Assembly: GCA_016935335.1 (NCBI GenBank)
Contig: JAFGRE010000031.1
Location: forward strand, 1-57,144
Length of the DNA: 57,144 nt
Source: Deltaproteobacteria bacterium
Lineage (GTDB): Bacteria > Desulfobacterota > WTBG01 > JAGOGO01
Reading direction: 5' to 3'
Below are positions 1-57,144 of the stretch, piece after piece (positions within the stretch are counted from its first letter, which is position 1; every line of letters begins with the position of its first letter). Both the position numbers and the translations under genes were made by a program. The notes below the pieces were generated by a model. That model did not search any database. It saw only the letters and a list, made by a program, of their open reading frames with translations, and was not told the origin of the DNA.

Positions 1-2
1 GG

Positions 3-155
3 AGTACGACTGTTGCTTTGGATCATAGATTTGATGATGATCTTCTCATTGCGGCATGGATTAGTGATTTTAAAGCACGCCATAAAATTCCCTCTCGTCC
101 GCCCCTTGCTCCGCCCGATAGCGGTGGTTGTCGACAATTGAACGACTTGATTTAG
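3..155 (+). CDS. C-terminal end of an unidentified protein (partial)
   Basis: An open frame runs from the window edge to a TAG at 153-155 and gives about 50 residues, with a Pro-rich stretch (RPPLAPPDSGG) near the end. The 5' part lies outside the window. I do not recognise the family. It is read on the same strand as, and about 45 bases before, the VOC gene, so it could be the first gene of that operon. The frame is chosen only because it is the longest one reaching the edge; another frame is open to about 140, so the assignment is tentative. Confidence 0.4.
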   Translation, partial: STTVALDHRFDDDLLIAAWISDFKARHKIPSRPPLAPPDSGGCRQLNDLI

Positions 156-199
156 ATGGAGGGCACGGGAAGCAAAATACTAACGAAGGAGGAAAGACG

Positions 200-649
200 A
201 TGATTATGGGATTGGGTCATGCCGGATTGGTGGTTAGGGACATGGACAAGATGGTCAATTTTTATCAGGATAATTTTGGATTTCAGGTGGTTTTGGATAC
301 GATGGTGGGGGGAAAGGAAGCAAATAACATAGTAAACTTTCACGTGGAGTCGGAGCGAATCGTGGTGATGCAATTCGGTGAATCGCAGATCGAACTGCTC
401 GAATATAGGCCGAGTGGGCGGGATTACCCCGACGATTATAGGAGTAATGATATCTTTGGGGTCCATATCGCACTTTTGACCAACAACATGGAACAAGATT
501 ACGAAATGCTGAAAGAGAAAGGGGTAACGATTATTTCCACCGGGCCTCAGACCATTCCCAAGGAACATCCGATTTTCGGCGGGACCAAAGTTCTTTACCT
601 GCGTGACCCGGAGGGACATCCCTTGGAACTCATTCAGATCCCGGAATAG
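200..649 (+). CDS. VOC (glyoxalase/bleomycin-resistance) family protein
   Basis: The product has 149 residues and the pattern of a vicinal-oxygen-chelate protein. It opens with GLGHAGLVVRDMDKMVNFY, whose His is the usual first metal ligand, has an internal IELLEY strand, and closes with YLRDPEGHPLELIQ, the usual C-terminal Glu-ligand strand. The family includes lactoylglutathione lyase, methylmalonyl-CoA epimerase and dioxygenases; the substrate cannot be read here. The ATG at 200 is preferred over an upstream TTG at 128 because AAGGAGG lies at 186-192 with ideal spacing and family similarity begins at this Met. The Sua5/YrdC gene follows 40 bases downstream on the same strand. Confidence 0.8.
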   Translation: MIMGLGHAGLVVRDMDKMVNFYQDNFGFQVVLDTMVGGKEANNIVNFHVESERIVVMQFGESQIELLEYRPSGRDYPDDYRSNDIFGVHIALLTNNMEQDYEMLKEKGVTIISTGPQTIPKEHPIFGGTKVLYLRDPEGHPLELIQIPE

Positions 650-689
650 AATAGAAAAAGGTACCGAGACAGATAAAAAGGAACTATCC

Positions 690-1322
690 ATGGCACCTTG
701 TTTTGTTAGAATAGATCCCTGCGCGCCGTCTCCGCGTTCGATCAAATCGGCGGTTGACGTCATGAGGGCTGGCGGTGTGGTCGCTTACCCCACGGAGACG
801 TTCTATGGACTGGGGGTGGATGCTCTCTCAGGAGGCGCGATACGGAAGATCTATTCAATAAAGAAGAGGGACCCATCCCAGCCTTTATTAATTCTTATAA
901 GCCATTATGATCTTCTCAGTGAGTATGTTGCCATGGTTCCTGAAATTGCCCGAAAGTTGACAGAGAGATTTTGGCCAGGACCATTGACGATTATTTTTTC
1001 AGCTTCACCGCGCATTCCTTCACTTCTGTGCGCCGGGACCGGAAAGATTGCCGTTCGAATTTCCTCTCACCCCATCGCGCGTGCGTTAGCGGCAGCAATG
1101 GATGTCCCGATTACATCGACCAGTGCCAATCTTACAGGATTGCCAAGTCCTACCATGCCGGAAGAAGTATTCAACCAGTTGCATAGTAAGATAGATATGA
1201 TTATTGACGGAGGCAAGACCATGGGGGGGATGCCTTCCACGATTGTGGATGTCACCATGTCCCCCCTCCAACTGGTCCGAGAAGGGGCCATCTCATTCAA
1301 TGAGATTTTGAAGGTTGGTTAG
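690..1322 (+). CDS. Sua5/YciO/YrdC family L-threonylcarbamoyladenylate synthase
   Basis: The protein has 210 residues and is a single YrdC domain. It shows YPTETFYGLG near residue 32, the KKRDPSQPLLIL substrate-binding stretch, and TSTSANLTGLP near residue 145. Proteins of this family make threonylcarbamoyl-AMP from threonine, bicarbonate and ATP for the t6A modification of ANN-decoding tRNAs; YciO members of the same fold are poorly characterised. The ATG at 690 fits the family start, and the longer frame from 603 would overlap the VOC gene. The 3' third of this gene was copied, together with the next gene, into the region at 2505-2791, where it is decayed. Confidence 0.8.
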   Translation: MAPCFVRIDPCAPSPRSIKSAVDVMRAGGVVAYPTETFYGLGVDALSGGAIRKIYSIKKRDPSQPLLILISHYDLLSEYVAMVPEIARKLTERFWPGPLTIIFSASPRIPSLLCAGTGKIAVRISSHPIARALAAAMDVPITSTSANLTGLPSPTMPEEVFNQLHSKIDMIIDGGKTMGGMPSTIVDVTMSPLQLVREGAISFNEILKVG

Positions 1323-1352
1323 CTAGGCTGATTTCGCTGATGAGGAGGGGAA

Positions 1353-2465
1353 ATGGAACAGGATATTTACCGTGAACTCATGATGCACTTGGGTAAGGTA
1401 GGAATTGGATATCCCCAGATAGATGGTTTTTTGGAGGTTTTGCAAAAAACACTTACCGTGGAGGAGGCTGAAGTTGCGCTTGGTCTTCCTACACGGCTTC
1501 CGCCTCTTGAGGTTGAAGAGGCTGATAATATAGCTCAACGGCTTCAAAGGCCGACTGAAGAGATTGAAATGATGTTGCAGAGACTGGCGGGAAAGGGATT
1601 CCTGTATAAGCGACAGACTCCCTCAGGAAAGGTTGGCTATGCATTCATCCAAATTGGTTTTGGTATTCCTCAGATCTTTTTCTGGAAGGGAGAGATTACC
1701 GACGCTGTCAAGGAGATAGCACCGACTCTAGGGAAATATCTCAGAAAAACGACACCTAAGGCCAGAGGGAGTGAGCATACGCGTTTCTATCGATACGTGC
1801 CGGTTAACAAGGCGGTTGATCATGGGCTTCAAGCTGTATACACCTATGATATGATGACCGAAGTCGTCAATAAGGCGAAGAAGATCGCGGTAGTACATTG
1901 TTCTTGCCGACAAACCCGTCGATTGTTAACCAATAGCACGTGCACCCATAGCCTGGAGGTCTGCATTAAGTTCAACAAGATGGCGGAGTTTGTTCTTGAT
2001 AAAAGGCTGGGACGGGAGATAACGAAGGGGGAGGCCCTTGAGATCATCCGAAAATCTGAAGAGGAGGGCCTGATTCACTTTGTGGATAACTGCCAGGAGG
2101 AGATTCAGCATAACTGCAACTGCTGCGCCTGCTGTTGTTGGACGGTGATGCCGATCAAGAAAAGGCTGGTGCCCCGGGACTATATAATGGCGACTTACTA
2201 TCTGCGGACCACGGATGAAGACTTATGTACCGCCTGCGGGCAGTGTGCGGAAGATTGTCCGCTTGAGATCATTACCATGGAAAATGACCTGCCGGTAGTT
2301 GACGAGAGTATTTGTATCGGCTGTGGGCTATGTCTCCTTCATTGTCCCATCGATGCGGCGAAACTGAAACGTAAGGACGACAGGGTGCCGGCAAAAGATT
2401 TTGTCACGTTGCATGAAACCGCTATTCGGGAGACGATTACTCAAGAGGAACGATCCGGGGAGTGA
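1353..2465 (+). CDS. Cys-rich 4Fe-4S dicluster ferredoxin-like protein, copy 1
   Basis: The protein has 370 residues. Residues 1-110 form a helical part that resembles a winged helix. A middle part has C183-x-C185, C197, C204 and C247, then a dense Cys block CNCCACCC at 255-262. The C-terminus is a classical 2[4Fe-4S] ferredoxin module with CTACGQCAEDCP (292-303) and CIGCGLCLLHCP (321-332). The last part should carry electrons; the middle Cys block probably binds a further metal cluster, which is inference. The SD GAGGAGGGG precedes the ATG. A paralogue follows at 2813 and a molybdopterin oxidoreductase follows that, so an electron-transfer role to that enzyme is plausible. Similar proteins occur in strict anaerobes, but I know no assigned function. 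Confidence 0.8.
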   Translation: MEQDIYRELMMHLGKVGIGYPQIDGFLEVLQKTLTVEEAEVALGLPTRLPPLEVEEADNIAQRLQRPTEEIEMMLQRLAGKGFLYKRQTPSGKVGYAFIQIGFGIPQIFFWKGEITDAVKEIAPTLGKYLRKTTPKARGSEHTRFYRYVPVNKAVDHGLQAVYTYDMMTEVVNKAKKIAVVHCSCRQTRRLLTNSTCTHSLEVCIKFNKMAEFVLDKRLGREITKGEALEIIRKSEEEGLIHFVDNCQEEIQHNCNCCACCCWTVMPIKKRLVPRDYIMATYYLRTTDEDLCTACGQCAEDCPLEIITMENDLPVVDESICIGCGLCLLHCPIDAAKLKRKDDRVPAKDFVTLHETAIRETITQEERSGE

Positions 2466-2504
2466 ACCATTTGCTGAAGGGCGCTTGAGTAATGGAAGAA
2501 GATT

Positions 2505-2791
2505 CTTTTGCCTGCCGGGACGTTGAAGACGGTTTGAAAGGTGACGGGAATGCGGTATCTGTTTTTGAGAATGGTCTCTTGTGCTTCCCCTGCGAGGTCG
2601 CGTTTACTGCCGACGCAAGGGGAGGTCTCCAACCGGTTTTATGGCAAGCTGGAAATGATTATTGAGAGGGGTATAGGCCCATGGGAAAATGCTTTCCGCG
2701 AAGCTAGAGGGCTACCATGTTGCTGTTCCAGCTAATCGGGGAAGGAACTGTACACTTCAATGAGGTTTTGAAGGAGAATCGGTTGAGCTGA
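2505..2791 (+). pseudogene. Decayed copy of the 3' end of the Sua5/YrdC gene
   Basis: The stretch between the two ferredoxin paralogues still resembles the end of the gene at 690-1322. One frame gives SCASPARSRLLPT followed by KLEMIIERG, against TSTSANLTGLPSPT and KIDMIIDGG in the intact gene. A different frame then gives QLIGEGTVHFNEVLK and a TGA at 2789-2791, against QLVREGAISFNEILK. The frame change shows it no longer encodes the protein. The similarity continues through the SD into the second ferredoxin gene, so the duplicated unit began inside the Sua5 gene. The left limit is approximate. Confidence 0.65.
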
Positions 2792-2812
2792 TCTGAATGA
2801 TGAGGAGGAGGA

Positions 2813-3913
2813 ATGGAACCAGATATTTACCGTGAACTCATGACGCACTTAGGGAAGGTCGGAATCGGATATCCTCAGATAGATGGGTTTTTGGATGTTT
2901 TGAAAAAAACCCTTACCGTGGAGGAGGCTGAAGTGGCGCTTGGCCTTCCTACACGGCTTCCGCCCCTTGAGGTTGAAGAAGTTGATAAAATAGCCCAGAG
3001 GCTTAAAAGGCCGATTGAAGAAGTTGAAAGAATTCTGGAGAACCTGGCGGAAAAAGGATTCCTGTATAAGCGACAGATGTCCTCCGGGAAGACCGGATAT
3101 GCATTTATCCAGATTGGTTTCGGTATTCCTCAGATTTTTTTCTGGAAACGTGAGGTCAGCGATATCGCGAAAGATATCGCACGGCCGTTAGGAAAGTATG
3201 TGGTGAAAGCAACCCCACAGAACCGGGGAACGGAAAAAGTCCGGTTTTATCGATATGTGCCGGTGAATAAAGCGATCGACCATACGTTGCAGGCGGTCTA
3301 TACTTATGACATGATGACCGAGGTAGTGAACAGGGCGCGCAAGATAGCCGTTGTCCATTGTCCCTGTCGACAGATAGGCAGGTTGTTGGCCAACCGGGAG
3401 TGTTCCCACAGTGTTGAAGTCTGCTTGAAATTTAATGAACTGGCGGAATTTGTGCTTGAGAAAGGGTTAGGCCGGGAGATAACCAAGGAGGAGGCTCTTG
3501 AGATTATTCGAAAATCCGAGGAGGAGGGATTGATTCACTTTGTGGATAATTGCCAGGAGGAGATTCAGAATTGCTGCAACTGTTGTTCCTGCTGTTGCTG
3601 GACGGTTATGCCCATCAAGAAAAGGCTGGTGCCTCGGGACTATATAATGGCGACTTACTATCTGCGGACCACCGATACAGATTTGTGTACCGGCTGCGGG
3701 CAATGCGCGGAAGACTGTCCGCTGGAAATAATCACGATGGAAGATGATCTGCCGGTCGTTGACGAAAGCATTTGCATCGGCTGTGGTGTGTGTTTGCTTC
3801 ATTGTCCCACCGATGCAGCGCAACTGAAGAAGAAAGATGATACGGAGCCGGCAAAGGATTTCCAGACGCTTCATCAGACTGCGATTCAGGAAGTCACCTC
3901 AAACGAAAAATAG
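2813..3913 (+). CDS. Cys-rich 4Fe-4S dicluster ferredoxin-like protein, copy 2
   Basis: The product has 366 residues and is a close paralogue of the protein at 1353-2465, with roughly four in five residues alike by eye. All Cys motifs are kept: CPCRQ, the Cys block CCNCCSCCC, CTGCGQCAEDCP and CIGCGVCLLHCP. The conservation of every Cys suggests both copies are functional. The SD GAGGAGGAGG lies just before the ATG. The molybdopterin oxidoreductase starts 32 bases after the stop, so they are probably co-transcribed. Function is inferred to be electron transfer; the N-terminal 110 residues and the middle Cys block are not explained by a known family. Confidence 0.8.
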   Translation: MEPDIYRELMTHLGKVGIGYPQIDGFLDVLKKTLTVEEAEVALGLPTRLPPLEVEEVDKIAQRLKRPIEEVERILENLAEKGFLYKRQMSSGKTGYAFIQIGFGIPQIFFWKREVSDIAKDIARPLGKYVVKATPQNRGTEKVRFYRYVPVNKAIDHTLQAVYTYDMMTEVVNRARKIAVVHCPCRQIGRLLANRECSHSVEVCLKFNELAEFVLEKGLGREITKEEALEIIRKSEEEGLIHFVDNCQEEIQNCCNCCSCCCWTVMPIKKRLVPRDYIMATYYLRTTDTDLCTGCGQCAEDCPLEIITMEDDLPVVDESICIGCGVCLLHCPTDAAQLKKKDDTEPAKDFQTLHQTAIQEVTSNEK

Positions 3914-3945
3914 AACCTTACTATTAGCTTATCCGAGGAAAAAAC

Positions 3946-6135
3946 ATGGCGAAAAAGGTTGTTAAAGGGCTATGCGGTATCTGTCCGGGGAACTGCGGGG
4001 TAGAGATAACTCTCGAGAATGACCGTATTGCCTCCATACATCCATGGAGGGAGCATATCGAAGGCGTTCCCTGTATTCGCGGTTGCAAATCGCCGGAGAT
4101 TGTCTATTCAAAGGACCGCATAACAAACCCCCTCAAAAGAAAAGGCCCCAAAGGAACGCTTGAGTTTGAAGCAATTTCGTGGGAACAAGCGTTTGATGAA
4201 ATCGCAAAAAAGATTTTTGTCTTAAAAGGAGATTATGGGCCGGAATGTATCGCTTCATTTTTTGGCCGCGGCAACTTTGAGCAATCTTTGTGGCAAATGT
4301 TTACGCCGAAGCGGAAGGGATATGCAGTAGGGAACTCAATTTTTATGCCGTTGGGATCGCCCAATGCCTTTTCCGTGGGAAGCATCTGCTTTCACGCTTA
4401 CGGAATCTTGGCTCCTTTCGCGACCTATGGCTCGGGGATATTTCAACTTCAACCGGACCTCGAGAATGCGGAGATAATCGTTGTATGGGGCTCAAATCCG
4501 GCAACCGATTCACCCTTGCGGCGCATGATTCAACTGCAGGCCGCAAAAAAACGAGGAGCAAAAATTATAGCGATTGATCCGTTACGGACCCAGGTGGCGA
4601 AGCTCTCAGATCAATGGATTCCAATTCAACCCGGGACGGATGGTGTTCTCATTCATGGGATGCTCAATATTTGTTTCCAGAATGGTAAAATTGACAGGGA
4701 ATTTGGCGAACAGTACTGCCAGGGATTTTTCGATCTTGAAGCGTATGTGCAGCAGTTTTCTCCCGACAGAGTTGCAGAAATAACTCGAGTCCCTGAGGAT
4801 ACGGTGCGGGAGCTGACAGAGATATTTACCTCCACACAACGCATTGCCTGCATTTCATACACCGGCTTGGAATACTCGAATACGGGCGTCCAGTGTATTC
4901 GAGCTTTTCTTACCCTTTTGGCGCTGACGGGGCATTTGGATGTGAAGGGGGGGCAGCGCTTTTGTCTACCCCCGCGGATCAGGCTTAGAAGGCCGGAGGT
5001 GACGTTTCCTATAGATGTACCGCCCATTGGTATGGACAGGTATCCTTACCATTGCAGTGCAATCCAGACCGGTCAGTTCATGGAATTCCCCCGCTCGGTA
5101 CTTTATGATGATCCGTACAAAATTCGGTTTCTTCTTATCGGCGGCGCTTCAATTTTGACCAGTTTTCCCAATACGAATCTTTACCGTAAAGCCCTTGGCG
5201 CTCTTGATTACCTCGTTACTGTTGACCGGTTTTTGAACGCAGATGCCTGCTATGCGGATTTGGTGCTTCCGGCGACTACTTATTATGAAATAACGTCTTA
5301 TTGCGGTTATCCGGCCCTTGTTCCACCTTTTGCCTTGCAATACCGCGAGAAGGTAATCGAACCACTTGGGGAGGCGATGAATGACTATCTTATTTATGCC
5401 AAGCTGGCTGAACGCTTGGGATACGGTCATCTGTATCCGCAGACAGAAGAGGAGATGGTGCGATTCGTTACCCAGGATCTTCCTGTAGACTTCAGACAAT
5501 TCAAGCGCCGATCAAAAGATGGTCCGGTATCACTGCTTGATCCCTTAAGGGCGCCCACGTATGCACTGGACGGTGAAGAGAAGAAATGGAAATCGGGGGC
5601 ATTGCGCCACGATAACAAACCGGGGTTCGCAACGAAATCGGGGAAATGGGAAATTAGCTCTTCGCTGTTGAGTGGGTATGGTTATAATCCATTACCCGCC
5701 TATGAGGGAGTTGCCGAGGGCCCGGAAGCGAATCCCCTTAATACTCGATTTCCGCTTACATTGACAACGGGAACACGAATCCAGTCAACATTTCGGAGCC
5801 AGCACCTCAATATTCCCGGCCTTGTCACATTCCAACCCTCGGCTGAGGTGATTATGCACTCTGAAGACGCCCGGGCGCGTGATATTAGGACGGGGGATGA
5901 TGTGATGGTCACGACCGTCCGTGGAAGCGTGAAGTTTAGAGCGAGAGTTACGGATGATATTTTACAGGGTGTTGTAGAAGTAAATCAAGGAGGCGGGTCT
6001 CCGATTCAGGTGGAAGGCTGGAAGGAAAGCAATGTTAACTTGATTACGGATGATAAAAATCGCGATTCAATTTCAGGATTTCCTGTTTTCAAGGCGCTTC
6101 TGTGTGACATAAAAAAAGCCCCTGGGATTGGATAA
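3946..6135 (+). CDS. Molybdopterin (bis-MGD) oxidoreductase, DMSO-reductase family
   Basis: The 729-residue protein begins with the 4Fe-4S motif C10-x2-C13-x3-C17-x25-C43, typical of this family. The molybdopterin-binding core follows, for example IIVVWGSNPATDSP and IIAIDPLRTQVAKLSDQWIPIQPGTDG, and a C-terminal dinucleotide-binding domain around TTGTRIQSTFRSQ. C148 in SVGSICFHA sits where formate dehydrogenases and related enzymes have the metal-ligating Cys or Sec. There is no Tat signal, so the enzyme is probably cytoplasmic. The substrate cannot be told; formate dehydrogenase-like, acetylene hydratase-like and polysulfide or thiosulfate reductase-like members share these motifs. The two preceding ferredoxins may be its partners. 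mobA for cofactor guanylation lies at 45564-46166. Confidence 0.85.
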   Translation: MAKKVVKGLCGICPGNCGVEITLENDRIASIHPWREHIEGVPCIRGCKSPEIVYSKDRITNPLKRKGPKGTLEFEAISWEQAFDEIAKKIFVLKGDYGPECIASFFGRGNFEQSLWQMFTPKRKGYAVGNSIFMPLGSPNAFSVGSICFHAYGILAPFATYGSGIFQLQPDLENAEIIVVWGSNPATDSPLRRMIQLQAAKKRGAKIIAIDPLRTQVAKLSDQWIPIQPGTDGVLIHGMLNICFQNGKIDREFGEQYCQGFFDLEAYVQQFSPDRVAEITRVPEDTVRELTEIFTSTQRIACISYTGLEYSNTGVQCIRAFLTLLALTGHLDVKGGQRFCLPPRIRLRRPEVTFPIDVPPIGMDRYPYHCSAIQTGQFMEFPRSVLYDDPYKIRFLLIGGASILTSFPNTNLYRKALGALDYLVTVDRFLNADACYADLVLPATTYYEITSYCGYPALVPPFALQYREKVIEPLGEAMNDYLIYAKLAERLGYGHLYPQTEEEMVRFVTQDLPVDFRQFKRRSKDGPVSLLDPLRAPTYALDGEEKKWKSGALRHDNKPGFATKSGKWEISSSLLSGYGYNPLPAYEGVAEGPEANPLNTRFPLTLTTGTRIQSTFRSQHLNIPGLVTFQPSAEVIMHSEDARARDIRTGDDVMVTTVRGSVKFRARVTDDILQGVVEVNQGGGSPIQVEGWKESNVNLITDDKNRDSISGFPVFKALLCDIKKAPGIG

Positions 6136-6210
6136 GAAATTTAGATTCCCTGTTTTGAGACAAGAGATGGCGTATGGCGTTGAGAGGCCCCACCACATTA
6201 TACTGGAGCC

Positions 6211-6224
6211 AGGTAGCGCTACCT
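6211..6224. repeat. 14-bp perfect palindrome in a convergent intergenic region
   Basis: AGGTAGCGCTACCT is its own reverse complement. It lies between the end of the molybdopterin oxidoreductase gene and the convergent end of the FAD oxidoreductase gene. No T run follows on either strand, so it is not a typical intrinsic terminator. It may form a short hairpin or serve as a protein-binding site. Confidence 0.4.
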
Positions 6225-6285
6225 TGTCACCGACCTAGAGGTAGAGCATCTTATGGTGCGTGCAGGACGGGGCTATATGAAAGCG

Positions 6286-7866
6286 TTATTTGCCCCGTAA
6301 CAATTCCATGGCAGCCAGGTGGCCTGCCGAGGCATTCATACCGCATCCCGGCCAGGTTGATTGACCGGTGAGGTATAATCGTTTGACAGGTGTCTTATAG
6401 CGTGACCATCCGGGCACAGGTCTGAACAGGAAAAACTGATGCAAATGATGAGCCCCACCGACCATGTCACCTCCAACCAAATTGGGATCATCGTTCTCAA
6501 GATCCTGCGGTGTGTGGACGACTGCTTTTCTGATAATGTCCCTAATTTGAGGAGCATAGACCGAGATTTTATTAATGATTCGTTCATAGATCGGCTCCTT
6601 CATGGTGTCCCAGCTTCCGACCTTAATTTCATCCAATGCGTCACCTTTTATTTCCTGCGGAAATGCGCGCGCCTGAATCCACATGACGTGCTTTCCTTCC
6701 GGAGCCCTCTCCGGATCATGTATAGATTGCTGGGCCACTACCAGGAGAGGGTTGCTGGGGAGAAGGCCGTTCATGATCTGGCTGTAAGTGTTAGAGATAT
6801 CTGATACGTAGGGGGCGATATGGATATAGGCAGAATTGGTTAAGTCTTCAGCAGCTTCCCATTCCAAGGGTTTGTTCAAGGTAAGGTGGATCATCAGCGT
6901 TCCTGGGCCATACTGAAAATTTCTGCAACTGGTTACAAACTTTTCGGGAAGCTCCTTTTGGTCGACCAGTTCGATAAATTGGCGAGGAGTGACAGTGGCC
7001 AGCACTGCCTTTTTCGCATGATAAGTCTGTCCGTCCGCAGTTTTGACACCAACGGCAGCACCATTATGGGTTACGATTTCGGTCACCATGTTTCCATACA
7101 AAAGCCGGCCTCCTCCTTCTTCAATTACCTTGACCATAGCATGTATAAGGTTACCGACGCCGCCTTTGGAGATGGCAAGGCCATTAAGATGATCAGCCAC
7201 GGATTCAAGAAATGAAAAAGTTGCGCCACCAGCGCAGTCAGGACTTAACCCCAGGTGGAAGGCCCACGGAGATAAAAGAGCTTTGGCCTCTTCAGTCTGA
7301 AACCGTTCGTCAAAGAATTCTCGTGTCGGTGTCAATAAGACCTTGACGAGGTTTAGCGCATCGTTAAAGCCGAGCTGTCGATATATTTTCCAGAAGTGAA
7401 GGAGCATCTTCACCGAAGGGATGGGTAGCTGCAGGATGGGAAACATATACGGTGCGATTGTACTAAAATAGGCTACCATTTCGTTCCATGCCTGCCCGTC
7501 CCGCGATGCAAACCGTGCGAGTTCTTGGTACGCTTTCTCCGCGTCGGTATACATACGGATGCAGTTGCCGTTGGGAAAGACATTCGCAAATGGCTGGTTG
7601 ATCGCTACAATGTCGAATCCGCTTCGGCGAAATGCGTCTTGAAAATCAGCATACACGCGAGATCCCAAAAACTGGCCGATGTTGGTGGCATAGAGATCGT
7701 GCTTAAATCCGGGTTCAAGGAGTTCTGCCGTCTTAGATGCGCCTCCGGGGACCTCTGCCTTCTCGATAATAAGTACTTTGTGTCCGGCTTTTTGAATATA
7801 TAGGGCTGCAGTCAAGCTGTTATGTCCTGCACCGACAATGATCACATCCGCATCATAATCTGCCAT
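6286..7866 (-). CDS. FAD-dependent oxidoreductase of the phytoene desaturase-like family (COG1233)
   Basis: The protein has 526 residues. The N-terminus carries the dinucleotide fold VIIVGAGHNSLTAAL followed by an acidic strand end, VLIIEKAEVPGGASKT. The C-terminus has GQSTWPGCGMNASAG, the second FAD contact of the CrtI/PYROXD2 type. Members desaturate carotenoids or have unknown substrates; nothing nearby indicates carotenoid synthesis. The start is supported by GAGGAGGGG just upstream of the ATG at 7866. The gene is convergent with the molybdopterin oxidoreductase gene and divergent from ridA. The name is firm at superfamily level only. Confidence 0.8.
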   Translation of the reverse strand: MADYDADVIIVGAGHNSLTAALYIQKAGHKVLIIEKAEVPGGASKTAELLEPGFKHDLYATNIGQFLGSRVYADFQDAFRRSGFDIVAINQPFANVFPNGNCIRMYTDAEKAYQELARFASRDGQAWNEMVAYFSTIAPYMFPILQLPIPSVKMLLHFWKIYRQLGFNDALNLVKVLLTPTREFFDERFQTEEAKALLSPWAFHLGLSPDCAGGATFSFLESVADHLNGLAISKGGVGNLIHAMVKVIEEGGGRLLYGNMVTEIVTHNGAAVGVKTADGQTYHAKKAVLATVTPRQFIELVDQKELPEKFVTSCRNFQYGPGTLMIHLTLNKPLEWEAAEDLTNSAYIHIAPYVSDISNTYSQIMNGLLPSNPLLVVAQQSIHDPERAPEGKHVMWIQARAFPQEIKGDALDEIKVGSWDTMKEPIYERIINKISVYAPQIRDIIRKAVVHTPQDLENDDPNLVGGDMVGGAHHLHQFFLFRPVPGWSRYKTPVKRLYLTGQSTWPGCGMNASAGHLAAMELLRGK

Positions 7867-8022
7867 GAGACCCCTCCTCTGTCTTACGTGAGTTCATTAG
7901 TGGTTAAAGAAATTCAACACCATATCTACCTTCTTATCTCCTGGCCTTTCCTTGGTGCAAACACACGGCAGTTAACGATCTATTATTAGTCCAAGGTGCT
8001 ATACAATGCAACATTTTTCACA

Positions 8023-8038
8023 TCTCATCAGCATGAGA
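8023..8038. promoter_or_regulatory. Inverted repeat, candidate operator
   Basis: TCTCAT and ATGAGA arms are separated by CAGC. It sits in the divergent region upstream of ridA and the FAD oxidoreductase gene, ten bases before a second inverted repeat. A regulator-binding role is inferred from position only. Confidence 0.3.
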
Positions 8039-8047
8039 AGTATGATG

Positions 8048-8062
8048 CAGGTGCTTCACCTG
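8048..8062. promoter_or_regulatory. Inverted repeat, candidate operator
   Basis: CAGGTG and CACCTG arms flank a CTT spacer. Together with the repeat at 8023-8038 it could form a two-site operator. No known regulator motif was recognised. Confidence 0.3.
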
Positions 8063-8327
8063 TTCTCCCTTTGAATTCGAGAAGAGTGATTCCGACGTAC
8101 ATCCCATTTTCTTGGTCATGTCAACCATTTGATTTTTACAATCATTCGCCGTATCATTAAAAAACTCGTCACGAATGTCTTTGGTAATGACACTGTGGAA
8201 CCAGTACGTTCTATTGTATCCTCTTTTCTCTTACCATCAAGGCAACAGGCTTGGCTATATCATTACGGCTTAATGGAAACGGAGGAGATGGGAACTAGAA
8301 TCCATTTAATTTATTGAGGGAGATGTC

Positions 8328-8717
8328 ATGAAAAAAACTCAAATTAATCCTTGGACGTGGCAGGATCAGTACGGGTTTTCTCAAGCCTGGAGAGTCGAAG
8401 GCGGCCAATCGGTCATTTTCGTTTCCGGCCAATCGAGTATTTCAGCGGACGGGGTTGTAATGCATGGGGATAATTTTGAAGCCCAGGTTCGGCTGAGTTT
8501 TGAGAACCTGCATGCGATCCTTCAACAAGCGGGTGCAAGTTTTGATGATGTAGTGAAACTAGTGGTTTATCTTGTGGATATCTCAAAATTACCGATTTAC
8601 GGTGCGGCGCAGGCGGAATTCTTTAAAGGGAAAATGCCGGCTCAGACTGTTGTGCAAGTTAGCGCGTTAGCACTTCCGGGAATGATGGTTGAGGTGGAAG
8701 CGATTGCCGTCCTATGA
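8328..8717 (+). CDS. RidA/YjgF/YER057c family protein without the catalytic arginine
   Basis: The 129-residue protein has the trimeric RidA fold signature, seen in IFVSGQSSISADG, NLHAILQQAGASFDDVVK and the end ALPGMMVEVEAIAVL. Canonical RidA hydrolyses reactive enamine/imine intermediates of PLP enzymes and uses an Arg in the pattern PARSCVEVA. Here the equivalent stretch reads PAQTVVQV, with Gln in place of that Arg. By the family rule it should lack imine deaminase activity and belong to another Rid subgroup. The SD GAGGGAG precedes the ATG. It lies upstream of a transporter and a PLP aminotransferase on the same strand. Confidence 0.85.
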   Translation: MKKTQINPWTWQDQYGFSQAWRVEGGQSVIFVSGQSSISADGVVMHGDNFEAQVRLSFENLHAILQQAGASFDDVVKLVVYLVDISKLPIYGAAQAEFFKGKMPAQTVVQVSALALPGMMVEVEAIAVL

Positions 8718-8784
8718 TTTAAGCTGATAAATAATGGGTTTTTTTGTTAGCATTATTAGCAATTAAAAGAGGAGGGATTATCAA

Positions 8785-10002
8785 GTGAGTACTGAAGCGG
8801 AGAGATATCCAAGTTATAGGTGGATAGTTTTAGGATTGGCTTGGCTTGTGCTTACTCTTTTGGTGTGGTCGTGGTTTTTAATCCCTTCATTGGCGTTCCG
8901 GCTTTTTCCTGAATTTGGTTTGACACATGCCCAATTCACGCTGATACTCACTGCGCCGTTTCTCATCGGCATATTCACCCCCCTTTGGGGAGGAGCGTTG
9001 GGCGATCGGTTTGGCATTCGACTGATAGTGGCGGTTGCTGCGTTGCTTGCCTCAATAAGCGGTATCGCAAGAACGTTTACGCCATCTTTTATGGGCATGT
9101 TTGTTCTTATGTCTCTATTCGGCATCGGCTACGGAGTCATTATGCCTAATCTCCCCAAGCTTGTTGGGATTTGGTTCCCGCCACGGCAAGCCGGGCTTGC
9201 CTCAGGAATTTATTTTTCCGGACTTAATATTGGCGCTGCTCTTGGTTTGCTCACGGGACCTCTCTTCGGAGGATGGAAACCGGCGTTTCTCACTATCGGC
9301 ATCCTAATGCTTGCCGCAGCTTTTTTGTGGGCGCTTTTCGCACGAGATGTTCCTCAGGGGGTGCACATCCAAATGCCCCCTTTGGTCACCGGTATAAAAC
9401 GGGGAATAAAAAGTAAAAACGTCTGGCTGATAGCACTGGCGCAGTTCCTGTATTTGGGAGCGTTTGTCGGTTTTTCCGGGAACTTTCCGTCTGCCCTTGA
9501 AAACGTGCATCATGTAAGTCCCAAAACGGCTGGCGCCATCGCTTCACTGCTTACGTGGGGACTCGTGATCGGCAATTTTTTTCTCCCCATGTTTTCCGAC
9601 CGCATAGGAATCAGAAAGCCCTTCGTACATTTCGGCGCAGCTGTGTCGGCACTGTGCTTATTCTTCGCGTGGTATTTTTCGCCGGGAGGTGCTACGGGGA
9701 TTCTTATTTTTATCGGCGGGGTTATCTTCGGGAGCATCCAGCCGGTATTGTTTGCCATTTTGGTGGAGCTTCCAGAGATCGGCCCGGAGTGTATGGGGGG
9801 CGCTTCCGGCATCGTAGCCACATTGTTGAATGCGGGAGGATTTTTTGTGCCGCTCGTGGTGACATCCCCTCTCGTGGCTGCCGGAACATTGGGCGCCTAT
9901 ACGACCGGTTTTTTAGTTACCGCAATGATTTTGGGTGGGATTATCATTCTGACACTCTTCCTGATGGAGACTGGTGCGAAGGCAACGACCGGGAAGAAGT
10001 GA
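8785..10002 (+). CDS. MFS transporter
   Basis: The 405-residue protein has about twelve hydrophobic segments. It carries the major facilitator loop 2-3 motif in the form GGALGDRFGIR near residue 72 and a matching FSDRIGIRKP loop in the second half near residue 272. It sits in the inner membrane and should move a small organic solute. Its neighbours (RidA-like protein, class IV aminotransferase) suggest an amino acid or keto acid, which is inference. Translation starts at GTG 8785, supported by AGAGGAGGG at 8768-8776. The aminotransferase gene begins 27 bases after its stop. Confidence 0.85.
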   Translation: MSTEAERYPSYRWIVLGLAWLVLTLLVWSWFLIPSLAFRLFPEFGLTHAQFTLILTAPFLIGIFTPLWGGALGDRFGIRLIVAVAALLASISGIARTFTPSFMGMFVLMSLFGIGYGVIMPNLPKLVGIWFPPRQAGLASGIYFSGLNIGAALGLLTGPLFGGWKPAFLTIGILMLAAAFLWALFARDVPQGVHIQMPPLVTGIKRGIKSKNVWLIALAQFLYLGAFVGFSGNFPSALENVHHVSPKTAGAIASLLTWGLVIGNFFLPMFSDRIGIRKPFVHFGAAVSALCLFFAWYFSPGGATGILIFIGGVIFGSIQPVLFAILVELPEIGPECMGGASGIVATLLNAGGFFVPLVVTSPLVAAGTLGAYTTGFLVTAMILGGIIILTLFLMETGAKATTGKK

Positions 10003-10029
10003 AAGTGTTTTGCCAGAGGAGTGATCTCT

Positions 10030-10947
10030 ATGCTTAGTGATCGGATTGTCTATTTCAACGGAGATTATGTTGCTTTGGATCAGGCAACAGTCCATCTGAT
10101 GAGCCATAGCTTCAGTCGTGGTTCAGCTATTTTCGAGGTGCTGGGTTTACATGAGACGAACGATGGTCCAGCGATCTTTCGACTCAACGAGCACATCCAG
10201 CGTTTTTTTAAGAGTGCATGTTTGCTGGGGATGGAGATTCCTCTGGGGGAAGATGATCTTTACATCGCAGTTATTGAGACGGTCAAGCGCAACACTTGTA
10301 AAAAAGGCCTTATCAAAATTATGGGTTATTATCCGCAGATCGCCCTTGGAGTTCTTCCCCCCGCTAAGGCGGTGGAAATATCCATCTTCGTTGTGGATCC
10401 GATCCAGGACCTAGGCGATGTTGTTTTCCCCTTGGCCAAAAACGTTTCTGTCTGTATTTCAAAATGGCGAAAGCTTGATCCCGGGACGGTTCCCATTGAG
10501 GCTAAGGTGGCAGCCAATTATTTAAACGGAATGATCGCTCAGGCGGAAGCCAAGTCCCGCGGCTTTGACAATAGCATCATGCTTGATACGAAAGGGTTAA
10601 TTGCCGAAGGTCCGACAGAATCGGTGTTCCTTGTTAAAGATGGTCAGCTTATGACGCCGTCCTTGAATTCGGTCCTTCAGAGTATTACGCGGAAGTCTCT
10701 TCTTCAGTTAGCCTCCGTTGTTGGCGTCGAGGCGATTGAACAGCCCTTACTGCCTGATCTTCTTTTCGAGGCCCAGGAAATATTTCTATCGGGTACGCCG
10801 ACGAAAGTCCTCCCCGTTCGACAAATAGAGAACCGTGTTTTGGAAAAAACACCTGGCACAGTGACGCACAAGCTCTCGAGACTAGTAAAAAGTATAGTAT
10901 CCGGATCTGAAGAGCGCTTTAAAGAATGGCTTTTTTATATTAAATAA
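10030..10947 (+). CDS. Class IV aminotransferase (branched-chain aminotransferase-like)
   Basis: The 305-residue protein has the PLP fold-type IV pattern. EAKVAANYLNG contains the PLP-binding Lys (compare AKAGGNYL in IlvE), then GFDNSIMLDTKGLIAEG, and later EIFLSGTPTKVLPVRQI. IlvE-type enzymes interconvert branched-chain amino acids and their 2-oxo acids; D-amino acid aminotransferase and aminodeoxychorismate lyase share the fold. The usual EGAGENLF is EGPTESVF here, so substrate range may differ. ATG 10030 is chosen over GTG 10021 because AGAGGAG at 10014-10020 abuts the GTG but sits nine bases before the ATG. It is the last gene of the ridA-MFS-aminotransferase run. Confidence 0.8.
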   Translation: MLSDRIVYFNGDYVALDQATVHLMSHSFSRGSAIFEVLGLHETNDGPAIFRLNEHIQRFFKSACLLGMEIPLGEDDLYIAVIETVKRNTCKKGLIKIMGYYPQIALGVLPPAKAVEISIFVVDPIQDLGDVVFPLAKNVSVCISKWRKLDPGTVPIEAKVAANYLNGMIAQAEAKSRGFDNSIMLDTKGLIAEGPTESVFLVKDGQLMTPSLNSVLQSITRKSLLQLASVVGVEAIEQPLLPDLLFEAQEIFLSGTPTKVLPVRQIENRVLEKTPGTVTHKLSRLVKSIVSGSEERFKEWLFYIK

Positions 10948-10987
10948 CTACTTGATTGTTGAGTGTATTGGTTCCCTAAGCGCTTTA

Positions 10988-11016
10988 TTGACAACAAAAC
11001 TTTCTATATGATAATA
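10988..11016 (+). promoter_or_regulatory. Sigma70-type promoter upstream of the large PAS regulator
   Basis: TTGACA at 10988-10993 is followed after 16-17 bases by GATAAT/ATAATA at 11010-11016. It is positioned 66 bases before the ATG of the PAS-LuxR gene. Confidence 0.6.
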
Positions 11017-11081
11017 GCGAATGGCGTATGCCTTTATAGAATTTCCTAAAAAACAGGTTAGTTGTTCTTGGAGGGTGAAAG

Positions 11082-14000
11082 ATGCAATGCAATGAGAAGA
11101 CCAGCGAATCTTTAGAGCAAGAGGTGGTTCGTTTACAGAACCGCATTGCTGAATTGGAGGAGAAAGAAAAGTTTTATCAAATAGCGGAGAAACAATATCG
11201 AGACCTGGTGGAAAGCACCCTCGTAGGAATGTTCAAGACCACCCTTGCAGGAGATATCCTTTATGCCAATCAGGCGCTGGTGGAAATGTTCGGGTTTGAA
11301 TCTCCCGAGGAATTTGGAACCCAGCTGGTTTTTGCAAGATACAAGAGGGCTGAGGATAGAGAGGAATTTCTTGCGTTCATAAAAACCAAGGGTGTTGTAA
11401 ACAACTTTGAGGTTGAACTTATTACGAAAACTGGAAGGCCGAAGCCCGTGCTGATTAACGCGGTTCTTGCTGATAACATTATATCGGGGATGATGATAGA
11501 CATCACCGACCATAAGCGGGCAGAGGAGGCGCTTCGAAACAGTGAGGAAGAACTGCGACACATTGTTGAAGGGAGCCCGATACCGACATTCGTTATCGAT
11601 ACCGATCACATGGTCAAACACTGGAACAAGGCCTGTGAGAAGCTCACGGGTCTTTCTGCGGAGGAGATGGTGGAAACCAAGCAGCAGTGGAAAGCATTTT
11701 CTCCAACAGAGAGGTCGATGCTTGCTGACTTGATAGTGGATGGCCTTCCCGAGGAAGAGATAATAAAGCGTTCCGGGAGGGCGTATAGAAGATCCGCCAT
11801 TATTGACGGAGCTTATGAGGCTGAAGATTTTGTTCATGGTTTGGGGGAAAATGGTAGATGGGTTTCTTTCAGCGCAGCACCGCTTAAGGATGTTGCGGGT
11901 ACTATCACGGGAGCGATAGAGATCTTGCAGGATGTCACGGAGCGAAAACATGCGACAAAGGCGTTACAACACAGTGAACAGATGTTTAGAACTTTGGCGG
12001 AGACCGCCCCTTTTGGCATTTCAATTATGAATTCAGAACAGCGGTTTGAATATTTCAATCCGAAATTTACCGAAATATTCGGATATACATTCGAAGATGT
12101 TACGGATAATGCGACGTGGTTTAAGAAAGCATACCCCGACAAAGAATATCGAGAAAACGTGATTACCATCTGGAAGGAAGACCTGGGAGATGAACCGGAG
12201 GTGGGCGCAAAAAGGGAAAGGATTTATAACGTCAGATGTAAAGACGGAAGGGACAGGGTCATTCATTTTAGGGGAATCGCCTTAGAGGATGGAAGGCATT
12301 TTGTTACCTATGAAGATATTACAATTCGGGCACAAGCTGAAAGGGACCTTAAAGAAAGCGAACTGAAATATCGCGCCCTTTTTGAGTCGACGCCGGACGC
12401 AATTATGTTGACCGATAGCGGCGGCTTCCTAGATTGTAATAAGGCAACGCTTGAAATGTTCGGTTGTTCAGCGAAAGAGGAGTTCACCATAAAACACCCC
12501 GGCGAATTATCTCCCCCGATCCAGCCCGATGGGGAGGAGTCGATTTTTGCTGCCAACAAGCACATTAAGGAAGCTCTCGCAAAGGGATTCTGTTTTTTTG
12601 AGTGGGTGCATAGACGGATTGACGGGGGGGACTTCCCGGCTGAGGTATTGCTCAGTACGCTTGAATTAAGGGGGCGGATGGTTTTACAGGCGTTAGTTCG
12701 CGATATTACCGACCGGAAGCGAGCAGAAGAGGCCGTTAGAAGAGCTCAAGACGAACTCGAACAGCGGGTTAGGGAACGAACCGCGGAACTGACAGATGTT
12801 AATCAACGATTACAGCAGGAGGTTGAAGAACGAAAACGGGCTGAGATATCTCTTCAACAGAGTGAAGAAAGATACCGGTATATTTTTGATAATGCGTTGG
12901 TTTCACTTCGGGAGGAAGATATCTCCGAGCTTAGGTCTGCCCTTGACGAACTGCGGAGGAAAGGGGTGCGGAATTTTCGAGAGTACTTGGACGAACATCC
13001 GGAGTTTATAAGCCGGGCGATAAAAATGATAAAAATTACCGACACCAATGATGCTGCGATGAGATTATATGAAGCGGATGATAGAGGGCAATTCTCTGAG
13101 AGGGAAAAAATGTTTGTGCCGGGAGAACTTTCCGGGTTTCACGAATCGCTTATCGCTCTTGCAGAGGGGCAGACCTCGTTTGAAGGCGAATCGGTGAACC
13201 AGACGTTTCGGGGAAAGCCCATCAACATTTTGTTGAAGATCGCGTTTCCTTCTAAAAAATCACGATTCAACAAAGCGTTAGTGAGCGTAGTGGATATCAC
13301 TGAACGGAAGCGGGCAGAGGAAGCCTTGCAAGAGAGTGAAAATAGATTCTCAACCTTTATGGATCATTTGCCGGGGATTGTCTGCATGCGAGATGAAGCT
13401 GGGCGGGTTACATATCTTAATAGATACATGGGGGATACATTCGGAGAACAGGCAAGCACATTGGCGGAGAGGGTTACCGGGGAATGGTCCGATTTTTCAA
13501 GAGAAAACATACGGGAAAGTACTGAAGCTGTGTTCGATAAGAACGAGAAGTCTCACTTCTATCGGACGTTCAGGTTCCCGGTAGTGAGAAAAGGGAAGCC
13601 GACGATTTACGGAGGCATTGGGATTGACATAACGAAGCAAGTGGAGGCGGAAGAGGCGCTTCGGAAAGCGCATGGGGATTTAGAAGAAACAGTAAAGAGA
13701 CGCACAGCCGAATTGGTTACAATTAACGAGCAATTGAAACAGGAAGTCGTAGCGCACAAGCACACGGGCAAGGCGCTTGAAGAACAAACCTTGCTCAACG
13801 AAATGATTCTCCAGACTACCATGAACGGATTGTTTATTAAAGACCTGGACGGTAATATTTTAAAAGCAAATCCGGCGGCTTCTATGATTACCGGCTATAG
13901 GCAGGAAGAATTGATCAAGATGAACATCCTCGACATAGAACCGCTGGACTCATTAGCGGCCTTTAAGCAGCGCAGCCAGCTTGCTGTCGAAAAAGGGTTT

Positions 14001-14603
14001 AATCGTTTTGAAGCAAAATCGCGGCACAAGGATGACCACATCGCGGATGTAGAAGTGAGTCAGAATTTTCTAAAAATCGGGGAGCAGGAATTACTTATCT
14101 CTTTTTTCAATGATATCACGAAAAGAAAGCAGGCGGAGCGGGTACTTAAAGAGCGGGAAGAAGAACTGGAGGTAAAGAGCAGTAACCTTGAGGAAGTAAA
14201 TACTGCCTTGATGGTCTTATTGCGTAGGAGGGATGAAGACAAAAGAGAACTGGAGGATAAGGTCTTGGTAAATATGAAGGAATTGGCGCTACCGTATATT
14301 GAGAAGATAGGACAAGGCAATCTGGATGCCAGGCAAAGGTCTTATCTGGAAATCCTGGAATCAAACCTGGATGATATTATTTCACCTTTTGCGCGGACTT
14401 TGTCCTCTAAATACCTTAATCTTACACCTACGGAAATTCAGGTGGCCAATCTTATTAAACAAGGGAAAACCAGCAAGGAAATAGCGGAATTGTGGAATCT
14501 CTCCAGTAGGACGGTTGAATTCCATAGGGACAACATCCGGAGGAAACTCCAGATAAAAAATAGAAAGACAAACCTCAGATCCTACCTGCTCTCCCTGCAA
14601 TGA
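11082..14603 (+). CDS. Multi-PAS sensor protein with C-terminal LuxR-type HTH
   Basis: The 1173-residue protein starts with a short coiled coil and then carries about seven PAS or PAS-like units (roughly 38-150, 155-290, 297-425, 430-555, 605-760, 765-880, 925-1045). They are linked by repeated [11 protein letters not shown]-type helices and by two RTAEL coiled coils. No histidine kinase core is present. The last 65 residues are a LuxR/FixJ-type DNA-binding domain ([20 protein letters not shown], then [19 protein letters not shown]). It should be a soluble one-component regulator sensing small ligands, redox state or oxygen; the signal is unknown. Its PAS-linker-HTH end is closely repeated in the gene at 15000-16277. 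A long-stem hairpin lies downstream at 14777-14847. Confidence 0.85.
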
Positions 14604-14999
14604 TAATACTGGTTTTAGGCAAGCATTATACAGGTAATTATTTGTGATTGATTTTTTGGGAAAAGCTGATATTTTAAAAAAAGCAGATGCGATTTTCGCG
14701 CTGCCTTCCTCTAACCTCTCTAACTCAGCATGGAGGGAAATGTAAAGCGACTATTTCGGACGTGAAAATTTCATAGGTCTTGCACTCTTTTTTACCTTCC
14801 TATATCATCTATATACTCCAACTAATGAAGAGTGCAAGACTTTTTTTGTGTTGGCGTTGGGTGGTTGACTTCGCTTCCACCGAAATTGCTGAGCCAGGAA
14901 TCTCTCTCTTCGTCTTTTTAATTGTAGTAAGATAATACAAAGTTGGTATCGCGTAAGAATCCCAATCATTGACGTGACATATCTTTGGAGAAGAGCCTG
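14604..14999. other. Intergenic region between the two PAS-LuxR genes (396 bp)
   Basis: It contains the hairpin/terminator at 14777-14847. Upstream of it is an A/T-rich stretch with a possible weak promoter (TTGATT, then TATTTT about 16 bases later, near 14647-14675). Downstream of the hairpin no promoter for the second PAS gene is clear. No coding frame with an SD was seen. Confidence 0.5.
14777..14847 (+). ncRNA. Long-stem, pyrimidine-loop hairpin with T tract (candidate 3'-UTR sRNA or terminator), copy 1
   Basis: The arms GTCTTGCACTCTT (14777-14789) and AAGAGTGCAAGAC (14828-14840) are perfectly complementary over 13 bp and are followed by seven T. The 38-nt loop is almost free of G and contains ACCTTCC and ACTCC, which resemble anti-Shine-Dalgarno sequence. 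A second hairpin at 16371-16439 has the same plan and related arms. At minimum this is the intrinsic terminator of the large PAS gene. A regulatory small RNA released from the 3' end is inference. Confidence 0.55.
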
Positions 15000-16277
15000 A
15001 TGAATGACAAGAAGAAAACCAAGGGCCTTCTGGAGCAAGAATTGGCTAATCCCCGTGATCGGACTGCTCAGTTGGAGAAGTCCATCAAAGGGTATTGGCA
15101 ATCTGAGAAGCAGTTTAGGGATTTTGTTGAAAATGCTCCTGTGGGTATTTACAGAAGTAACTTCAAAGGCGACATCCTTTACGCAAATCGGGCGTTGATG
15201 GCTATGTTTGAATTCAATTCGCCGCAGGAACTTATTTCTCAGGGCGTCGTGGCGCGATACAAGAATCGAAAAGATCGGGAAAGGCTTATTCAGATTGTAA
15301 AGGAAAAGGGATCTGTTGATAATTTTGAAGTTGAAGTTCTAACCAAAATCGGAAAAACCAAATGCGCAATACTCAGCGCAGTGCCTGAGGGAGATATGAT
15401 ATGGGGAATGATGATTGACATTACCGAGCGGAAGCGGGCGGAGGATGCGCTGCAAGAGGAGACTTTGCGGAACGAATTGATTCTTAAAACCACTATGCAT
15501 GGGTTTTTTATAACGGATATGGAAGGAAAAATTCTTAAGGCAAACCCGACAGCGGCTTTGATTTCCGGTTATTTGCAGGATGAATTGATCGGAATGCATG
15601 TTCTTGATCTTGACCCGTTGTTGTCTCTGGAATCGTTTCAGGGGCACCGGAAGCTATCCATGAAAATCGGATGCCACCGGTTTGAAACGAAATGCCGTCG
15701 AAAAGATGGACGTATTATAGACGTGGAAGTCAGTCAAAACTTTCTCGAGATCGGACGGCAGAAGAGTTTCTTCTCTTTTTTTACGGACATTACACAACGA
15801 AAACAGGCTGAGAAGACATTGAGAGAGCGGGAAAAAGAACTCGAGGCAAAACGCAGCAGCCTCGAGGAAGTGAATGTTGCCCTAAAGGTGTTGCTGAAAA
15901 GAAGGGATGAGGATAAGGCTGACCTTGAGGAAAAGGTGATGGTAAATCTGAAGGAACTTATAGGACCCTACCTGCAGAAATTAAGGGAGAGTGGTTTGAA
16001 TGCGAAGCAGCGGGCCTATTTTGAGGTGCTGGAGTCCAATATTAACAGTATTATTTCCCCATTTGCACGCAGTTTAGGATCCAAATACTTGGGCCTTACC
16101 CCTAAAGAAATTTTGGTTGCCAATCTTATCAGGCAAGGAAAGACGGCGAAGGAGATAGCGGAGCTGTGGAACATTTCTCGGAGGACCGTTGAGTCTCACC
16201 GGGAAAATATGCGTCGGAAACTTCGCCTCAAGAAGCAGAAGAAGAACCTGCGGTCTTACCTTTTATCTCTAAAATAA
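15000..16277 (+). CDS. PAS-LuxR regulator, shorter paralogue of the upstream gene
   Basis: The 425-residue protein has an N-terminal coiled coil, two PAS domains (about 30-145 and 155-275), a charged coiled coil of about 275-330, and a LuxR-type HTH in the last 65 residues (LTPKEILVANLIRQGKTAKE, then WNISRRTVESHRENMRRKL). Its first PAS matches PAS1 and its second PAS plus tail match the last PAS plus tail of the 1173-residue neighbour, so it looks like a tandem paralogue lacking the middle sensors. The ATG at 15000 is preferred because GGAGAAG lies at 14987-14993; an in-frame TTG at 14985 has no SD. It should regulate transcription; signal and targets are unknown. Confidence 0.85.
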   Translation: MNDKKKTKGLLEQELANPRDRTAQLEKSIKGYWQSEKQFRDFVENAPVGIYRSNFKGDILYANRALMAMFEFNSPQELISQGVVARYKNRKDRERLIQIVKEKGSVDNFEVEVLTKIGKTKCAILSAVPEGDMIWGMMIDITERKRAEDALQEETLRNELILKTTMHGFFITDMEGKILKANPTAALISGYLQDELIGMHVLDLDPLLSLESFQGHRKLSMKIGCHRFETKCRRKDGRIIDVEVSQNFLEIGRQKSFFSFFTDITQRKQAEKTLREREKELEAKRSSLEEVNVALKVLLKRRDEDKADLEEKVMVNLKELIGPYLQKLRESGLNAKQRAYFEVLESNINSIISPFARSLGSKYLGLTPKEILVANLIRQGKTAKEIAELWNISRRTVESHRENMRRKLRLKKQKKNLRSYLLSLK

Positions 16278-16318
16278 TACGCAGTTTATATCCGTATTGT
16301 GCTAGAATTTATTTGGTA

Positions 16319-16347
16319 TTGATATTTAAGAAAAAGAGATCTATACT
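16319..16347 (+). promoter_or_regulatory. Sigma70 promoter directly before the second hairpin
   Basis: TTGATA (16319-16324) and TATACT (16342-16347) are separated by exactly 17 bases. The predicted start is near 16354, about 17 bases before the hairpin at 16371. No open reading frame follows, so the promoter would drive a transcript of roughly 85 nt. Confidence 0.6.
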
Positions 16348-16353
16348 ATTAAT

Positions 16354-16439
16354 AAATAGTTGACGCATTTAAGCCTTACACTCGTTTTCAATTCTCTTCT
16401 CCTCCATTTACTCCATTAAACGGGTGTAAGGCTTTTTTT
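16354..16439 (+). ncRNA. Candidate small RNA: long-stem, pyrimidine-loop hairpin, copy 2
   Basis: The arms at 16371-16387 and 16418-16434 pair over 17 bp with one G-U and run into a T tract to 16439. The 30-nt loop lacks G and contains TCTCCTCC and ACTCC. Compared with the hairpin at 14777-14847, the arms differ by compensatory changes (for example TTGCAC/GTGCAA against TTACAC/GTGTAA), which argues that the stem is under selection. A good promoter stands just upstream. The start near 16354 is estimated from the -10 box. It could still be only the terminator of the PAS gene. Confidence 0.55.
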
Positions 16440-16465
16440 ATGATTAAAAAGCCTCTTAACCATCT

Positions 16466-16488
16466 GCCCCTGGGAAAGGGGCTTTTTT
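16466..16488 (+). terminator. Intrinsic terminator
   Basis: GCCCC and GGGGC arms enclose a seven-base loop and are followed by six T on the plus strand. It would back up termination after the hairpin at 16371-16439. Confidence 0.65.
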
Positions 16489-16567
16489 CATTGAGGGCGG
16501 AAAGGGATCTCCGGGAAAGGTTGGTAACCGCCTTCTTGCTGGGGAGAATTCTTAAATGAAATGATCC

Positions 16568-17197
16568 TCACTGTTTTGTTCTTTTATAATCCTGGAGATA
16601 CCGCAATACTTTTTTAATATAAACATGGGTTTCTCTATAGGGGGGGATTTGGCAGCCATGTTCCTTTACGATGTTTTCTCCGGCATTATAGGCGGCAAGC
16701 GTTAATGGTAAGTCGTTATCGAACATGTTAAGAAGCCGTCGTAAATATTTGACTCCCCCTTCGATATTTTCTCGGGGGTCAAAGACGTTTTTTACGTTCA
16801 TATCTAGTGCGGTTTCTGGCATAAGCTGCATTAAGCCCCTGGCCCCCCGATGAGAGACTACGGATGGGTCGAAGTCTGATTCTGCCTTGATAACTGCTCG
16901 TATCAAATCTTCATCAACTTTATATCTGGTTGACATTTCCCGGATTACGTCCTTGTATCGGGCATACTCGTGGTTTTTGTTCCGCCCCCCCCCGGAAATG
17001 TAAAGGCGATATCGGGGGTCAGTGGGAACATTTGAAAAGTGAACCACCCCGTTTTTATCGACAAATCGGTAGATGTCAGCCAGCACGAACTGGCAATTAA
17101 AGCTTGCCAACAAAAAGAAAAAAATTCCCGCCCACGGTACATGCGTTTTACGCGACAGGGGAGCGGCCTTTTTGCTAGAGTAAATGGCGGAGGCCAT
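16568..17197 (-). CDS. Lytic transglycosylase (SLT domain) with N-terminal DUF4124-like domain
   Basis: The protein has about 209 residues. A basic N-terminus and hydrophobic segment (GIFFFLLASFNCQFVLA) form a signal peptide. Next is a DUF4124-like unit, DIYRFVDKNGVVHFSN. The catalytic SLT domain shows VIKAESDFDP with the catalytic Glu, RGLMQLMPETA, and LTLAAYNAGE near the end. It should cleave peptidoglycan glycan strands in the periplasm. The ATG at 17197 is favoured by an upstream AAAAGGAAAAGAG; an in-frame ATG at 17245 would place 16 extra residues before the signal peptide. The gene is divergent from the small DUF2065-like gene. Confidence 0.8.
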   Translation of the reverse strand: MASAIYSSKKAAPLSRKTHVPWAGIFFFLLASFNCQFVLADIYRFVDKNGVVHFSNVPTDPRYRLYISGGGRNKNHEYARYKDVIREMSTRYKVDEDLIRAVIKAESDFDPSVVSHRGARGLMQLMPETALDMNVKNVFDPRENIEGGVKYLRRLLNMFDNDLPLTLAAYNAGENIVKEHGCQIPPYRETHVYIKKVLRYLQDYKRTKQ

Positions 17198-17291
17198 CTC
17201 TTTTCCTTTTAGCAAGCACCCTTGACAGACGGACGTAAAATTCATAGGATGGAGTCAGACCGCTCGTGCGGATCACCCAATTGAAGGTTTC

Positions 17292-17510
17292 ATGCATTAC
17301 ATGGATTTTTACTATTTTCTCAACGTTTTGGGTCTGGTCCTGATTATCGAGGGATTGCCCCATTTTTTATTTCCCAAAAAACTCAAAAATATTCTTTCCC
17401 AACTAGCATCAGTTCCGAGCATTTATCTGAGGGTATTCGGTTTCACTGCAATGACACTCGGCCTCTTGTTACTCTATCACGCTCGAGGGCATATCAGCCT
17501 GGATCCCTAA
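17292..17510 (+). CDS. Small DUF2065-like inner-membrane protein
   Basis: The 72-residue protein has two hydrophobic segments (about 6-24 and 44-62). It resembles DUF2065 (YjeT-like) proteins, with GLVLIIEGLPHFLFPKKLK and a second helix ending in LLLYHARG. Function is unknown; relatives often lie near HflK/HflC or purine genes, which is not the case here. The SD GAAGG stands a few bases before ATG 17292. Its 3' end overlaps the convergent M48 peptidase gene by four bases. Confidence 0.65.
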   Translation: MHYMDFYYFLNVLGLVLIIEGLPHFLFPKKLKNILSQLASVPSIYLRVFGFTAMTLGLLLLYHARGHISLDP

Positions 17511-18571
17511 TAAATAAGCTTTAGCTTCGTACCCGCTTGAAGAAAAGCCCCCCCTTCCACATTATTCAGTTCTGCAATTTCTTGAGCCAGAATTCTATCT
17601 CCGCCGAACATCTCGTCGGCTATTGATTCTATAGTATCACTTTCTTGGACGGTATAGATGTGGATACGGCGGGGATTTTCGCGGGAGCCATAAAGCAAAC
17701 CTTCCAGGTGGGCTTTATATTCGTCCTCCAGGACGTTTCCCCGGTAACCCGTTACCTCTTCTCTGGTAACATGTGCTTCACCGCCTCCTTCTTTCTGGTG
17801 AATTTTGTAGTGGGCGAGATCTAACGCAACCATCAGCTTCGCGCTGTTTCGAGTTTCTCGTATCCGATCGAAAATATCGGGATGTGTGGAACTGTACACC
17901 CCATATCCTCCGGGCCCTTGAGACTTCTTAGCCAATTGGCTGAGGAAACCACTTACTTCCTTTGGATCATAGCCGGCTTTGTACATATACTTGAGTCCCA
18001 TGGCATCTGCCTGAAATTCTCGATCGCGACTATACCCCAACATCATGGTCTGGGTAAGTGAGGCAGCTACGGTCAGGACCTCTCCTGCATTTGGTCCCGC
18101 TGCCAATGCTGCCAGAGTTACCAGTTGGTAGCCCAATGTCTCAGAAAGCTGAACGGCGCTATGACGAGCGCAGACGTGGCCGATTTCATGGCCTAGAACA
18201 CTTGCCAGTTGAGCTTCGTTTTGGAGCTCCGCAAGTAAACCGCGGGTGACATAGATGTACCCACCGGGCAGGGCAAAAGCGTTGAGGACCGGGCTATCGA
18301 TGACCTGAAACTGGTATTGGAGGTAGATTCGGTCGCAAACCTGAACTATCTTTTGTCCGATTTGGTTTACATATTTCTGAAGATCAGTGTCGTCATATAC
18401 CCCCCCAAAGCTCTGAGTGACAGAATGACTGGCATTGCGCCCCAGACGGATCTCCTTTTCCTCACCAATAACGTTAAACTCGCGCTTTAAGGTAGCAGGG
18501 TTAACACTGCATGCTGAAAAAAAGAACAGCACGGAAATAACTCTTGTTAAAACAGACAGAAAATGGATCAT
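17507..18571 (-). CDS. M48 family metalloprotease lipoprotein with C-terminal LysM domain
   Basis: The 354-residue protein begins with a lipoprotein signal (VLFFFSAC, lipid Cys about 21). The M48 zinc motif HEIGH is at 128-132 and the third ligand is in REFQADAMG near 185. The last 50 residues (VQESDTIESIADEMFGGDR...) form a LysM peptidoglycan-binding domain. It is related to BepA/LoiP-type proteases that act in the periplasm on outer-membrane protein quality control. The gene follows hisA on the same strand after a 121-base gap and converges with the DUF2065-like gene. Confidence 0.85.
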   Translation of the reverse strand: MIHFLSVLTRVISVLFFFSACSVNPATLKREFNVIGEEKEIRLGRNASHSVTQSFGGVYDDTDLQKYVNQIGQKIVQVCDRIYLQYQFQVIDSPVLNAFALPGGYIYVTRGLLAELQNEAQLASVLGHEIGHVCARHSAVQLSETLGYQLVTLAALAAGPNAGEVLTVAASLTQTMMLGYSRDREFQADAMGLKYMYKAGYDPKEVSGFLSQLAKKSQGPGGYGVYSSTHPDIFDRIRETRNSAKLMVALDLAHYKIHQKEGGGEAHVTREEVTGYRGNVLEDEYKAHLEGLLYGSRENPRRIHIYTVQESDTIESIADEMFGGDRILAQEIAELNNVEGGAFLQAGTKLKLIY

Positions 18572-18692
18572 ATTTTTTCTGTTACGGCTCCGTCAACGCG
18601 GCAATTAGGGGGAAAGACTAACGCTATGATTTAGAAGCAAGGATGTTTGGGAAATGCGTTGCTGTGTTTAAATAGTGAGGTAGACTTCCTCG

Positions 18693-19457
18693 CTACAAGC
18701 TCTTCAGATCTTTCACCGCCTGCAATGCCTTCGTAAGATCTATTGTTCCCTCATAGAGGGCCCGGCCAATAATGACTCCCTTTACCCCTTCTTTGACAAG
18801 GGGTATGATCTCTAACACATCCTGTAGTGTGGCCACCCCTCCAGAGGCGATGACAGGAACCGATACTGCTTGTGCTACCTGCTGGGTGGCACGGAGGTTA
18901 ATACCGGTCAGCATGCCATCCCTGGTAATATCGGTATAAATGATAGCAGACGCTCCTTCCATCTCTGATAGTCGGGCTAAGTCATTTGCTGATAAAGGGG
19001 TTTGCTCGGCCCATCCTTTCACAGCGACTTTGCCATTTCGGGCGTCGATCCCGACAACGATTCGCCCTGGGAATCTGGAACAGGATTCCGAGAGGAGACG
19101 TCTGTTGTCATAGGCAGCCGTGCCCAAAATAACTCGGTCTATTCCCATGGTAAGATATTCGGCAATAGTATCGATACTCCGAATCCCCCCTCCCAGTTGA
19201 ATCGGTATGTGTATGGCTTCTCTTACCTCTCGAATGACCGGCTTGTTCCGGGGCGTTCCCGCAAATGCCCCGTCAAGGTCTATGAGATGCAACATCTGGG
19301 CACCTAAAGATTGCCATTGACGGGCGATCGTGGGGGGGGAACCGGAGAAGACAGTTGTTTTGTCCATTTCTCCTTGTCTAAGGCGAACACATTTTCCATT
19401 TTTAAGGTCAATGGCGGGAATAATTTGTAGACGGGCGTCGTTAATTTCGACGTTCAT
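18693..19457 (-). CDS. hisA: HisA, ProFAR isomerase
   Basis: The 254-residue TIM-barrel protein catalyses the Amadori isomerisation of ProFAR to PRFAR in histidine synthesis. Visible features are IPAIDLKNGKCVRLRQG with the first catalytic Asp, QLGGGIRS, YTDITRDGMLTG with the second catalytic Asp, and VIASGGVATLQD. Length is normal. It lies 93 bases downstream of hisB on the same strand; hisH and hisF, which often accompany this pair, are absent. The start at 19457 fits the family, though no strong SD was seen. Confidence 0.92.
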   Translation of the reverse strand: MNVEINDARLQIIPAIDLKNGKCVRLRQGEMDKTTVFSGSPPTIARQWQSLGAQMLHLIDLDGAFAGTPRNKPVIREVREAIHIPIQLGGGIRSIDTIAEYLTMGIDRVILGTAAYDNRRLLSESCSRFPGRIVVGIDARNGKVAVKGWAEQTPLSANDLARLSEMEGASAIIYTDITRDGMLTGINLRATQQVAQAVSVPVIASGGVATLQDVLEIIPLVKEGVKGVIIGRALYEGTIDLTKALQAVKDLKSL

Positions 19458-19550
19458 AAATTCAAGCTCACCGTTCTAAATATGCGGTCAAAATTTTACA
19501 GCGCGAATTGATACTCGTCCCTTGCAACCTGAAAAGGAGGGGGAACGACA

Positions 19551-20138
19551 CTACAGGAGGCCTTTTGTTGACATTACTCCCTGGATCCGAGCATCAATAG
19601 TGACGGCTTTGGATAAAGCTCTGCCAAAGGCTTTAAAAACCGCCTCTATGATGTGATGTCTGTTATCACCATAAGGGACATTGATATGAAGGGTGATGCC
19701 ACCAGAATTGGTCAGTGCCTGAAAGAACTCCTTGATCACTTCAATATCGAAGCCCCCTACCGTGCCGTGGGAAATGGGAAGATTATACGCCAAATACGGT
19801 CGGTTACAAATATCAAGAGCCACGTGCGCTATCGCTTCATCCATGGGAACCACCGAGCATCCGTACCGTTGAATCCCCTCTTTGTTATCCAAACATCGCT
19901 TGATGGATTCGCCGAGTAAAATACCGATGTCCTCAACAGTATGGTGGAAATCCACTTCGATATCACCACTGGCCGCAATTGACAGGTCAAACAAACCATG
20001 TTTGCTCATCAATGCCAACATATGGTTAAAGAAAGGGATGCCGGTGTTTATTTCAAATTTACCGGTACCGTCTAAATTTAGGTGTAGAGAGATTTTCGTC
20101 TCACTCGTTTCTCGCACCAAAGAGATTTCACGCGGCAT
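19551..20138 (-). CDS. hisB: HisB, imidazoleglycerol-phosphate dehydratase
   Basis: The 195-residue monofunctional enzyme dehydrates imidazole glycerol phosphate in histidine synthesis. It carries the two metal-binding His motifs, VDFHHTVEDIGI (about 62-73) and DNRHHIIEAVFKAFGRAL (about 158-175), and the opening FFNHMLALMSKHG. There is no fused phosphatase domain. It precedes hisA on the minus strand and follows the YtxH gene after about 120 bases. Confidence 0.93.
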   Translation of the reverse strand: MPREISLVRETSETKISLHLNLDGTGKFEINTGIPFFNHMLALMSKHGLFDLSIAASGDIEVDFHHTVEDIGILLGESIKRCLDNKEGIQRYGCSVVPMDEAIAHVALDICNRPYLAYNLPISHGTVGGFDIEVIKEFFQALTNSGGITLHINVPYGDNRHHIIEAVFKAFGRALSKAVTIDARIQGVMSTKGLL

Positions 20139-20257
20139 AAAAAATTCCTCACTACACTCACAACAAGAAAATCATCTTCCCACACCCCTAAAGGGGAAAG
20201 AAAGTGAGCCATCCGGGAAGGCGAAAAGGTTGGAAGCAACAGGGCCCGAAGCCAAAA

Positions 20258-20578
20258 CTATACTTCCGGTTCTTCCCCCTTTTCCTGTTTCACAGAGACT
20301 TTTTCTTTGATTTTTTCCACTGATTCCTGAACCTTGCCCTGTACATCCGAGAATTTTTCTCTACCGGCTTCCTTTAATTCCTCAGCCCGTTCTCTCAGGC
20401 CGTCAGCTGTTTCTCGCAGGCGCTCGCAAGCTTCTCCCGCCTGCTCTCTTATTCTTTCCCGTGTTTCCACCCCAGGGCGCGGAGCAAAAAGAACCCCCAG
20501 TGTCGCCCCAATAAATCCGCCGGTAACAAATGCCAACGCCAAGGCTGCAAAACCATACTCAGGTCGCTCTGAATTCAT
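20258..20578 (-). CDS. YtxH-domain small membrane protein
   Basis: The 106-residue protein has one Gly/Ala-rich membrane helix (FAALALAFVTGGFIGATLGVL) followed by LFAPRPG and a long charged amphipathic tail of RERAEEL-type repeats. This is the YtxH (gas-vesicle/stress) architecture. Function is unknown; some members are general-stress proteins. AAAGGGGG stands before the ATG. It follows the DUF948-like gene, and the two may act together at the membrane. Confidence 0.7.
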   Translation of the reverse strand: MNSERPEYGFAALALAFVTGGFIGATLGVLFAPRPGVETRERIREQAGEACERLRETADGLRERAEELKEAGREKFSDVQGKVQESVEKIKEKVSVKQEKGEEPEV

Positions 20579-20643
20579 CTCATAACCCCCTTTCTATTCG
20601 GTCTAATTTTATTATTATACTTCTGCAAAATCAAGAGCCGATT

Positions 20644-21015
20644 CTATAAGGCTTTCCTTTTCCGTGCGCTCGTCATTTTTTTCCACCCTTGCTTAAAACC
20701 CCAGAGAATCAGCCCTCGGATGAGTTGGCTACCTACTCCCCTTATAATGGAACGAGACGCCCCCTTAGAGATATGGGTTATTCTATCCTTCGCGAGCGCA
20801 GGGATTTCTTCAAACTCCCTCAGAAGAACGTCTCCACGTGTAAGCAGTGCCTTAAGTTCGTTGTTGACGATCGAATCAAGGCTCGCCGCCGTTATTTCAA
20901 TTTGGCGGGCTGTCCTTCTTAGTTGATTCAGGAAGGGTATCAATGATAGCAAAAGGAGAACAAAACAACCTCCCAGTATGAAAACGACTATAAGTAGTAA
21001 AGCTTGAGTTTCCAT
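20644..21015 (-). CDS. DUF948-like membrane-anchored protein
   Basis: The protein has about 123 residues from ATG 21015. It has an N-terminal transmembrane helix (LLLIVVFILGGCFVLLLLSL) and a helical segment LRRTARQIEITAASLDSIVN typical of DUF948-like coiled coils. A longer frame from 21090 would overlap ctpA by 59 bases; METQ at 21015 starts 17 bases after the ctpA stop and is more likely, although no clear SD is present. It is probably in the ctpA operon. Function is unknown. Confidence 0.6.
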   Translation of the reverse strand: METQALLLIVVFILGGCFVLLLLSLIPFLNQLRRTARQIEITAASLDSIVNNELKALLTRGDVLLREFEEIPALAKDRITHISKGASRSIIRGVGSQLIRGLILWGFKQGWKKMTSARKRKAL

Positions 21016-21031
21016 GGCGCACGCAATTGGT

Positions 21032-22363
21032 CTAATTACCAGGGGTACTTTGTTTGCCTTGAAAGATTTCCCAACTTTTAAGGAGTTCAACCGCTCGATT
21101 CAACGGCGGATCATCCTGAAAGTTGTCATTGGAAGATTCTACGGCGCTTGATTCAGTATCATCATTTTTGGGCACTTCACCGGTGTTTGTTTTGCCCAGG
21201 TGTTCCTCAAGATCTTTTTCTCGCAAAAAACGCACTGGATTCGTTTCTTTTTCCGGCCCTTCAATTTGATCTTCAACAATAATATCAGGTTCAATTCCCT
21301 TTGCATGAATTGAACGACCATTGGGAGTGAAATACTTTGCCGTAGTGAGTCGTAGTCCACCGCCATTATCCAAGGGAATGATGGTCTGGACGGTTCCCTT
21401 GCCAAATGTCGGGGTGCCTACGATAAGGGCTCTCTTATGATCCTGCAACGCACCTGCCACAATTTCTGATCCACTGGCAGATCCGGCGTTAACCAGCGCA
21501 ACCAAAGGATAATTGGCTACTTTCTCTTTCTTATGCGCTTCAAACTCTATTTTTTGGGATGCCGAACGGCCCTCTGTATACACAATAAGCCCTGAATCAA
21601 TAAACTCGTCCGATATTTCAACTGCTTGTTGCAGCAATCCGCCAGGATTGTTGCGAAGATCAAGGATGAGGCCTGCAAGAGAGGGGATCTTTGTCTCTAT
21701 CTCATCTAAAGCTTTTTTAAAATCGCTCGTAGTCTGTTCTTGAAATTGAGTTACACGGATATAGCCAAACTTGTCATAGAGGGTTTTGTGTTTGACGCTT
21801 TTTATCTCAATAATATCACGGATGATTGTATGTTCTTGCAGTTGTGTGAGTCCCTCCCTCATAACAGAAATAGTTACGCTGGTGCCCTTTTTCCCCCGCA
21901 GCTTTTTTACTGCGTCAACAAGAGTCATATTTTTTGTTGTCTCCGAGTTTATTTTGAAGATTTGATCTCCGGCCTTAATGCCGGCTCGAAACGCTGGTGT
22001 GTCTTCGATGGGAGCAACTACCGTAAGGATGCCGTCTTTAACGGTCAGTTCTATTCCTAATCCACCAAATCGTCCCTTAGTTTCCACTTGCATCTCTTTG
22101 TATAAATCGGGAGGCAGGTATGAAGTATGGGGATCCAGGGTGTTCAACATGCCGTTTATTGCGCCTTCTACAAGGTCGTCTACGTTGGTTTCTTCTACGT
22201 AGTCTTTCTGTACGGTATACAGGATATCACTAAATACTTTGAGATTTTCGTAATTCTTATCAGTTACCGCCGACACAAAGGTGCTGTTTTGGTTGATGAG
22301 ATATCCCAAAACAAAAAAGGCAAGGAATAAAAGCCATAAAAGTGTAGTTTTCTTACTGCTCAC
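21032..22363 (-). CDS. CtpA-type C-terminal processing peptidase (S41)
   Basis: The 443-residue protein has an N-terminal signal anchor (LLWLLFLAFFVLGYLI), a PDZ domain (about 95-170, GGLGIELTVKDG) and the S41 protease domain. The active-site stretch NAGSASGSEIVAGALQD (about 292-308) holds the Ser nucleophile and TFGKGTVQ (319-326) the catalytic Lys. It should act in the periplasm on C-termini of envelope proteins, possibly a peptidoglycan hydrolase. It lies directly downstream of the EnvC-like gene, so the operon joins FtsEX, an amidase-activator-like protein and a processing protease. The low-complexity acidic tail beyond 400 is not conserved in the family. Confidence 0.9.
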   Translation of the reverse strand: MSSKKTTLLWLLFLAFFVLGYLINQNSTFVSAVTDKNYENLKVFSDILYTVQKDYVEETNVDDLVEGAINGMLNTLDPHTSYLPPDLYKEMQVETKGRFGGLGIELTVKDGILTVVAPIEDTPAFRAGIKAGDQIFKINSETTKNMTLVDAVKKLRGKKGTSVTISVMREGLTQLQEHTIIRDIIEIKSVKHKTLYDKFGYIRVTQFQEQTTSDFKKALDEIETKIPSLAGLILDLRNNPGGLLQQAVEISDEFIDSGLIVYTEGRSASQKIEFEAHKKEKVANYPLVALVNAGSASGSEIVAGALQDHKRALIVGTPTFGKGTVQTIIPLDNGGGLRLTTAKYFTPNGRSIHAKGIEPDIIVEDQIEGPEKETNPVRFLREKDLEEHLGKTNTGEVPKNDDTESSAVESSNDNFQDDPPLNRAVELLKSWEIFQGKQSTPGN

Positions 22364-22397
22364 AATTGGTCTCCTTATCTTCAGACAATACCAGCTG

Positions 22398-23642
22398 TTA
22401 TTTATTTTTTTGCAACCACGTTAACGGATCTAACGGTTGGCCATGGTGTCGGATTTCGAAGTAGAGGTTAGGCCCTTTAAGAGAGCCCGTCTCGCCGACA
22501 AGTCCAATAGTCTCTCCCTCCTCAACCTGGTCACCGACCCTTTTGAAAAGTTCGGAAGCATGACCAGAAAGCGTATAATATCCATCCCCGTGATCGATTA
22601 TAATGATATTCCCATAGCCCTTAAACCAACCGGCATAGATGACGCTACCTTCAAAAACCGCATGTATTGCACTCCCCGTTTGCGCCAGGATCTCTATCCC
22701 GTTGTTAAAAGAGATGGTAGAGAATGCCGGGTCTTCATGCTTGCCAAAATGCGTTATAATACTGCCCGCCACCGGAAAGGACAACTTATTCTTAGAGACG
22801 GGAAAGGCTCTTGGTCGATGTATAGTATCAGCTTTTATCTCTTGTTCCAACTGATCAATTAATACCTGCAAACGGCGAGAGGCTTGTTTGAGTTCCTCCA
22901 GCGCTTCAAGATGAATTTCTTTTTCCGTTTTTATCTTCGCCAGAAGGTCTGTCTTCCCTTTTTTATGATGAAGAATTTGCCGGTGCGTTGAATCAGTCTT
23001 TTCAATCAATAGTGTAAGGTTTTTTTCATTTTGATTCAAGAATTCTTTGTTTTTCTGGACTTTTTCGAGGGATTCGGAATAGGCGTCAACGCTTCTCACG
23101 CTGTAATCAACAACGCGGATCATGTGGCTGTTGATCCTCATAACGTCCCCCAGCGAGTCGGAAGAGAAGAAAACGCCTGGCATTCGTAGCCGGCTAATCT
23201 TATAAAGCGTTCTTACATGATAAGCCAACTCTTTTTCCTCTCTCATAAGCACAGACTGCAAGGTTGCATGCTCGTCATTCAGCCTCTCAATCTCTTGCTT
23301 TTTCTCCTCGAGTTTCGCGACGTAGTTCTTGTGTTCTGCTTGTTTCTGAGAAAGCATTTTTTCTATTTCGTCCAGCTCGGACAAGACTTTTTTTTCCTTC
23401 TTTTTCGTGGTTTGAATTTGAATTTTTTTGTCCGCGATCCTTTTTTGGAGCTTTTCCAATTCACTCTTTTCCTTAAGTAATTGGCCGCCATTTTTTTTGT
23501 TTTCTTCCTCTTGACACTGGGCGGCTTTTATTTCGAACCAGCCAAAAAAAACCGGTCTGTCAGACGAAAGTGTGGGGGTGACGGCAGGAACGAATCCCAG
23601 TAAACCAACGGCGATACCGATTGAAAAGGCTACCTTGATCAT
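22398..23642 (-). CDS. EnvC-like coiled-coil protein with degenerate LytM/M23 domain
   Basis: The 414-residue protein has a signal peptide, then a long coiled coil (about 45-265), then a LytM domain (about 295-410). The zinc ligands of active M23 enzymes are lost: the HxGxD-type motif reads NNGIE and the HLH motif reads NLY. That is the EnvC situation, in which a non-catalytic LytM domain activates amidases under control of FtsEX. The gene begins three bases after ftsX, which fits. The function is inferred from architecture and position. Confidence 0.85.
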   Translation of the reverse strand: MIKVAFSIGIAVGLLGFVPAVTPTLSSDRPVFFGWFEIKAAQCQEEENKKNGGQLLKEKSELEKLQKRIADKKIQIQTTKKKEKKVLSELDEIEKMLSQKQAEHKNYVAKLEEKKQEIERLNDEHATLQSVLMREEKELAYHVRTLYKISRLRMPGVFFSSDSLGDVMRINSHMIRVVDYSVRSVDAYSESLEKVQKNKEFLNQNEKNLTLLIEKTDSTHRQILHHKKGKTDLLAKIKTEKEIHLEALEELKQASRRLQVLIDQLEQEIKADTIHRPRAFPVSKNKLSFPVAGSIITHFGKHEDPAFSTISFNNGIEILAQTGSAIHAVFEGSVIYAGWFKGYGNIIIIDHGDGYYTLSGHASELFKRVGDQVEEGETIGLVGETGSLKGPNLYFEIRHHGQPLDPLTWLQKNK

Positions 23643-23645
23643 AGC

Positions 23646-24548
23646 TCATGACACTCTTAAATATCTGCCCAAAGCGAAAAAGCTTCCTAGCAACCCGGTT
23701 GCCATTCCTCCAATCAAAATGAAGAGTCCGTAATTCAAGGGAAGAAATGATATCTGCACATACTGCAAAGGCAAAAATGACTGATGCACAAGCCATCCAG
23801 CGCATAGGCGGAAAGAGCCGTAAAGCGCAATCAACGCTAGCACCGCCCCCAAAAGTCCCTGCACTATCCCTTCAAAAAGAAAGGGGATGCGTATAAAGAG
23901 GTTGCTGGCTCCCACCAACTTCATTATCTCGATTTCCTCTCTTCGAGCGTAGACAGTGAGCCTAATGGTGTTGGAAACAATAAAGATGGTTGCGAATACG
24001 ATAATGGTTCCAATAGTCCAGGCAACGGTATTGACAAAATTGAAAAAACTTTCATACCCTTCAATCCAGTCTTTGGCATATTCCACTTCATCGACGCCGG
24101 GAATTCTCTCAAGGTTGCCCGCTAGCGTCCGAAGCCGCTCGGGGCTTTGGTATCCAACCTTAAGGCGAATTTCAAAGGAGGCGGGGAGGGGATTCTCCTT
24201 AAGGCTTCCGAATACGTGCGCCTGGCCGGGAAATATTTCCTGTAACGACCGGATCGCCTCTTCGGGGGAAATAAAAGAAACCTCCTCAACCTCATGAAAG
24301 TTCATTATTTTCTGCCTGACCGCAGTGGTCTCATCAGGTGGCAGACCATCCTTGATATAGACGGCGACCGGAACTTGCCGTTTCCAGGTATCCAAGTACT
24401 TCTGGAGTGTCAGAGATATCATTAAGAAGGAACTGAGCACAATCAAAGAAAGGCTGATTATGCCAACAGTAATGAGATTAATAAGAAGAAACTGTCGGAT
24501 ATTCTGAATCGCTTTTGCAGTAAAGTAGACGAGCTTTCTGATTATCAC
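23646..24548 (-). CDS. ftsX: FtsX, cell-division ABC transporter permease-like protein
   Basis: The 300-residue protein has four membrane segments: one near residues 20-50 and three in the last 140 residues. Between them is a periplasmic domain containing VAVYIKDGLPPDET and SFISPEEAIRSL, as in FtsX. With FtsE it forms a complex that controls peptidoglycan hydrolysis at the septum via EnvC. It starts five bases after the ftsE stop and ends three bases before the EnvC-like gene. RREEIEIMKLVGAS is the typical cytoplasmic FtsX loop. Confidence 0.92.
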   Translation of the reverse strand: MIIRKLVYFTAKAIQNIRQFLLINLITVGIISLSLIVLSSFLMISLTLQKYLDTWKRQVPVAVYIKDGLPPDETTAVRQKIMNFHEVEEVSFISPEEAIRSLQEIFPGQAHVFGSLKENPLPASFEIRLKVGYQSPERLRTLAGNLERIPGVDEVEYAKDWIEGYESFFNFVNTVAWTIGTIIVFATIFIVSNTIRLTVYARREEIEIMKLVGASNLFIRIPFLFEGIVQGLLGAVLALIALYGSFRLCAGWLVHQSFLPLQYVQISFLPLNYGLFILIGGMATGLLGSFFALGRYLRVS

Positions 24549-24553
24549 ATTAT

Positions 24554-25261
24554 TTACTGAACGTTTTGGGGAACAAACGAGCCTGAGTTCTTATGACTCG
24601 AAACGAAAACCCCCTGGACACTTCCCTTTTTTAAGACAATCAGCTTGGTTGGGTGATAACTTAAAAGGTTTTTATTGTGGGTGGCAATAACGACTGTTGT
24701 TCCCCATGAGTTAATAACTTTAAAAAGTTTCATAATCTCCTTCGTGATGTCTGCATCTAAATTACCCGTTGGTTCATCGGCAAGAAGAAGGATCGGGTCG
24801 TTAACAATAGCTCGCGCAATGGCAACTCTTTGCTGTTCACCCCCTGAGAGCGCTGGGGGTATTGCGTTTATTCTATTGAGCAAGCCCACTTGCTTAAGGA
24901 CTTGAAGGACCCTTTTTCTGATAAGCTTTTTCTTCAGGCCAAGCACTTCTAATGCTAAAGCTACATTATCATAAACCGATCGGTGATTAAGCAGCTTAAA
25001 GTCTTGAAAGACAAATCCAACACGGCGGCGCAACAAAGGAATGGTGGATGTCTTGGCTCTTACGGTATTGATACCATCAACAATAATTTGGCCCTTTGTG
25101 GGAGGTTCGGCCCCAAAAATCAATTTTAGCAGGGTGGTTTTGCCGGCACCGCTGGGACCGATGACGAAGACGAACTCTCCTTTATCAATTTTTAAGTTTG
25201 CATCAGCGACTGCTCGGTAGTTGGGGGGATAGATCTTGTAGACATGGAACATCTGTATCAT
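24554..25261 (-). CDS. ftsE: FtsE, cell-division ATP-binding protein
   Basis: The 235-residue ABC ATPase has Walker [10 protein letters not shown], signature [15 protein letters not shown], Walker [14 protein letters not shown] and the switch His in VVIATHN. It begins [20 protein letters not shown], the normal FtsE start. The open frame extends 63 codons upstream to 25450, but that part has no similarity and the ATG at 25261 has a short AAAGGA before it. It powers FtsX in controlling septal wall hydrolysis. It is the first gene of ftsE-ftsX-envC-ctpA. Confidence 0.92.
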
Positions 25262-25673
25262 GCTGAAAGGATCCTTTGCCAGGAGGAAGGAATGGGGTTT
25301 CCCCCACGACTCCTGGGAAATGACGCAACACCGAGCTGCTATTTCCTCAGAGCCTGCGAAGCGTTGCTGGGTAGCATGCTCATGATGAGCTACAGGTCTA
25401 CCTGACAGAGTTTCTTTCTCACGCGATTTCCGGTGAGCGGGCGATACCACAACTGATTATTTATCATAACCGATTTTGTTTAGCATCATTCAGAATCATT
25501 TGCAAGCACTTTTGCCATCTAGAGCGCATGGCAAAGGAGCCCGCATACTTCCCGGAAGGCAGATACTATCAGCATTCTTCCTTTCGGTTTATCTCCCGTG
25601 GTTCCCGGGACAGGCGATGTTTACGCCTTAAGGTATTTTATTATGAGTCTAAAGACGGCTAACAGTTTCTCCT

Positions 25674-26681
25674 TTACGGAGCGGGAGTCCCTACCGTGCG
25701 AAATGAAATGACCGTATAGTTGTCTATGCAAAGAAAGGCAAGAGTGCACAGCAACGCGACAAGTAGCGATACACCAAGAACTGCCCAGCGAAGGGAATCC
25801 CCCGAAGCCAGCCTGTGCGTAAGGCGTTGATCCCAAATCTTCAGACGCTTTAAGAGTAAAAACGTATGGTAGGTTACATAGCACTCTACCGCAAAAGGAG
25901 GAAATCCCAAATAACCAGCTAGGGGCATTTCGAACAATTTCGGGTCATTGAAAAACGGGAGTGTGTAGATCCACTTCGTTGCCGCCCAGTAATTCCAAAA
26001 TTCCCAAAGAAAGCCGCAAATAAGTCCAGCCGACAGCAGAAGAAGGGGAGTTCTTGAATATCCTTCTTCCCAGTCCCGGAGCAAGGAAGGGCTTCTGTGT
26101 ACATAGTTAATCGGCTCCAGGAGAAATATAAATCCTATCCATATCAGTGGGAAACCGTATCGAGGCATTATGAGTGGTAGGAGCAGCGAGACAATTCCGA
26201 TGGCGTAGAAAACAAAAAACCAACTTTTTGGTACTACGCGCTTTCGAGTGGCAATGCCACTATAGAATCCCCAACAGGCCAGCAGTTCGGTGGTTTCAAA
26301 TACGCCGGGTACGACCGTGGCAAAGGATATGAAATAACCGGTCCATCGGATCCAGCAGAGATCGATTACATTGGAATAATGCCAGTTCCCCATTCTCACA
26401 TTTGTCATTTCGAAGAAAAGCCAGAAGATGACCGACCAGGGAATCATTACGAGAAATTCTCGAGTTCTGTTGATTATGAGCGAGTTTCTCTGAATATGAT
26501 AAACAACACCGTCTATTATAATGATATAAGACCACCACACAAAAGGATAGAAGCAGGAGGCAAAGGGCTCAATCCCGAGGAACATCAGAGTTTCGGCAAT
26601 CGTCAATAAAATCAAACCAAAAACAATCTGAAACCAGGCTTGTCTTTTGTGGTTATCTCCTGAGGCAGATTTCGATTTCAT
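25674..26681 (-). CDS. Multipass membrane protein of unknown function
   Basis: The 335-residue protein has about nine hydrophobic segments and conserved-looking aromatic motifs such as GFLWEFWNYWA and LAGYLGFPPFAVECY. Such WEFWN/GFPPFA motifs occur in a family of uncharacterised membrane proteins; a distant likeness to carotenoid/lycopene-cyclase-like proteins came to mind, but I cannot support it. No soluble domain is present. It is separated from ftsE by 223 bases with only a small hairpin (TTTGCCAT and ATGGCAAA, 25511-25535), and is divergent from the LarA-like gene. Confidence 0.6.
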   Translation of the reverse strand: MKSKSASGDNHKRQAWFQIVFGLILLTIAETLMFLGIEPFASCFYPFVWWSYIIIIDGVVYHIQRNSLIINRTREFLVMIPWSVIFWLFFEMTNVRMGNWHYSNVIDLCWIRWTGYFISFATVVPGVFETTELLACWGFYSGIATRKRVVPKSWFFVFYAIGIVSLLLPLIMPRYGFPLIWIGFIFLLEPINYVHRSPSLLRDWEEGYSRTPLLLLSAGLICGFLWEFWNYWAATKWIYTLPFFNDPKLFEMPLAGYLGFPPFAVECYVTYHTFLLLKRLKIWDQRLTHRLASGDSLRWAVLGVSLLVALLCTLAFLCIDNYTVISFRTVGTPAP

Positions 26682-26872
26682 GTTTTTCGGGATATCAGTA
26701 TAATGGATTGCAGCTTCCTTCTTTTCAAGGAAGTATAACTCTTCTTAAGAATTTTAATGAACTTTTTTTGAATCAGAAGAGGCGAGAACCATTTTTTGGG
26801 TAACAGGTACAAGGGTTTTGAGTGATTGCGTTTAGGCACAGCCAATGACCCACAGCATGGAACATCCTTTTC

Positions 26873-28180
26873 GTGGCGGGAGATATGTCCTTTAAGGCGA
26901 CTCTTTCGTATCATTGTAAAAGGCTGGAGATTACTATCACATCAAGGAATTTTTTAGGTGTTCTCTTGCCGCGAAAGGCAACGCCCATCCAAGACCTCAA
27001 TCTCGCTATTGCTGCGGCCTTAGATAGACCCGTGGGAAGCCCTCCTTTTGACAGCCTTCTCCAGAAGGGGGACACGGTGGTGATTATTGTCTCTGATTTA
27101 AGCCGGTATACGGCAGCTCATCTGTTCCTTCCCTTTATCGTACGGCGTTTACAGCGCAGAGGAATACCAGATAAAGATATAACCATTCTTTTTTCCCTTG
27201 GAATCCATCGAGCAATGACGTTTGAGGAACAGAAGGCTGTTGTGGGTGAAACAGTGGCGGAGCGGATCAGGTTGCAGAACCATGACTGCCGAAGCACAGA
27301 AGATTTGGTGTCATTGGGGACAACGGGAAACGGAACGCCGGTGATTATCAATCGACGAGCGGCGGAAGCAGATAAAGTTATTCTGACGGGAAGCATCGGA
27401 TTACATTATCTTGCCGGCTTTGGTGGCGGCCGGAAGAGCATTATTCCAGGCATTGCTGCCTACGAAAGTTGTGTTGCCGTTCATCTCAGAGCCCTTATGC
27501 CGGCAAAAGGACGACATCCCCATGCGTGTGCAGGGAACCTTCAGGGAAATCCCATGCATGAAGAGATGATGGATGCCTGCGAGTTGGTTGCCCCGGCATT
27601 CCTGATGAACACTGTTATTTCACCCAGCGATGATATACTTGAAATAGTAGCTGGGAACTGGAAGGCCGCTTTTTTTGAAGGATGTCGATTTGTTGATAGT
27701 CTCTGCAAAGTTCCGCTTCGGCAAAAAGCTGATTTGGTAATCGCAAGCTGTGGCGGCTTTCCGAGGGATATCAATTTTATTCAGGCTCATAAGACGTTGG
27801 ATTATGCCATGAACGCCCTGCGCTCGGGCGGTGCGTTGATCCTCGTGGCTGCGTGCAAGGAAGGAATCGGCAATCAGGATTTTTTGCGGTGGCTTCGTTT
27901 TCAGAATCCGCTGGAAATGGAAACGGAGTTGAGAAGACACTACCAGATCAACGGACAAACTGCCTATGCAACTTTGCTGAAAGCTCAGAGGGCGAAGATA
28001 TTTCTTCTTTCCGAACTTCCTGATTTCGTAGTCCGAAAAATGTCCATAACTCCGGTTCATTCTTTAGAAGAGGCTTTTGCTCAGGCACAATGTTTGGTGG
28101 GAGACAATCCATTGACCTATCTTATCCCGCATGGGTCGATGGTTTTTCCGTGCGAAGAAACCACGGATCAAGAAATTTAA
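26873..28180 (+). CDS. LarA-like (nickel-pincer lactate racemase family) protein
   Basis: The protein has about 435 residues. It keeps the LarA signatures: SDLSRYTA in place of DDxTRPxP, GIHRAMT (LarA His108 region), HYLAGFGGGRKSIIPGIAA with the Lys that carries the cofactor, and a His sixteen residues later (VAVH). LarA racemises lactate with a nickel-pincer nucleotide; homologues act on other 2-hydroxyacids. It lies directly upstream of GlcD/GlcF-type genes, so conversion to the enantiomer they oxidise is likely. The start is uncertain: GTG 26873 and ATG 26885 are both possible and neither has a well-spaced SD. No larB/larC/larE is in the window. Confidence 0.8.
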   Translation: MAGDMSFKATLSYHCKRLEITITSRNFLGVLLPRKATPIQDLNLAIAAALDRPVGSPPFDSLLQKGDTVVIIVSDLSRYTAAHLFLPFIVRRLQRRGIPDKDITILFSLGIHRAMTFEEQKAVVGETVAERIRLQNHDCRSTEDLVSLGTTGNGTPVIINRRAAEADKVILTGSIGLHYLAGFGGGRKSIIPGIAAYESCVAVHLRALMPAKGRHPHACAGNLQGNPMHEEMMDACELVAPAFLMNTVISPSDDILEIVAGNWKAAFFEGCRFVDSLCKVPLRQKADLVIASCGGFPRDINFIQAHKTLDYAMNALRSGGALILVAACKEGIGNQDFLRWLRFQNPLEMETELRRHYQINGQTAYATLLKAQRAKIFLLSELPDFVVRKMSITPVHSLEEAFAQAQCLVGDNPLTYLIPHGSMVFPCEETTDQEI

Positions 28181-28207
28181 TCCTTAGATCGGAGGACTGG
28201 AAGGGTA

Positions 28208-29596
28208 GTGTTGAAGAAAAAAGTGATTCGGCGGTTAGAGAAGATTGTAGGACGGGAAAATTGCTCCACCTGCCAAGCAGACTTGGTTTGTTACTCCTAT
28301 GATGCGGTGAACAAGAGATTTTTGCCCGACGCAGTTGTATTCCCCGCGAATGGTGCCGAAATTTCAGCCGTTATCGACCTTGCCAACAAGGAACAGTTTC
28401 CCGTTATCCCGCGAGGAGGTGGTACTGGTTTCAGCGGAGGGAGTTTGGCGGTAAGAGGGGGGGTGGTTCTTGTAACCACCCGGCTCAATCGGATTATTGC
28501 CCTCGATACGGAGAATCTGACCGCGATTGTTGAGCCTGGCGTTATCTGCGGAGACTTCCAAGAAGAGGTGGAGAAGCGTGGTCTTTACTACCCTCCTGAT
28601 CCGTCGAGCCTTGCCTTCTCCACGCTGGGGGGTAATGCCGCTGAATGTGCTGGTGGTCCCCACGGTTTGAAGTACGGTGTAACGAGGGATTATATTACCG
28701 GGCTCGAAGTGGTCCTTCCTACCGGCGAGATTATGAAAACCGGCGTACAGACAATGAAAGGGGTTGTCGGGTATGATCTTACCCGTCTTATTGTCGGATC
28801 CGAGGGTACGCTGGCGATTATTACCAAGATATATCTTCGTCTTCTGCCAAAGCCAGAAAGCAGTGTCACAATAATGGCTGTTTTCTGCAGCATGCGCTCG
28901 TCTGCAGAGACCGTGGCCAGCATCATCCGGGATAAAATAGTGCCATCAAAATTAGAATTTTTGGATCAAGAATCAATCAGATGCGTGGAAACCTATCGAG
29001 ATCTGAACCTTCCGAAGGATACGGCAGCGTTGCTGCTCATCGAGCTTGATGGCGATATTTCCAGCGTGGAAAAACAGGCAGAGCGGGTGGTGGAAATCTG
29101 CCGGAAGGGGGGGGCCTTTCTTGTTAATCGAGCGCATACTGCCGTCGAGGCAGACCGGTTATGGGAGATACGACGTGCTATTTCTCCCTCCTTATTGCAG
29201 TTGAATCCAACGAAGATTAACGAGGACATCGTCGTTCCTCGAAGCAAAATCCCAGATATCCTTGACCGGATAGAGAATATACGAACCCGATACCAGCTCA
29301 AAATTGCAACTTTTGGCCATGCCGGAGATGGAAATATTCATGTGAACCTCATGGTTGATGATGCTGTTCCCGGAGAAATCGAAAAGGCAGACAAGGCTGT
29401 TGGCGAGATCTTTGAAGAGGTCCTAAAACTGGGCGGGACTATTTCAGGAGAACATGGTATCGGGATTACGAAAGCGCCTTATATTTCCATGGAACTCAGC
29501 GAAGCGGAGATAGCATTAATGAGGAAGATAAAGCGTATTTTCGATCCCAATGATATCCTCAATCCAGGGAAAGTATTTTATGACTCGCCCCGTTAG
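28208..29596 (+). CDS. FAD-linked 2-hydroxyacid dehydrogenase (GlcD/D-lactate dehydrogenase type)
   Basis: The 462-residue protein has the PCMH-type FAD domain: VIPRGGGTGFSGGSL near 72, then YYPPDPSS and GGNAAECAGG. The C-terminal FAD-oxidase domain shows KIATFGHAGDGNIHVNL and GTISGEHGIGITK, which hold the conserved His residues. It should oxidise glycolate or D-lactate. It starts at GTG 28208 with GGAGG upstream. Its stop overlaps the start of the Fe-S subunit gene, which suggests translational coupling and complex formation. Confidence 0.9.
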   Translation: MLKKKVIRRLEKIVGRENCSTCQADLVCYSYDAVNKRFLPDAVVFPANGAEISAVIDLANKEQFPVIPRGGGTGFSGGSLAVRGGVVLVTTRLNRIIALDTENLTAIVEPGVICGDFQEEVEKRGLYYPPDPSSLAFSTLGGNAAECAGGPHGLKYGVTRDYITGLEVVLPTGEIMKTGVQTMKGVVGYDLTRLIVGSEGTLAIITKIYLRLLPKPESSVTIMAVFCSMRSSAETVASIIRDKIVPSKLEFLDQESIRCVETYRDLNLPKDTAALLLIELDGDISSVEKQAERVVEICRKGGAFLVNRAHTAVEADRLWEIRRAISPSLLQLNPTKINEDIVVPRSKIPDILDRIENIRTRYQLKIATFGHAGDGNIHVNLMVDDAVPGEIEKADKAVGEIFEEVLKLGGTISGEHGIGITKAPYISMELSEAEIALMRKIKRIFDPNDILNPGKVFYDSPR

Positions 29597-30896
29597 CGTG
29601 AAAAAACCGCACGGCCGGAACAATGCCGCTGTGGTAACAGCTCCATGGAGTGAACTTTCCATCGACGCATCTCGCTGTGTTAAATGCGGGCGTTGTCTAA
29701 GTGTCTGCCCGGTTTTCAGGGAAAGTACGAGAGAGCCTGCCGGAGCTCGAGGGAAACTTGCTCTCATCGAATGCACGGCATCAGGAGAGGTTGCGATCGC
29801 CTCTGCGAGACTGAAGGAACTTATTTCGTTTTGCCTTCTTTGTGGTGCCTGTGCCGAGATCTGCCCTAATCTGGTACGAGGAGATGAAATTATTCAAAGG
29901 TCACGGGAAGCGCTCTCCTCTCGCCAGATCTTTTCATCTCCCACTCTGGTCGCCCTATCTCATATTCTCCCCTTTCCCCAACGGATGGATAACCTGCACA
30001 AAGTTGGGCAAATTGCTCTATCTCGGTTTCTCAGGAAGATTCCAGGGGAGAGTGGCCTGTATTGGCGGTTCCCTCTTTCTCGTGCCTCAAAGCTTCCTCT
30101 CTTTCCTCAGTTGGCGGATAAGGCCTTTTTGCCCACCCGTTCTCGCCAGCACGATCCGACCTCCGGTTCGGTTGCGATTTTTGTGGGGTGTGTCTCCAAT
30201 TACATTTACCCGCATATAGCGGAGGCAGTTCTCGCCGTTCTGGGTCACCTCAAGATTTCCGTCTCCATTCCGCGTGAACAGGGATGCTGCGGGCTGATAG
30301 CATACGGCTTGGGGAAGATGGATGTTGTGCGGAGGCTCGCCAAAAGGAACATCGAGGTTTTCGGAAGCACGTCACCAGGGCCCATCGTAGCCTTTTGTTC
30401 TTCCTGTAGCGCTCATCTGAAGAGCTATTCCACCTTATTTGCCGACGAGCCATGGAACCGTGAGGCTCTTGCTTTTTCTGAACGGGTACAGGATTTATCG
30501 GAGTTTCTGACCGGCGTCGGATTTTGTTCACAATCCGACCGCGGTACGAGCGCGCCGTCGTACCGGGTTACTTTTCACGATCCCTGCCATCTACGGCGGA
30601 AGCAAGGTATTTTTGAAGAGCCGCGACAGCTCCTGAGAAGCTTACCAGAAGTTCAATTTATTGAAACCGGCAAAGAGGCTCTTTGTTGCGGATCAGGAGG
30701 AAGTTTTGGCCTGAAACATTACGACGTATCTATGAGGATTTTTCAGCGACGGTATCGTTCCATCGAAGAGGAGGCTGTGGATATAGTCGTAACGTCTTGC
30801 ATGGGATGTTTACTTCAGTTTATCAATGGAATCCACTACTACAATAAGGCGATCCGGGTCAAGCACTTGGCTGAAATCATGCAGGAGTCTCTGTAA
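29580..30896 (+). CDS. Fe-S subunit of glycolate/lactate oxidase (GlcF type)
   Basis: The protein has about 438 residues. Two 4Fe-4S motifs lie in the N-terminal third, CVKCGRCLSVCP and CLLCGACAEICP. Two CCG domains follow, with REQGCCGL and later TFHDPCHLRRKQG plus EALCCGSGG. It passes electrons from the flavin subunit towards the quinone pool or another acceptor. ATG 29580 is used because it overlaps the glcD stop by 17 bases and is preceded by GGGAAAG. The gene converges with the EF-G gene, with only 19 bases between them. Confidence 0.9.
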   Translation: MTRPVSVKKPHGRNNAAVVTAPWSELSIDASRCVKCGRCLSVCPVFRESTREPAGARGKLALIECTASGEVAIASARLKELISFCLLCGACAEICPNLVRGDEIIQRSREALSSRQIFSSPTLVALSHILPFPQRMDNLHKVGQIALSRFLRKIPGESGLYWRFPLSRASKLPLFPQLADKAFLPTRSRQHDPTSGSVAIFVGCVSNYIYPHIAEAVLAVLGHLKISVSIPREQGCCGLIAYGLGKMDVVRRLAKRNIEVFGSTSPGPIVAFCSSCSAHLKSYSTLFADEPWNREALAFSERVQDLSEFLTGVGFCSQSDRGTSAPSYRVTFHDPCHLRRKQGIFEEPRQLLRSLPEVQFIETGKEALCCGSGGSFGLKHYDVSMRIFQRRYRSIEEEAVDIVVTSCMGCLLQFINGIHYYNKAIRVKHLAEIMQESL

Positions 30897-30915
30897 GGGT
30901 TTTTTCTTGGTTCTC

Positions 30916-32955
30916 TTAGTCCGTCCGGTCATAATGAGAGAACTGCATGGAAAACGTCCCTCTCCCTTGACTCGCAGAGCGCAGGTTGGTTGAATAACCG
31001 AACATTTGTCTTAAAGGAACCAACGCCTTCAGCAGGGAGGCTTTGCCTTTGGGGATGATTTTCTCTATTTTCCCCCTGCGAGCGTTGAGGTCTCCGATGA
31101 CATCGCCGACGAAACTCTCGGGAACGACCACATCAACCGACATGATGGGTTCCAACAGGATCGGGTGAGCGTTTTGGGATCCTTTCTTTATTGCCATTGC
31201 GGTGGCTACTTTATAGGCCACAGCGGTTGAGCTTCCTTCTCGATACGTGGCATCGACAACTGTTATTCTGATATCAACGACCGGATAACCCCCTACTACC
31301 CCGCTCAGAAGTCCCTCTTGAGCACCGTCGTGAATGGCACTCTCAAAGGCAAAGGGGACAAGCCCTTTTGGGAGTGCATTGACGAACTCAAAGCCACTTC
31401 CCCGCTTGAGGGGCTCAAGTTTGAGTTTGACCCTCCCGTAGTTCTGTGCCCCTCCAATTTCTTTATCAAACACTTCTTCCACGTCAACTGTTCTGGTAAT
31501 TGTTTCCCGATAAACCACCTGGGGTCTGCCGACAGTAACATTTACCTTAAAATCTTGAAGAAGCCGGGTCACCAATACTTCGAGGTGCAGTTCTCCCATG
31601 CCGGAAATAACGATTTGGTCGGAATCTTCGTCATGCTTGACGTTAAAGGTCGGATCTTCATCCACCAACTTGGCGAGAGCGTTCTCCAGTCTTTCAAAAT
31701 CACCTCTCGTTTTCGGTTCTATAGCAACGGAGATAACCGGGCGATAAGAGTCGATCGATTCTAAGACAATGGGGTTTCCAGAGGTACAAAGGGTGTCACC
31801 GGTAGTAGTGTTTTTCAGCCCCGCTACTGCCACGATATCCCCAGCCGTTGTTTCCGTTAATCGTTGTCTCTTGTTGGCATGCAGCCTGAAAATACGAGCA
31901 AACCGTTCCGTGCTTCGCTTGGTAGCGTTATACACCTCTGATTCAGCATGAACTTTACCTGAATAGATTCTGAGAAAAGTAAATTTTCTTTTTTCCTCGT
32001 CACTAATTACTTTGAATGCAAAGGCTGTAAATGGCGCCTTTTCACTGCACGGGCGGCGCTCTTCCTGGTTGGTTAATGGATTGGTCCCTACGACGGAAGG
32101 AACGTCCACTGGTGAAGGGAGATAGTGAGTTACTGCATCCAAAACGGGCTGGATGCCTTTGTTTTTAAGTGCCGCTCCACAGAGGACCGGAGTGGCTTTC
32201 ATCCCTAGGGTAAGCCTTCTTACAACCTGCCGGATGTGTTCCGGAGGGATAGGAAGACCGGACAAGTACTTATTCAAAACCTCATCATCGTTTTCCGCGA
32301 GTTTCTCCAGAAGAATGTCACGATAGTGGAACGCCTCTTCTTTATTTTCTTCGGGGATTTCTTCGGCGTGATAAGTTATTCCCAGTGTGTTTTCATCCCA
32401 AAGTATCACCTGATTTTGAATAAGATCGATGACTCCCTTGAAGTTGGCTTCGTTCCCGAACGGAAGTTGTAGCACGAGCGGAAAGGCGCCTAATTTTTCT
32501 TTCATCTGATTAACGGTTCCGTGAAAGTCGGCCCCGATGCGATCCATCTTGTTGACAAAGGCAATACGAGGAATGTGATACTTGTCGGCCTGGTGCCATA
32601 CTGTTTCTGACTGAGGCTCCACACCCCCCACCGCGCAGAAAACAACGACAGCTCCATCCAGAACTCGGAGGCACCGTTCTACCTCTATGGTAAAATCAAC
32701 GTGGCCGGGAGTATCAATGATATGGATATCATTATCCAACCACGTACAGGTCGTAGCCGCGGACGTTATGGTAATGCCTCGTTCCTGCTCCTGAACGAGG
32801 TAATCCATAACCGCTTGTCCATCGTGGACCTCTCCCAGTTTATGGGTTCTACCCGTATAAAACAAAATCCTTTCGGTAACCGTGGTTTTGCCGGCGTCAA
32901 TGTGGGCGATGATCCCGATGTTTCGAATTTTTTCAAGCGTATTTATCTTTGCCAT
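30916..32955 (-). CDS. fusA: Elongation factor G
   Basis: The 679-residue translocation GTPase has G1 AHIDAGKTT, switch [15 protein letters not shown]3 [10 protein letters not shown]4 NKMDR, and domain IV/V features such as GMGELHLEV. It is not in an str operon here but directly after a GerMN gene whose stop lies four bases before this ATG. Many Desulfobacterota carry more than one EF-G, so this may be a second copy. The C-terminus ([16 protein letters not shown]) is normal. The symbol is given for the family; which paralogue this is cannot be decided from the window. Confidence 0.88.
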
Positions 32956-32958
32956 TAT

Positions 32959-33618
32959 TTATCCGGATTTAATAATGGAACGGTTAAGGTCAAAAGGAGT
33001 TCGACAATCAATATGCCCTTTCAGGGTTTCCGGGGCTTGTCCTTCCACCAGGATCTGCACTTGTTTTAAGGATGCAATATTCAAAAGCAACGAGTTGACA
33101 AGGGAGTAAATCGTATGCATTTCCGCTAAGGTGCCCCCCGGATGATTTTGGGAAAGCTCCTTACTAAGATCTATGACTCCTACTCCTTTCTTCTTGATCA
33201 CGATATTTCGGAGCCTTACGTTTGACGGAATGGTTTGTTGGAGATTACCCTGCGGCCCCTTGATGAGTTCGTTGACAATAACGTCTATTTGATCCTTGGG
33301 ATCTCCTCTATTCCACATCACCGTTCTTACTTCCTTAGCAAGAAAGTCACTCTGAGGATCGGAAAAGTAAAGACCAATCCGGGCGCTCGTTTTTTTTACC
33401 GGCAAAGGGGATACCGGCGGCGGTGGATGTTTCGTGGGGAGTCTTTCCGGCCTCGGAGATATCATGGTTACTACCTCCGGATTTTTGAGGAGAAAAATTG
33501 CTCCCCCCGTTAAACTGACCAGAAAGAGGAGAAGAAGAGTCCTGCAAAAAATTGACGAACTTGTTTTCGTCGGGGACGCAAGTTTCTTTTTTTTCTTCTG
33601 TTTCGGCTTCTTAGTCAT
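32959..33618 (-). CDS. GerMN-domain membrane-anchored protein
   Basis: The 219-residue protein has a Lys-rich N-terminus, one membrane helix (about 25-45, TLLLLFLVSLTGGAIFLL), a Pro-rich linker and a C-terminal GerMN domain (about 80-205). Visible GerMN features are IGLYFSDPQSDFLAKEVR, VNELIKGPQ and GVGVIDLSKEL. GerMN domains occur in spore germination GerM but also widely in Gram-negative envelope proteins. Function is unknown. It is transcribed with, and nearly overlaps, the EF-G gene. Confidence 0.75.
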   Translation of the reverse strand: MTKKPKQKKKKKLASPTKTSSSIFCRTLLLLFLVSLTGGAIFLLKNPEVVTMISPRPERLPTKHPPPPVSPLPVKKTSARIGLYFSDPQSDFLAKEVRTVMWNRGDPKDQIDVIVNELIKGPQGNLQQTIPSNVRLRNIVIKKKGVGVIDLSKELSQNHPGGTLAEMHTIYSLVNSLLLNIASLKQVQILVEGQAPETLKGHIDCRTPFDLNRSIIKSG

Positions 33619-33729
33619 TATTACTTAAAACAAAGCGTGCTTGCGTATGAAGCAGGATAGATTGCGCGAATCCTATGGAAAACGGGCTCGGATAATCCGC
33701 ATCAAAAAACACACGTGAACATCTTGGTA

Positions 33730-34737
33730 TCAAACAGCATTGCTACCCTCATAACCACCGGGAAACGGGCGCATCTTAGAGAAATCAGGCAGGTACAGTT
33801 GGTTGCTTTCCAATTCCTGCACCCAGTATTCATCAAACGCACAAGCTTCCATCATCTGGAGAGCTTCTTGGTGTTCATGCGGTAGGAGGTTGCGGTCTAA
33901 GGGGGGATGCATGGGTGCCTGGTAAGCAGGAGCATATTGTGACATGAGGCTGATTTTGATTGAAGGGGAGAAGTTCTCTACAAGAAGTGAAAGGATCAGT
34001 TCAGTGTTGGCCAAATGGTGGGGCAATACCAAATGCCGGACGATTATTCCCCGTTGAGCAATGCCTTCGTTGTCAACTTGCAGATTTCCAACCTGACGAT
34101 ACATCTCCGTAATGGCGGCAAGACAAACGCAAGGATAATCGACAGCGTTTGAATACTCGCGCGCTATCCTTTCCTCGCCGTATTTCCAGTCGGGAAGATA
34201 TATGTCGACGATTCCCTCGACCAGTCTTAGAGTGTCCACGGTCTCGTATCCGCTGCTGTTGTAAACCAGGGGCACCTTAAGGCCCCTGTCTGCTGCCAAC
34301 CGAATGGCCTTAAGGATAAAGGGAAGATAGTGGCTCGAGGTTACCAAATTTATGTTGTGACATCCTTTATATTGGAGGTCAAGCATTATCTCTGACAAAG
34401 CTTCCTCACTTACGAACCTTCCCATCCCTTGTTGGCTGATTTGGTAATTCTGGCAAAAACAGCATCGAAGCGAACAGTGAGTAAAAAAAATTGTCCCCGC
34501 ACCCTTGGTTCCGATAAGTGGAGGTTCTTCGCCGAAATGAGGGCCGGCCCATGCGATTTCTAAAAAATTGCCCGCGCCGCAAAAGCCCCGTTCAACATTG
34601 TTTCGGTTAGCCCCACACCTTCGAGGGCAGAGCGTACAATTGGACAGTAATTGCCGTGCCCGACTTTCGCGAAGAGCAAACTCGCCAGATTCGATCATGG
34701 CGAGATAGCTCGGGGTGGTGGCGGAGTCAGGCATCAT
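33730..34737 (-). CDS. Radical SAM protein, PflA/PflX-like (COG1313)
   Basis: The 335-residue protein has an N-terminal Cys cluster (CTLCPRRCG, then GFCGAG). The radical SAM cluster motif C-x3-C-x2-C is present as CSLRCCFC near residue 88. It resembles the uncharacterised pyruvate formate-lyase activase-like family often called PflX. A substrate protein is not evident. Its ATGATG start overlaps the stop of the iorA gene, which implies coupled translation. The C-terminus ends GGYEGSNAV. Confidence 0.8.
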   Translation of the reverse strand: MMPDSATTPSYLAMIESGEFALRESRARQLLSNCTLCPRRCGANRNNVERGFCGAGNFLEIAWAGPHFGEEPPLIGTKGAGTIFFTHCSLRCCFCQNYQISQQGMGRFVSEEALSEIMLDLQYKGCHNINLVTSSHYLPFILKAIRLAADRGLKVPLVYNSSGYETVDTLRLVEGIVDIYLPDWKYGEERIAREYSNAVDYPCVCLAAITEMYRQVGNLQVDNEGIAQRGIIVRHLVLPHHLANTELILSLLVENFSPSIKISLMSQYAPAYQAPMHPPLDRNLLPHEHQEALQMMEACAFDEYWVQELESNQLYLPDFSKMRPFPGGYEGSNAV

Positions 34738-36533
34738 CGTTTCCCCGATGATGCTGTGATCGCCGCTTCGTTACATACTTGTGAACACATGCTACATCCA
34801 ATGCAGAGCAGCGGATCTATCTCGGCAACGCCCGCCTTCAGTTTCTTGCCTTTCTTTTCATCCCGCGATCGGATTTCTTTCCACCCGATTGCGGGGCACC
34901 CCAATTTAAGACAACGCCGACACCCGGTACACGCAGCCGCCGCAATCTCATAACGAAAGGGGAATGGAGTGTATTCTCGCCGATTAAGAATACAAGGGGC
35001 TTCGGAAATAATCACCGATACCTCCGGTCGATTTACTTCTTCTTTTATCGTCATGAACACTTCTTCGAGGTTGTAAGGATCAACTTTTCGGACTGTCCTG
35101 ACACCGAGGGCATGACAAAACTGAAAATAATCAATGGCGTGGGATTGTTCTCCCCGCATCGTGATACCGGTTCCTGGATGATCCTGCCCGCCGGTCATGG
35201 CCGTAAAGCGATTATCGAGAATAATAACCGTACTTATACCTCTATTGTACGCGCTATTTAATAAGCCCGTAATCCCTGAATGAAAAAAGGTTGAGTCGCC
35301 GATGACGGCGGCCACTTTCCCCAAGGCATCCCCCTTTATTGCCTGTTCCACCCCGTGGGCTTGCCCAATGCCCGCCCCCATGCACACACAGGTATCAAGG
35401 GAGTGTAATGGGGGCATGTAGGCTAAGGTATAACAGCCGATATCTCCGGTTACGAAGACCTTCAATTTGTTAAGGGAATAAAAAATACCTCGATGGGGAC
35501 AACCAGGGCAGAGATTGGGGGGGCGATCCGGGATGGATGCTTTTTTACCCTTCCGTTTCGCTTTTGGCCGGCTGTCGTCTTTTATACCCTCAGCTATGAT
35601 ATCCGGATTATACTCCCCGCAGACAGGCAATAAGGACTTGCCCAGGACTTTGATACCAAGACTTCTGATCTGCTCTTCGAGAAAAGGGTCTAGTTCCTCA
35701 ATTACGTATATATTTTTGACTTGCCGGGCAAAGTATTCGATCATCTTAACCGGTAGGGGGTAGACCATTCCCAGCTTCAGAAAGGACGCATCGGTAAAGA
35801 TTTCTTTGGCATATTGATAGCATGTGCCACTGGTTATTATTCCCCTGTCCTTTTTATTCCATTCAATTCGATTCGCGGGAAAGGATTCTGCGAATGCTGC
35901 TAATCGCCTCATTCTCTTTTCAACCTGACGGTGGCGATCTCGCGCATTGACGGGAACCATGACATGCTTTTGGGGATTCTTGAGGGGTCCCGAAGCAGTT
36001 GAAGCTTTTTGGATGCGTCCAGGCCGTACGATTGATTCAGAGTGTGAGATGCGGGTCGTTGTTCTGAGCATAGTCAATGTATCAAACCGTTCGCTTAAGG
36101 AAAAGGCGATTTTTACGAAATCCTTTGCCTCCTGACTGTCGCTCGGCTCCAACATGGGAACCTTGGCAAATCTGGCATAATGCCTGTTGTCTTGTTCGTT
36201 CTGGGAACTGTACATGTTAGGGTCATCGGCAGTTACAAGCACCAGTCCTCCTTTTACCCCAATGTACGGCAGAGTTAAGAGCGGGTCGGCGGCAACGTTA
36301 ACGCCTACATGTTTCATAACGACCAACGCTCTCGCTCCTGCGAGAGACGCCCCGCTTCCCACCTCGAGGGCCACTTTTTCGTTGGGGCACCACTCCACGG
36401 CAATCTCCTTGAATTGGAGCAGGCTTTCCATGATTTCAGTGCTGGGTGTTCCCGGATATCCGGTGGAAACCGTGACTCCCGCTTCGTACGCACCTCGAGC
36501 AATCGCTTCATTTCCCGACAACATCTGTTTCAT
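34734..36533 (-). CDS. iorA: Indolepyruvate ferredoxin oxidoreductase alpha subunit
   Basis: The protein has about 599 residues from ATG 36533. The pyrimidine-binding part begins MLSGNEAIARGAYEAGV and TGYPGTPSTEIM. The TPP-binding half has NLCPGCPHRG and a GDIGCYTL stretch with GDSTFFHSG later. It ends with two ferredoxin motifs, CTGCRRCLKLGCP and CIGCSMCSQVC. The enzyme oxidises aryl pyruvates, giving aryl-acetyl-CoA and reduced ferredoxin. A beta subunit (iorB) is not adjacent; a radical SAM gene follows instead. The start is set by TTGAGG seven bases before the ATG; an upstream frame to 36575 has no SD. Confidence 0.9.
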   Translation of the reverse strand: MKQMLSGNEAIARGAYEAGVTVSTGYPGTPSTEIMESLLQFKEIAVEWCPNEKVALEVGSGASLAGARALVVMKHVGVNVAADPLLTLPYIGVKGGLVLVTADDPNMYSSQNEQDNRHYARFAKVPMLEPSDSQEAKDFVKIAFSLSERFDTLTMLRTTTRISHSESIVRPGRIQKASTASGPLKNPQKHVMVPVNARDRHRQVEKRMRRLAAFAESFPANRIEWNKKDRGIITSGTCYQYAKEIFTDASFLKLGMVYPLPVKMIEYFARQVKNIYVIEELDPFLEEQIRSLGIKVLGKSLLPVCGEYNPDIIAEGIKDDSRPKAKRKGKKASIPDRPPNLCPGCPHRGIFYSLNKLKVFVTGDIGCYTLAYMPPLHSLDTCVCMGAGIGQAHGVEQAIKGDALGKVAAVIGDSTFFHSGITGLLNSAYNRGISTVIILDNRFTAMTGGQDHPGTGITMRGEQSHAIDYFQFCHALGVRTVRKVDPYNLEEVFMTIKEEVNRPEVSVIISEAPCILNRREYTPFPFRYEIAAAACTGCRRCLKLGCPAIGWKEIRSRDEKKGKKLKAGVAEIDPLLCIGCSMCSQVCNEAAITASSGKR

Positions 36534-36840
36534 TTTAAACCTCAAGCCATATAAAAAGGTTTTTACAAAAAACAATCAGTTATATTAGTTGAAAAGAAAT
36601 GGTATTGTCAAGGAAGCTGATGGTTTATTGTCAGATTGTCTCAGTTCGCCCTTTTGCCATGCAGGCACCAATCTGCTATTAATAACAAAAGGCGGAACAG
36701 GGGGAGAAGGGTTTTGCCTTCGGTGGGGTCGGCTGTAATTTTAGGGGAGTTGCCGTTTGGTAAGGAAGAGGCGCATTATAGTGTGCTTTCTTTAACATAT
36801 AGTCTCTTATTCAAACCACCCCTTGCAGGACCATGATGCA

Positions 36841-38196
36841 ATGATGGATCTTTTTTCTCCAGCAACGACGAAGCACGCCCCAAAGCCATCGGGCCCACTC
36901 GCTGATCGGATGCGGCCTTGCACGTTAGATGAATTCGTCGGTCAGGAGCACCTTTTGGGAGAGGACAAAATCCTTCGTCAACTTCTTTTTGCCCGAACAA
37001 TCCCCTCCATGATCTTATGGGGCCCACCGGGCACAGGCAAGACCACCTTAGCCCATCTTATTGCGGAAACAGCAGGAAAGCATTTCGTCTCCTTTAGTGC
37101 GGTCACATCCGGCGTTCAGAACATCAAAGAGGTTATCAAAGAAGCCCGACACCAGTGGACATATAACACCAAGGAGACGATTCTTTTTGTGGACGAAATC
37201 CACCGGTTTAACAAGGCCCAACAGGACGCTTTTCTTCCCCACATCGAAGGGGGGACAATAGTACTTATCGGGGCAACAACCGAAAACCCTTCCTTTGAGG
37301 TTATTGCCCCCCTCCTTTCCCGGAGCAGGGTATTTACCCTCAATCCTCTTAGCGAACAGGAATTAATTATTATCTTGGAGCGAGCGTTAAAGGACAAAAT
37401 AAAAGGGTTGGGCGAGTATTCGGTTCAGCTAAGTGAGGAAGCCATCGAGTATATAACGCAGTTTTCTGACGGTGATGCACGGGCGGCGCTGAATACTCTC
37501 GAGCTGGCGGTGTTAAGCACTCAGCCCAATAAAGATAACGTCCGCAATGTTTCGGCTGCTCATGTGCAGGAAGCTATGCAGAAAAAAGCCCTCCTTTATG
37601 ACAAGGCGGGGGAAGAGCATTACAACCTCATTTCGGCTCTTCATAAAAGCCTCCGGGACAGCGATGCTGATGGTGCTCTGTATTGGTTGATTCGTATGCT
37701 TGAGGCAGGAGAAGATCCGTTGTATATAGCACGGAGGATGGTTCGGTTTGCTTCGGAGGACATCGGCAATGCCGATCCCCAAGCTCTCCAACTGGCGGTT
37801 GCAGGATACGAGTCGTATCGATTTTTAGGTTCTCCGGAAGGAGAGCTTTCCCTTGTCCAGGTGGCAGTCTATTTGGCTTGTGCTCCCAAGAGCAATGCAA
37901 TATACAGCGCTTACCGTGAGGCCTTGCAGGACGTAAGGACGAAAGGCAGCCTTCCGGTTCCGCTTCATCTGCGCAATGCTCCCACCACGTTGATGAGAAA
38001 TTTAGGATACGGGAAGGGTTATCAGTACGCTCATAACTTCCCTGAGGCGCTAGTAAATCAGGAACATCTTCCCGAACCCTTGAAGGGGCGCGGGTACTAC
38101 AAACCAACCAACAGGGGGAAAGAGGCGGAAATAAGGAAGCGACTGGAAATACAGAGAAAAATGAAACTGAAAGACCCTAAAGATGAAATTCGGTAG
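36841..38196 (+). CDS. rarA: RarA/MgsA replication-associated AAA+ ATPase
   Basis: The 451-residue protein has Walker A GPPGTGKTT, Walker B ILFVDEIHRFNKAQQDAFL and the conserved C-terminal regions IARRMVRFASEDIG and YRFLGSPEGE of the MgsA/RarA family. It is thought to help at stalled replication forks with SSB. A TTG at 36823 opens the same frame, but the ATG at 36841 with GCAGGAC about ten bases before it is preferred. It converges with the DnaA-like gene 19 bases downstream. Confidence 0.9.
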   Translation: MMDLFSPATTKHAPKPSGPLADRMRPCTLDEFVGQEHLLGEDKILRQLLFARTIPSMILWGPPGTGKTTLAHLIAETAGKHFVSFSAVTSGVQNIKEVIKEARHQWTYNTKETILFVDEIHRFNKAQQDAFLPHIEGGTIVLIGATTENPSFEVIAPLLSRSRVFTLNPLSEQELIIILERALKDKIKGLGEYSVQLSEEAIEYITQFSDGDARAALNTLELAVLSTQPNKDNVRNVSAAHVQEAMQKKALLYDKAGEEHYNLISALHKSLRDSDADGALYWLIRMLEAGEDPLYIARRMVRFASEDIGNADPQALQLAVAGYESYRFLGSPEGELSLVQVAVYLACAPKSNAIYSAYREALQDVRTKGSLPVPLHLRNAPTTLMRNLGYGKGYQYAHNFPEALVNQEHLPEPLKGRGYYKPTNRGKEAEIRKRLEIQRKMKLKDPKDEIR

Positions 38197-38215
38197 TAAG
38201 TAGTGGGTGCCTTCC

Positions 38216-39559
38216 TTAAAGGTATGATTTCTCAAACTTGTCGGTGAGGTAATTTATCGCATCTCGGACATTCCTGTTCGTGCGCATGCTCGTTTCAAAT
38301 TTGTTTAAGGCTCGGAGAACCGACGAATGGTTTCTTCCGAAGTTTTCTCCAATTGCGGACAGGGTTATGTCCGTATATTTTCGGCAAAAATAGTATGCAA
38401 CCTGGCGAGGGTAGGTTACACCTCGGCTGCGGGATTTTGACTGCAACTGGTCCAGGGTGATCTTAAAATGGTGAGATATAAATTTTTTAATCTCCGCAAC
38501 AGTAACCGTTTTGTTCTTTATAAAACTTTTGAGGGTTTCTTTAGCGAGATCCAAGTCTATTTTTTGGCCTAACAATGAAGAAGTAGCAATAAGATTGATG
38601 AGGGCACTGGTCAGATCACGAACATTACTTTCAATTGTGCGGGCGATATAGTCAGCCACTTCCTCAGAAATAGTGATCTGTTCTTTGGCACATTTGCGGG
38701 CAATGATATTCCGTTTTGTTTCATAGTCCGGTTTCTTTATATCCACTACCAATCCGCTTCCCATCCGTGATCTAAGGTTAGCCTTAAGATCATTAATTTC
38801 CCGGGGATCAGCGTTAGCCGTTAAGATGACCTGTTTGTCCATCTGAATCAAGGTATCGAGGGTGTAGAAAACCTCATCCTGCGTTTTATCTTTCCCCTGT
38901 AAAAACTGTATGTCTTCTATGACCAGGACATCACAGCGTTTTCTATATTTTTCCTTGAATTCGGAGATAAGGTTTTTACGAAGAGCTTGAATCATCTCAT
39001 GGGTAAACCATTCTGCGGTGGTGTAAAAAACCTTTGTTTCGGGATAATTGGTGATAATTTTTTGTCCGGTGGCAGTGGAAAGATGAGTTTTCCCCAGTCC
39101 TTCAGAAGAATGGAAGAAAACGGGATTGTACAGTCGGGATTTTCTCTCAGTAACGGCCTGGGCTGATGCGTAGGCAAACTGATTGCACGGCCCGACAACG
39201 AAGTTGGTAAACGTATACTCCCGGTTAATAAACGGCAGCCCATGGAGGTAGTTCTCGGTGCCCGGAAGGGATAGTTGCCTTTTCGGGAGGGTATCCTTCC
39301 GACTCTTTTCTTCGCGGGACGGTGCAACCACCAGTCTCAGCGAGAGGTCCTGTCCGGTAACTTCTCGCAAGGTCGCGAGAATATCTCCATAGAAGTGTAA
39401 TCTGATCCAATCGAGAACAAACGTGTTCGGGCACGAGAGGGTGGCTGTATTTGACGAAATATCTTGTGTCGTTAAGTGAGATAACCAACGGTTATACGAT
39501 GTTGCGCCAATTCGAGTCTTCAACCTCTTCTCGAATTGGCTCCAGAATTGTGCCTCCAT
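38216..39559 (-). CDS. dnaA: DnaA-type replication initiator, divergent in key motifs
   Basis: The 447-residue protein has the DnaA layout: domain I, short linker, AAA+ domain (about 112-325) and C-terminal DNA-binding domain (about 355-447). Several usually invariant residues differ. Walker A reads SSEGLGKTHL rather than GGVGLGKTHL, and Walker B reads VIEDIQFLQG rather than IDDIQFLAG. The DnaA-box signature GGRDHTTVLHA reads GRNHSSVLRA, one residue shorter. The arginine finger region LRSRMGSGLVVDI is kept. It may be a second, specialised DnaA. No DnaA-box cluster was found next to it. GGGAGGAGAG precedes the ATG. Confidence 0.85.
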   Translation of the reverse strand: MEAQFWSQFEKRLKTRIGATSYNRWLSHLTTQDISSNTATLSCPNTFVLDWIRLHFYGDILATLREVTGQDLSLRLVVAPSREEKSRKDTLPKRQLSLPGTENYLHGLPFINREYTFTNFVVGPCNQFAYASAQAVTERKSRLYNPVFFHSSEGLGKTHLSTATGQKIITNYPETKVFYTTAEWFTHEMIQALRKNLISEFKEKYRKRCDVLVIEDIQFLQGKDKTQDEVFYTLDTLIQMDKQVILTANADPREINDLKANLRSRMGSGLVVDIKKPDYETKRNIIARKCAKEQITISEEVADYIARTIESNVRDLTSALINLIATSSLLGQKIDLDLAKETLKSFIKNKTVTVAEIKKFISHHFKITLDQLQSKSRSRGVTYPRQVAYYFCRKYTDITLSAIGENFGRNHSSVLRALNKFETSMRTNRNVRDAINYLTDKFEKSYL

Positions 39560-39984
39560 GGGCTCTCCTCCCGTGGGACTAGGAATTGTACGAAGAAAAA
39601 TTTTGTCACATAATAGTAACAGTGAAAAGATACTGTCAAAGTGAGTTTCAGGGAGATTTTAGAAATCGGTGACCTTAAATGTGCACAATTGATAACCATC
39701 TGAAAAACAAGAAAAATAAAACTGACGTAGTCATATTTGCTGATAAACATAGGGGAAGTGAGAAGATGAGAAAAACATATTCATTTTTAAAACCTTATTT
39801 GGATTTTCAACAATGTCGCACAGGAAATCGGGAGCAGCAAATCTCTCGAAATCGCCTTTTTTCGTCCTTTTTCATTTTTTTAGTTTTATAGGAACGGAAT
39901 CTTCCTGGAACCGCCAAAATGATTCCTCCCCACGCGGGTTTCATCGGCGCGTTACCAACTCTTTCAAGGACGAAGCAGAGCGCC
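39560..39984. other. Intergenic region upstream of the dnaA-like gene (425 bp)
   Basis: It holds the promoter of the dnaA-like gene (39610-39639). The rest is A/T-rich with no cluster of TTATCCACA-like boxes, so no origin could be recognised. A 41-codon plus-strand frame at 39766-39891 has a fair SD but no recognisable product and is not called. Confidence 0.5.
39610..39639 (-). promoter_or_regulatory. Sigma70 promoter of the dnaA-like gene
   Basis: On the minus strand TTGACA (39639-39634) and TATTAT (39615-39610) are 18 bases apart. The gene starts about 50 bases downstream at 39559. Short inverted arms ACAGT/ACTGT lie in the spacer and could mark an operator. Confidence 0.6.
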
Positions 39985-40794
39985 TTATTTTGCTGTTTTC
40001 CGGAGGCTCGCCTGAAGAAGGCGATTCGCAGTTGTCCTGGCAGAGGGTTGCGGTTCTAAAGGTGAGAGGCTAAGCTCGATGTTGATACCGGTACCGTTTT
40101 TTGAGAGAAGGTGCCATTCGGTGCGGACGAAATTTTTTTTCGACGATAAGGTGAAAATTTTGTCTGCCGCGTCCTTCGATGAAACACCGGGGGACTGAAA
40201 TTGGCGACTGATTTCCCAAAAGTATCGCCCCGAAAGCTCTTCCCGTTTATATCCCGTCAGAGCTTCGCAGGCTTGATTGACTCCTATGATTTGTTGGTTT
40301 TCCTTCATGATGATGACAGCATCAGGAGAAGTCTCAAAAACCATACGGTAATGTTCAAGGCTTGTGTTCAGTCTCCTTTCGGTTCGTACGCGTTCCGTGG
40401 TATCAAAGATGGCGACTACTGCATAGGATATAATTTCCTCCCCATCAAGAAGAGGCACCACAGTTCCTTGTCGGTGAAATACTCTCCCCTCGTAGTATTG
40501 CTCTTCCTCCCATTCAAGGATAACAACTTTACCAACGGTGAAGGCTCTGGTAATACCAGCCGAAATGATTTTGGGGTCCGGGAGGAAAAGGAGGTTCGAG
40601 ATGGGCTTGCTTACGATATCCGAGTGCCTACATTGATACATCCTTTCGCCAAGGGCATTGATGTACCGGACCCTTTCGTTTCTATCAACCACGACAATAA
40701 CAAAGGGAAGACGCTCCAGCAGGATCTTCATGTTTTCAAAGCCGAAATCAGTAAAGAAGGGCTCTTTGGTTGGGAGCGCGAGGTGTTGATTCAT
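39985..40794 (-). CDS. Two-PAS sensor protein without output domain
   Basis: The 269-residue protein has a first PAS (about 25-130, beginning LLERLPFVIVVVDRNERVRYIN) and a second PAS (about 145-255, MVFETSPDAVIIMKENQQI). They are linked by a DTTERVRTERRL helix. No kinase, GGDEF or HTH domain follows; the protein ends in a short Arg-rich tail. It may sense a signal and act by protein contact, or be a truncated regulator. AAGGAG stands before the ATG. Confidence 0.75.
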   Translation of the reverse strand: MNQHLALPTKEPFFTDFGFENMKILLERLPFVIVVVDRNERVRYINALGERMYQCRHSDIVSKPISNLLFLPDPKIISAGITRAFTVGKVVILEWEEEQYYEGRVFHRQGTVVPLLDGEEIISYAVVAIFDTTERVRTERRLNTSLEHYRMVFETSPDAVIIMKENQQIIGVNQACEALTGYKREELSGRYFWEISRQFQSPGVSSKDAADKIFTLSSKKNFVRTEWHLLSKNGTGINIELSLSPLEPQPSARTTANRLLQASLRKTAK

Positions 40795-40870
40795 TTTTTT
40801 GTTTCTCCTTGAACTTCTTTGATGATAAGAACTGTGCGGACGTGCTATGAACGAAATCCCAGGCAGACCT

Positions 40871-41557
40871 TTAGGTTTTCCCGAACCGTAGTTTTGCTAA
40901 CTCTTCTACATGCTCGTATATATGCAACCCTTTGGAAGAAGCGATTATTTCCCCATCCTTAACCCCGATTTCGGCCGCCATATATTCCTTTAAAAGCTGA
41001 AGGCCGGCCAAGTTTGCCGGGAACCCTCCCCACAGATCCCATGAGCGGAAATAGGGAAAAAAGTGAAGGACGCCGTTACGAATTTTTGTATCAATGTGGC
41101 GCAAACACGGCGGATCGCCCAAGAGAAGGTCTGAAGGTTGACCGATCTGGAGGATAATCTGATTCGTTCCAAACCCCTCCTCCCGGTAGCGTTTGATGGC
41201 CTGTTCGATTTGACTGAAAAACCCGCCGTTTTTCGTATTCGCCCGGGTTAATCGTTCCCCATACGTATAGTCTTCACCCTCTGCCTTTTTACCCCCCATG
41301 ATATAGTCATTAAAATAATCGACAACATACTTTTCACTCACGGGTGGCGGTATATTAAGTTGTTCGGGGATTCGCGGCAGTCGCGGTTCTTCCCACGGAG
41401 CTTTGATTTTGATGACGACAAAGTCAAACTCCAATCGCTCACTTCCCGGGTAGCTCCCACTGTCGATCTTGTATTTTCGACCATGGTCGAAGAGATTAAA
41501 AACCGCTTGATGCCAAGCATCGTCCAGGGTTATCGCTTCTATAAACACCACGTTCAT
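40871..41557 (-). CDS. thyA: Thymidylate synthase, methanogen-type ThyA family
   Basis: The 228-residue protein has the catalytic Cys in GDPPCLRHIDTKI, then FFPYFRSWDLWGGFPANLAG and SSKGLHIYEH, as in the archaeal/methanogen type of thymidylate synthase. It methylates dUMP to dTMP with a folate or pterin cofactor. It lies 27 bases downstream of bioB on the same strand. The type is unusual in bacteria, though found in some anaerobes. Confidence 0.8.
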   Translation of the reverse strand: MNVVFIEAITLDDAWHQAVFNLFDHGRKYKIDSGSYPGSERLEFDFVVIKIKAPWEEPRLPRIPEQLNIPPPVSEKYVVDYFNDYIMGGKKAEGEDYTYGERLTRANTKNGGFFSQIEQAIKRYREEGFGTNQIILQIGQPSDLLLGDPPCLRHIDTKIRNGVLHFFPYFRSWDLWGGFPANLAGLQLLKEYMAAEIGVKDGEIIASSKGLHIYEHVEELAKLRFGKT

Positions 41558-41584
41558 CGTGCTGTCTCCAGGGGCGTTTCAGTT

Positions 41585-42598
41585 TTATGGGACCGTCACT
41601 GGTGCCGCCCTTTTTTCGTGTCCCGATCGAGGGTGCGGTCCTAAATCCTCTAGGAGCTTTAAATCCTGATCTATACGGCGTCCTCCGGTAGTTAAGTAGC
41701 CACCAACAATCATTCCAGTAACTCCTGCCAGGAAAGCAGTGGCCTGAAAATCCCGCAGATTGGTTTCCCTTCCTCCCGCCAGCTTGATAGGGATATTCGG
41801 TACGATCAGCCGCGTAATGGCAATGAGCTTAATTATTTCCAGAGGGGAGGGCGGTAAGGTGGCTTCGAGGGGGGTTCCGGGGCGAGGATTAAGGATATTA
41901 ACGGGAATGCAATCAACTTCCAGGTCCCGCAACTGAAAAATCATTTCCAGCCACTGTTCAGGAGCCTCTCCTAAGCCGATAATACCTCCCGAGCAGATAC
42001 TCAGACCGCTTTCTTTCACGGCCTCTATTGTGGTCAGCTTATCTGAGTAGGAATGGGTAGTGCAGATTTTTTCAAAGAAGCTTCGGGATGTTTCCAAGTT
42101 ATGGTGGTAGCGGTCTGCCCCGGCCTTCTTCAAGACAGTTGCCTTTTCATGGGAGATCATTCCCAGCGAACAGTCCACTCCTAGGGCGGTTTGTTTGCGA
42201 ATCTGGCGCGCCGCCTCGATGACGGTTTGGAAATCTTTGGAATTCAACGCTCTCCCACTGGTAACGATACTGAATCTTTGGATCCTTTGCTCTTCAGCAT
42301 CATGCGCCGCTCGTACTATTTCATCAACGCTCACCATGGGGTAAGTTTCACATACTCCATGGTGGTGGGCGGATTGGACACAAAACCTGCAGTCTTCCGA
42401 ACAACGACCTGATTTAGCGTTAATAATTGTACAGAGATCTATCCCTTCTGAAACAAACTGGTGGCGTACCCGATTGGCGACAGCGATGAGATCGACAAGA
42501 TCGCTCATATCGACCTGGAGAAGCTTTTGTGCTTCCGGAAAACTTATTTTTTTGCCGCCGAGGACCTTCTCGCCGATACTCTGAACAAAAACATTCAT
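41585..42598 (-). CDS. bioB: Biotin synthase
   Basis: The 337-residue radical SAM enzyme inserts sulfur into dethiobiotin. It has the cluster motif CSEDCRFCVQS (about 66-76), the SAM-binding stretch SICSGGIIGLGE and the second-cluster region with NILNPRPGTPL. Length and ends are normal. GGGGGG precedes the ATG and forms part of a leader hairpin (42609-42662). No other bio genes are in the window. Confidence 0.93.
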   Translation of the reverse strand: MNVFVQSIGEKVLGGKKISFPEAQKLLQVDMSDLVDLIAVANRVRHQFVSEGIDLCTIINAKSGRCSEDCRFCVQSAHHHGVCETYPMVSVDEIVRAAHDAEEQRIQRFSIVTSGRALNSKDFQTVIEAARQIRKQTALGVDCSLGMISHEKATVLKKAGADRYHHNLETSRSFFEKICTTHSYSDKLTTIEAVKESGLSICSGGIIGLGEAPEQWLEMIFQLRDLEVDCIPVNILNPRPGTPLEATLPPSPLEIIKLIAITRLIVPNIPIKLAGGRETNLRDFQATAFLAGVTGMIVGGYLTTGGRRIDQDLKLLEDLGPHPRSGHEKRAAPVTVP

Positions 42599-42608
42599 GC
42601 CTTTTCCC

Positions 42609-42662
42609 CCCTGAAAGCCTCTCCGATTAGGAGATAAGCCGAGGATGTTGGCTTTCTCAGGG
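42609..42662 (-). promoter_or_regulatory. Structured leader of bioB overlapping its SD
   Basis: On the minus strand the arms CCCTGAGAAAGCC and GGCTTTCAGGG can pair, with a two-base bulge, around an inner hairpin TCTCC-taatc-GGAGA. The 3' arm runs into the GGGGGG SD of bioB, so the fold could hide the ribosome site. No known riboswitch class was recognised; CTGAGA occurs, but the rest of a TPP aptamer is missing. Confidence 0.4.
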
Positions 42663-42685
42663 TAATAAAATGTGTCGATGACGTA

Positions 42686-42714
42686 ATCATTGTTATTTTT
42701 ACCCTAACTGTCAA
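42686..42714 (-). promoter_or_regulatory. Promoter of bioB
   Basis: On the minus strand TTGACA (42714-42709) and AATGAT (42691-42686) are 17 bases apart. The leader hairpin and ATG follow. No BirA-type operator palindrome was found. Confidence 0.5.
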
Positions 42715-42808
42715 TGCTTTTCAAGTCTTGATCACGCTTATTCCCCTTTTGAAAGGTGTGTCCTCCGAGGGAAAACCGTCACGATTGAAACATTTTTGCA
42801 TTTAACTA

Positions 42809-42836
42809 TTGACAAATAGAAAAACTATTCTACAAT
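42809..42836 (+). promoter_or_regulatory. Promoter of the PxxKW gene
   Basis: TTGACA (42809-42814) and TACAAT (42831-42836) are 16 bases apart, upstream of the small Cys-rich protein gene. The promoter is divergent from that of bioB. Confidence 0.65.
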
Positions 42837-42905
42837 ACCGCTTCTTGTCCTTACCTTCATTAACGAACAAAAACAAATACCTTACAAACAAAGGGGGTGA
42901 TTCCA

Positions 42906-43193
42906 ATGATTTGTCAAACCGTTAAACCAGGGGTCGAGTGCGTCTTCATGAAGAAAGCCGGATGCGGTTATAACGGAGGAAAATGTCATTCGGTGGTTGA
43001 TGAATGCACCGGATGCGATCGCATCGAAGAACTTCCTAGCGGGCAGTATTGCTCAGTTTATCCTGATCCACGCCTAAAATGGAAAAATGGAACCTGCAAC
43101 TTTGCTACCCACGTAAAAAAACAATCCGATACGCCTAAAGCGACACTCAATGCCTTGAAGGCATCCAAAAGAAAAGCAGCGGGGAGAATGTAA
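42906..43193 (+). CDS. PxxKW family Cys-rich small protein
   Basis: The 95-residue protein has eight Cys in short motifs (C5 early, then C14, AGCGYNGGKC, DECTGCDRI, GQYCSVY and GTCNF) and the signature PDPRLKW, for which the family is named. Such proteins are found in Desulfobacterota and probably bind metal or a cluster; function is unknown. ATG 42906 is favoured by AAAGGGGG at 42891-42897; an in-frame GTG at 42897 overlaps that SD. It has its own strong promoter. Confidence 0.75.
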   Translation: MICQTVKPGVECVFMKKAGCGYNGGKCHSVVDECTGCDRIEELPSGQYCSVYPDPRLKWKNGTCNFATHVKKQSDTPKATLNALKASKRKAAGRM

Positions 43194-43227
43194 TATGTAA
43201 TATTTATAGTTAGGGCATATGGCTTCG

Positions 43228-43275
43228 GTGAGCGGTTGATTCCTCCTCTCTCATCCCTCTTGTTCAGCCGCTCAC
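43228..43275 (+). other. Hairpin with pyrimidine-rich loop between convergent genes
   Basis: GTGAGCGG (43228-43235) and CCGCTCAC (43268-43275) enclose a 32-nt loop rich in C and T, including CCTCCTC and CCCTC. It follows the PxxKW gene. No real T tract follows, so it is a poor intrinsic terminator. Its plan resembles the hairpins at 14777 and 16371, but its arms are not related to theirs. Confidence 0.4.
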
Positions 43276-43320
43276 TTTCCTCCGCATCTGATTTTCATAT
43301 CCCATGGATCTCCCACCCTT

Positions 43321-43803
43321 CTATCCCCTCAAGATCTCATGAATGGTTTGTCTCAAGGTCTCGTTGGTTGTGTTTGTTGCCATGATTTCGAGCTTTGCTT
43401 TGAAACCTTGGATTTCGGTCAGACTCTTGGTTTGATGAAGATCATTCAGTTTCAAGAGGACGTCTTTGACCACATCAGCTTTTCTGTAATCAAGGAAAAG
43501 AAAGAGCGTATTCCAGTCATCAGGCAGCCCGTACTCATCGATAAACTTCTTTGCAGACGCATTGAATTTCGAGCTACCGTGCAAATTGTGAATCTCGTTG
43601 AGAGCTTTCTTATATGCATCAGTACCCTTCTTGCCCTTCCATAATCGCTCCAATTCTTTTCGGTACTGTTTAGAAATCCACTCGGAGCGCTTGCTCTTCT
43701 TGGGATATGATTTTTCTTGAGACACATGGCGGCTCTGGTCTTTCATTTTGTCGCGTTCGCTCCAGGATGGCTTTTCCCTCTTTTCTTCATCGTAGGTATT
43801 CAT
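43321..43803 (-). CDS. Conserved-looking hypothetical protein (charged, helical)
   Basis: The 160-residue protein has a strongly charged, disordered-looking first 35 residues and a predicted all-helical remainder (LERLWKGKKGTDAYKKALNE, later FLDYRKADVVKDVLLKL). I do not recognise the family. Its ATG overlaps the mpl stop by four bases, so it is translated with mpl. No signal peptide or membrane helix is present. Confidence 0.65.
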   Translation of the reverse strand: MNTYDEEKREKPSWSERDKMKDQSRHVSQEKSYPKKSKRSEWISKQYRKELERLWKGKKGTDAYKKALNEIHNLHGSSKFNASAKKFIDEYGLPDDWNTLFLFLDYRKADVVKDVLLKLNDLHQTKSLTEIQGFKAKLEIMATNTTNETLRQTIHEILRG

Positions 43804-45254
43804 ATGCCTTCCCTCCTTCCCGCGTTGGTTTTATCGCTCGGGCGGAATGGGATCCTCGATGGTTCCACCCCTCCTCTTGATGGGAGCGTTGTTTTGAGCG
43901 TTTCTGCAATGGCACGTGCTAACGTAGTTAATGTGTTGTCCCGTGCTCCCATAACCACAATGGCATCACCTGGTTTGGAGAAGTTGATTGCCCGACGAAC
44001 AACTTCCTTTCGGTCGTGCAGATGCTCAGTGCGGGGAACATTGATTTCTTTCTTCAAATCACCGGCACTAACAGAATTGTCGACCGTTCCCCCGCTATAG
44101 TAAATATCGAGGAGAATCAGGATATCCTTTGCCCGCAACCTGGTGTTAAAGGTCTCTATTAGCTCGTGCCTAAGAAACTTAGTGGGGCCGTAACCATGAG
44201 GTTGATAGATGATGATCAAACGGCCCCTTAACGGCCTCAGTGCCTCCACGGCGGCAGCGATCTTAGCAGGATTATGGGAGAAATCATCAAAAACCCGTAT
44301 TCCCCCCACTGAGTCTATCAACTCAAGGCGCCGCGCTATACCGGTAAACATGGCAAGAGAGTCCCGTATTTTTTCAAGAGGAATTTTCAGGGTCACTCCC
44401 AGGGCGATCGTTGCCAAGGCGTTGGAAATATTGTGCTCGCCCGGGACCTGAAGGGAGAAAAGGGTGTTGTTTATTCTGAAGGTTGATCCGCTTGCTTTTT
44501 GTTTTACCTCTTCTGCCTTCACTTGACAGTCTTTGTTTAAACCAAAGGAGACAATTTTTCGGGGTGGAATTTGGGTCATGAGCTTTCGTAGGTGCTGGCA
44601 ATCCGCATTGAGAATTGTCGTTTGTTTTGTGTTTTTCGCAAAGCGAAGGAAGGATCCTGTAAGTTCAGGAAGAGGCTTATGGTCTTTCGAAATATTTGCC
44701 ACAATGCTAATTTCGGGAAAGAAATCGACGATTGAATCATCGCTTTCATCAGTCTCCACCAGTATGTACGCAGAAGTTCCTACCTTGGCATTCCCCAAGC
44801 CTCCGCCCTTTTTATAATCAGGAATGATCGCCCCATTAAGGACGGTAGGATCCAGCCCAGCGTCGTCCATAACCTTGGCCGCCATGGCTGTGATAGTTGA
44901 TTTTCCGCTGGTTCCGGCAACTCCAATACCCCGAGCGGCATTGAATAGACGAGCAAGCAAACTGGAACGATACGTTACGGGCAAGGAAAGATTTCGCGCT
45001 TTTCTGAGGTCGGGGTTATTGTCTTCAATTGCTGCCGAGATGATTACCTCGTCAAGGGGAGGAATGACGCCACTCCCATCCTGAGGATGGAGCACGATGC
45101 CTTGCCTCTGCAGACTGTGGAACACTTCCTGATTTTCTTCCCGGTCATAAATGCGGTCCGAGCCGGATACGAAATTCTTTTGTGTCTTCAGGATCTGAGC
45201 AAGACCACTCATTCCGCTCCCCCCGATGCCCACAAAAAAATAATGGTTCACCAT
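43800..45254 (-). CDS. Mur ligase family protein, Mpl/MurC-like
   Basis: The 484-residue protein has the Mur N-terminal motif VGIGGSGMSGLAQIL, ATP-binding GVAGTSGKSTITAMA, YILVETDESDDS and the C-terminal FDDFSHNPAKI. It joins amino acids or peptides to UDP-MurNAc: MurC adds L-Ala, Mpl recycles the murein tripeptide. Choosing between them needs phylogeny; Mpl-like features and the absence of a dcw cluster favour a recycling or paralogous role. It has a TATAAT-type promoter (45370-45396) and no good SD. Confidence 0.75.
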   Translation of the reverse strand: MVNHYFFVGIGGSGMSGLAQILKTQKNFVSGSDRIYDREENQEVFHSLQRQGIVLHPQDGSGVIPPLDEVIISAAIEDNNPDLRKARNLSLPVTYRSSLLARLFNAARGIGVAGTSGKSTITAMAAKVMDDAGLDPTVLNGAIIPDYKKGGGLGNAKVGTSAYILVETDESDDSIVDFFPEISIVANISKDHKPLPELTGSFLRFAKNTKQTTILNADCQHLRKLMTQIPPRKIVSFGLNKDCQVKAEEVKQKASGSTFRINNTLFSLQVPGEHNISNALATIALGVTLKIPLEKIRDSLAMFTGIARRLELIDSVGGIRVFDDFSHNPAKIAAAVEALRPLRGRLIIIYQPHGYGPTKFLRHELIETFNTRLRAKDILILLDIYYSGGTVDNSVSAGDLKKEINVPRTEHLHDRKEVVRRAINFSKPGDAIVVMGARDNTLTTLARAIAETLKTTLPSRGGVEPSRIPFRPSDKTNAGRREGI

Positions 45255-45369
45255 CTGCCGTCGCCTTGCTATTTCGAGGACGCCCCCAATTTGTTTCTCT
45301 TTGGTTGTTACCAGGGGTCGATGTTAATAAGGATGGACGCGCTTCTTCCAATGATCTCCTTATGTGGCC

Positions 45370-45396
45370 ATTATAGCTTAAATAGACTTTTGTCGA
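45370..45396 (-). promoter_or_regulatory. Promoter of the Mur ligase gene
   Basis: On the minus strand TCGACA (45396-45391) and a perfect TATAAT (45375-45370) are 15 bases apart. The spacing is short but the -10 is consensus. A palindrome lies seven bases upstream of the -35. Confidence 0.45.
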
Positions 45397-45402
45397 TAGG
45401 TT

Positions 45403-45420
45403 ATTCACTGTTCAGTGAAT
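45403..45420. promoter_or_regulatory. 18-bp perfect palindrome, candidate operator
   Basis: ATTCACTGTTCAGTGAAT has nine-base... arms ATTCACTG and CAGTGAAT around TT and stands next to the Mur ligase promoter. Position and symmetry suggest a dimeric regulator site; the regulator is unknown. Confidence 0.45.
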
Positions 45421-45563
45421 TTCAACAGATTAAAGGGGCTTAGAGCGAGGACTCAAGGTTCCCTACACCCGGCGGAGAAGGGGCTTGCAACAAACCGTCC
45501 ACCAGATTTTCTCCTGACTCAGAATTCTCCCGCTGTGACGGAACCATAACAAGATTGATTGCA

Positions 45564-46166
45564 TCAGAGGGAGATGGGGAAATGTGGATTGCTCGTGAGT
45601 ACCCTTTCCAGATCTTCGGGAGTGTTTACATTCACTAATGAATGTAAACCAGGGTCTATCCGCTGCAGTTCCTCTTTTTTTATTTCCCTGACTCTAACCC
45701 ATTTATAGGCCTTAATTATTTTGAGGTCATCTTGTTTCATCAGCCTTTCGATGGGTTTTATAAAGGTTCGGGAATAGACTGCGTGGAGTGGTTCCCAATG
45801 GTCCCCTGAACGGTAGACGACAATTTCGGCCATTTCAGAGTGGTCAAGGAAGTGCTGAATAACCTCTTTGTCAAGAAAGGGCATGTCACAGCTCACAAAA
45901 AACGCCTTTGGTGTCGAGGAAAAGAAAAGACCCGTATATATGCCCCCCAGGGAACCCTTTCCGGGGATGAGATCGGTTACGATTTTAACATCAAAATCAA
46001 GATAGTCTAAGGGGGAATTGGTAACGATAATGACATCCTCGAATATATTTTTAAAAAGAGAGACAGTTCGTTCAATGATTCGCTGCCCGTTAATTTCGAT
46101 AAATGCCTTGTTGCGGCCCATACGCCTGCTTGCTCCCCCTGAAAGGATGACCCCGGTCATATTCAT
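45564..46166 (-). CDS. mobA: Molybdenum cofactor guanylyltransferase
   Basis: The 200-residue protein has the nucleotidyltransferase signature ILSGGASRRMGRNKAFIEI, then SCDMPFLDKEV with the metal-binding Asp. It adds GMP to molybdopterin to form the MGD cofactor used by DMSO-reductase-family enzymes such as the protein at 3946-6135. Its ATG overlaps the dtd stop by one base (TAATG). CTP or FAD-type transferases share the fold, but the RRMGRNK motif favours MobA. Confidence 0.88.
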   Translation of the reverse strand: MNMTGVILSGGASRRMGRNKAFIEINGQRIIERTVSLFKNIFEDVIIVTNSPLDYLDFDVKIVTDLIPGKGSLGGIYTGLFFSSTPKAFFVSCDMPFLDKEVIQHFLDHSEMAEIVVYRSGDHWEPLHAVYSRTFIKPIERLMKQDDLKIIKAYKWVRVREIKKEELQRIDPGLHSLVNVNTPEDLERVLTSNPHFPISL

Positions 46167-46615
46167 TAGAATGCCTTTTTGCTGTCCACCAGCAAGGTAA
46201 CAGGACCATTGTTAACTAGACTTACTTTCATGAAAGAGCGAAACGCGCCGGTCCTTGCAATGATTCCCTTCTCTTTCGCCTGGTCAATAAATCGGGAGTA
46301 TAATTCCTTCGCTGTTTCAGGGTCTGCGGCAGCCTCAAAAGAGGGGCGCCGACCCTTTCGGCAGTCGCCGAAGAGAGTGAATTGGGACACAACCAACATT
46401 TCCCCCCCTACATCAACCAGAGAACGATTCATTTTTCCATGTTCGTCTTCAAAGATCCGAAGATGAAGGCACTTATCCACCAGATAATCGACATCATTGT
46501 AGTCATCTTCTCCGCCGACTCCCAGAAAGACAAGAAGTCCTTCACCGATTGTGCTAATGAGATTGGTGTCAACTTCGACTTTAGCTTGTGTTACCCTTTG
46601 AACAACAGCACGCAT
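46166..46615 (-). CDS. dtd: D-aminoacyl-tRNA deacylase
   Basis: The 149-residue protein has [15 protein letters not shown], the [17 protein letters not shown] motif and [11 protein letters not shown] (the Gly-cisPro motif). It removes D-amino acids mischarged on tRNA. It is followed by mobA with a one-base overlap and preceded by the M23 peptidase gene 20 bases upstream. Confidence 0.93.
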
Positions 46616-46635
46616 GGCAAGACGTATGAGATGAT

Positions 46636-47994
46636 TTAAAAATCAGCAGCTATCTTAACCGAACGGGGCTCATCCTGATCGAGCAGGACAATCATGTGGT
46701 GAGAGACCTCAAGAAATTTGTCTCGATACAAATCTTTGACCGGAGAGCCAGGTGGAAATTCTTCCGCAAGGGGGTTGATGAATCTGCCGTTTTTTTTCAT
46801 TCGATAGTCCAGGTGAGGACCTGTTGCCAGCCCAGTTGCCCCAACGTATCCAATAATGTCCTTTTGCCTGAGGCGGGTTCCTATTTTGATGCCTTTGGCA
46901 TAACGGGAAAGATGATTATACATAGTCTCATATCCATTCGGGTGGCGGACGGTCACCATGTTGCCGTTTCCGTTTTTCCATCCTTTCTTGATCACGACGC
47001 CGTCGGCTACGGCCCAGACGGGTGTTCCGGTGGGGGCGGCAAAGTCAATGCCTAAATGGGGCTGGTAGCGCTTCAAAACAGGATGAAATCTTCGATGAGA
47101 ATAACCGGAGCTTATCCGTGTAAATCGAAGGGGAGAGCGGAGGAAACTCCGCCGAAGAGATCTCCCTTCGGGAGTATAATAATCTTTTTGTCCTTCCGGA
47201 TCTTGAAAGAAGACTGCCCGATGAATTTTGCTGCGACTTCTATACTCGGCTGCTAAGATCTTGCTGTACTCTATAAATGTGTCGTCCTTGTAATAGGTCT
47301 CAAAAATTATCTTGAATTCGTCTCCCTTGCGAAGGTCATGGCGAAAATCGATATCCCATACAAAGATGTCGGCAAACATAATTGCTAATATATCGCTTTC
47401 TCCGGTACTGGTGATAGCATTAAAGAGAGAGCCGTCAATAACGCCGGAAATGACCGCAATTCGTTTATCGGGGACGATTTCGTGCTGTACGGCAACCAGT
47501 TCTTCTCCTTCTTGCCGCAACTCATAGGTGTTGAAAGGAGTTGTTTCGATACTAAGACTTACAAGATTGTCTTGCTCATCGGTTATAATCTCATAAGTTT
47601 CTCCGGGAGAAAGGTTTCGGCAGTTAAAGATCGGTTTGTATGCGTCTACGAATCGAGCGATAACCGGGGAAGGAAAACCATGTCGCAGTAATAAAGAATA
47701 AAACGACTCACCCGGCTGAATGAATCCCGTAACGGTGGAATGAGGAGGTCCCTCGCTTCCAAGACCAATCGAACCATCTTCAGGGCAACCGGTATTGTCA
47801 GGAAACTGATTATTGATGGTCAAGGTGCTGCACATGCTGGGCGACGGAGAAGCCAGGGGAAAGAAGTCGTTTCGCAGGAATGCCAGAAGAAAGAGAAGAA
47901 AGACGAGGACAAACAGAGAAAAGATAAAGCCGGTTCGAATGCGGGTTTTTCTTCTTGTCGTCATCCTTTCATTAAATCCCTGGTAAAAATGCAT
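46636..47994 (-). CDS. M23 metallopeptidase with N-terminal membrane anchor
   Basis: The 452-residue protein has a membrane segment (about 21-42), a LysM/OapA-like stretch ([15 protein letters not shown], about 110), and a C-terminal active M23 domain with [23 protein letters not shown] and GPHLDYRM, so zinc ligands are kept. It should be a periplasmic peptidoglycan endopeptidase of the MepM type. The catalytic residues contrast with the degenerate domain of the EnvC-like protein at 22398. It probably heads a run with dtd and mobA. Confidence 0.85.
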
Positions 47995-48334
47995 GCTTCA
48001 GTAAAATCGTGACTTGCAGTGGTTACGGGCAAGGGTGATATCAACAAACCTGATTCACCGATATTCGGAATGATCCGATTATCTAAATTTTTTTATAATT
48101 GCACAGAATATATTGATTTTCAAGAGGGAAAGATGAACCGGAAAAACTGATGCTGAGGAAAACCATTTTTCATAAGCGGTGATTAGTCTATCATGGGGAA
48201 AAAGAAAGTTCGCTCAATTCTCCAAGATGCGGTATGATTAATTTTTCTCCTCACTAACCCGTTTTAGCCCAAGGATGGTAGCGGAACGAATCGTGATGAC
48301 CGTTTCCAAGAGAAACAGGGGATAGGAAAGAAAT
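47995..48334. other. Divergent intergenic region (340 bp)
   Basis: It lies between the M23 gene (minus) and the decarboxylase gene (plus). A TATAAT at 48094-48099 has no good -35. Only very short frames (14 codons at most with ATG) occur. Nothing else was recognised. Confidence 0.45.
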
Positions 48335-49687
48335 ATGTTGTTGGAAGTAAAGAGCCTAATACTTCTCCGCCAAGCTCTCGGGCGACTGGAGGAGGGTTTT
48401 AAGCACTTACCGGGGTGGACGGTTGATATCGATCTTAACGATATGCGGACCGTTCTCTCAGAGGTCGCAGAGCGCATGCAGGATAATTTCCCTTATCAAC
48501 ATCCGTTTTACGCCGGGCAAATGCTGAAACCCCCTCATCCGATAGCCCGCCTTGCTTATATGCTCTCGCTCTGGATCAACCCGAACAACCATGCCTTGGA
48601 TGGAGGGAGGGCAAGTTCCGCGATGGAAAAGGAAGCGGTTGGGGAGATCGCAAAGATGTTTGGGTGGGAAACACACGTTGGTCATCTGTGCGGGGGGGGC
48701 ACAATGGCAAACTTGGAAGCGCTTTGGATATCAAGGTGCCGTCGGCCGGGAAGCAAGATTGTTGCCTCTACGCAGGCTCACTATACTCATCAACGGCTTT
48801 GTGATGTTCTGAACATCTTTTTTGAGGCGATTCCCTGTGATCGGCATGCACGGATGGATCTTAACGCACTCGAAGCCATGCTCAAAGAGGATGAAGTCGG
48901 TACCGTTGTTGCCACTATCGGAACAACAGCGACTGGTTCGGTTGATCCTCTGGCAGAGATTTGTGCTCTGCAAAGAGAATATGGATTCCGCATTCATGTT
49001 GACGCAGCCTACGGGGGATATTTTACCCTTGCCGATAGTCTCGGCGTTGATACGCGGAGACATTTTGATTGCCTCGCAGAGGTCGATTCTATCGCCATTG
49101 ATCCCCATAAACACGGACTTCAACCGTATGGATGTGGTTGTATAATTTTCAAGGACCCCTCTGTGGGAATGTTCTATAAGCACAGCTCACCTTACACCTA
49201 CTTTACTTCCGACGAACTCCACCTCGGGGAGATAAGCCTGGAGTGTTCAAGGGCGGGGGCCTCTGCCGTTGCGCTTTGGGCTACTCAAAAGCTTCTTCCT
49301 TTGGTTAAAAAAGGTACGTTTGCCGGTTATCTTGATTGCTGTCGGCAGGCAGCGCTAAGGTTTTTTAGGAACATAGAGGCCGACCCTCGTTTTCTGCCTG
49401 CTTTTTCCCCGGAACTTGACATCATTTGCTGGGCCCCCCGCGCAAACCGTGCCAGCCGAATATCTGAACTGTCCACACAGGTATTTGAGAAGGCGGCATC
49501 CGAGAATCTCCATCTGGCGCTGGTTACCTTTTCGGAGGAGATCCTCGCTCAATCCTGGCAGGATATCACCTGGGATCAAGATCATGTTACCTGCTTGCGT
49601 TCGTGCTTGATGAAACCGGAGCATCTCGACTGGATTGATCGGATCTGGGGTGTAGTGGATGATGTGGCGAAAAAGATTAATTGGTAG
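48335..49687 (+). CDS. PLP-dependent decarboxylase (group II, glutamate/tyrosine decarboxylase-like)
   Basis: The 450-residue protein has the group II pattern. HLCGGGTMANLEAL is the PLP phosphate loop, RIHVDAAYGGY has the PLP-pairing Asp, and SIAIDPHKHGLQPYG has the PLP-binding Lys. Substrates in this family include glutamate, aspartate, tyrosine and aromatic amino acids; which one applies cannot be read. AGGAAAG stands before the ATG. The gene is divergent from the M23 peptidase and followed by a nitroreductase. Confidence 0.85.
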   Translation: MLLEVKSLILLRQALGRLEEGFKHLPGWTVDIDLNDMRTVLSEVAERMQDNFPYQHPFYAGQMLKPPHPIARLAYMLSLWINPNNHALDGGRASSAMEKEAVGEIAKMFGWETHVGHLCGGGTMANLEALWISRCRRPGSKIVASTQAHYTHQRLCDVLNIFFEAIPCDRHARMDLNALEAMLKEDEVGTVVATIGTTATGSVDPLAEICALQREYGFRIHVDAAYGGYFTLADSLGVDTRRHFDCLAEVDSIAIDPHKHGLQPYGCGCIIFKDPSVGMFYKHSSPYTYFTSDELHLGEISLECSRAGASAVALWATQKLLPLVKKGTFAGYLDCCRQAALRFFRNIEADPRFLPAFSPELDIICWAPRANRASRISELSTQVFEKAASENLHLALVTFSEEILAQSWQDITWDQDHVTCLRSCLMKPEHLDWIDRIWGVVDDVAKKINW

Positions 49688-49782
49688 GGGACGGAAGCGA
49701 ACAGATGGCGTAATGTTTGCCCAGGGAATAAAATTATCTCCCGGGGATCCACATTAGCAATTGTTACAGAGGGAGAAGAAGA

Positions 49783-50364
49783 ATGGAATTTGCAGACGTG
49801 GTTAAAAAAAGAAGAAGTTGTCGGTCCTTTGAAACCACCGCCGTTTCTCCTGACCAGCTGAACGCGATCTTAGACGCAGGACGGTGGGCACCGAATCCAT
49901 TAAACCTTCAGCCATGGGAATTCATTATAATTACCCAATCCGGGATTAAATCTCAAGTCCGAGGGGTTGCCGAAGAAGCTCTCCACGAAGCGGTTGGCAA
50001 GGGGGGGCCGAAGTGGGTGGCACACTATAACCTGGACTTCCTGGAGGAAGCTCCCGTGTTGGTAGTGGTCATCGGCGATCGTGCCAAAGGGGGGTTGGGA
50101 AGTCTGTTTGGTCAAGAATATGGCGCGCTTCAAGCTGCATCTGCCTGCATAGAAAATATGCTATTGGCAGCTACTGAGGCAGGATTGGCATCGCTGTGGT
50201 TCACCTTTTTTAGGCCCGAAAGGCTTGGGAAGGTCTTGAACGTACCCGATCATTTGGAAATTGTCGGGGTAATTCCGATCGGGAAGCCGAAGGGATTGAC
50301 AAAAGCGCCGCCACGCAACGAACTGAAGATTCATAGGGAACGGTACGGCAAGCCTTCTTGCTAA
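49783..50364 (+). CDS. Nitroreductase family FMN oxidoreductase
   Basis: The 193-residue protein has RRSCRSFETTAVSPDQL at the N-terminus, DAGRWAPNPLNLQPWEFIII (FMN contacts) and NMLLAATEAGLASLW, then GVIPIGKPKG. These are nitroreductase-fold marks. The physiological substrate is unknown. A strong AGAGGGAGAAG precedes the ATG. It is on the same strand as, and 95 bases after, the decarboxylase. Confidence 0.88.
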   Translation: MEFADVVKKRRSCRSFETTAVSPDQLNAILDAGRWAPNPLNLQPWEFIIITQSGIKSQVRGVAEEALHEAVGKGGPKWVAHYNLDFLEEAPVLVVVIGDRAKGGLGSLFGQEYGALQAASACIENMLLAATEAGLASLWFTFFRPERLGKVLNVPDHLEIVGVIPIGKPKGLTKAPPRNELKIHRERYGKPSC

Positions 50365-50404
50365 GACGCTTCAGAGGCAACGGCATGAAATTTTTTACAA
50401 ATAT

Positions 50405-50427
50405 GCTCTGGTCCTACACTCCAGAGC
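50405..50427. terminator. Hairpin between convergent genes
   Basis: GCTCTGG (50405-50411) and CCAGAGC (50421-50427) flank a nine-base loop between the nitroreductase gene and the convergent gene at 50432. No immediate T run follows, so a termination role is tentative. Confidence 0.35.
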
Positions 50428-50431
50428 CAAC

Positions 50432-51598
50432 TTAATCCTCGAACATTTCATCGACTGCATCTAGTGCCGATTTCTTGATTTCAGGAGTAATGTCTTTCAG
50501 TTTTTGAAAAATGTCGGTAAAGGCATCAGGTGAGAGTGGTCCAACTTGGCGCCACTTTTCAAGAAACTCTTCCTTAAAATGAGACGCAATTCGGCTGTTT
50601 CGAAAGACAATTGCCGAACTCATGGAAGGGGTCCCGCGTTGTGGGGAGAATGAACGCAATCCGATGTGCACGGTTGTTTCGTCATAAATATGATAGGAGA
50701 AGGGGATGAGCTGGCCTTCAGGGACGATGAGGCAGGCAAAAGCGTACCGATCAGAAAACATGAGCGAAAACCGTCGACACAATTCCAACCATGTATACGT
50801 GTAAAGCGGGTCGTTTTGAGGAAGGTATGAGAGGACGGTCCATTTACATGCAGGATTGTTTTTTAATACCGCTATGGTAGAGCGAATATAATTGCGGTAG
50901 ATGGGTGAGTCATAGGGCACGGGCCCTCCGAATGCAAAAACCGACTGCGCGCGCTCCTGTTGACGGATTATGTTAGCAACTGCTTCATTGGTAGAGTCGG
51001 AATAGATGACTTCACTGTCCAGCAGCAAGGTGGGAAGTCTCATCGGAAAGTCGGCAGCGTCATTATCGATCGGGGGGCTGCTGTTTTGCCAGTCTATGCA
51101 TTGCAGTTCTTTCGGCTGGCTGTCCGGAGTCGGCTTAAACTGGACCCAGTTAATCTTTGACGCGTAATCGATAGCCTTTCCCAGCACGCAGAGTCGGAAT
51201 GGGTATCCCGAGTCAGCGGCCCGGTAGGTTTTGATGGAGATGTCGTCCAAGAAGCGTTCTCCATCGAAGGTAGGCTCACCAATATTTAACGCCAAAGAAG
51301 GTTTTAAATAAAAAAGGCCGTTCTCATTTACAAGGCGAATGATCCTGGTTAAAAACAGGCAGGCAAATCGGATAGCAGGCTCGATATCTTCAAACGTAAA
51401 ATACCAACTGTCTCCACCGAGATGGAGCATCTTCATAAACGGGCTTTTCTGCTTACAGAGGGCTATCGTATCGGTGACGATTTGAATCATTGCCGCCCTT
51501 ACCCTGGCCGGGCTTGCGCCAATGATGTCTAGATCCCGGGCAAGTTGGCTCGCAAGGTCTGCAAATCCGCGCATCTCCAGAACAATAATTGCCGCCAT
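50432..51598 (-). CDS. Unrecognised protein with a degenerate class III cyclase-like N-terminal domain
   Basis: The 388-residue protein begins AAIIVLEMRGFADLASQLA and has LGGDSWYFTFED near residue 60, then LNIGEPTFDG and FRLCVLGKAIDYASKI. This order resembles class III adenylate/guanylate cyclases (FADIRGF, GD...F, RIGIH.G, GdavN.AaRi). However, the first metal Asp is Glu (LEMRGF) and the second motif is GDS, so activity is doubtful. Residues 220-370 form an unrecognised domain (SVFAFGGPVPYD, later YHIYDETTVHIGL). It is flanked by a nitroreductase (convergent) and a rhomboid gene. I assign no function. Confidence 0.65.
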   Translation of the reverse strand: MAAIIVLEMRGFADLASQLARDLDIIGASPARVRAAMIQIVTDTIALCKQKSPFMKMLHLGGDSWYFTFEDIEPAIRFACLFLTRIIRLVNENGLFYLKPSLALNIGEPTFDGERFLDDISIKTYRAADSGYPFRLCVLGKAIDYASKINWVQFKPTPDSQPKELQCIDWQNSSPPIDNDAADFPMRLPTLLLDSEVIYSDSTNEAVANIIRQQERAQSVFAFGGPVPYDSPIYRNYIRSTIAVLKNNPACKWTVLSYLPQNDPLYTYTWLELCRRFSLMFSDRYAFACLIVPEGQLIPFSYHIYDETTVHIGLRSFSPQRGTPSMSSAIVFRNSRIASHFKEEFLEKWRQVGPLSPDAFTDIFQKLKDITPEIKKSALDAVDEMFED

Positions 51599-51709
51599 AC
51601 GACGCTCCTTTCGCCCTTGCTGGCCATACCCTCAGCAACATCACTCAACCAACCAGCGGGAGCTAATGAGTTCGATTCGATCCAGGGGGTGCACAGGAGA
51701 CGAGAATGC

Positions 51710-52423
51710 TCAGTGATAAGTAGTGTCGTTATCGTCCCGCTTCTTGTTGTTTTTATGAATCACCCGAAAGCGTCTACGAAACCACATAACCTTCAATCTC
51801 GCGATCGGTTGCATGAGAATCCTTATTAAAAGATCTGATTTGAGGTACATGAAGCCGAAGAGCATCCCTCCCAAATGAGCCATGTGGGCTATGCCGCCAC
51901 CGGTGCCTGAAAATGAAAAATAAAAGGTAAAAATTCCGTAAATCAAAACAAGATATTTTATTTTAATGGGAAAGAGAAAATTGAAATAAACGATTCGGTT
52001 AGGATAGTAGAGAGCGTAGGCAAGGAGAACTCCAAAAACCGCGCCTGAAGCTCCGATTGTGGGGACGAAAGTGGCGGGGGTGAAGCAGACGGTGCAGATC
52101 CCGGCGCCGATACCGGTCACAAAAAAGTACTTCCAGAAAAATCGTGAACCCCATACTCTCTCCAGCTCGCACCCGAACATAAAGAGGGCCACCATATTAA
52201 AGATCAGATGCCATATATCGCCGTGAAGAAAAATGTAGGTAGCAAGCTGCCAAATAAAAAATTTTTTCCAAACATACAGAGGGATAAGTCCAAAGATGGC
52301 GAGCATGTCCGGCGCGGCAAGCCGTTGAACCAAAAAGGTCGTTCCGCAGGCTATGAGTATTGATTTAACCGCCGGCGTCAGGGGGCCGCCAAAGGAAACG
52401 CGATAGTGGGGATAGTAGTTCAT
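51710..52423 (-). CDS. Rhomboid family intramembrane serine protease
   Basis: The 237-residue protein has six or so membrane segments. GASG holds the catalytic Ser (about 127) and AHMAHLGGMLFGF the catalytic His (about 183); HLIFNM (72-77) supplies the oxyanion-side His and Asn. It cleaves transmembrane proteins within the membrane. The C-terminus is Arg-rich and cytoplasmic. It is separated from mnmA by 115 bases and from the unrecognised protein gene by 111. Confidence 0.9.
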   Translation of the reverse strand: MNYYPHYRVSFGGPLTPAVKSILIACGTTFLVQRLAAPDMLAIFGLIPLYVWKKFFIWQLATYIFLHGDIWHLIFNMVALFMFGCELERVWGSRFFWKYFFVTGIGAGICTVCFTPATFVPTIGASGAVFGVLLAYALYYPNRIVYFNFLFPIKIKYLVLIYGIFTFYFSFSGTGGGIAHMAHLGGMLFGFMYLKSDLLIRILMQPIARLKVMWFRRRFRVIHKNNKKRDDNDTTYH

Positions 52424-52538
52424 AAAGATACCTAACGGGAAAGAGTATGAAAATCAGAACCGCCTGAACTCGAAATAAACAAAATCATACCCCAAAACAA
52501 TGAGGTTGCAAAGAGTAAAAGTCTCCCCAAAAGCTATG

Positions 52539-53615
52539 TCACTCAATCCAACCGCCTCCCACTACCATATCCCCATCATAAAATACAACTGCTTGGCCGG
52601 GAGTGAGGGCAAGGGGAGGCTCCAAAAAGACCACCTTCACTTTCTCGTTTGACAAAGGAATAAGGTGTGCGTGCTGTTCCGGATTGCGGTACCTGATCCG
52701 TGCTTTGACCAGAAGCGGTTTCTCAAGCGATGCCATGGTAATCCAATTGGTCTTTGATGCGATCAGTTCGGTTCGGTACACTTCCTCTTTTTTACCGACG
52801 ATCACGGTATTGGTTTCTTTATCCAAGGCGACTACGTAAAGAGGATGCCCCCGGGCGATATGCAAGCCCTTGCGCTGTCCAATGGTGAAAGAAAAAATTC
52901 CCTTATGTTCGCCTAACAATTCACCACTGGTTGAAACGACGGGGCCTCGCTTCACCAATTCCGGGAAACGCGCTTGAATGAACAATGGATAATCGTTATC
53001 GGGGACGAAGCAGATTTCCTGGCTTTCGGTCCGCTCAAGCATAGTAAGCCCCAATCCCTTCGCCCTTTGGCGCACCTCTGTTTTCGTCAATCCTCCCAGG
53101 GGAAAGAGGACTGACTGGAGCTGTTTCTGGCTTAGGGAAAAAAGAAAGTAAGACTGGTCCTTTTCCTTATCGGCACCTTTTTTCAGAACGTATCGACCCG
53201 TGTGTTCATCATAGAACACTTGCGAATAATGACCGGTGGCCAGAAAGCTTGCTCCCATTTTCCGCGCCCGGCTCAAGAGAATGCCGAGCTTGATTTTTTC
53301 ATTACAAACAATACAGGGATTGGGAGTTCGTCCGGATAGATACTCCCGGCAGAATGTTTCGACTACGTGCTGATTAAATTCTTCGTGGACGTCGATTATC
53401 TGGTGGGGAATATCAATCCTTCGTGCCATTTCTGCCGCGAACTCTATTCCTTGTTGGCGCGGGTCTTGTGAAAGAGGTGCGGTCTCATTACCACGGAACA
53501 TTCGCAGGGAAACACCGATCGTCTCATATCCTTGCGCCTTAATCATGGCTGCTGCCAGAGTGCTGTCTATCCCCCCGCTCATGGCGACAACGACCGTGTC
53601 TTTCTTCCTGATCAT
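52539..53615 (-). CDS. mnmA: tRNA-specific 2-thiouridylase
   Basis: The 358-residue protein has the ATP-pyrophosphatase motif VVAMSGGIDSTLAAAM, the first active Cys in TPNPCIVCNEKIK and the second in ESQEICFVPDN. It makes s2U34 in tRNAs for Lys, Glu and Gln. The frame runs to 53747, but that extension has no similarity and overlaps the upstream regulator, so ATG 53615 is used; AAGGA directly precedes it. Confidence 0.92.
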   Translation of the reverse strand: MIRKKDTVVVAMSGGIDSTLAAAMIKAQGYETIGVSLRMFRGNETAPLSQDPRQQGIEFAAEMARRIDIPHQIIDVHEEFNQHVVETFCREYLSGRTPNPCIVCNEKIKLGILLSRARKMGASFLATGHYSQVFYDEHTGRYVLKKGADKEKDQSYFLFSLSQKQLQSVLFPLGGLTKTEVRQRAKGLGLTMLERTESQEICFVPDNDYPLFIQARFPELVKRGPVVSTSGELLGEHKGIFSFTIGQRKGLHIARGHPLYVVALDKETNTVIVGKKEEVYRTELIASKTNWITMASLEKPLLVKARIRYRNPEQHAHLIPLSNEKVKVVFLEPPLALTPGQAVVFYDGDMVVGGGWIE

Positions 53616-53646
53616 TCCTTGTTCCGTACCTATTGAGATATCTTGA

Positions 53647-53967
53647 TTATCTGATCGAGAATTTTTGCTTTTCGATCTGTTCACTCTTACACTTCGGACA
53701 TCGAGATGGCGGACTAAATCGAGTTCTCTTCGCAAATTGAAACCCACACTGCTTGCATTGAGCCGCTACGATCACAAAACGATTGGTGGGACGAAGGGAA
53801 CGCGCAATGTGTTCAAGATGTTCGCACAGTTCTTTTTCCTTGCAGCCGAATAGTTCTGACAAGTCGCGGACGGATACCTGCTCCTTCTTTAACAAATCGA
53901 TGATCGATTGTCTGATCGTCTGTTGCATAATCGATACAACTTTTTTCGGCTCTAAACCGATGAGCAT
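53647..53967 (-). CDS. Small HTH-zinc ribbon regulator (COG3357-like)
   Basis: The protein has about 106 residues. The N-terminal half is a winged-helix-like HTH (QSIIDLLKKEQVSVRDLSEL) and the C-terminal half is a zinc ribbon with CKQCGF and CPKCKSE. It is like predicted regulators of COG3357. The start is uncertain: ATG 53967 is chosen here; 53928 and 54012 are also in frame and none has a good SD. Targets are unknown. mnmA follows on the same strand 31 bases downstream. Confidence 0.65.
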   Translation of the reverse strand: MLIGLEPKKVVSIMQQTIRQSIIDLLKKEQVSVRDLSELFGCKEKELCEHLEHIARSLRPTNRFVIVAAQCKQCGFQFAKRTRFSPPSRCPKCKSEQIEKQKFSIR

Positions 53968-54078
53968 TCCAGACGAAGCTATGAGGGAAAAATATCTCTC
54001 CGTAAAGGCCATTCCCGCATTTTCTTGTTCAGAAGAATAGCAGGATGGAAGAAGAGAAGGCTTGTTCCTAGGAAACTA

Positions 54079-54228
54079 TTATTTCCTCTGTATCTCGGTT
54101 ATGACCATGCGGAAATCCCCGTGCTTTTTTACCACGATGAAACGTGTCTCCAGCAGGGGCTTACCGGGGAACTCTTCTATAATCGTGCCGCAAGTGCTGC
54201 CATGCGGCGCAGATGGGCACCTGACCAT
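54079..54228 (-). CDS. Possible small Cys-containing protein downstream of thiC
   Basis: A minus-strand frame of 49 codons begins at ATG 54228 (MVRCPSAPHGSTCG...) and ends TEIQRK at 54079. The frame is open upstream to about 54300 without another ATG, though a GTG lies at 54240. AAGGAGG lies near 54310 but is too far from either start unless a frameshift occurred in a run of C near 54275. The composition looks coding, and it fills the gap between thiC and the regulator. No family was recognised. Confidence 0.35.
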   Translation of the reverse strand: MVRCPSAPHGSTCGTIIEEFPGKPLLETRFIVVKKHGDFRMVITEIQRK

Positions 54229-54455
54229 GGTAACCACCACATGTTTTTTCTCGGTTATCGGGAAGGCAAGGGGGTCATCCCTATTATTTCCTGGACGGTA
54301 TGCGCCTCCTTAGTCTGATACAATTTCATGAAAGTAAGGCGGATGAGGTAAAAATCGTATCCCCCCGGCATGGTAGATCCCCTTTCGTCAGCACTCCCTC
54401 TCGTGTGTCGAAGGTGCAACAGCGGGTGAATGTAGGTGGAGATGTGACCACCGAG

Positions 54456-55754
54456 TCAGGATTTCTTCCCCTGGGTTCTAATCAATTTGATAGCGCAGTA
54501 ATCGCCGCACATGGTACAGGTAGTTCCGTCGCCCGAAGGACTGCTTTCATAAAGTTTTCGGGCGGTTTCAGGATCGATGGATGTTGCGATTTGGCCTTCC
54601 CAATCGAGATCCTTGCGGTATCGGGCCATTCGGTTATCCAGCTCAATCGCAGAAGGCCTCCCTTTGGAGATGTCAGCCGCGTGGGCAGCGATTCGGGCAA
54701 CGATAACACCTGTTCGTACATCTTCAACCGTCGGCAACCGAAGGTGCTCAGAGGGGGTCACATAACAGAGAAAATCAGCGCCGGCAGCAGCGGCCACGGC
54801 TCCGCCGATTGCGGAGGTGATATGATCATAACCCGGAGCAATGTCGGTTACCACCGGACCGAGCACATAAAACGGGGCACCGTTACACAAACTTTTTTCC
54901 AGAAGGATGTTTGCCTCAATTTGATGAATCGGCACGTGCCCCGGTCCCTCGATCATTACCTGGACACCGAAATCCTGCGCTCGTTGAGTAAGTTCACCTA
55001 ACATTATCAATTCCTGAATCTGTCCGCGGTCAGTGGCATCGGCAATGCAGCCCGGTCGGAGTCCGTCTCCCAGGCTCAGAACCATTTCATGCTCGGCTGC
55101 TATTTCCAAGAGACGATCATAATACTCATAAAGGGGATTCTCTCGGTTGTTATAGGCCATCCACGTAGCCAAGAATGATCCGCCGCGGCTTACCACATCC
55201 AGTATCCGACCCTGAGCAGTAAGGCGTGCCATCGCCTCTTTGGTAATACCGCAATGAACGGTTATGAAATCGACGCCCTCTTCACCCTGTTGTTGAATGG
55301 TGGAGAAAATATCATCCACCGACATTTCCACAATTCCTTTTTTCCCCTTCTTCACTGTATCCACGGCGATTTGATAGATAGGCACCGTGCCGATAGGAAC
55401 CAACGATTCTTTCAGAATCTCCCGGCGAATCTCTCTAAGATCGCCGCCGGTACTTAGATCCATGACCGCATCTGCTCCAGCCGCCACAGCCACTCGCAGT
55501 TTCTCCAGTTCCACTGCTTTGTCGGCATGGTTTTCCGATGTTCCGATATTGGCATTGACCTTGGTCTTGAGACGGTTTCCTATCCCGGTTGGACGACAGT
55601 GGCCCCGATGCCGGTTCTTACAGACAACCACCCGCCCGCCCGCCACTTCCTGACGGATAATTTCCGAATCAATTCCTTCAACTTTTGCCACTTCTTCCAT
55701 TTCCGGAGTAATTTCTCCGGCTCGAGCTCGCTGTAATGTTGTTAACGTAGACAT
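54456..55754 (-). CDS. thiC: Phosphomethylpyrimidine synthase
   Basis: The 432-residue radical SAM enzyme converts aminoimidazole ribotide to HMP-P for thiamine. It shows ANIGTSENHAD, DLSTGGDL, FITVHCGITKEA, SRGGSFLATWM and the C-terminal cluster motif TMCGDYCAIK. It is the shorter bacterial/archaeal form. Its start overlaps the end of the thiD-thiN gene by 13 bases, so the two are translated together. Confidence 0.95.
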   Translation of the reverse strand: MSTLTTLQRARAGEITPEMEEVAKVEGIDSEIIRQEVAGGRVVVCKNRHRGHCRPTGIGNRLKTKVNANIGTSENHADKAVELEKLRVAVAAGADAVMDLSTGGDLREIRREILKESLVPIGTVPIYQIAVDTVKKGKKGIVEMSVDDIFSTIQQQGEEGVDFITVHCGITKEAMARLTAQGRILDVVSRGGSFLATWMAYNNRENPLYEYYDRLLEIAAEHEMVLSLGDGLRPGCIADATDRGQIQELIMLGELTQRAQDFGVQVMIEGPGHVPIHQIEANILLEKSLCNGAPFYVLGPVVTDIAPGYDHITSAIGGAVAAAAGADFLCYVTPSEHLRLPTVEDVRTGVIVARIAAHAADISKGRPSAIELDNRMARYRKDLDWEGQIATSIDPETARKLYESSPSGDGTTCTMCGDYCAIKLIRTQGKKS

Positions 55755-57067
55755 AATACTTTTCTGACGACCTCCTGAGGTGTCTTGCCGAAGACTCTGA
55801 TCATGGGCTCCTTGCCGACACCCCCTAAATCATAAATAACATCTGGGATCCGATGACTTTTATCAAGAACGGAACTCACTCCCCATTCCAGGCTGGACCC
55901 TTCCTTTTTTTGTACTTTTTGGGGTTCCTGGGCACGATCAAAACTTTTGACGCGCCACTTTTGCTCGCGGCATTTTTGGAGAACCCTTTTCTCATAACGA
56001 ATATTCATCACCGACCGGTATTCCGGGTCATAGGCCATTGCGGTTAAGATGATGTTGGCGACGTGGCGGGAGGCTCCGGGCTCTGGAGGTCCTGCAGCAA
56101 CAATTGTGTCTCGACAGCGCACCAGCCGGCCAGGAAAGGCAACCACATCATCTGCTGATTGGGCCCACGGAATTGCATACCCCAGATTTGACTGAACTTC
56201 CGGAATCAGCGCCCCTACCGTGTGAGCCTGTAAAGTCTGAAACGCTTTCTGCAGCGCTTGGATGGCATGATAGACCTCTACGTCGCGGTGAAGAACCGCA
56301 TAAGGGTTGGTGGGCCCGTGGCCCTTACCCAGAGAAAAACCGAAGGATATGGATTTGGTAATGAAAGTTTTTGCCTTTTCTACTGCCTCGGGGATTGAAG
56401 GGTTTCGAGTCAGTTCCACCGCAAGGGCGGAGGCAAAGGTACACCCGGTACCATGAGTGTGCCGTGTCTGGATACGGGGAACGGAAAAAAAGAAGAGTTT
56501 CTTCCCGTCGAACAGGACGTCCACGGCAGGCCCCCGGCGGTGGCCTCCCTTGATGAGAACGTTCTGTGCCCCCCGCTGATGAATGCGCCGGGCGGCTTGT
56601 TCCATGTCACGAATTGTGTTGATCCTCTGCCCCGAGAGGATTCGGGCTTCAGGGATATTTGGAGTGACAATCGTCGCTAAGGGGAGCAGCTTGTCGATAA
56701 AGGCTGATTGTCCTTCCCTGGTGAGCAGGGTCGCTCCTGACTTCGACACCATGACCGGGTCGAAGACCTTAATCGGTATCTTGCTCGTTCTTAACTTGGT
56801 GGCGATGAGGGTAATGACATCCTTGTCCCACAACATTCCCGTTTTGACGGCATCAATCAGGATATCGGAAACGACGGCATCCCATTGAGAAGCAATGAAG
56901 GTAAGTGGTACCGGATGGATTCCGGTAACTCCCAGAGTGTTCTGGGCGGTCAACGCGGTGATGACGCTCAAGCCGTATTCACCCAGGAGGGCGATTGTTT
57001 TTAGATCCGCCTGAATTCCGGCTCCGCCACAGGAATCTGAGCCCGCTATGGTTACTATCTTCTTCAT
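55742..57067 (-). CDS. thiD: Bifunctional ThiD-ThiN: HMP-P kinase fused to thiamine-phosphate synthase domain
   Basis: The protein has about 441 residues. Residues 1-260 are ThiD, with AGSDSCGGAGIQAD and the C-terminal anion hole HTHGTGCTFASAL; this part phosphorylates HMP to HMP-PP. Residues about 290-441 are a ThiN domain (LIPEVQSNLGYA, VVAFPGRLVR, GASRHVANIIL, IYDLGGVGKEPMIRV), which replaces ThiE for coupling to the thiazole moiety. ATG 57067 fits the family start; ATG 57085 is six codons upstream without SD. The upstream region ends 59 bases later at the window edge, so a TPP riboswitch could not be checked. Confidence 0.92.
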   Translation of the reverse strand: MKKIVTIAGSDSCGGAGIQADLKTIALLGEYGLSVITALTAQNTLGVTGIHPVPLTFIASQWDAVVSDILIDAVKTGMLWDKDVITLIATKLRTSKIPIKVFDPVMVSKSGATLLTREGQSAFIDKLLPLATIVTPNIPEARILSGQRINTIRDMEQAARRIHQRGAQNVLIKGGHRRGPAVDVLFDGKKLFFFSVPRIQTRHTHGTGCTFASALAVELTRNPSIPEAVEKAKTFITKSISFGFSLGKGHGPTNPYAVLHRDVEVYHAIQALQKAFQTLQAHTVGALIPEVQSNLGYAIPWAQSADDVVAFPGRLVRCRDTIVAAGPPEPGASRHVANIILTAMAYDPEYRSVMNIRYEKRVLQKCREQKWRVKSFDRAQEPQKVQKKEGSSLEWGVSSVLDKSHRIPDVIYDLGGVGKEPMIRVFGKTPQEVVRKVLCLR

Positions 57068-57144
57068 TTCGTGCCTGTGGTCCATAAGTTCGTAAAAGGA
57101 AAATTATTAGTTTAACAAAAGTATTATCGTTATACAAACCAAAA

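Follow-up and report, generated by a model that had tools for sequence, protein, structure and literature searches.

The PAS-LuxR locus and its two hairpins

The window, i.e. the whole 57,144-nt stretch of DNA analysed, contains two genes for PAS-LuxR regulators on the plus strand, each followed by a long-stemmed hairpin, here termed W1 and W2. The features of this region are listed below.

11082..14603, plus strand: PAS-LuxR gene 1, 1173 aa, ending ~170 nt before W1 (context only)
14641..14690, plus strand: stretch resembling the promoter region of W2 (TTGTGATTG..CTGATATTTTAAAAAAAGCAGAT), with a local alignment that beats 100 of 100 shuffles
14775..14847, plus strand: hairpin W1, with a stem of ~15 bp (AGGTCTTGCACTCTT / AAGAGTGCAAGACTT), a 39-nt G-free loop and a T7 tract
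14985..16277, plus strand: PAS-LuxR gene 2, 430 aa, probably starting with the ATG at 15000, ending 93 nt before W2 (context only)
16319..16347, plus strand: promoter-like site of sigma-70 type, TTGATA-17-TATACT (consensus match only)
16371..16439, plus strand: hairpin W2, with a 17-bp stem (AAGCCTTACACTCGTTT / AAACGGGTGTAAGGCTT), a 30-nt G-free loop and a T7 tract
16466..16482, plus strand: short terminator of ordinary type directly 3' of W2, with a 6-bp stem, a 5-nt loop and a T tract

Both stems are near-perfect and have TTTTTTT directly 3'. Folding energies are -22.3 kcal/mol for W1 (z -8.3) and -23.3 kcal/mol for W2 (z -9.4), and in neither case did any of 200 dinucleotide shuffles reach that energy. 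The positions and plan given in the preliminary description (long stem, large loop nearly without G, T tract) are borne out, as are its loop motifs, ACTCC in both loops, CTTCC in W1 and CTCCTCC in W2. The paired substitutions between the arms to which it drew attention (TTGCAC/GTGCAA in W1, TTACAC/GTGTAA in W2) are present, together with two further paired differences (GTC/GAC vs GCC/GGC, and CTCTT/AAGAG vs CTCGT/ACGGG). In a 516-kb sample made up of stretches of the window's genome, 14 strong T-tailed hairpins were detected when loops of 3–48 nt were allowed, and a stem of at least 16 bp with a G-poor loop was found only in W1, W2 and one other member of the family described below. A looser hairpin scan of five block-shuffles of the window gave two matches. 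Downstream of W2, the short terminator at 16466..16482 places two terminators in succession.

The C-terminal 165 aa of PAS-LuxR gene 2 are 69% identical to gene 1 and the regions upstream of W1 and W2 are also alike, which suggests that gene and hairpin were probably duplicated in tandem, as a unit, at this locus. The stretch at 14641..14690 lies ~108 bp from W1 and lacks a good -10; it is likely to be a decayed or displaced copy of the W2 promoter region. Also upstream of W1, at 14700-14740, is a second G-free C/U stretch (CCTTCCTCTAACCTCTCTAACTC), with predicted pairing to a nearby SD-like sequence (GGAGGGAAATG). This stretch may belong to a longer W1 RNA or to a leader.

Members and distribution of the family

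A covariance model of W1 and W2 (R1), run over 147 related genomes, gave two convincing new members, one in the window's own genome (G000:C109) and one in a different genus within its taxonomic family (G002:C118), where a second tandem copy is present 386 bp beyond the first. A five-sequence model (R2) added G001:C151 (E 3e-9), G000:C143 (E 1e-6) and G000:C15 (E 4e-6), and an eight-sequence model (R3) revealed a degenerate ninth member, G001:C258 (E 0.004), which has an upstream promoter-like block in common with C143. W1 and W2 score 68 and 75 bits with R2, and have E values of 2e-16 and 2e-18 with R3. Beyond W1 and W2 there are six clear members and the degenerate one; counted by genome, five members are in G000 (the window's genome, 2.8 Mb) and two each in G001 and G002. 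These are all three genomes of the window's taxonomic family examined, and are MAGs that are 76–91% complete. The three MAGs are incomplete and closely related, so that part of the sequence similarity is simply common descent.

Outside this taxonomic family, the covariance-model search covered 14 further genomes of the class and ~390 of the phylum, and found no clear members. With the exception of a hairpin designated L133, considered below, the weaker R1–R3 matches inspected in these genomes are either ordinary terminators with short loops or folds of low stability. Within the genomes sampled, the family appears to be confined to the taxonomic family of the window. A search with a rigid stem pattern gave no matches because the stems vary. 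Membership in any described Rfam family is ruled out, as a gathering-score search of the window against Rfam 15 found no matching family; a search with the W1/W2 region and the two-member region of G002, with E up to 5, returned chance-level matches only.

Genomic context

Members are found in diverse surroundings. The C109 member lies between pilZ and hisS, and the position upstream of hisS is common to C109 and G001:C151, which belong to two genera. Both G002:C118 copies lie between ftsH and recD2, the C143 member is near pyrE, the C15 member is near selB and a glutamine cyclotransferase gene, and the G001:C258 member converges with an HU-like gene. A PAS-LuxR gene adjoins only W1 and W2 (2/9 members), the other seven being elsewhere. 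No member was found downstream of PAS-LuxR homologues in 40 regions of other genomes, and a third PAS-LuxR paralogue of the window's own genome (G000:C154:5602-6096) is not accompanied by one. A general linkage to PAS-LuxR genes is therefore rejected. The preliminary description had proposed a small RNA family tied to a PAS-LuxR regulator, to be examined by a covariance-model search seeded with the two hairpins and by scoring that linkage. The RNA family stands, with further homologues, covariation, SD-complementary cores in the loops and upstream promoter-like sites, while the tie to the regulator does not. Some relatives have many copies of long PAS-LuxR regulators, with 11 each in G145 and G014.

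For the most part, the two hairpins do not pair remarkably well with the translation starts of the two PAS-LuxR genes; among 375 genes, these starts rank 74 and 77 for W2, and 3 and 90 for W1. Autoregulation of PAS-LuxR gene 2 by W2 was considered on account of a 9-nt match, yet this pairing is not special against the 375 genes and the idea was rejected.

Stem conservation and strand

The consensus stem is AAGCCTTRCRCTCGT / ACGAGYGYAAGGCTT. In an alignment of eight members fitted to the structure, 97.5% of the cells in the 15 stem pairs are standard pairs, and in six of the 15 both partners have changed. None of 500 shuffles matched this covariation, and slid registers pair at 57% at most. A MAFFT alignment of five members agrees, with five pairs changed on both sides.

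Judged by the T tract, the plus strand is clearly preferred in six of the nine members (W1, W2, C109, both C118 copies and C15, the last being read on the strand with the pyrimidine loop), with near balance between the strands in G001:C151, C143 and G001:C258. With the family model, the plus strand outscores the minus strand in all eight members aligned. A minus-strand reading, in which the loops would present SD-like GGAGG sequences, is rejected on the basis of the T tracts of the six members and the model scores.

Loops and predicted pairing with Shine–Dalgarno regions

The nine loops are 22–39 nt long and 67–89% pyrimidine, with 0–3 G. CTCCT or CCTCC occurs in seven of them, against 2.3 expected from the loops' own composition (P about 7e-4), so that the potential for SD pairing which had been ascribed to the loops is upheld as an enrichment of SD-complementary cores. 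The same seven loops offer the single-stranded, C/U-rich complement to the SD that characterizes sRNAs with aSD or CU-rich loops. The core is missing from the W1 loop and from the degenerate G001:C258 loop. The C109 loop has 9 nt (CCTCCTTTC) in common with the 16S 3' tail in its general consensus form.

GGAGG-type SD sites are common among the genes of the window's genome. Duplex energies were better at translation starts than at internal sites for all five of the genome's own loops tested, but shuffled loops nearly match this preference (z from +0.6 to -2.3) and pyrimidine composition therefore explains most of it. The C109 RNA is predicted to form a duplex of -28.9 kcal/mol with the gene at L091:3364, which has the SD AAAGGAGGAGG. 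Taken as a prediction, pairing of the loop with Shine–Dalgarno regions would be the most likely action of these RNAs.

Promoter-like sites, RpoN and Hfq

Promoter-like sequences are present just upstream of five of the nine members, three of sigma-54 type and two of sigma-70 type. At C143, C15 and G001:C258, the distance from the sigma-54-like site to the hairpin is 52, 60 and 63 nt, respectively. In the genome sample, one position in 8600 scores as high; the motif had been spotted by eye in C143 and G001:C258 before scoring, and C15 is the one independent check. This suggests control of these three members by enhancer-binding proteins. The -24/-12 boxes of these sites are at L127:3676-3691, in L132 ~60 nt before the hairpin and, on the minus strand, in L128 ~60 nt before the hairpin. 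The -10 of the sigma-70-like site of W2 ends 23 nt upstream of the hairpin and predicts an RNA of ~85 nt, and the second sigma-70-like site, at G001:C151, reads CTGATT-17-TATAAT. No convincing nearby promoter was found for W1, C109 or the two G002:C118 copies.

The RpoN gene is present in G000 and G002 and was not found in G001, a 76%-complete MAG. Hfq (PF17209) was not found in G000, G001 or G002 (MAGs 76–91% complete); the same search was positive in five of 14 control genomes. Assignment to the Hfq-dependent sRNAs, which presupposes Hfq in the genome, thus finds no basis in these three genomes.

Proposed function and alternatives

We consider it reasonably probable (about 65%) that W1 and W2 belong to a new, uncatalogued, multicopy family of some nine genes for short RNAs that act in trans, each composed largely of its terminator hairpin and pairing with the SD through the loop. 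Each gene would give rise to a short RNA, of about 70–110 nt where a promoter-like site is seen, consisting mostly of one hairpin. The long conserved stem and T tract would act as an intrinsic terminator and shield the 3' end, and the nearly G-free loop (22–39 nt) would remain single stranded, its C/U stretches mimicking the 16S anti-SD. By pairing with GGAGG-like SD sequences of target mRNAs, the loop could block ribosome entry without Hfq. A separate short transcript, action in trans and repression at the SD are what we infer from these sequences. Promoters and loop flanks differ among copies, and targets and conditions may therefore partly differ. A more specific scheme, to which we would give somewhat less than an even chance, is an Hfq-free family whose constant, covarying stem presents variable anti-SD loops, with copies wired to sigma-54 or sigma-70 promoters, such that loop drift and promoter choice diversify a common scaffold.

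The hairpins could instead be simply intrinsic terminators of the genes upstream, alike through recent duplication or gene conversion and with loops that have no task. The stem and T tract do make a good terminator, W1 and W2 are each 3' of a gene on the same strand, and gene and hairpin are apparently duplicated in tandem. However, the other copies are either separated from the closest stop codon upstream by 295–680 nt or placed in unrelated surroundings, the stem sequence is common to non-homologous loci whose flanks mostly differ, and the other strong terminators of the 516-kb sample lack a large G-free loop. A separate ordinary terminator comes after W2, and the loops have kept an SD-complementary core. 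We hold this explanation to be unlikely. It is less likely still that W1 and W2 are processed from the 3' UTRs of the PAS-LuxR mRNAs and feed back on the regulators or their targets. They lie directly behind these genes, the start of PAS-LuxR gene 1 ranks third of 375 for the W1 loop, and the W2 loop contains a 9-nt complement (CTCTTCTCC) to the gene 2 SD (GGAGAAGAG), but gene 2 comes just 77th when genes are ranked by their overall pairing with W2, the linkage is absent elsewhere and, between gene 2 and W2, there is a promoter-like site.

The presence of an inverted repeat in several copies at dispersed sites could also point to mobile or repeated DNA (a MITE, a REP-like element or an uptake-sequence terminator) and not to an RNA gene, and uptake sequences can form terminators. 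Against this, there are just five copies in 2.8 Mb, lone arms outside hairpins are near chance (six in 516 kb vs four in one shuffle), flanks are not generally shared, the loop has diverged while the stem covaries, and viral contigs have no match. Such an origin is very improbable, and the uptake-sequence and MITE ideas were rejected on the single arms, the mostly unrelated flanks and the lack of a viral match. Dispersed loci, a covarying stem, a loop that keeps its kind and differing promoters fit sRNA genes better than terminators or mobile DNA.

Comparison with known sRNAs

The LhrC family of Listeria (LhrC1–5) resembles the putative RNAs described here in being multicopy, short and guanosine-poor and in having CU-rich sites, of which the terminator loop holds one. 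Loop pairing with SD regions has been shown for LhrC, its CU-rich sites bind the SD of a target mRNA, and Hfq is not required for lapB (PMC4132741). However, the LhrC RNAs have two stem loops, three CUCCC sites, a length of 111–114 nt and nearly identical copies (PMC4132741), whereas the present family has one hairpin and variable loops, with no sequence relation found in Rfam. Membership in LhrC is ruled out by the single hairpin, with one loop carrying C/U stretches, against two stem loops with three CUCCC-like sites.

Hairpin loops that carry an anti-Shine–Dalgarno motif are also found in the alpha-r14/NfeR1 family, with the motif CCUCCUCCC (PMC10746234, PMC3927594), and SD-region pairing has been reported for NfeR1 (PMC10746234). 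The alpha-r14 RNAs, described from Rhizobiales, have three hairpins, an ultraconserved loop motif and variable stems (PMC10746234, PMC3927594). The present family is the reverse, with one hairpin, a conserved stem and a variable loop; its single hairpin and the absence of the exact 9-mer from all nine loops rule out membership. In RepG of Helicobacter pylori, a C/U-rich terminator loop likewise serves as the pairing part and suffices for regulation, but there is an additional 5' stem-loop in RepG, whose target is a G-repeat in an mRNA leader, not generally the SD (PMC8295292). The family belongs to none of LhrC, alpha-r14 and RepG by structure or sequence. The tandem sibling sRNAs NmsRA and NmsRB of Neisseria, about 70% identical and with anti-SD motifs, are comparable to W1/W2 and to the two G002:C118 copies, but differ in sequence and structure and are under stringent-response control (PMC5362039).

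The sRNAs acting via anti-SD loops, a scattered group, would gain a family absent from Rfam, with a conservation pattern inverse to that of alpha-r14, the stem being fixed and the loop free. The family resides in genomes in which Hfq was not found, where little is known of how sRNAs pair, and its minimal one-hairpin design would make the division of labour between stem and loop easy to test. In another family of the same class, L133 (G012:C28:10546-10615) has an 18-bp stem, a 24-nt G-free C/U loop (TTTCCCCTCTTATTCCCTATCTCC) and a T tract. Its stem sequence is unrelated to the family stem, which makes it an analogue only, and the design may be broader than the sequence family, as part of a wider class of RNA.
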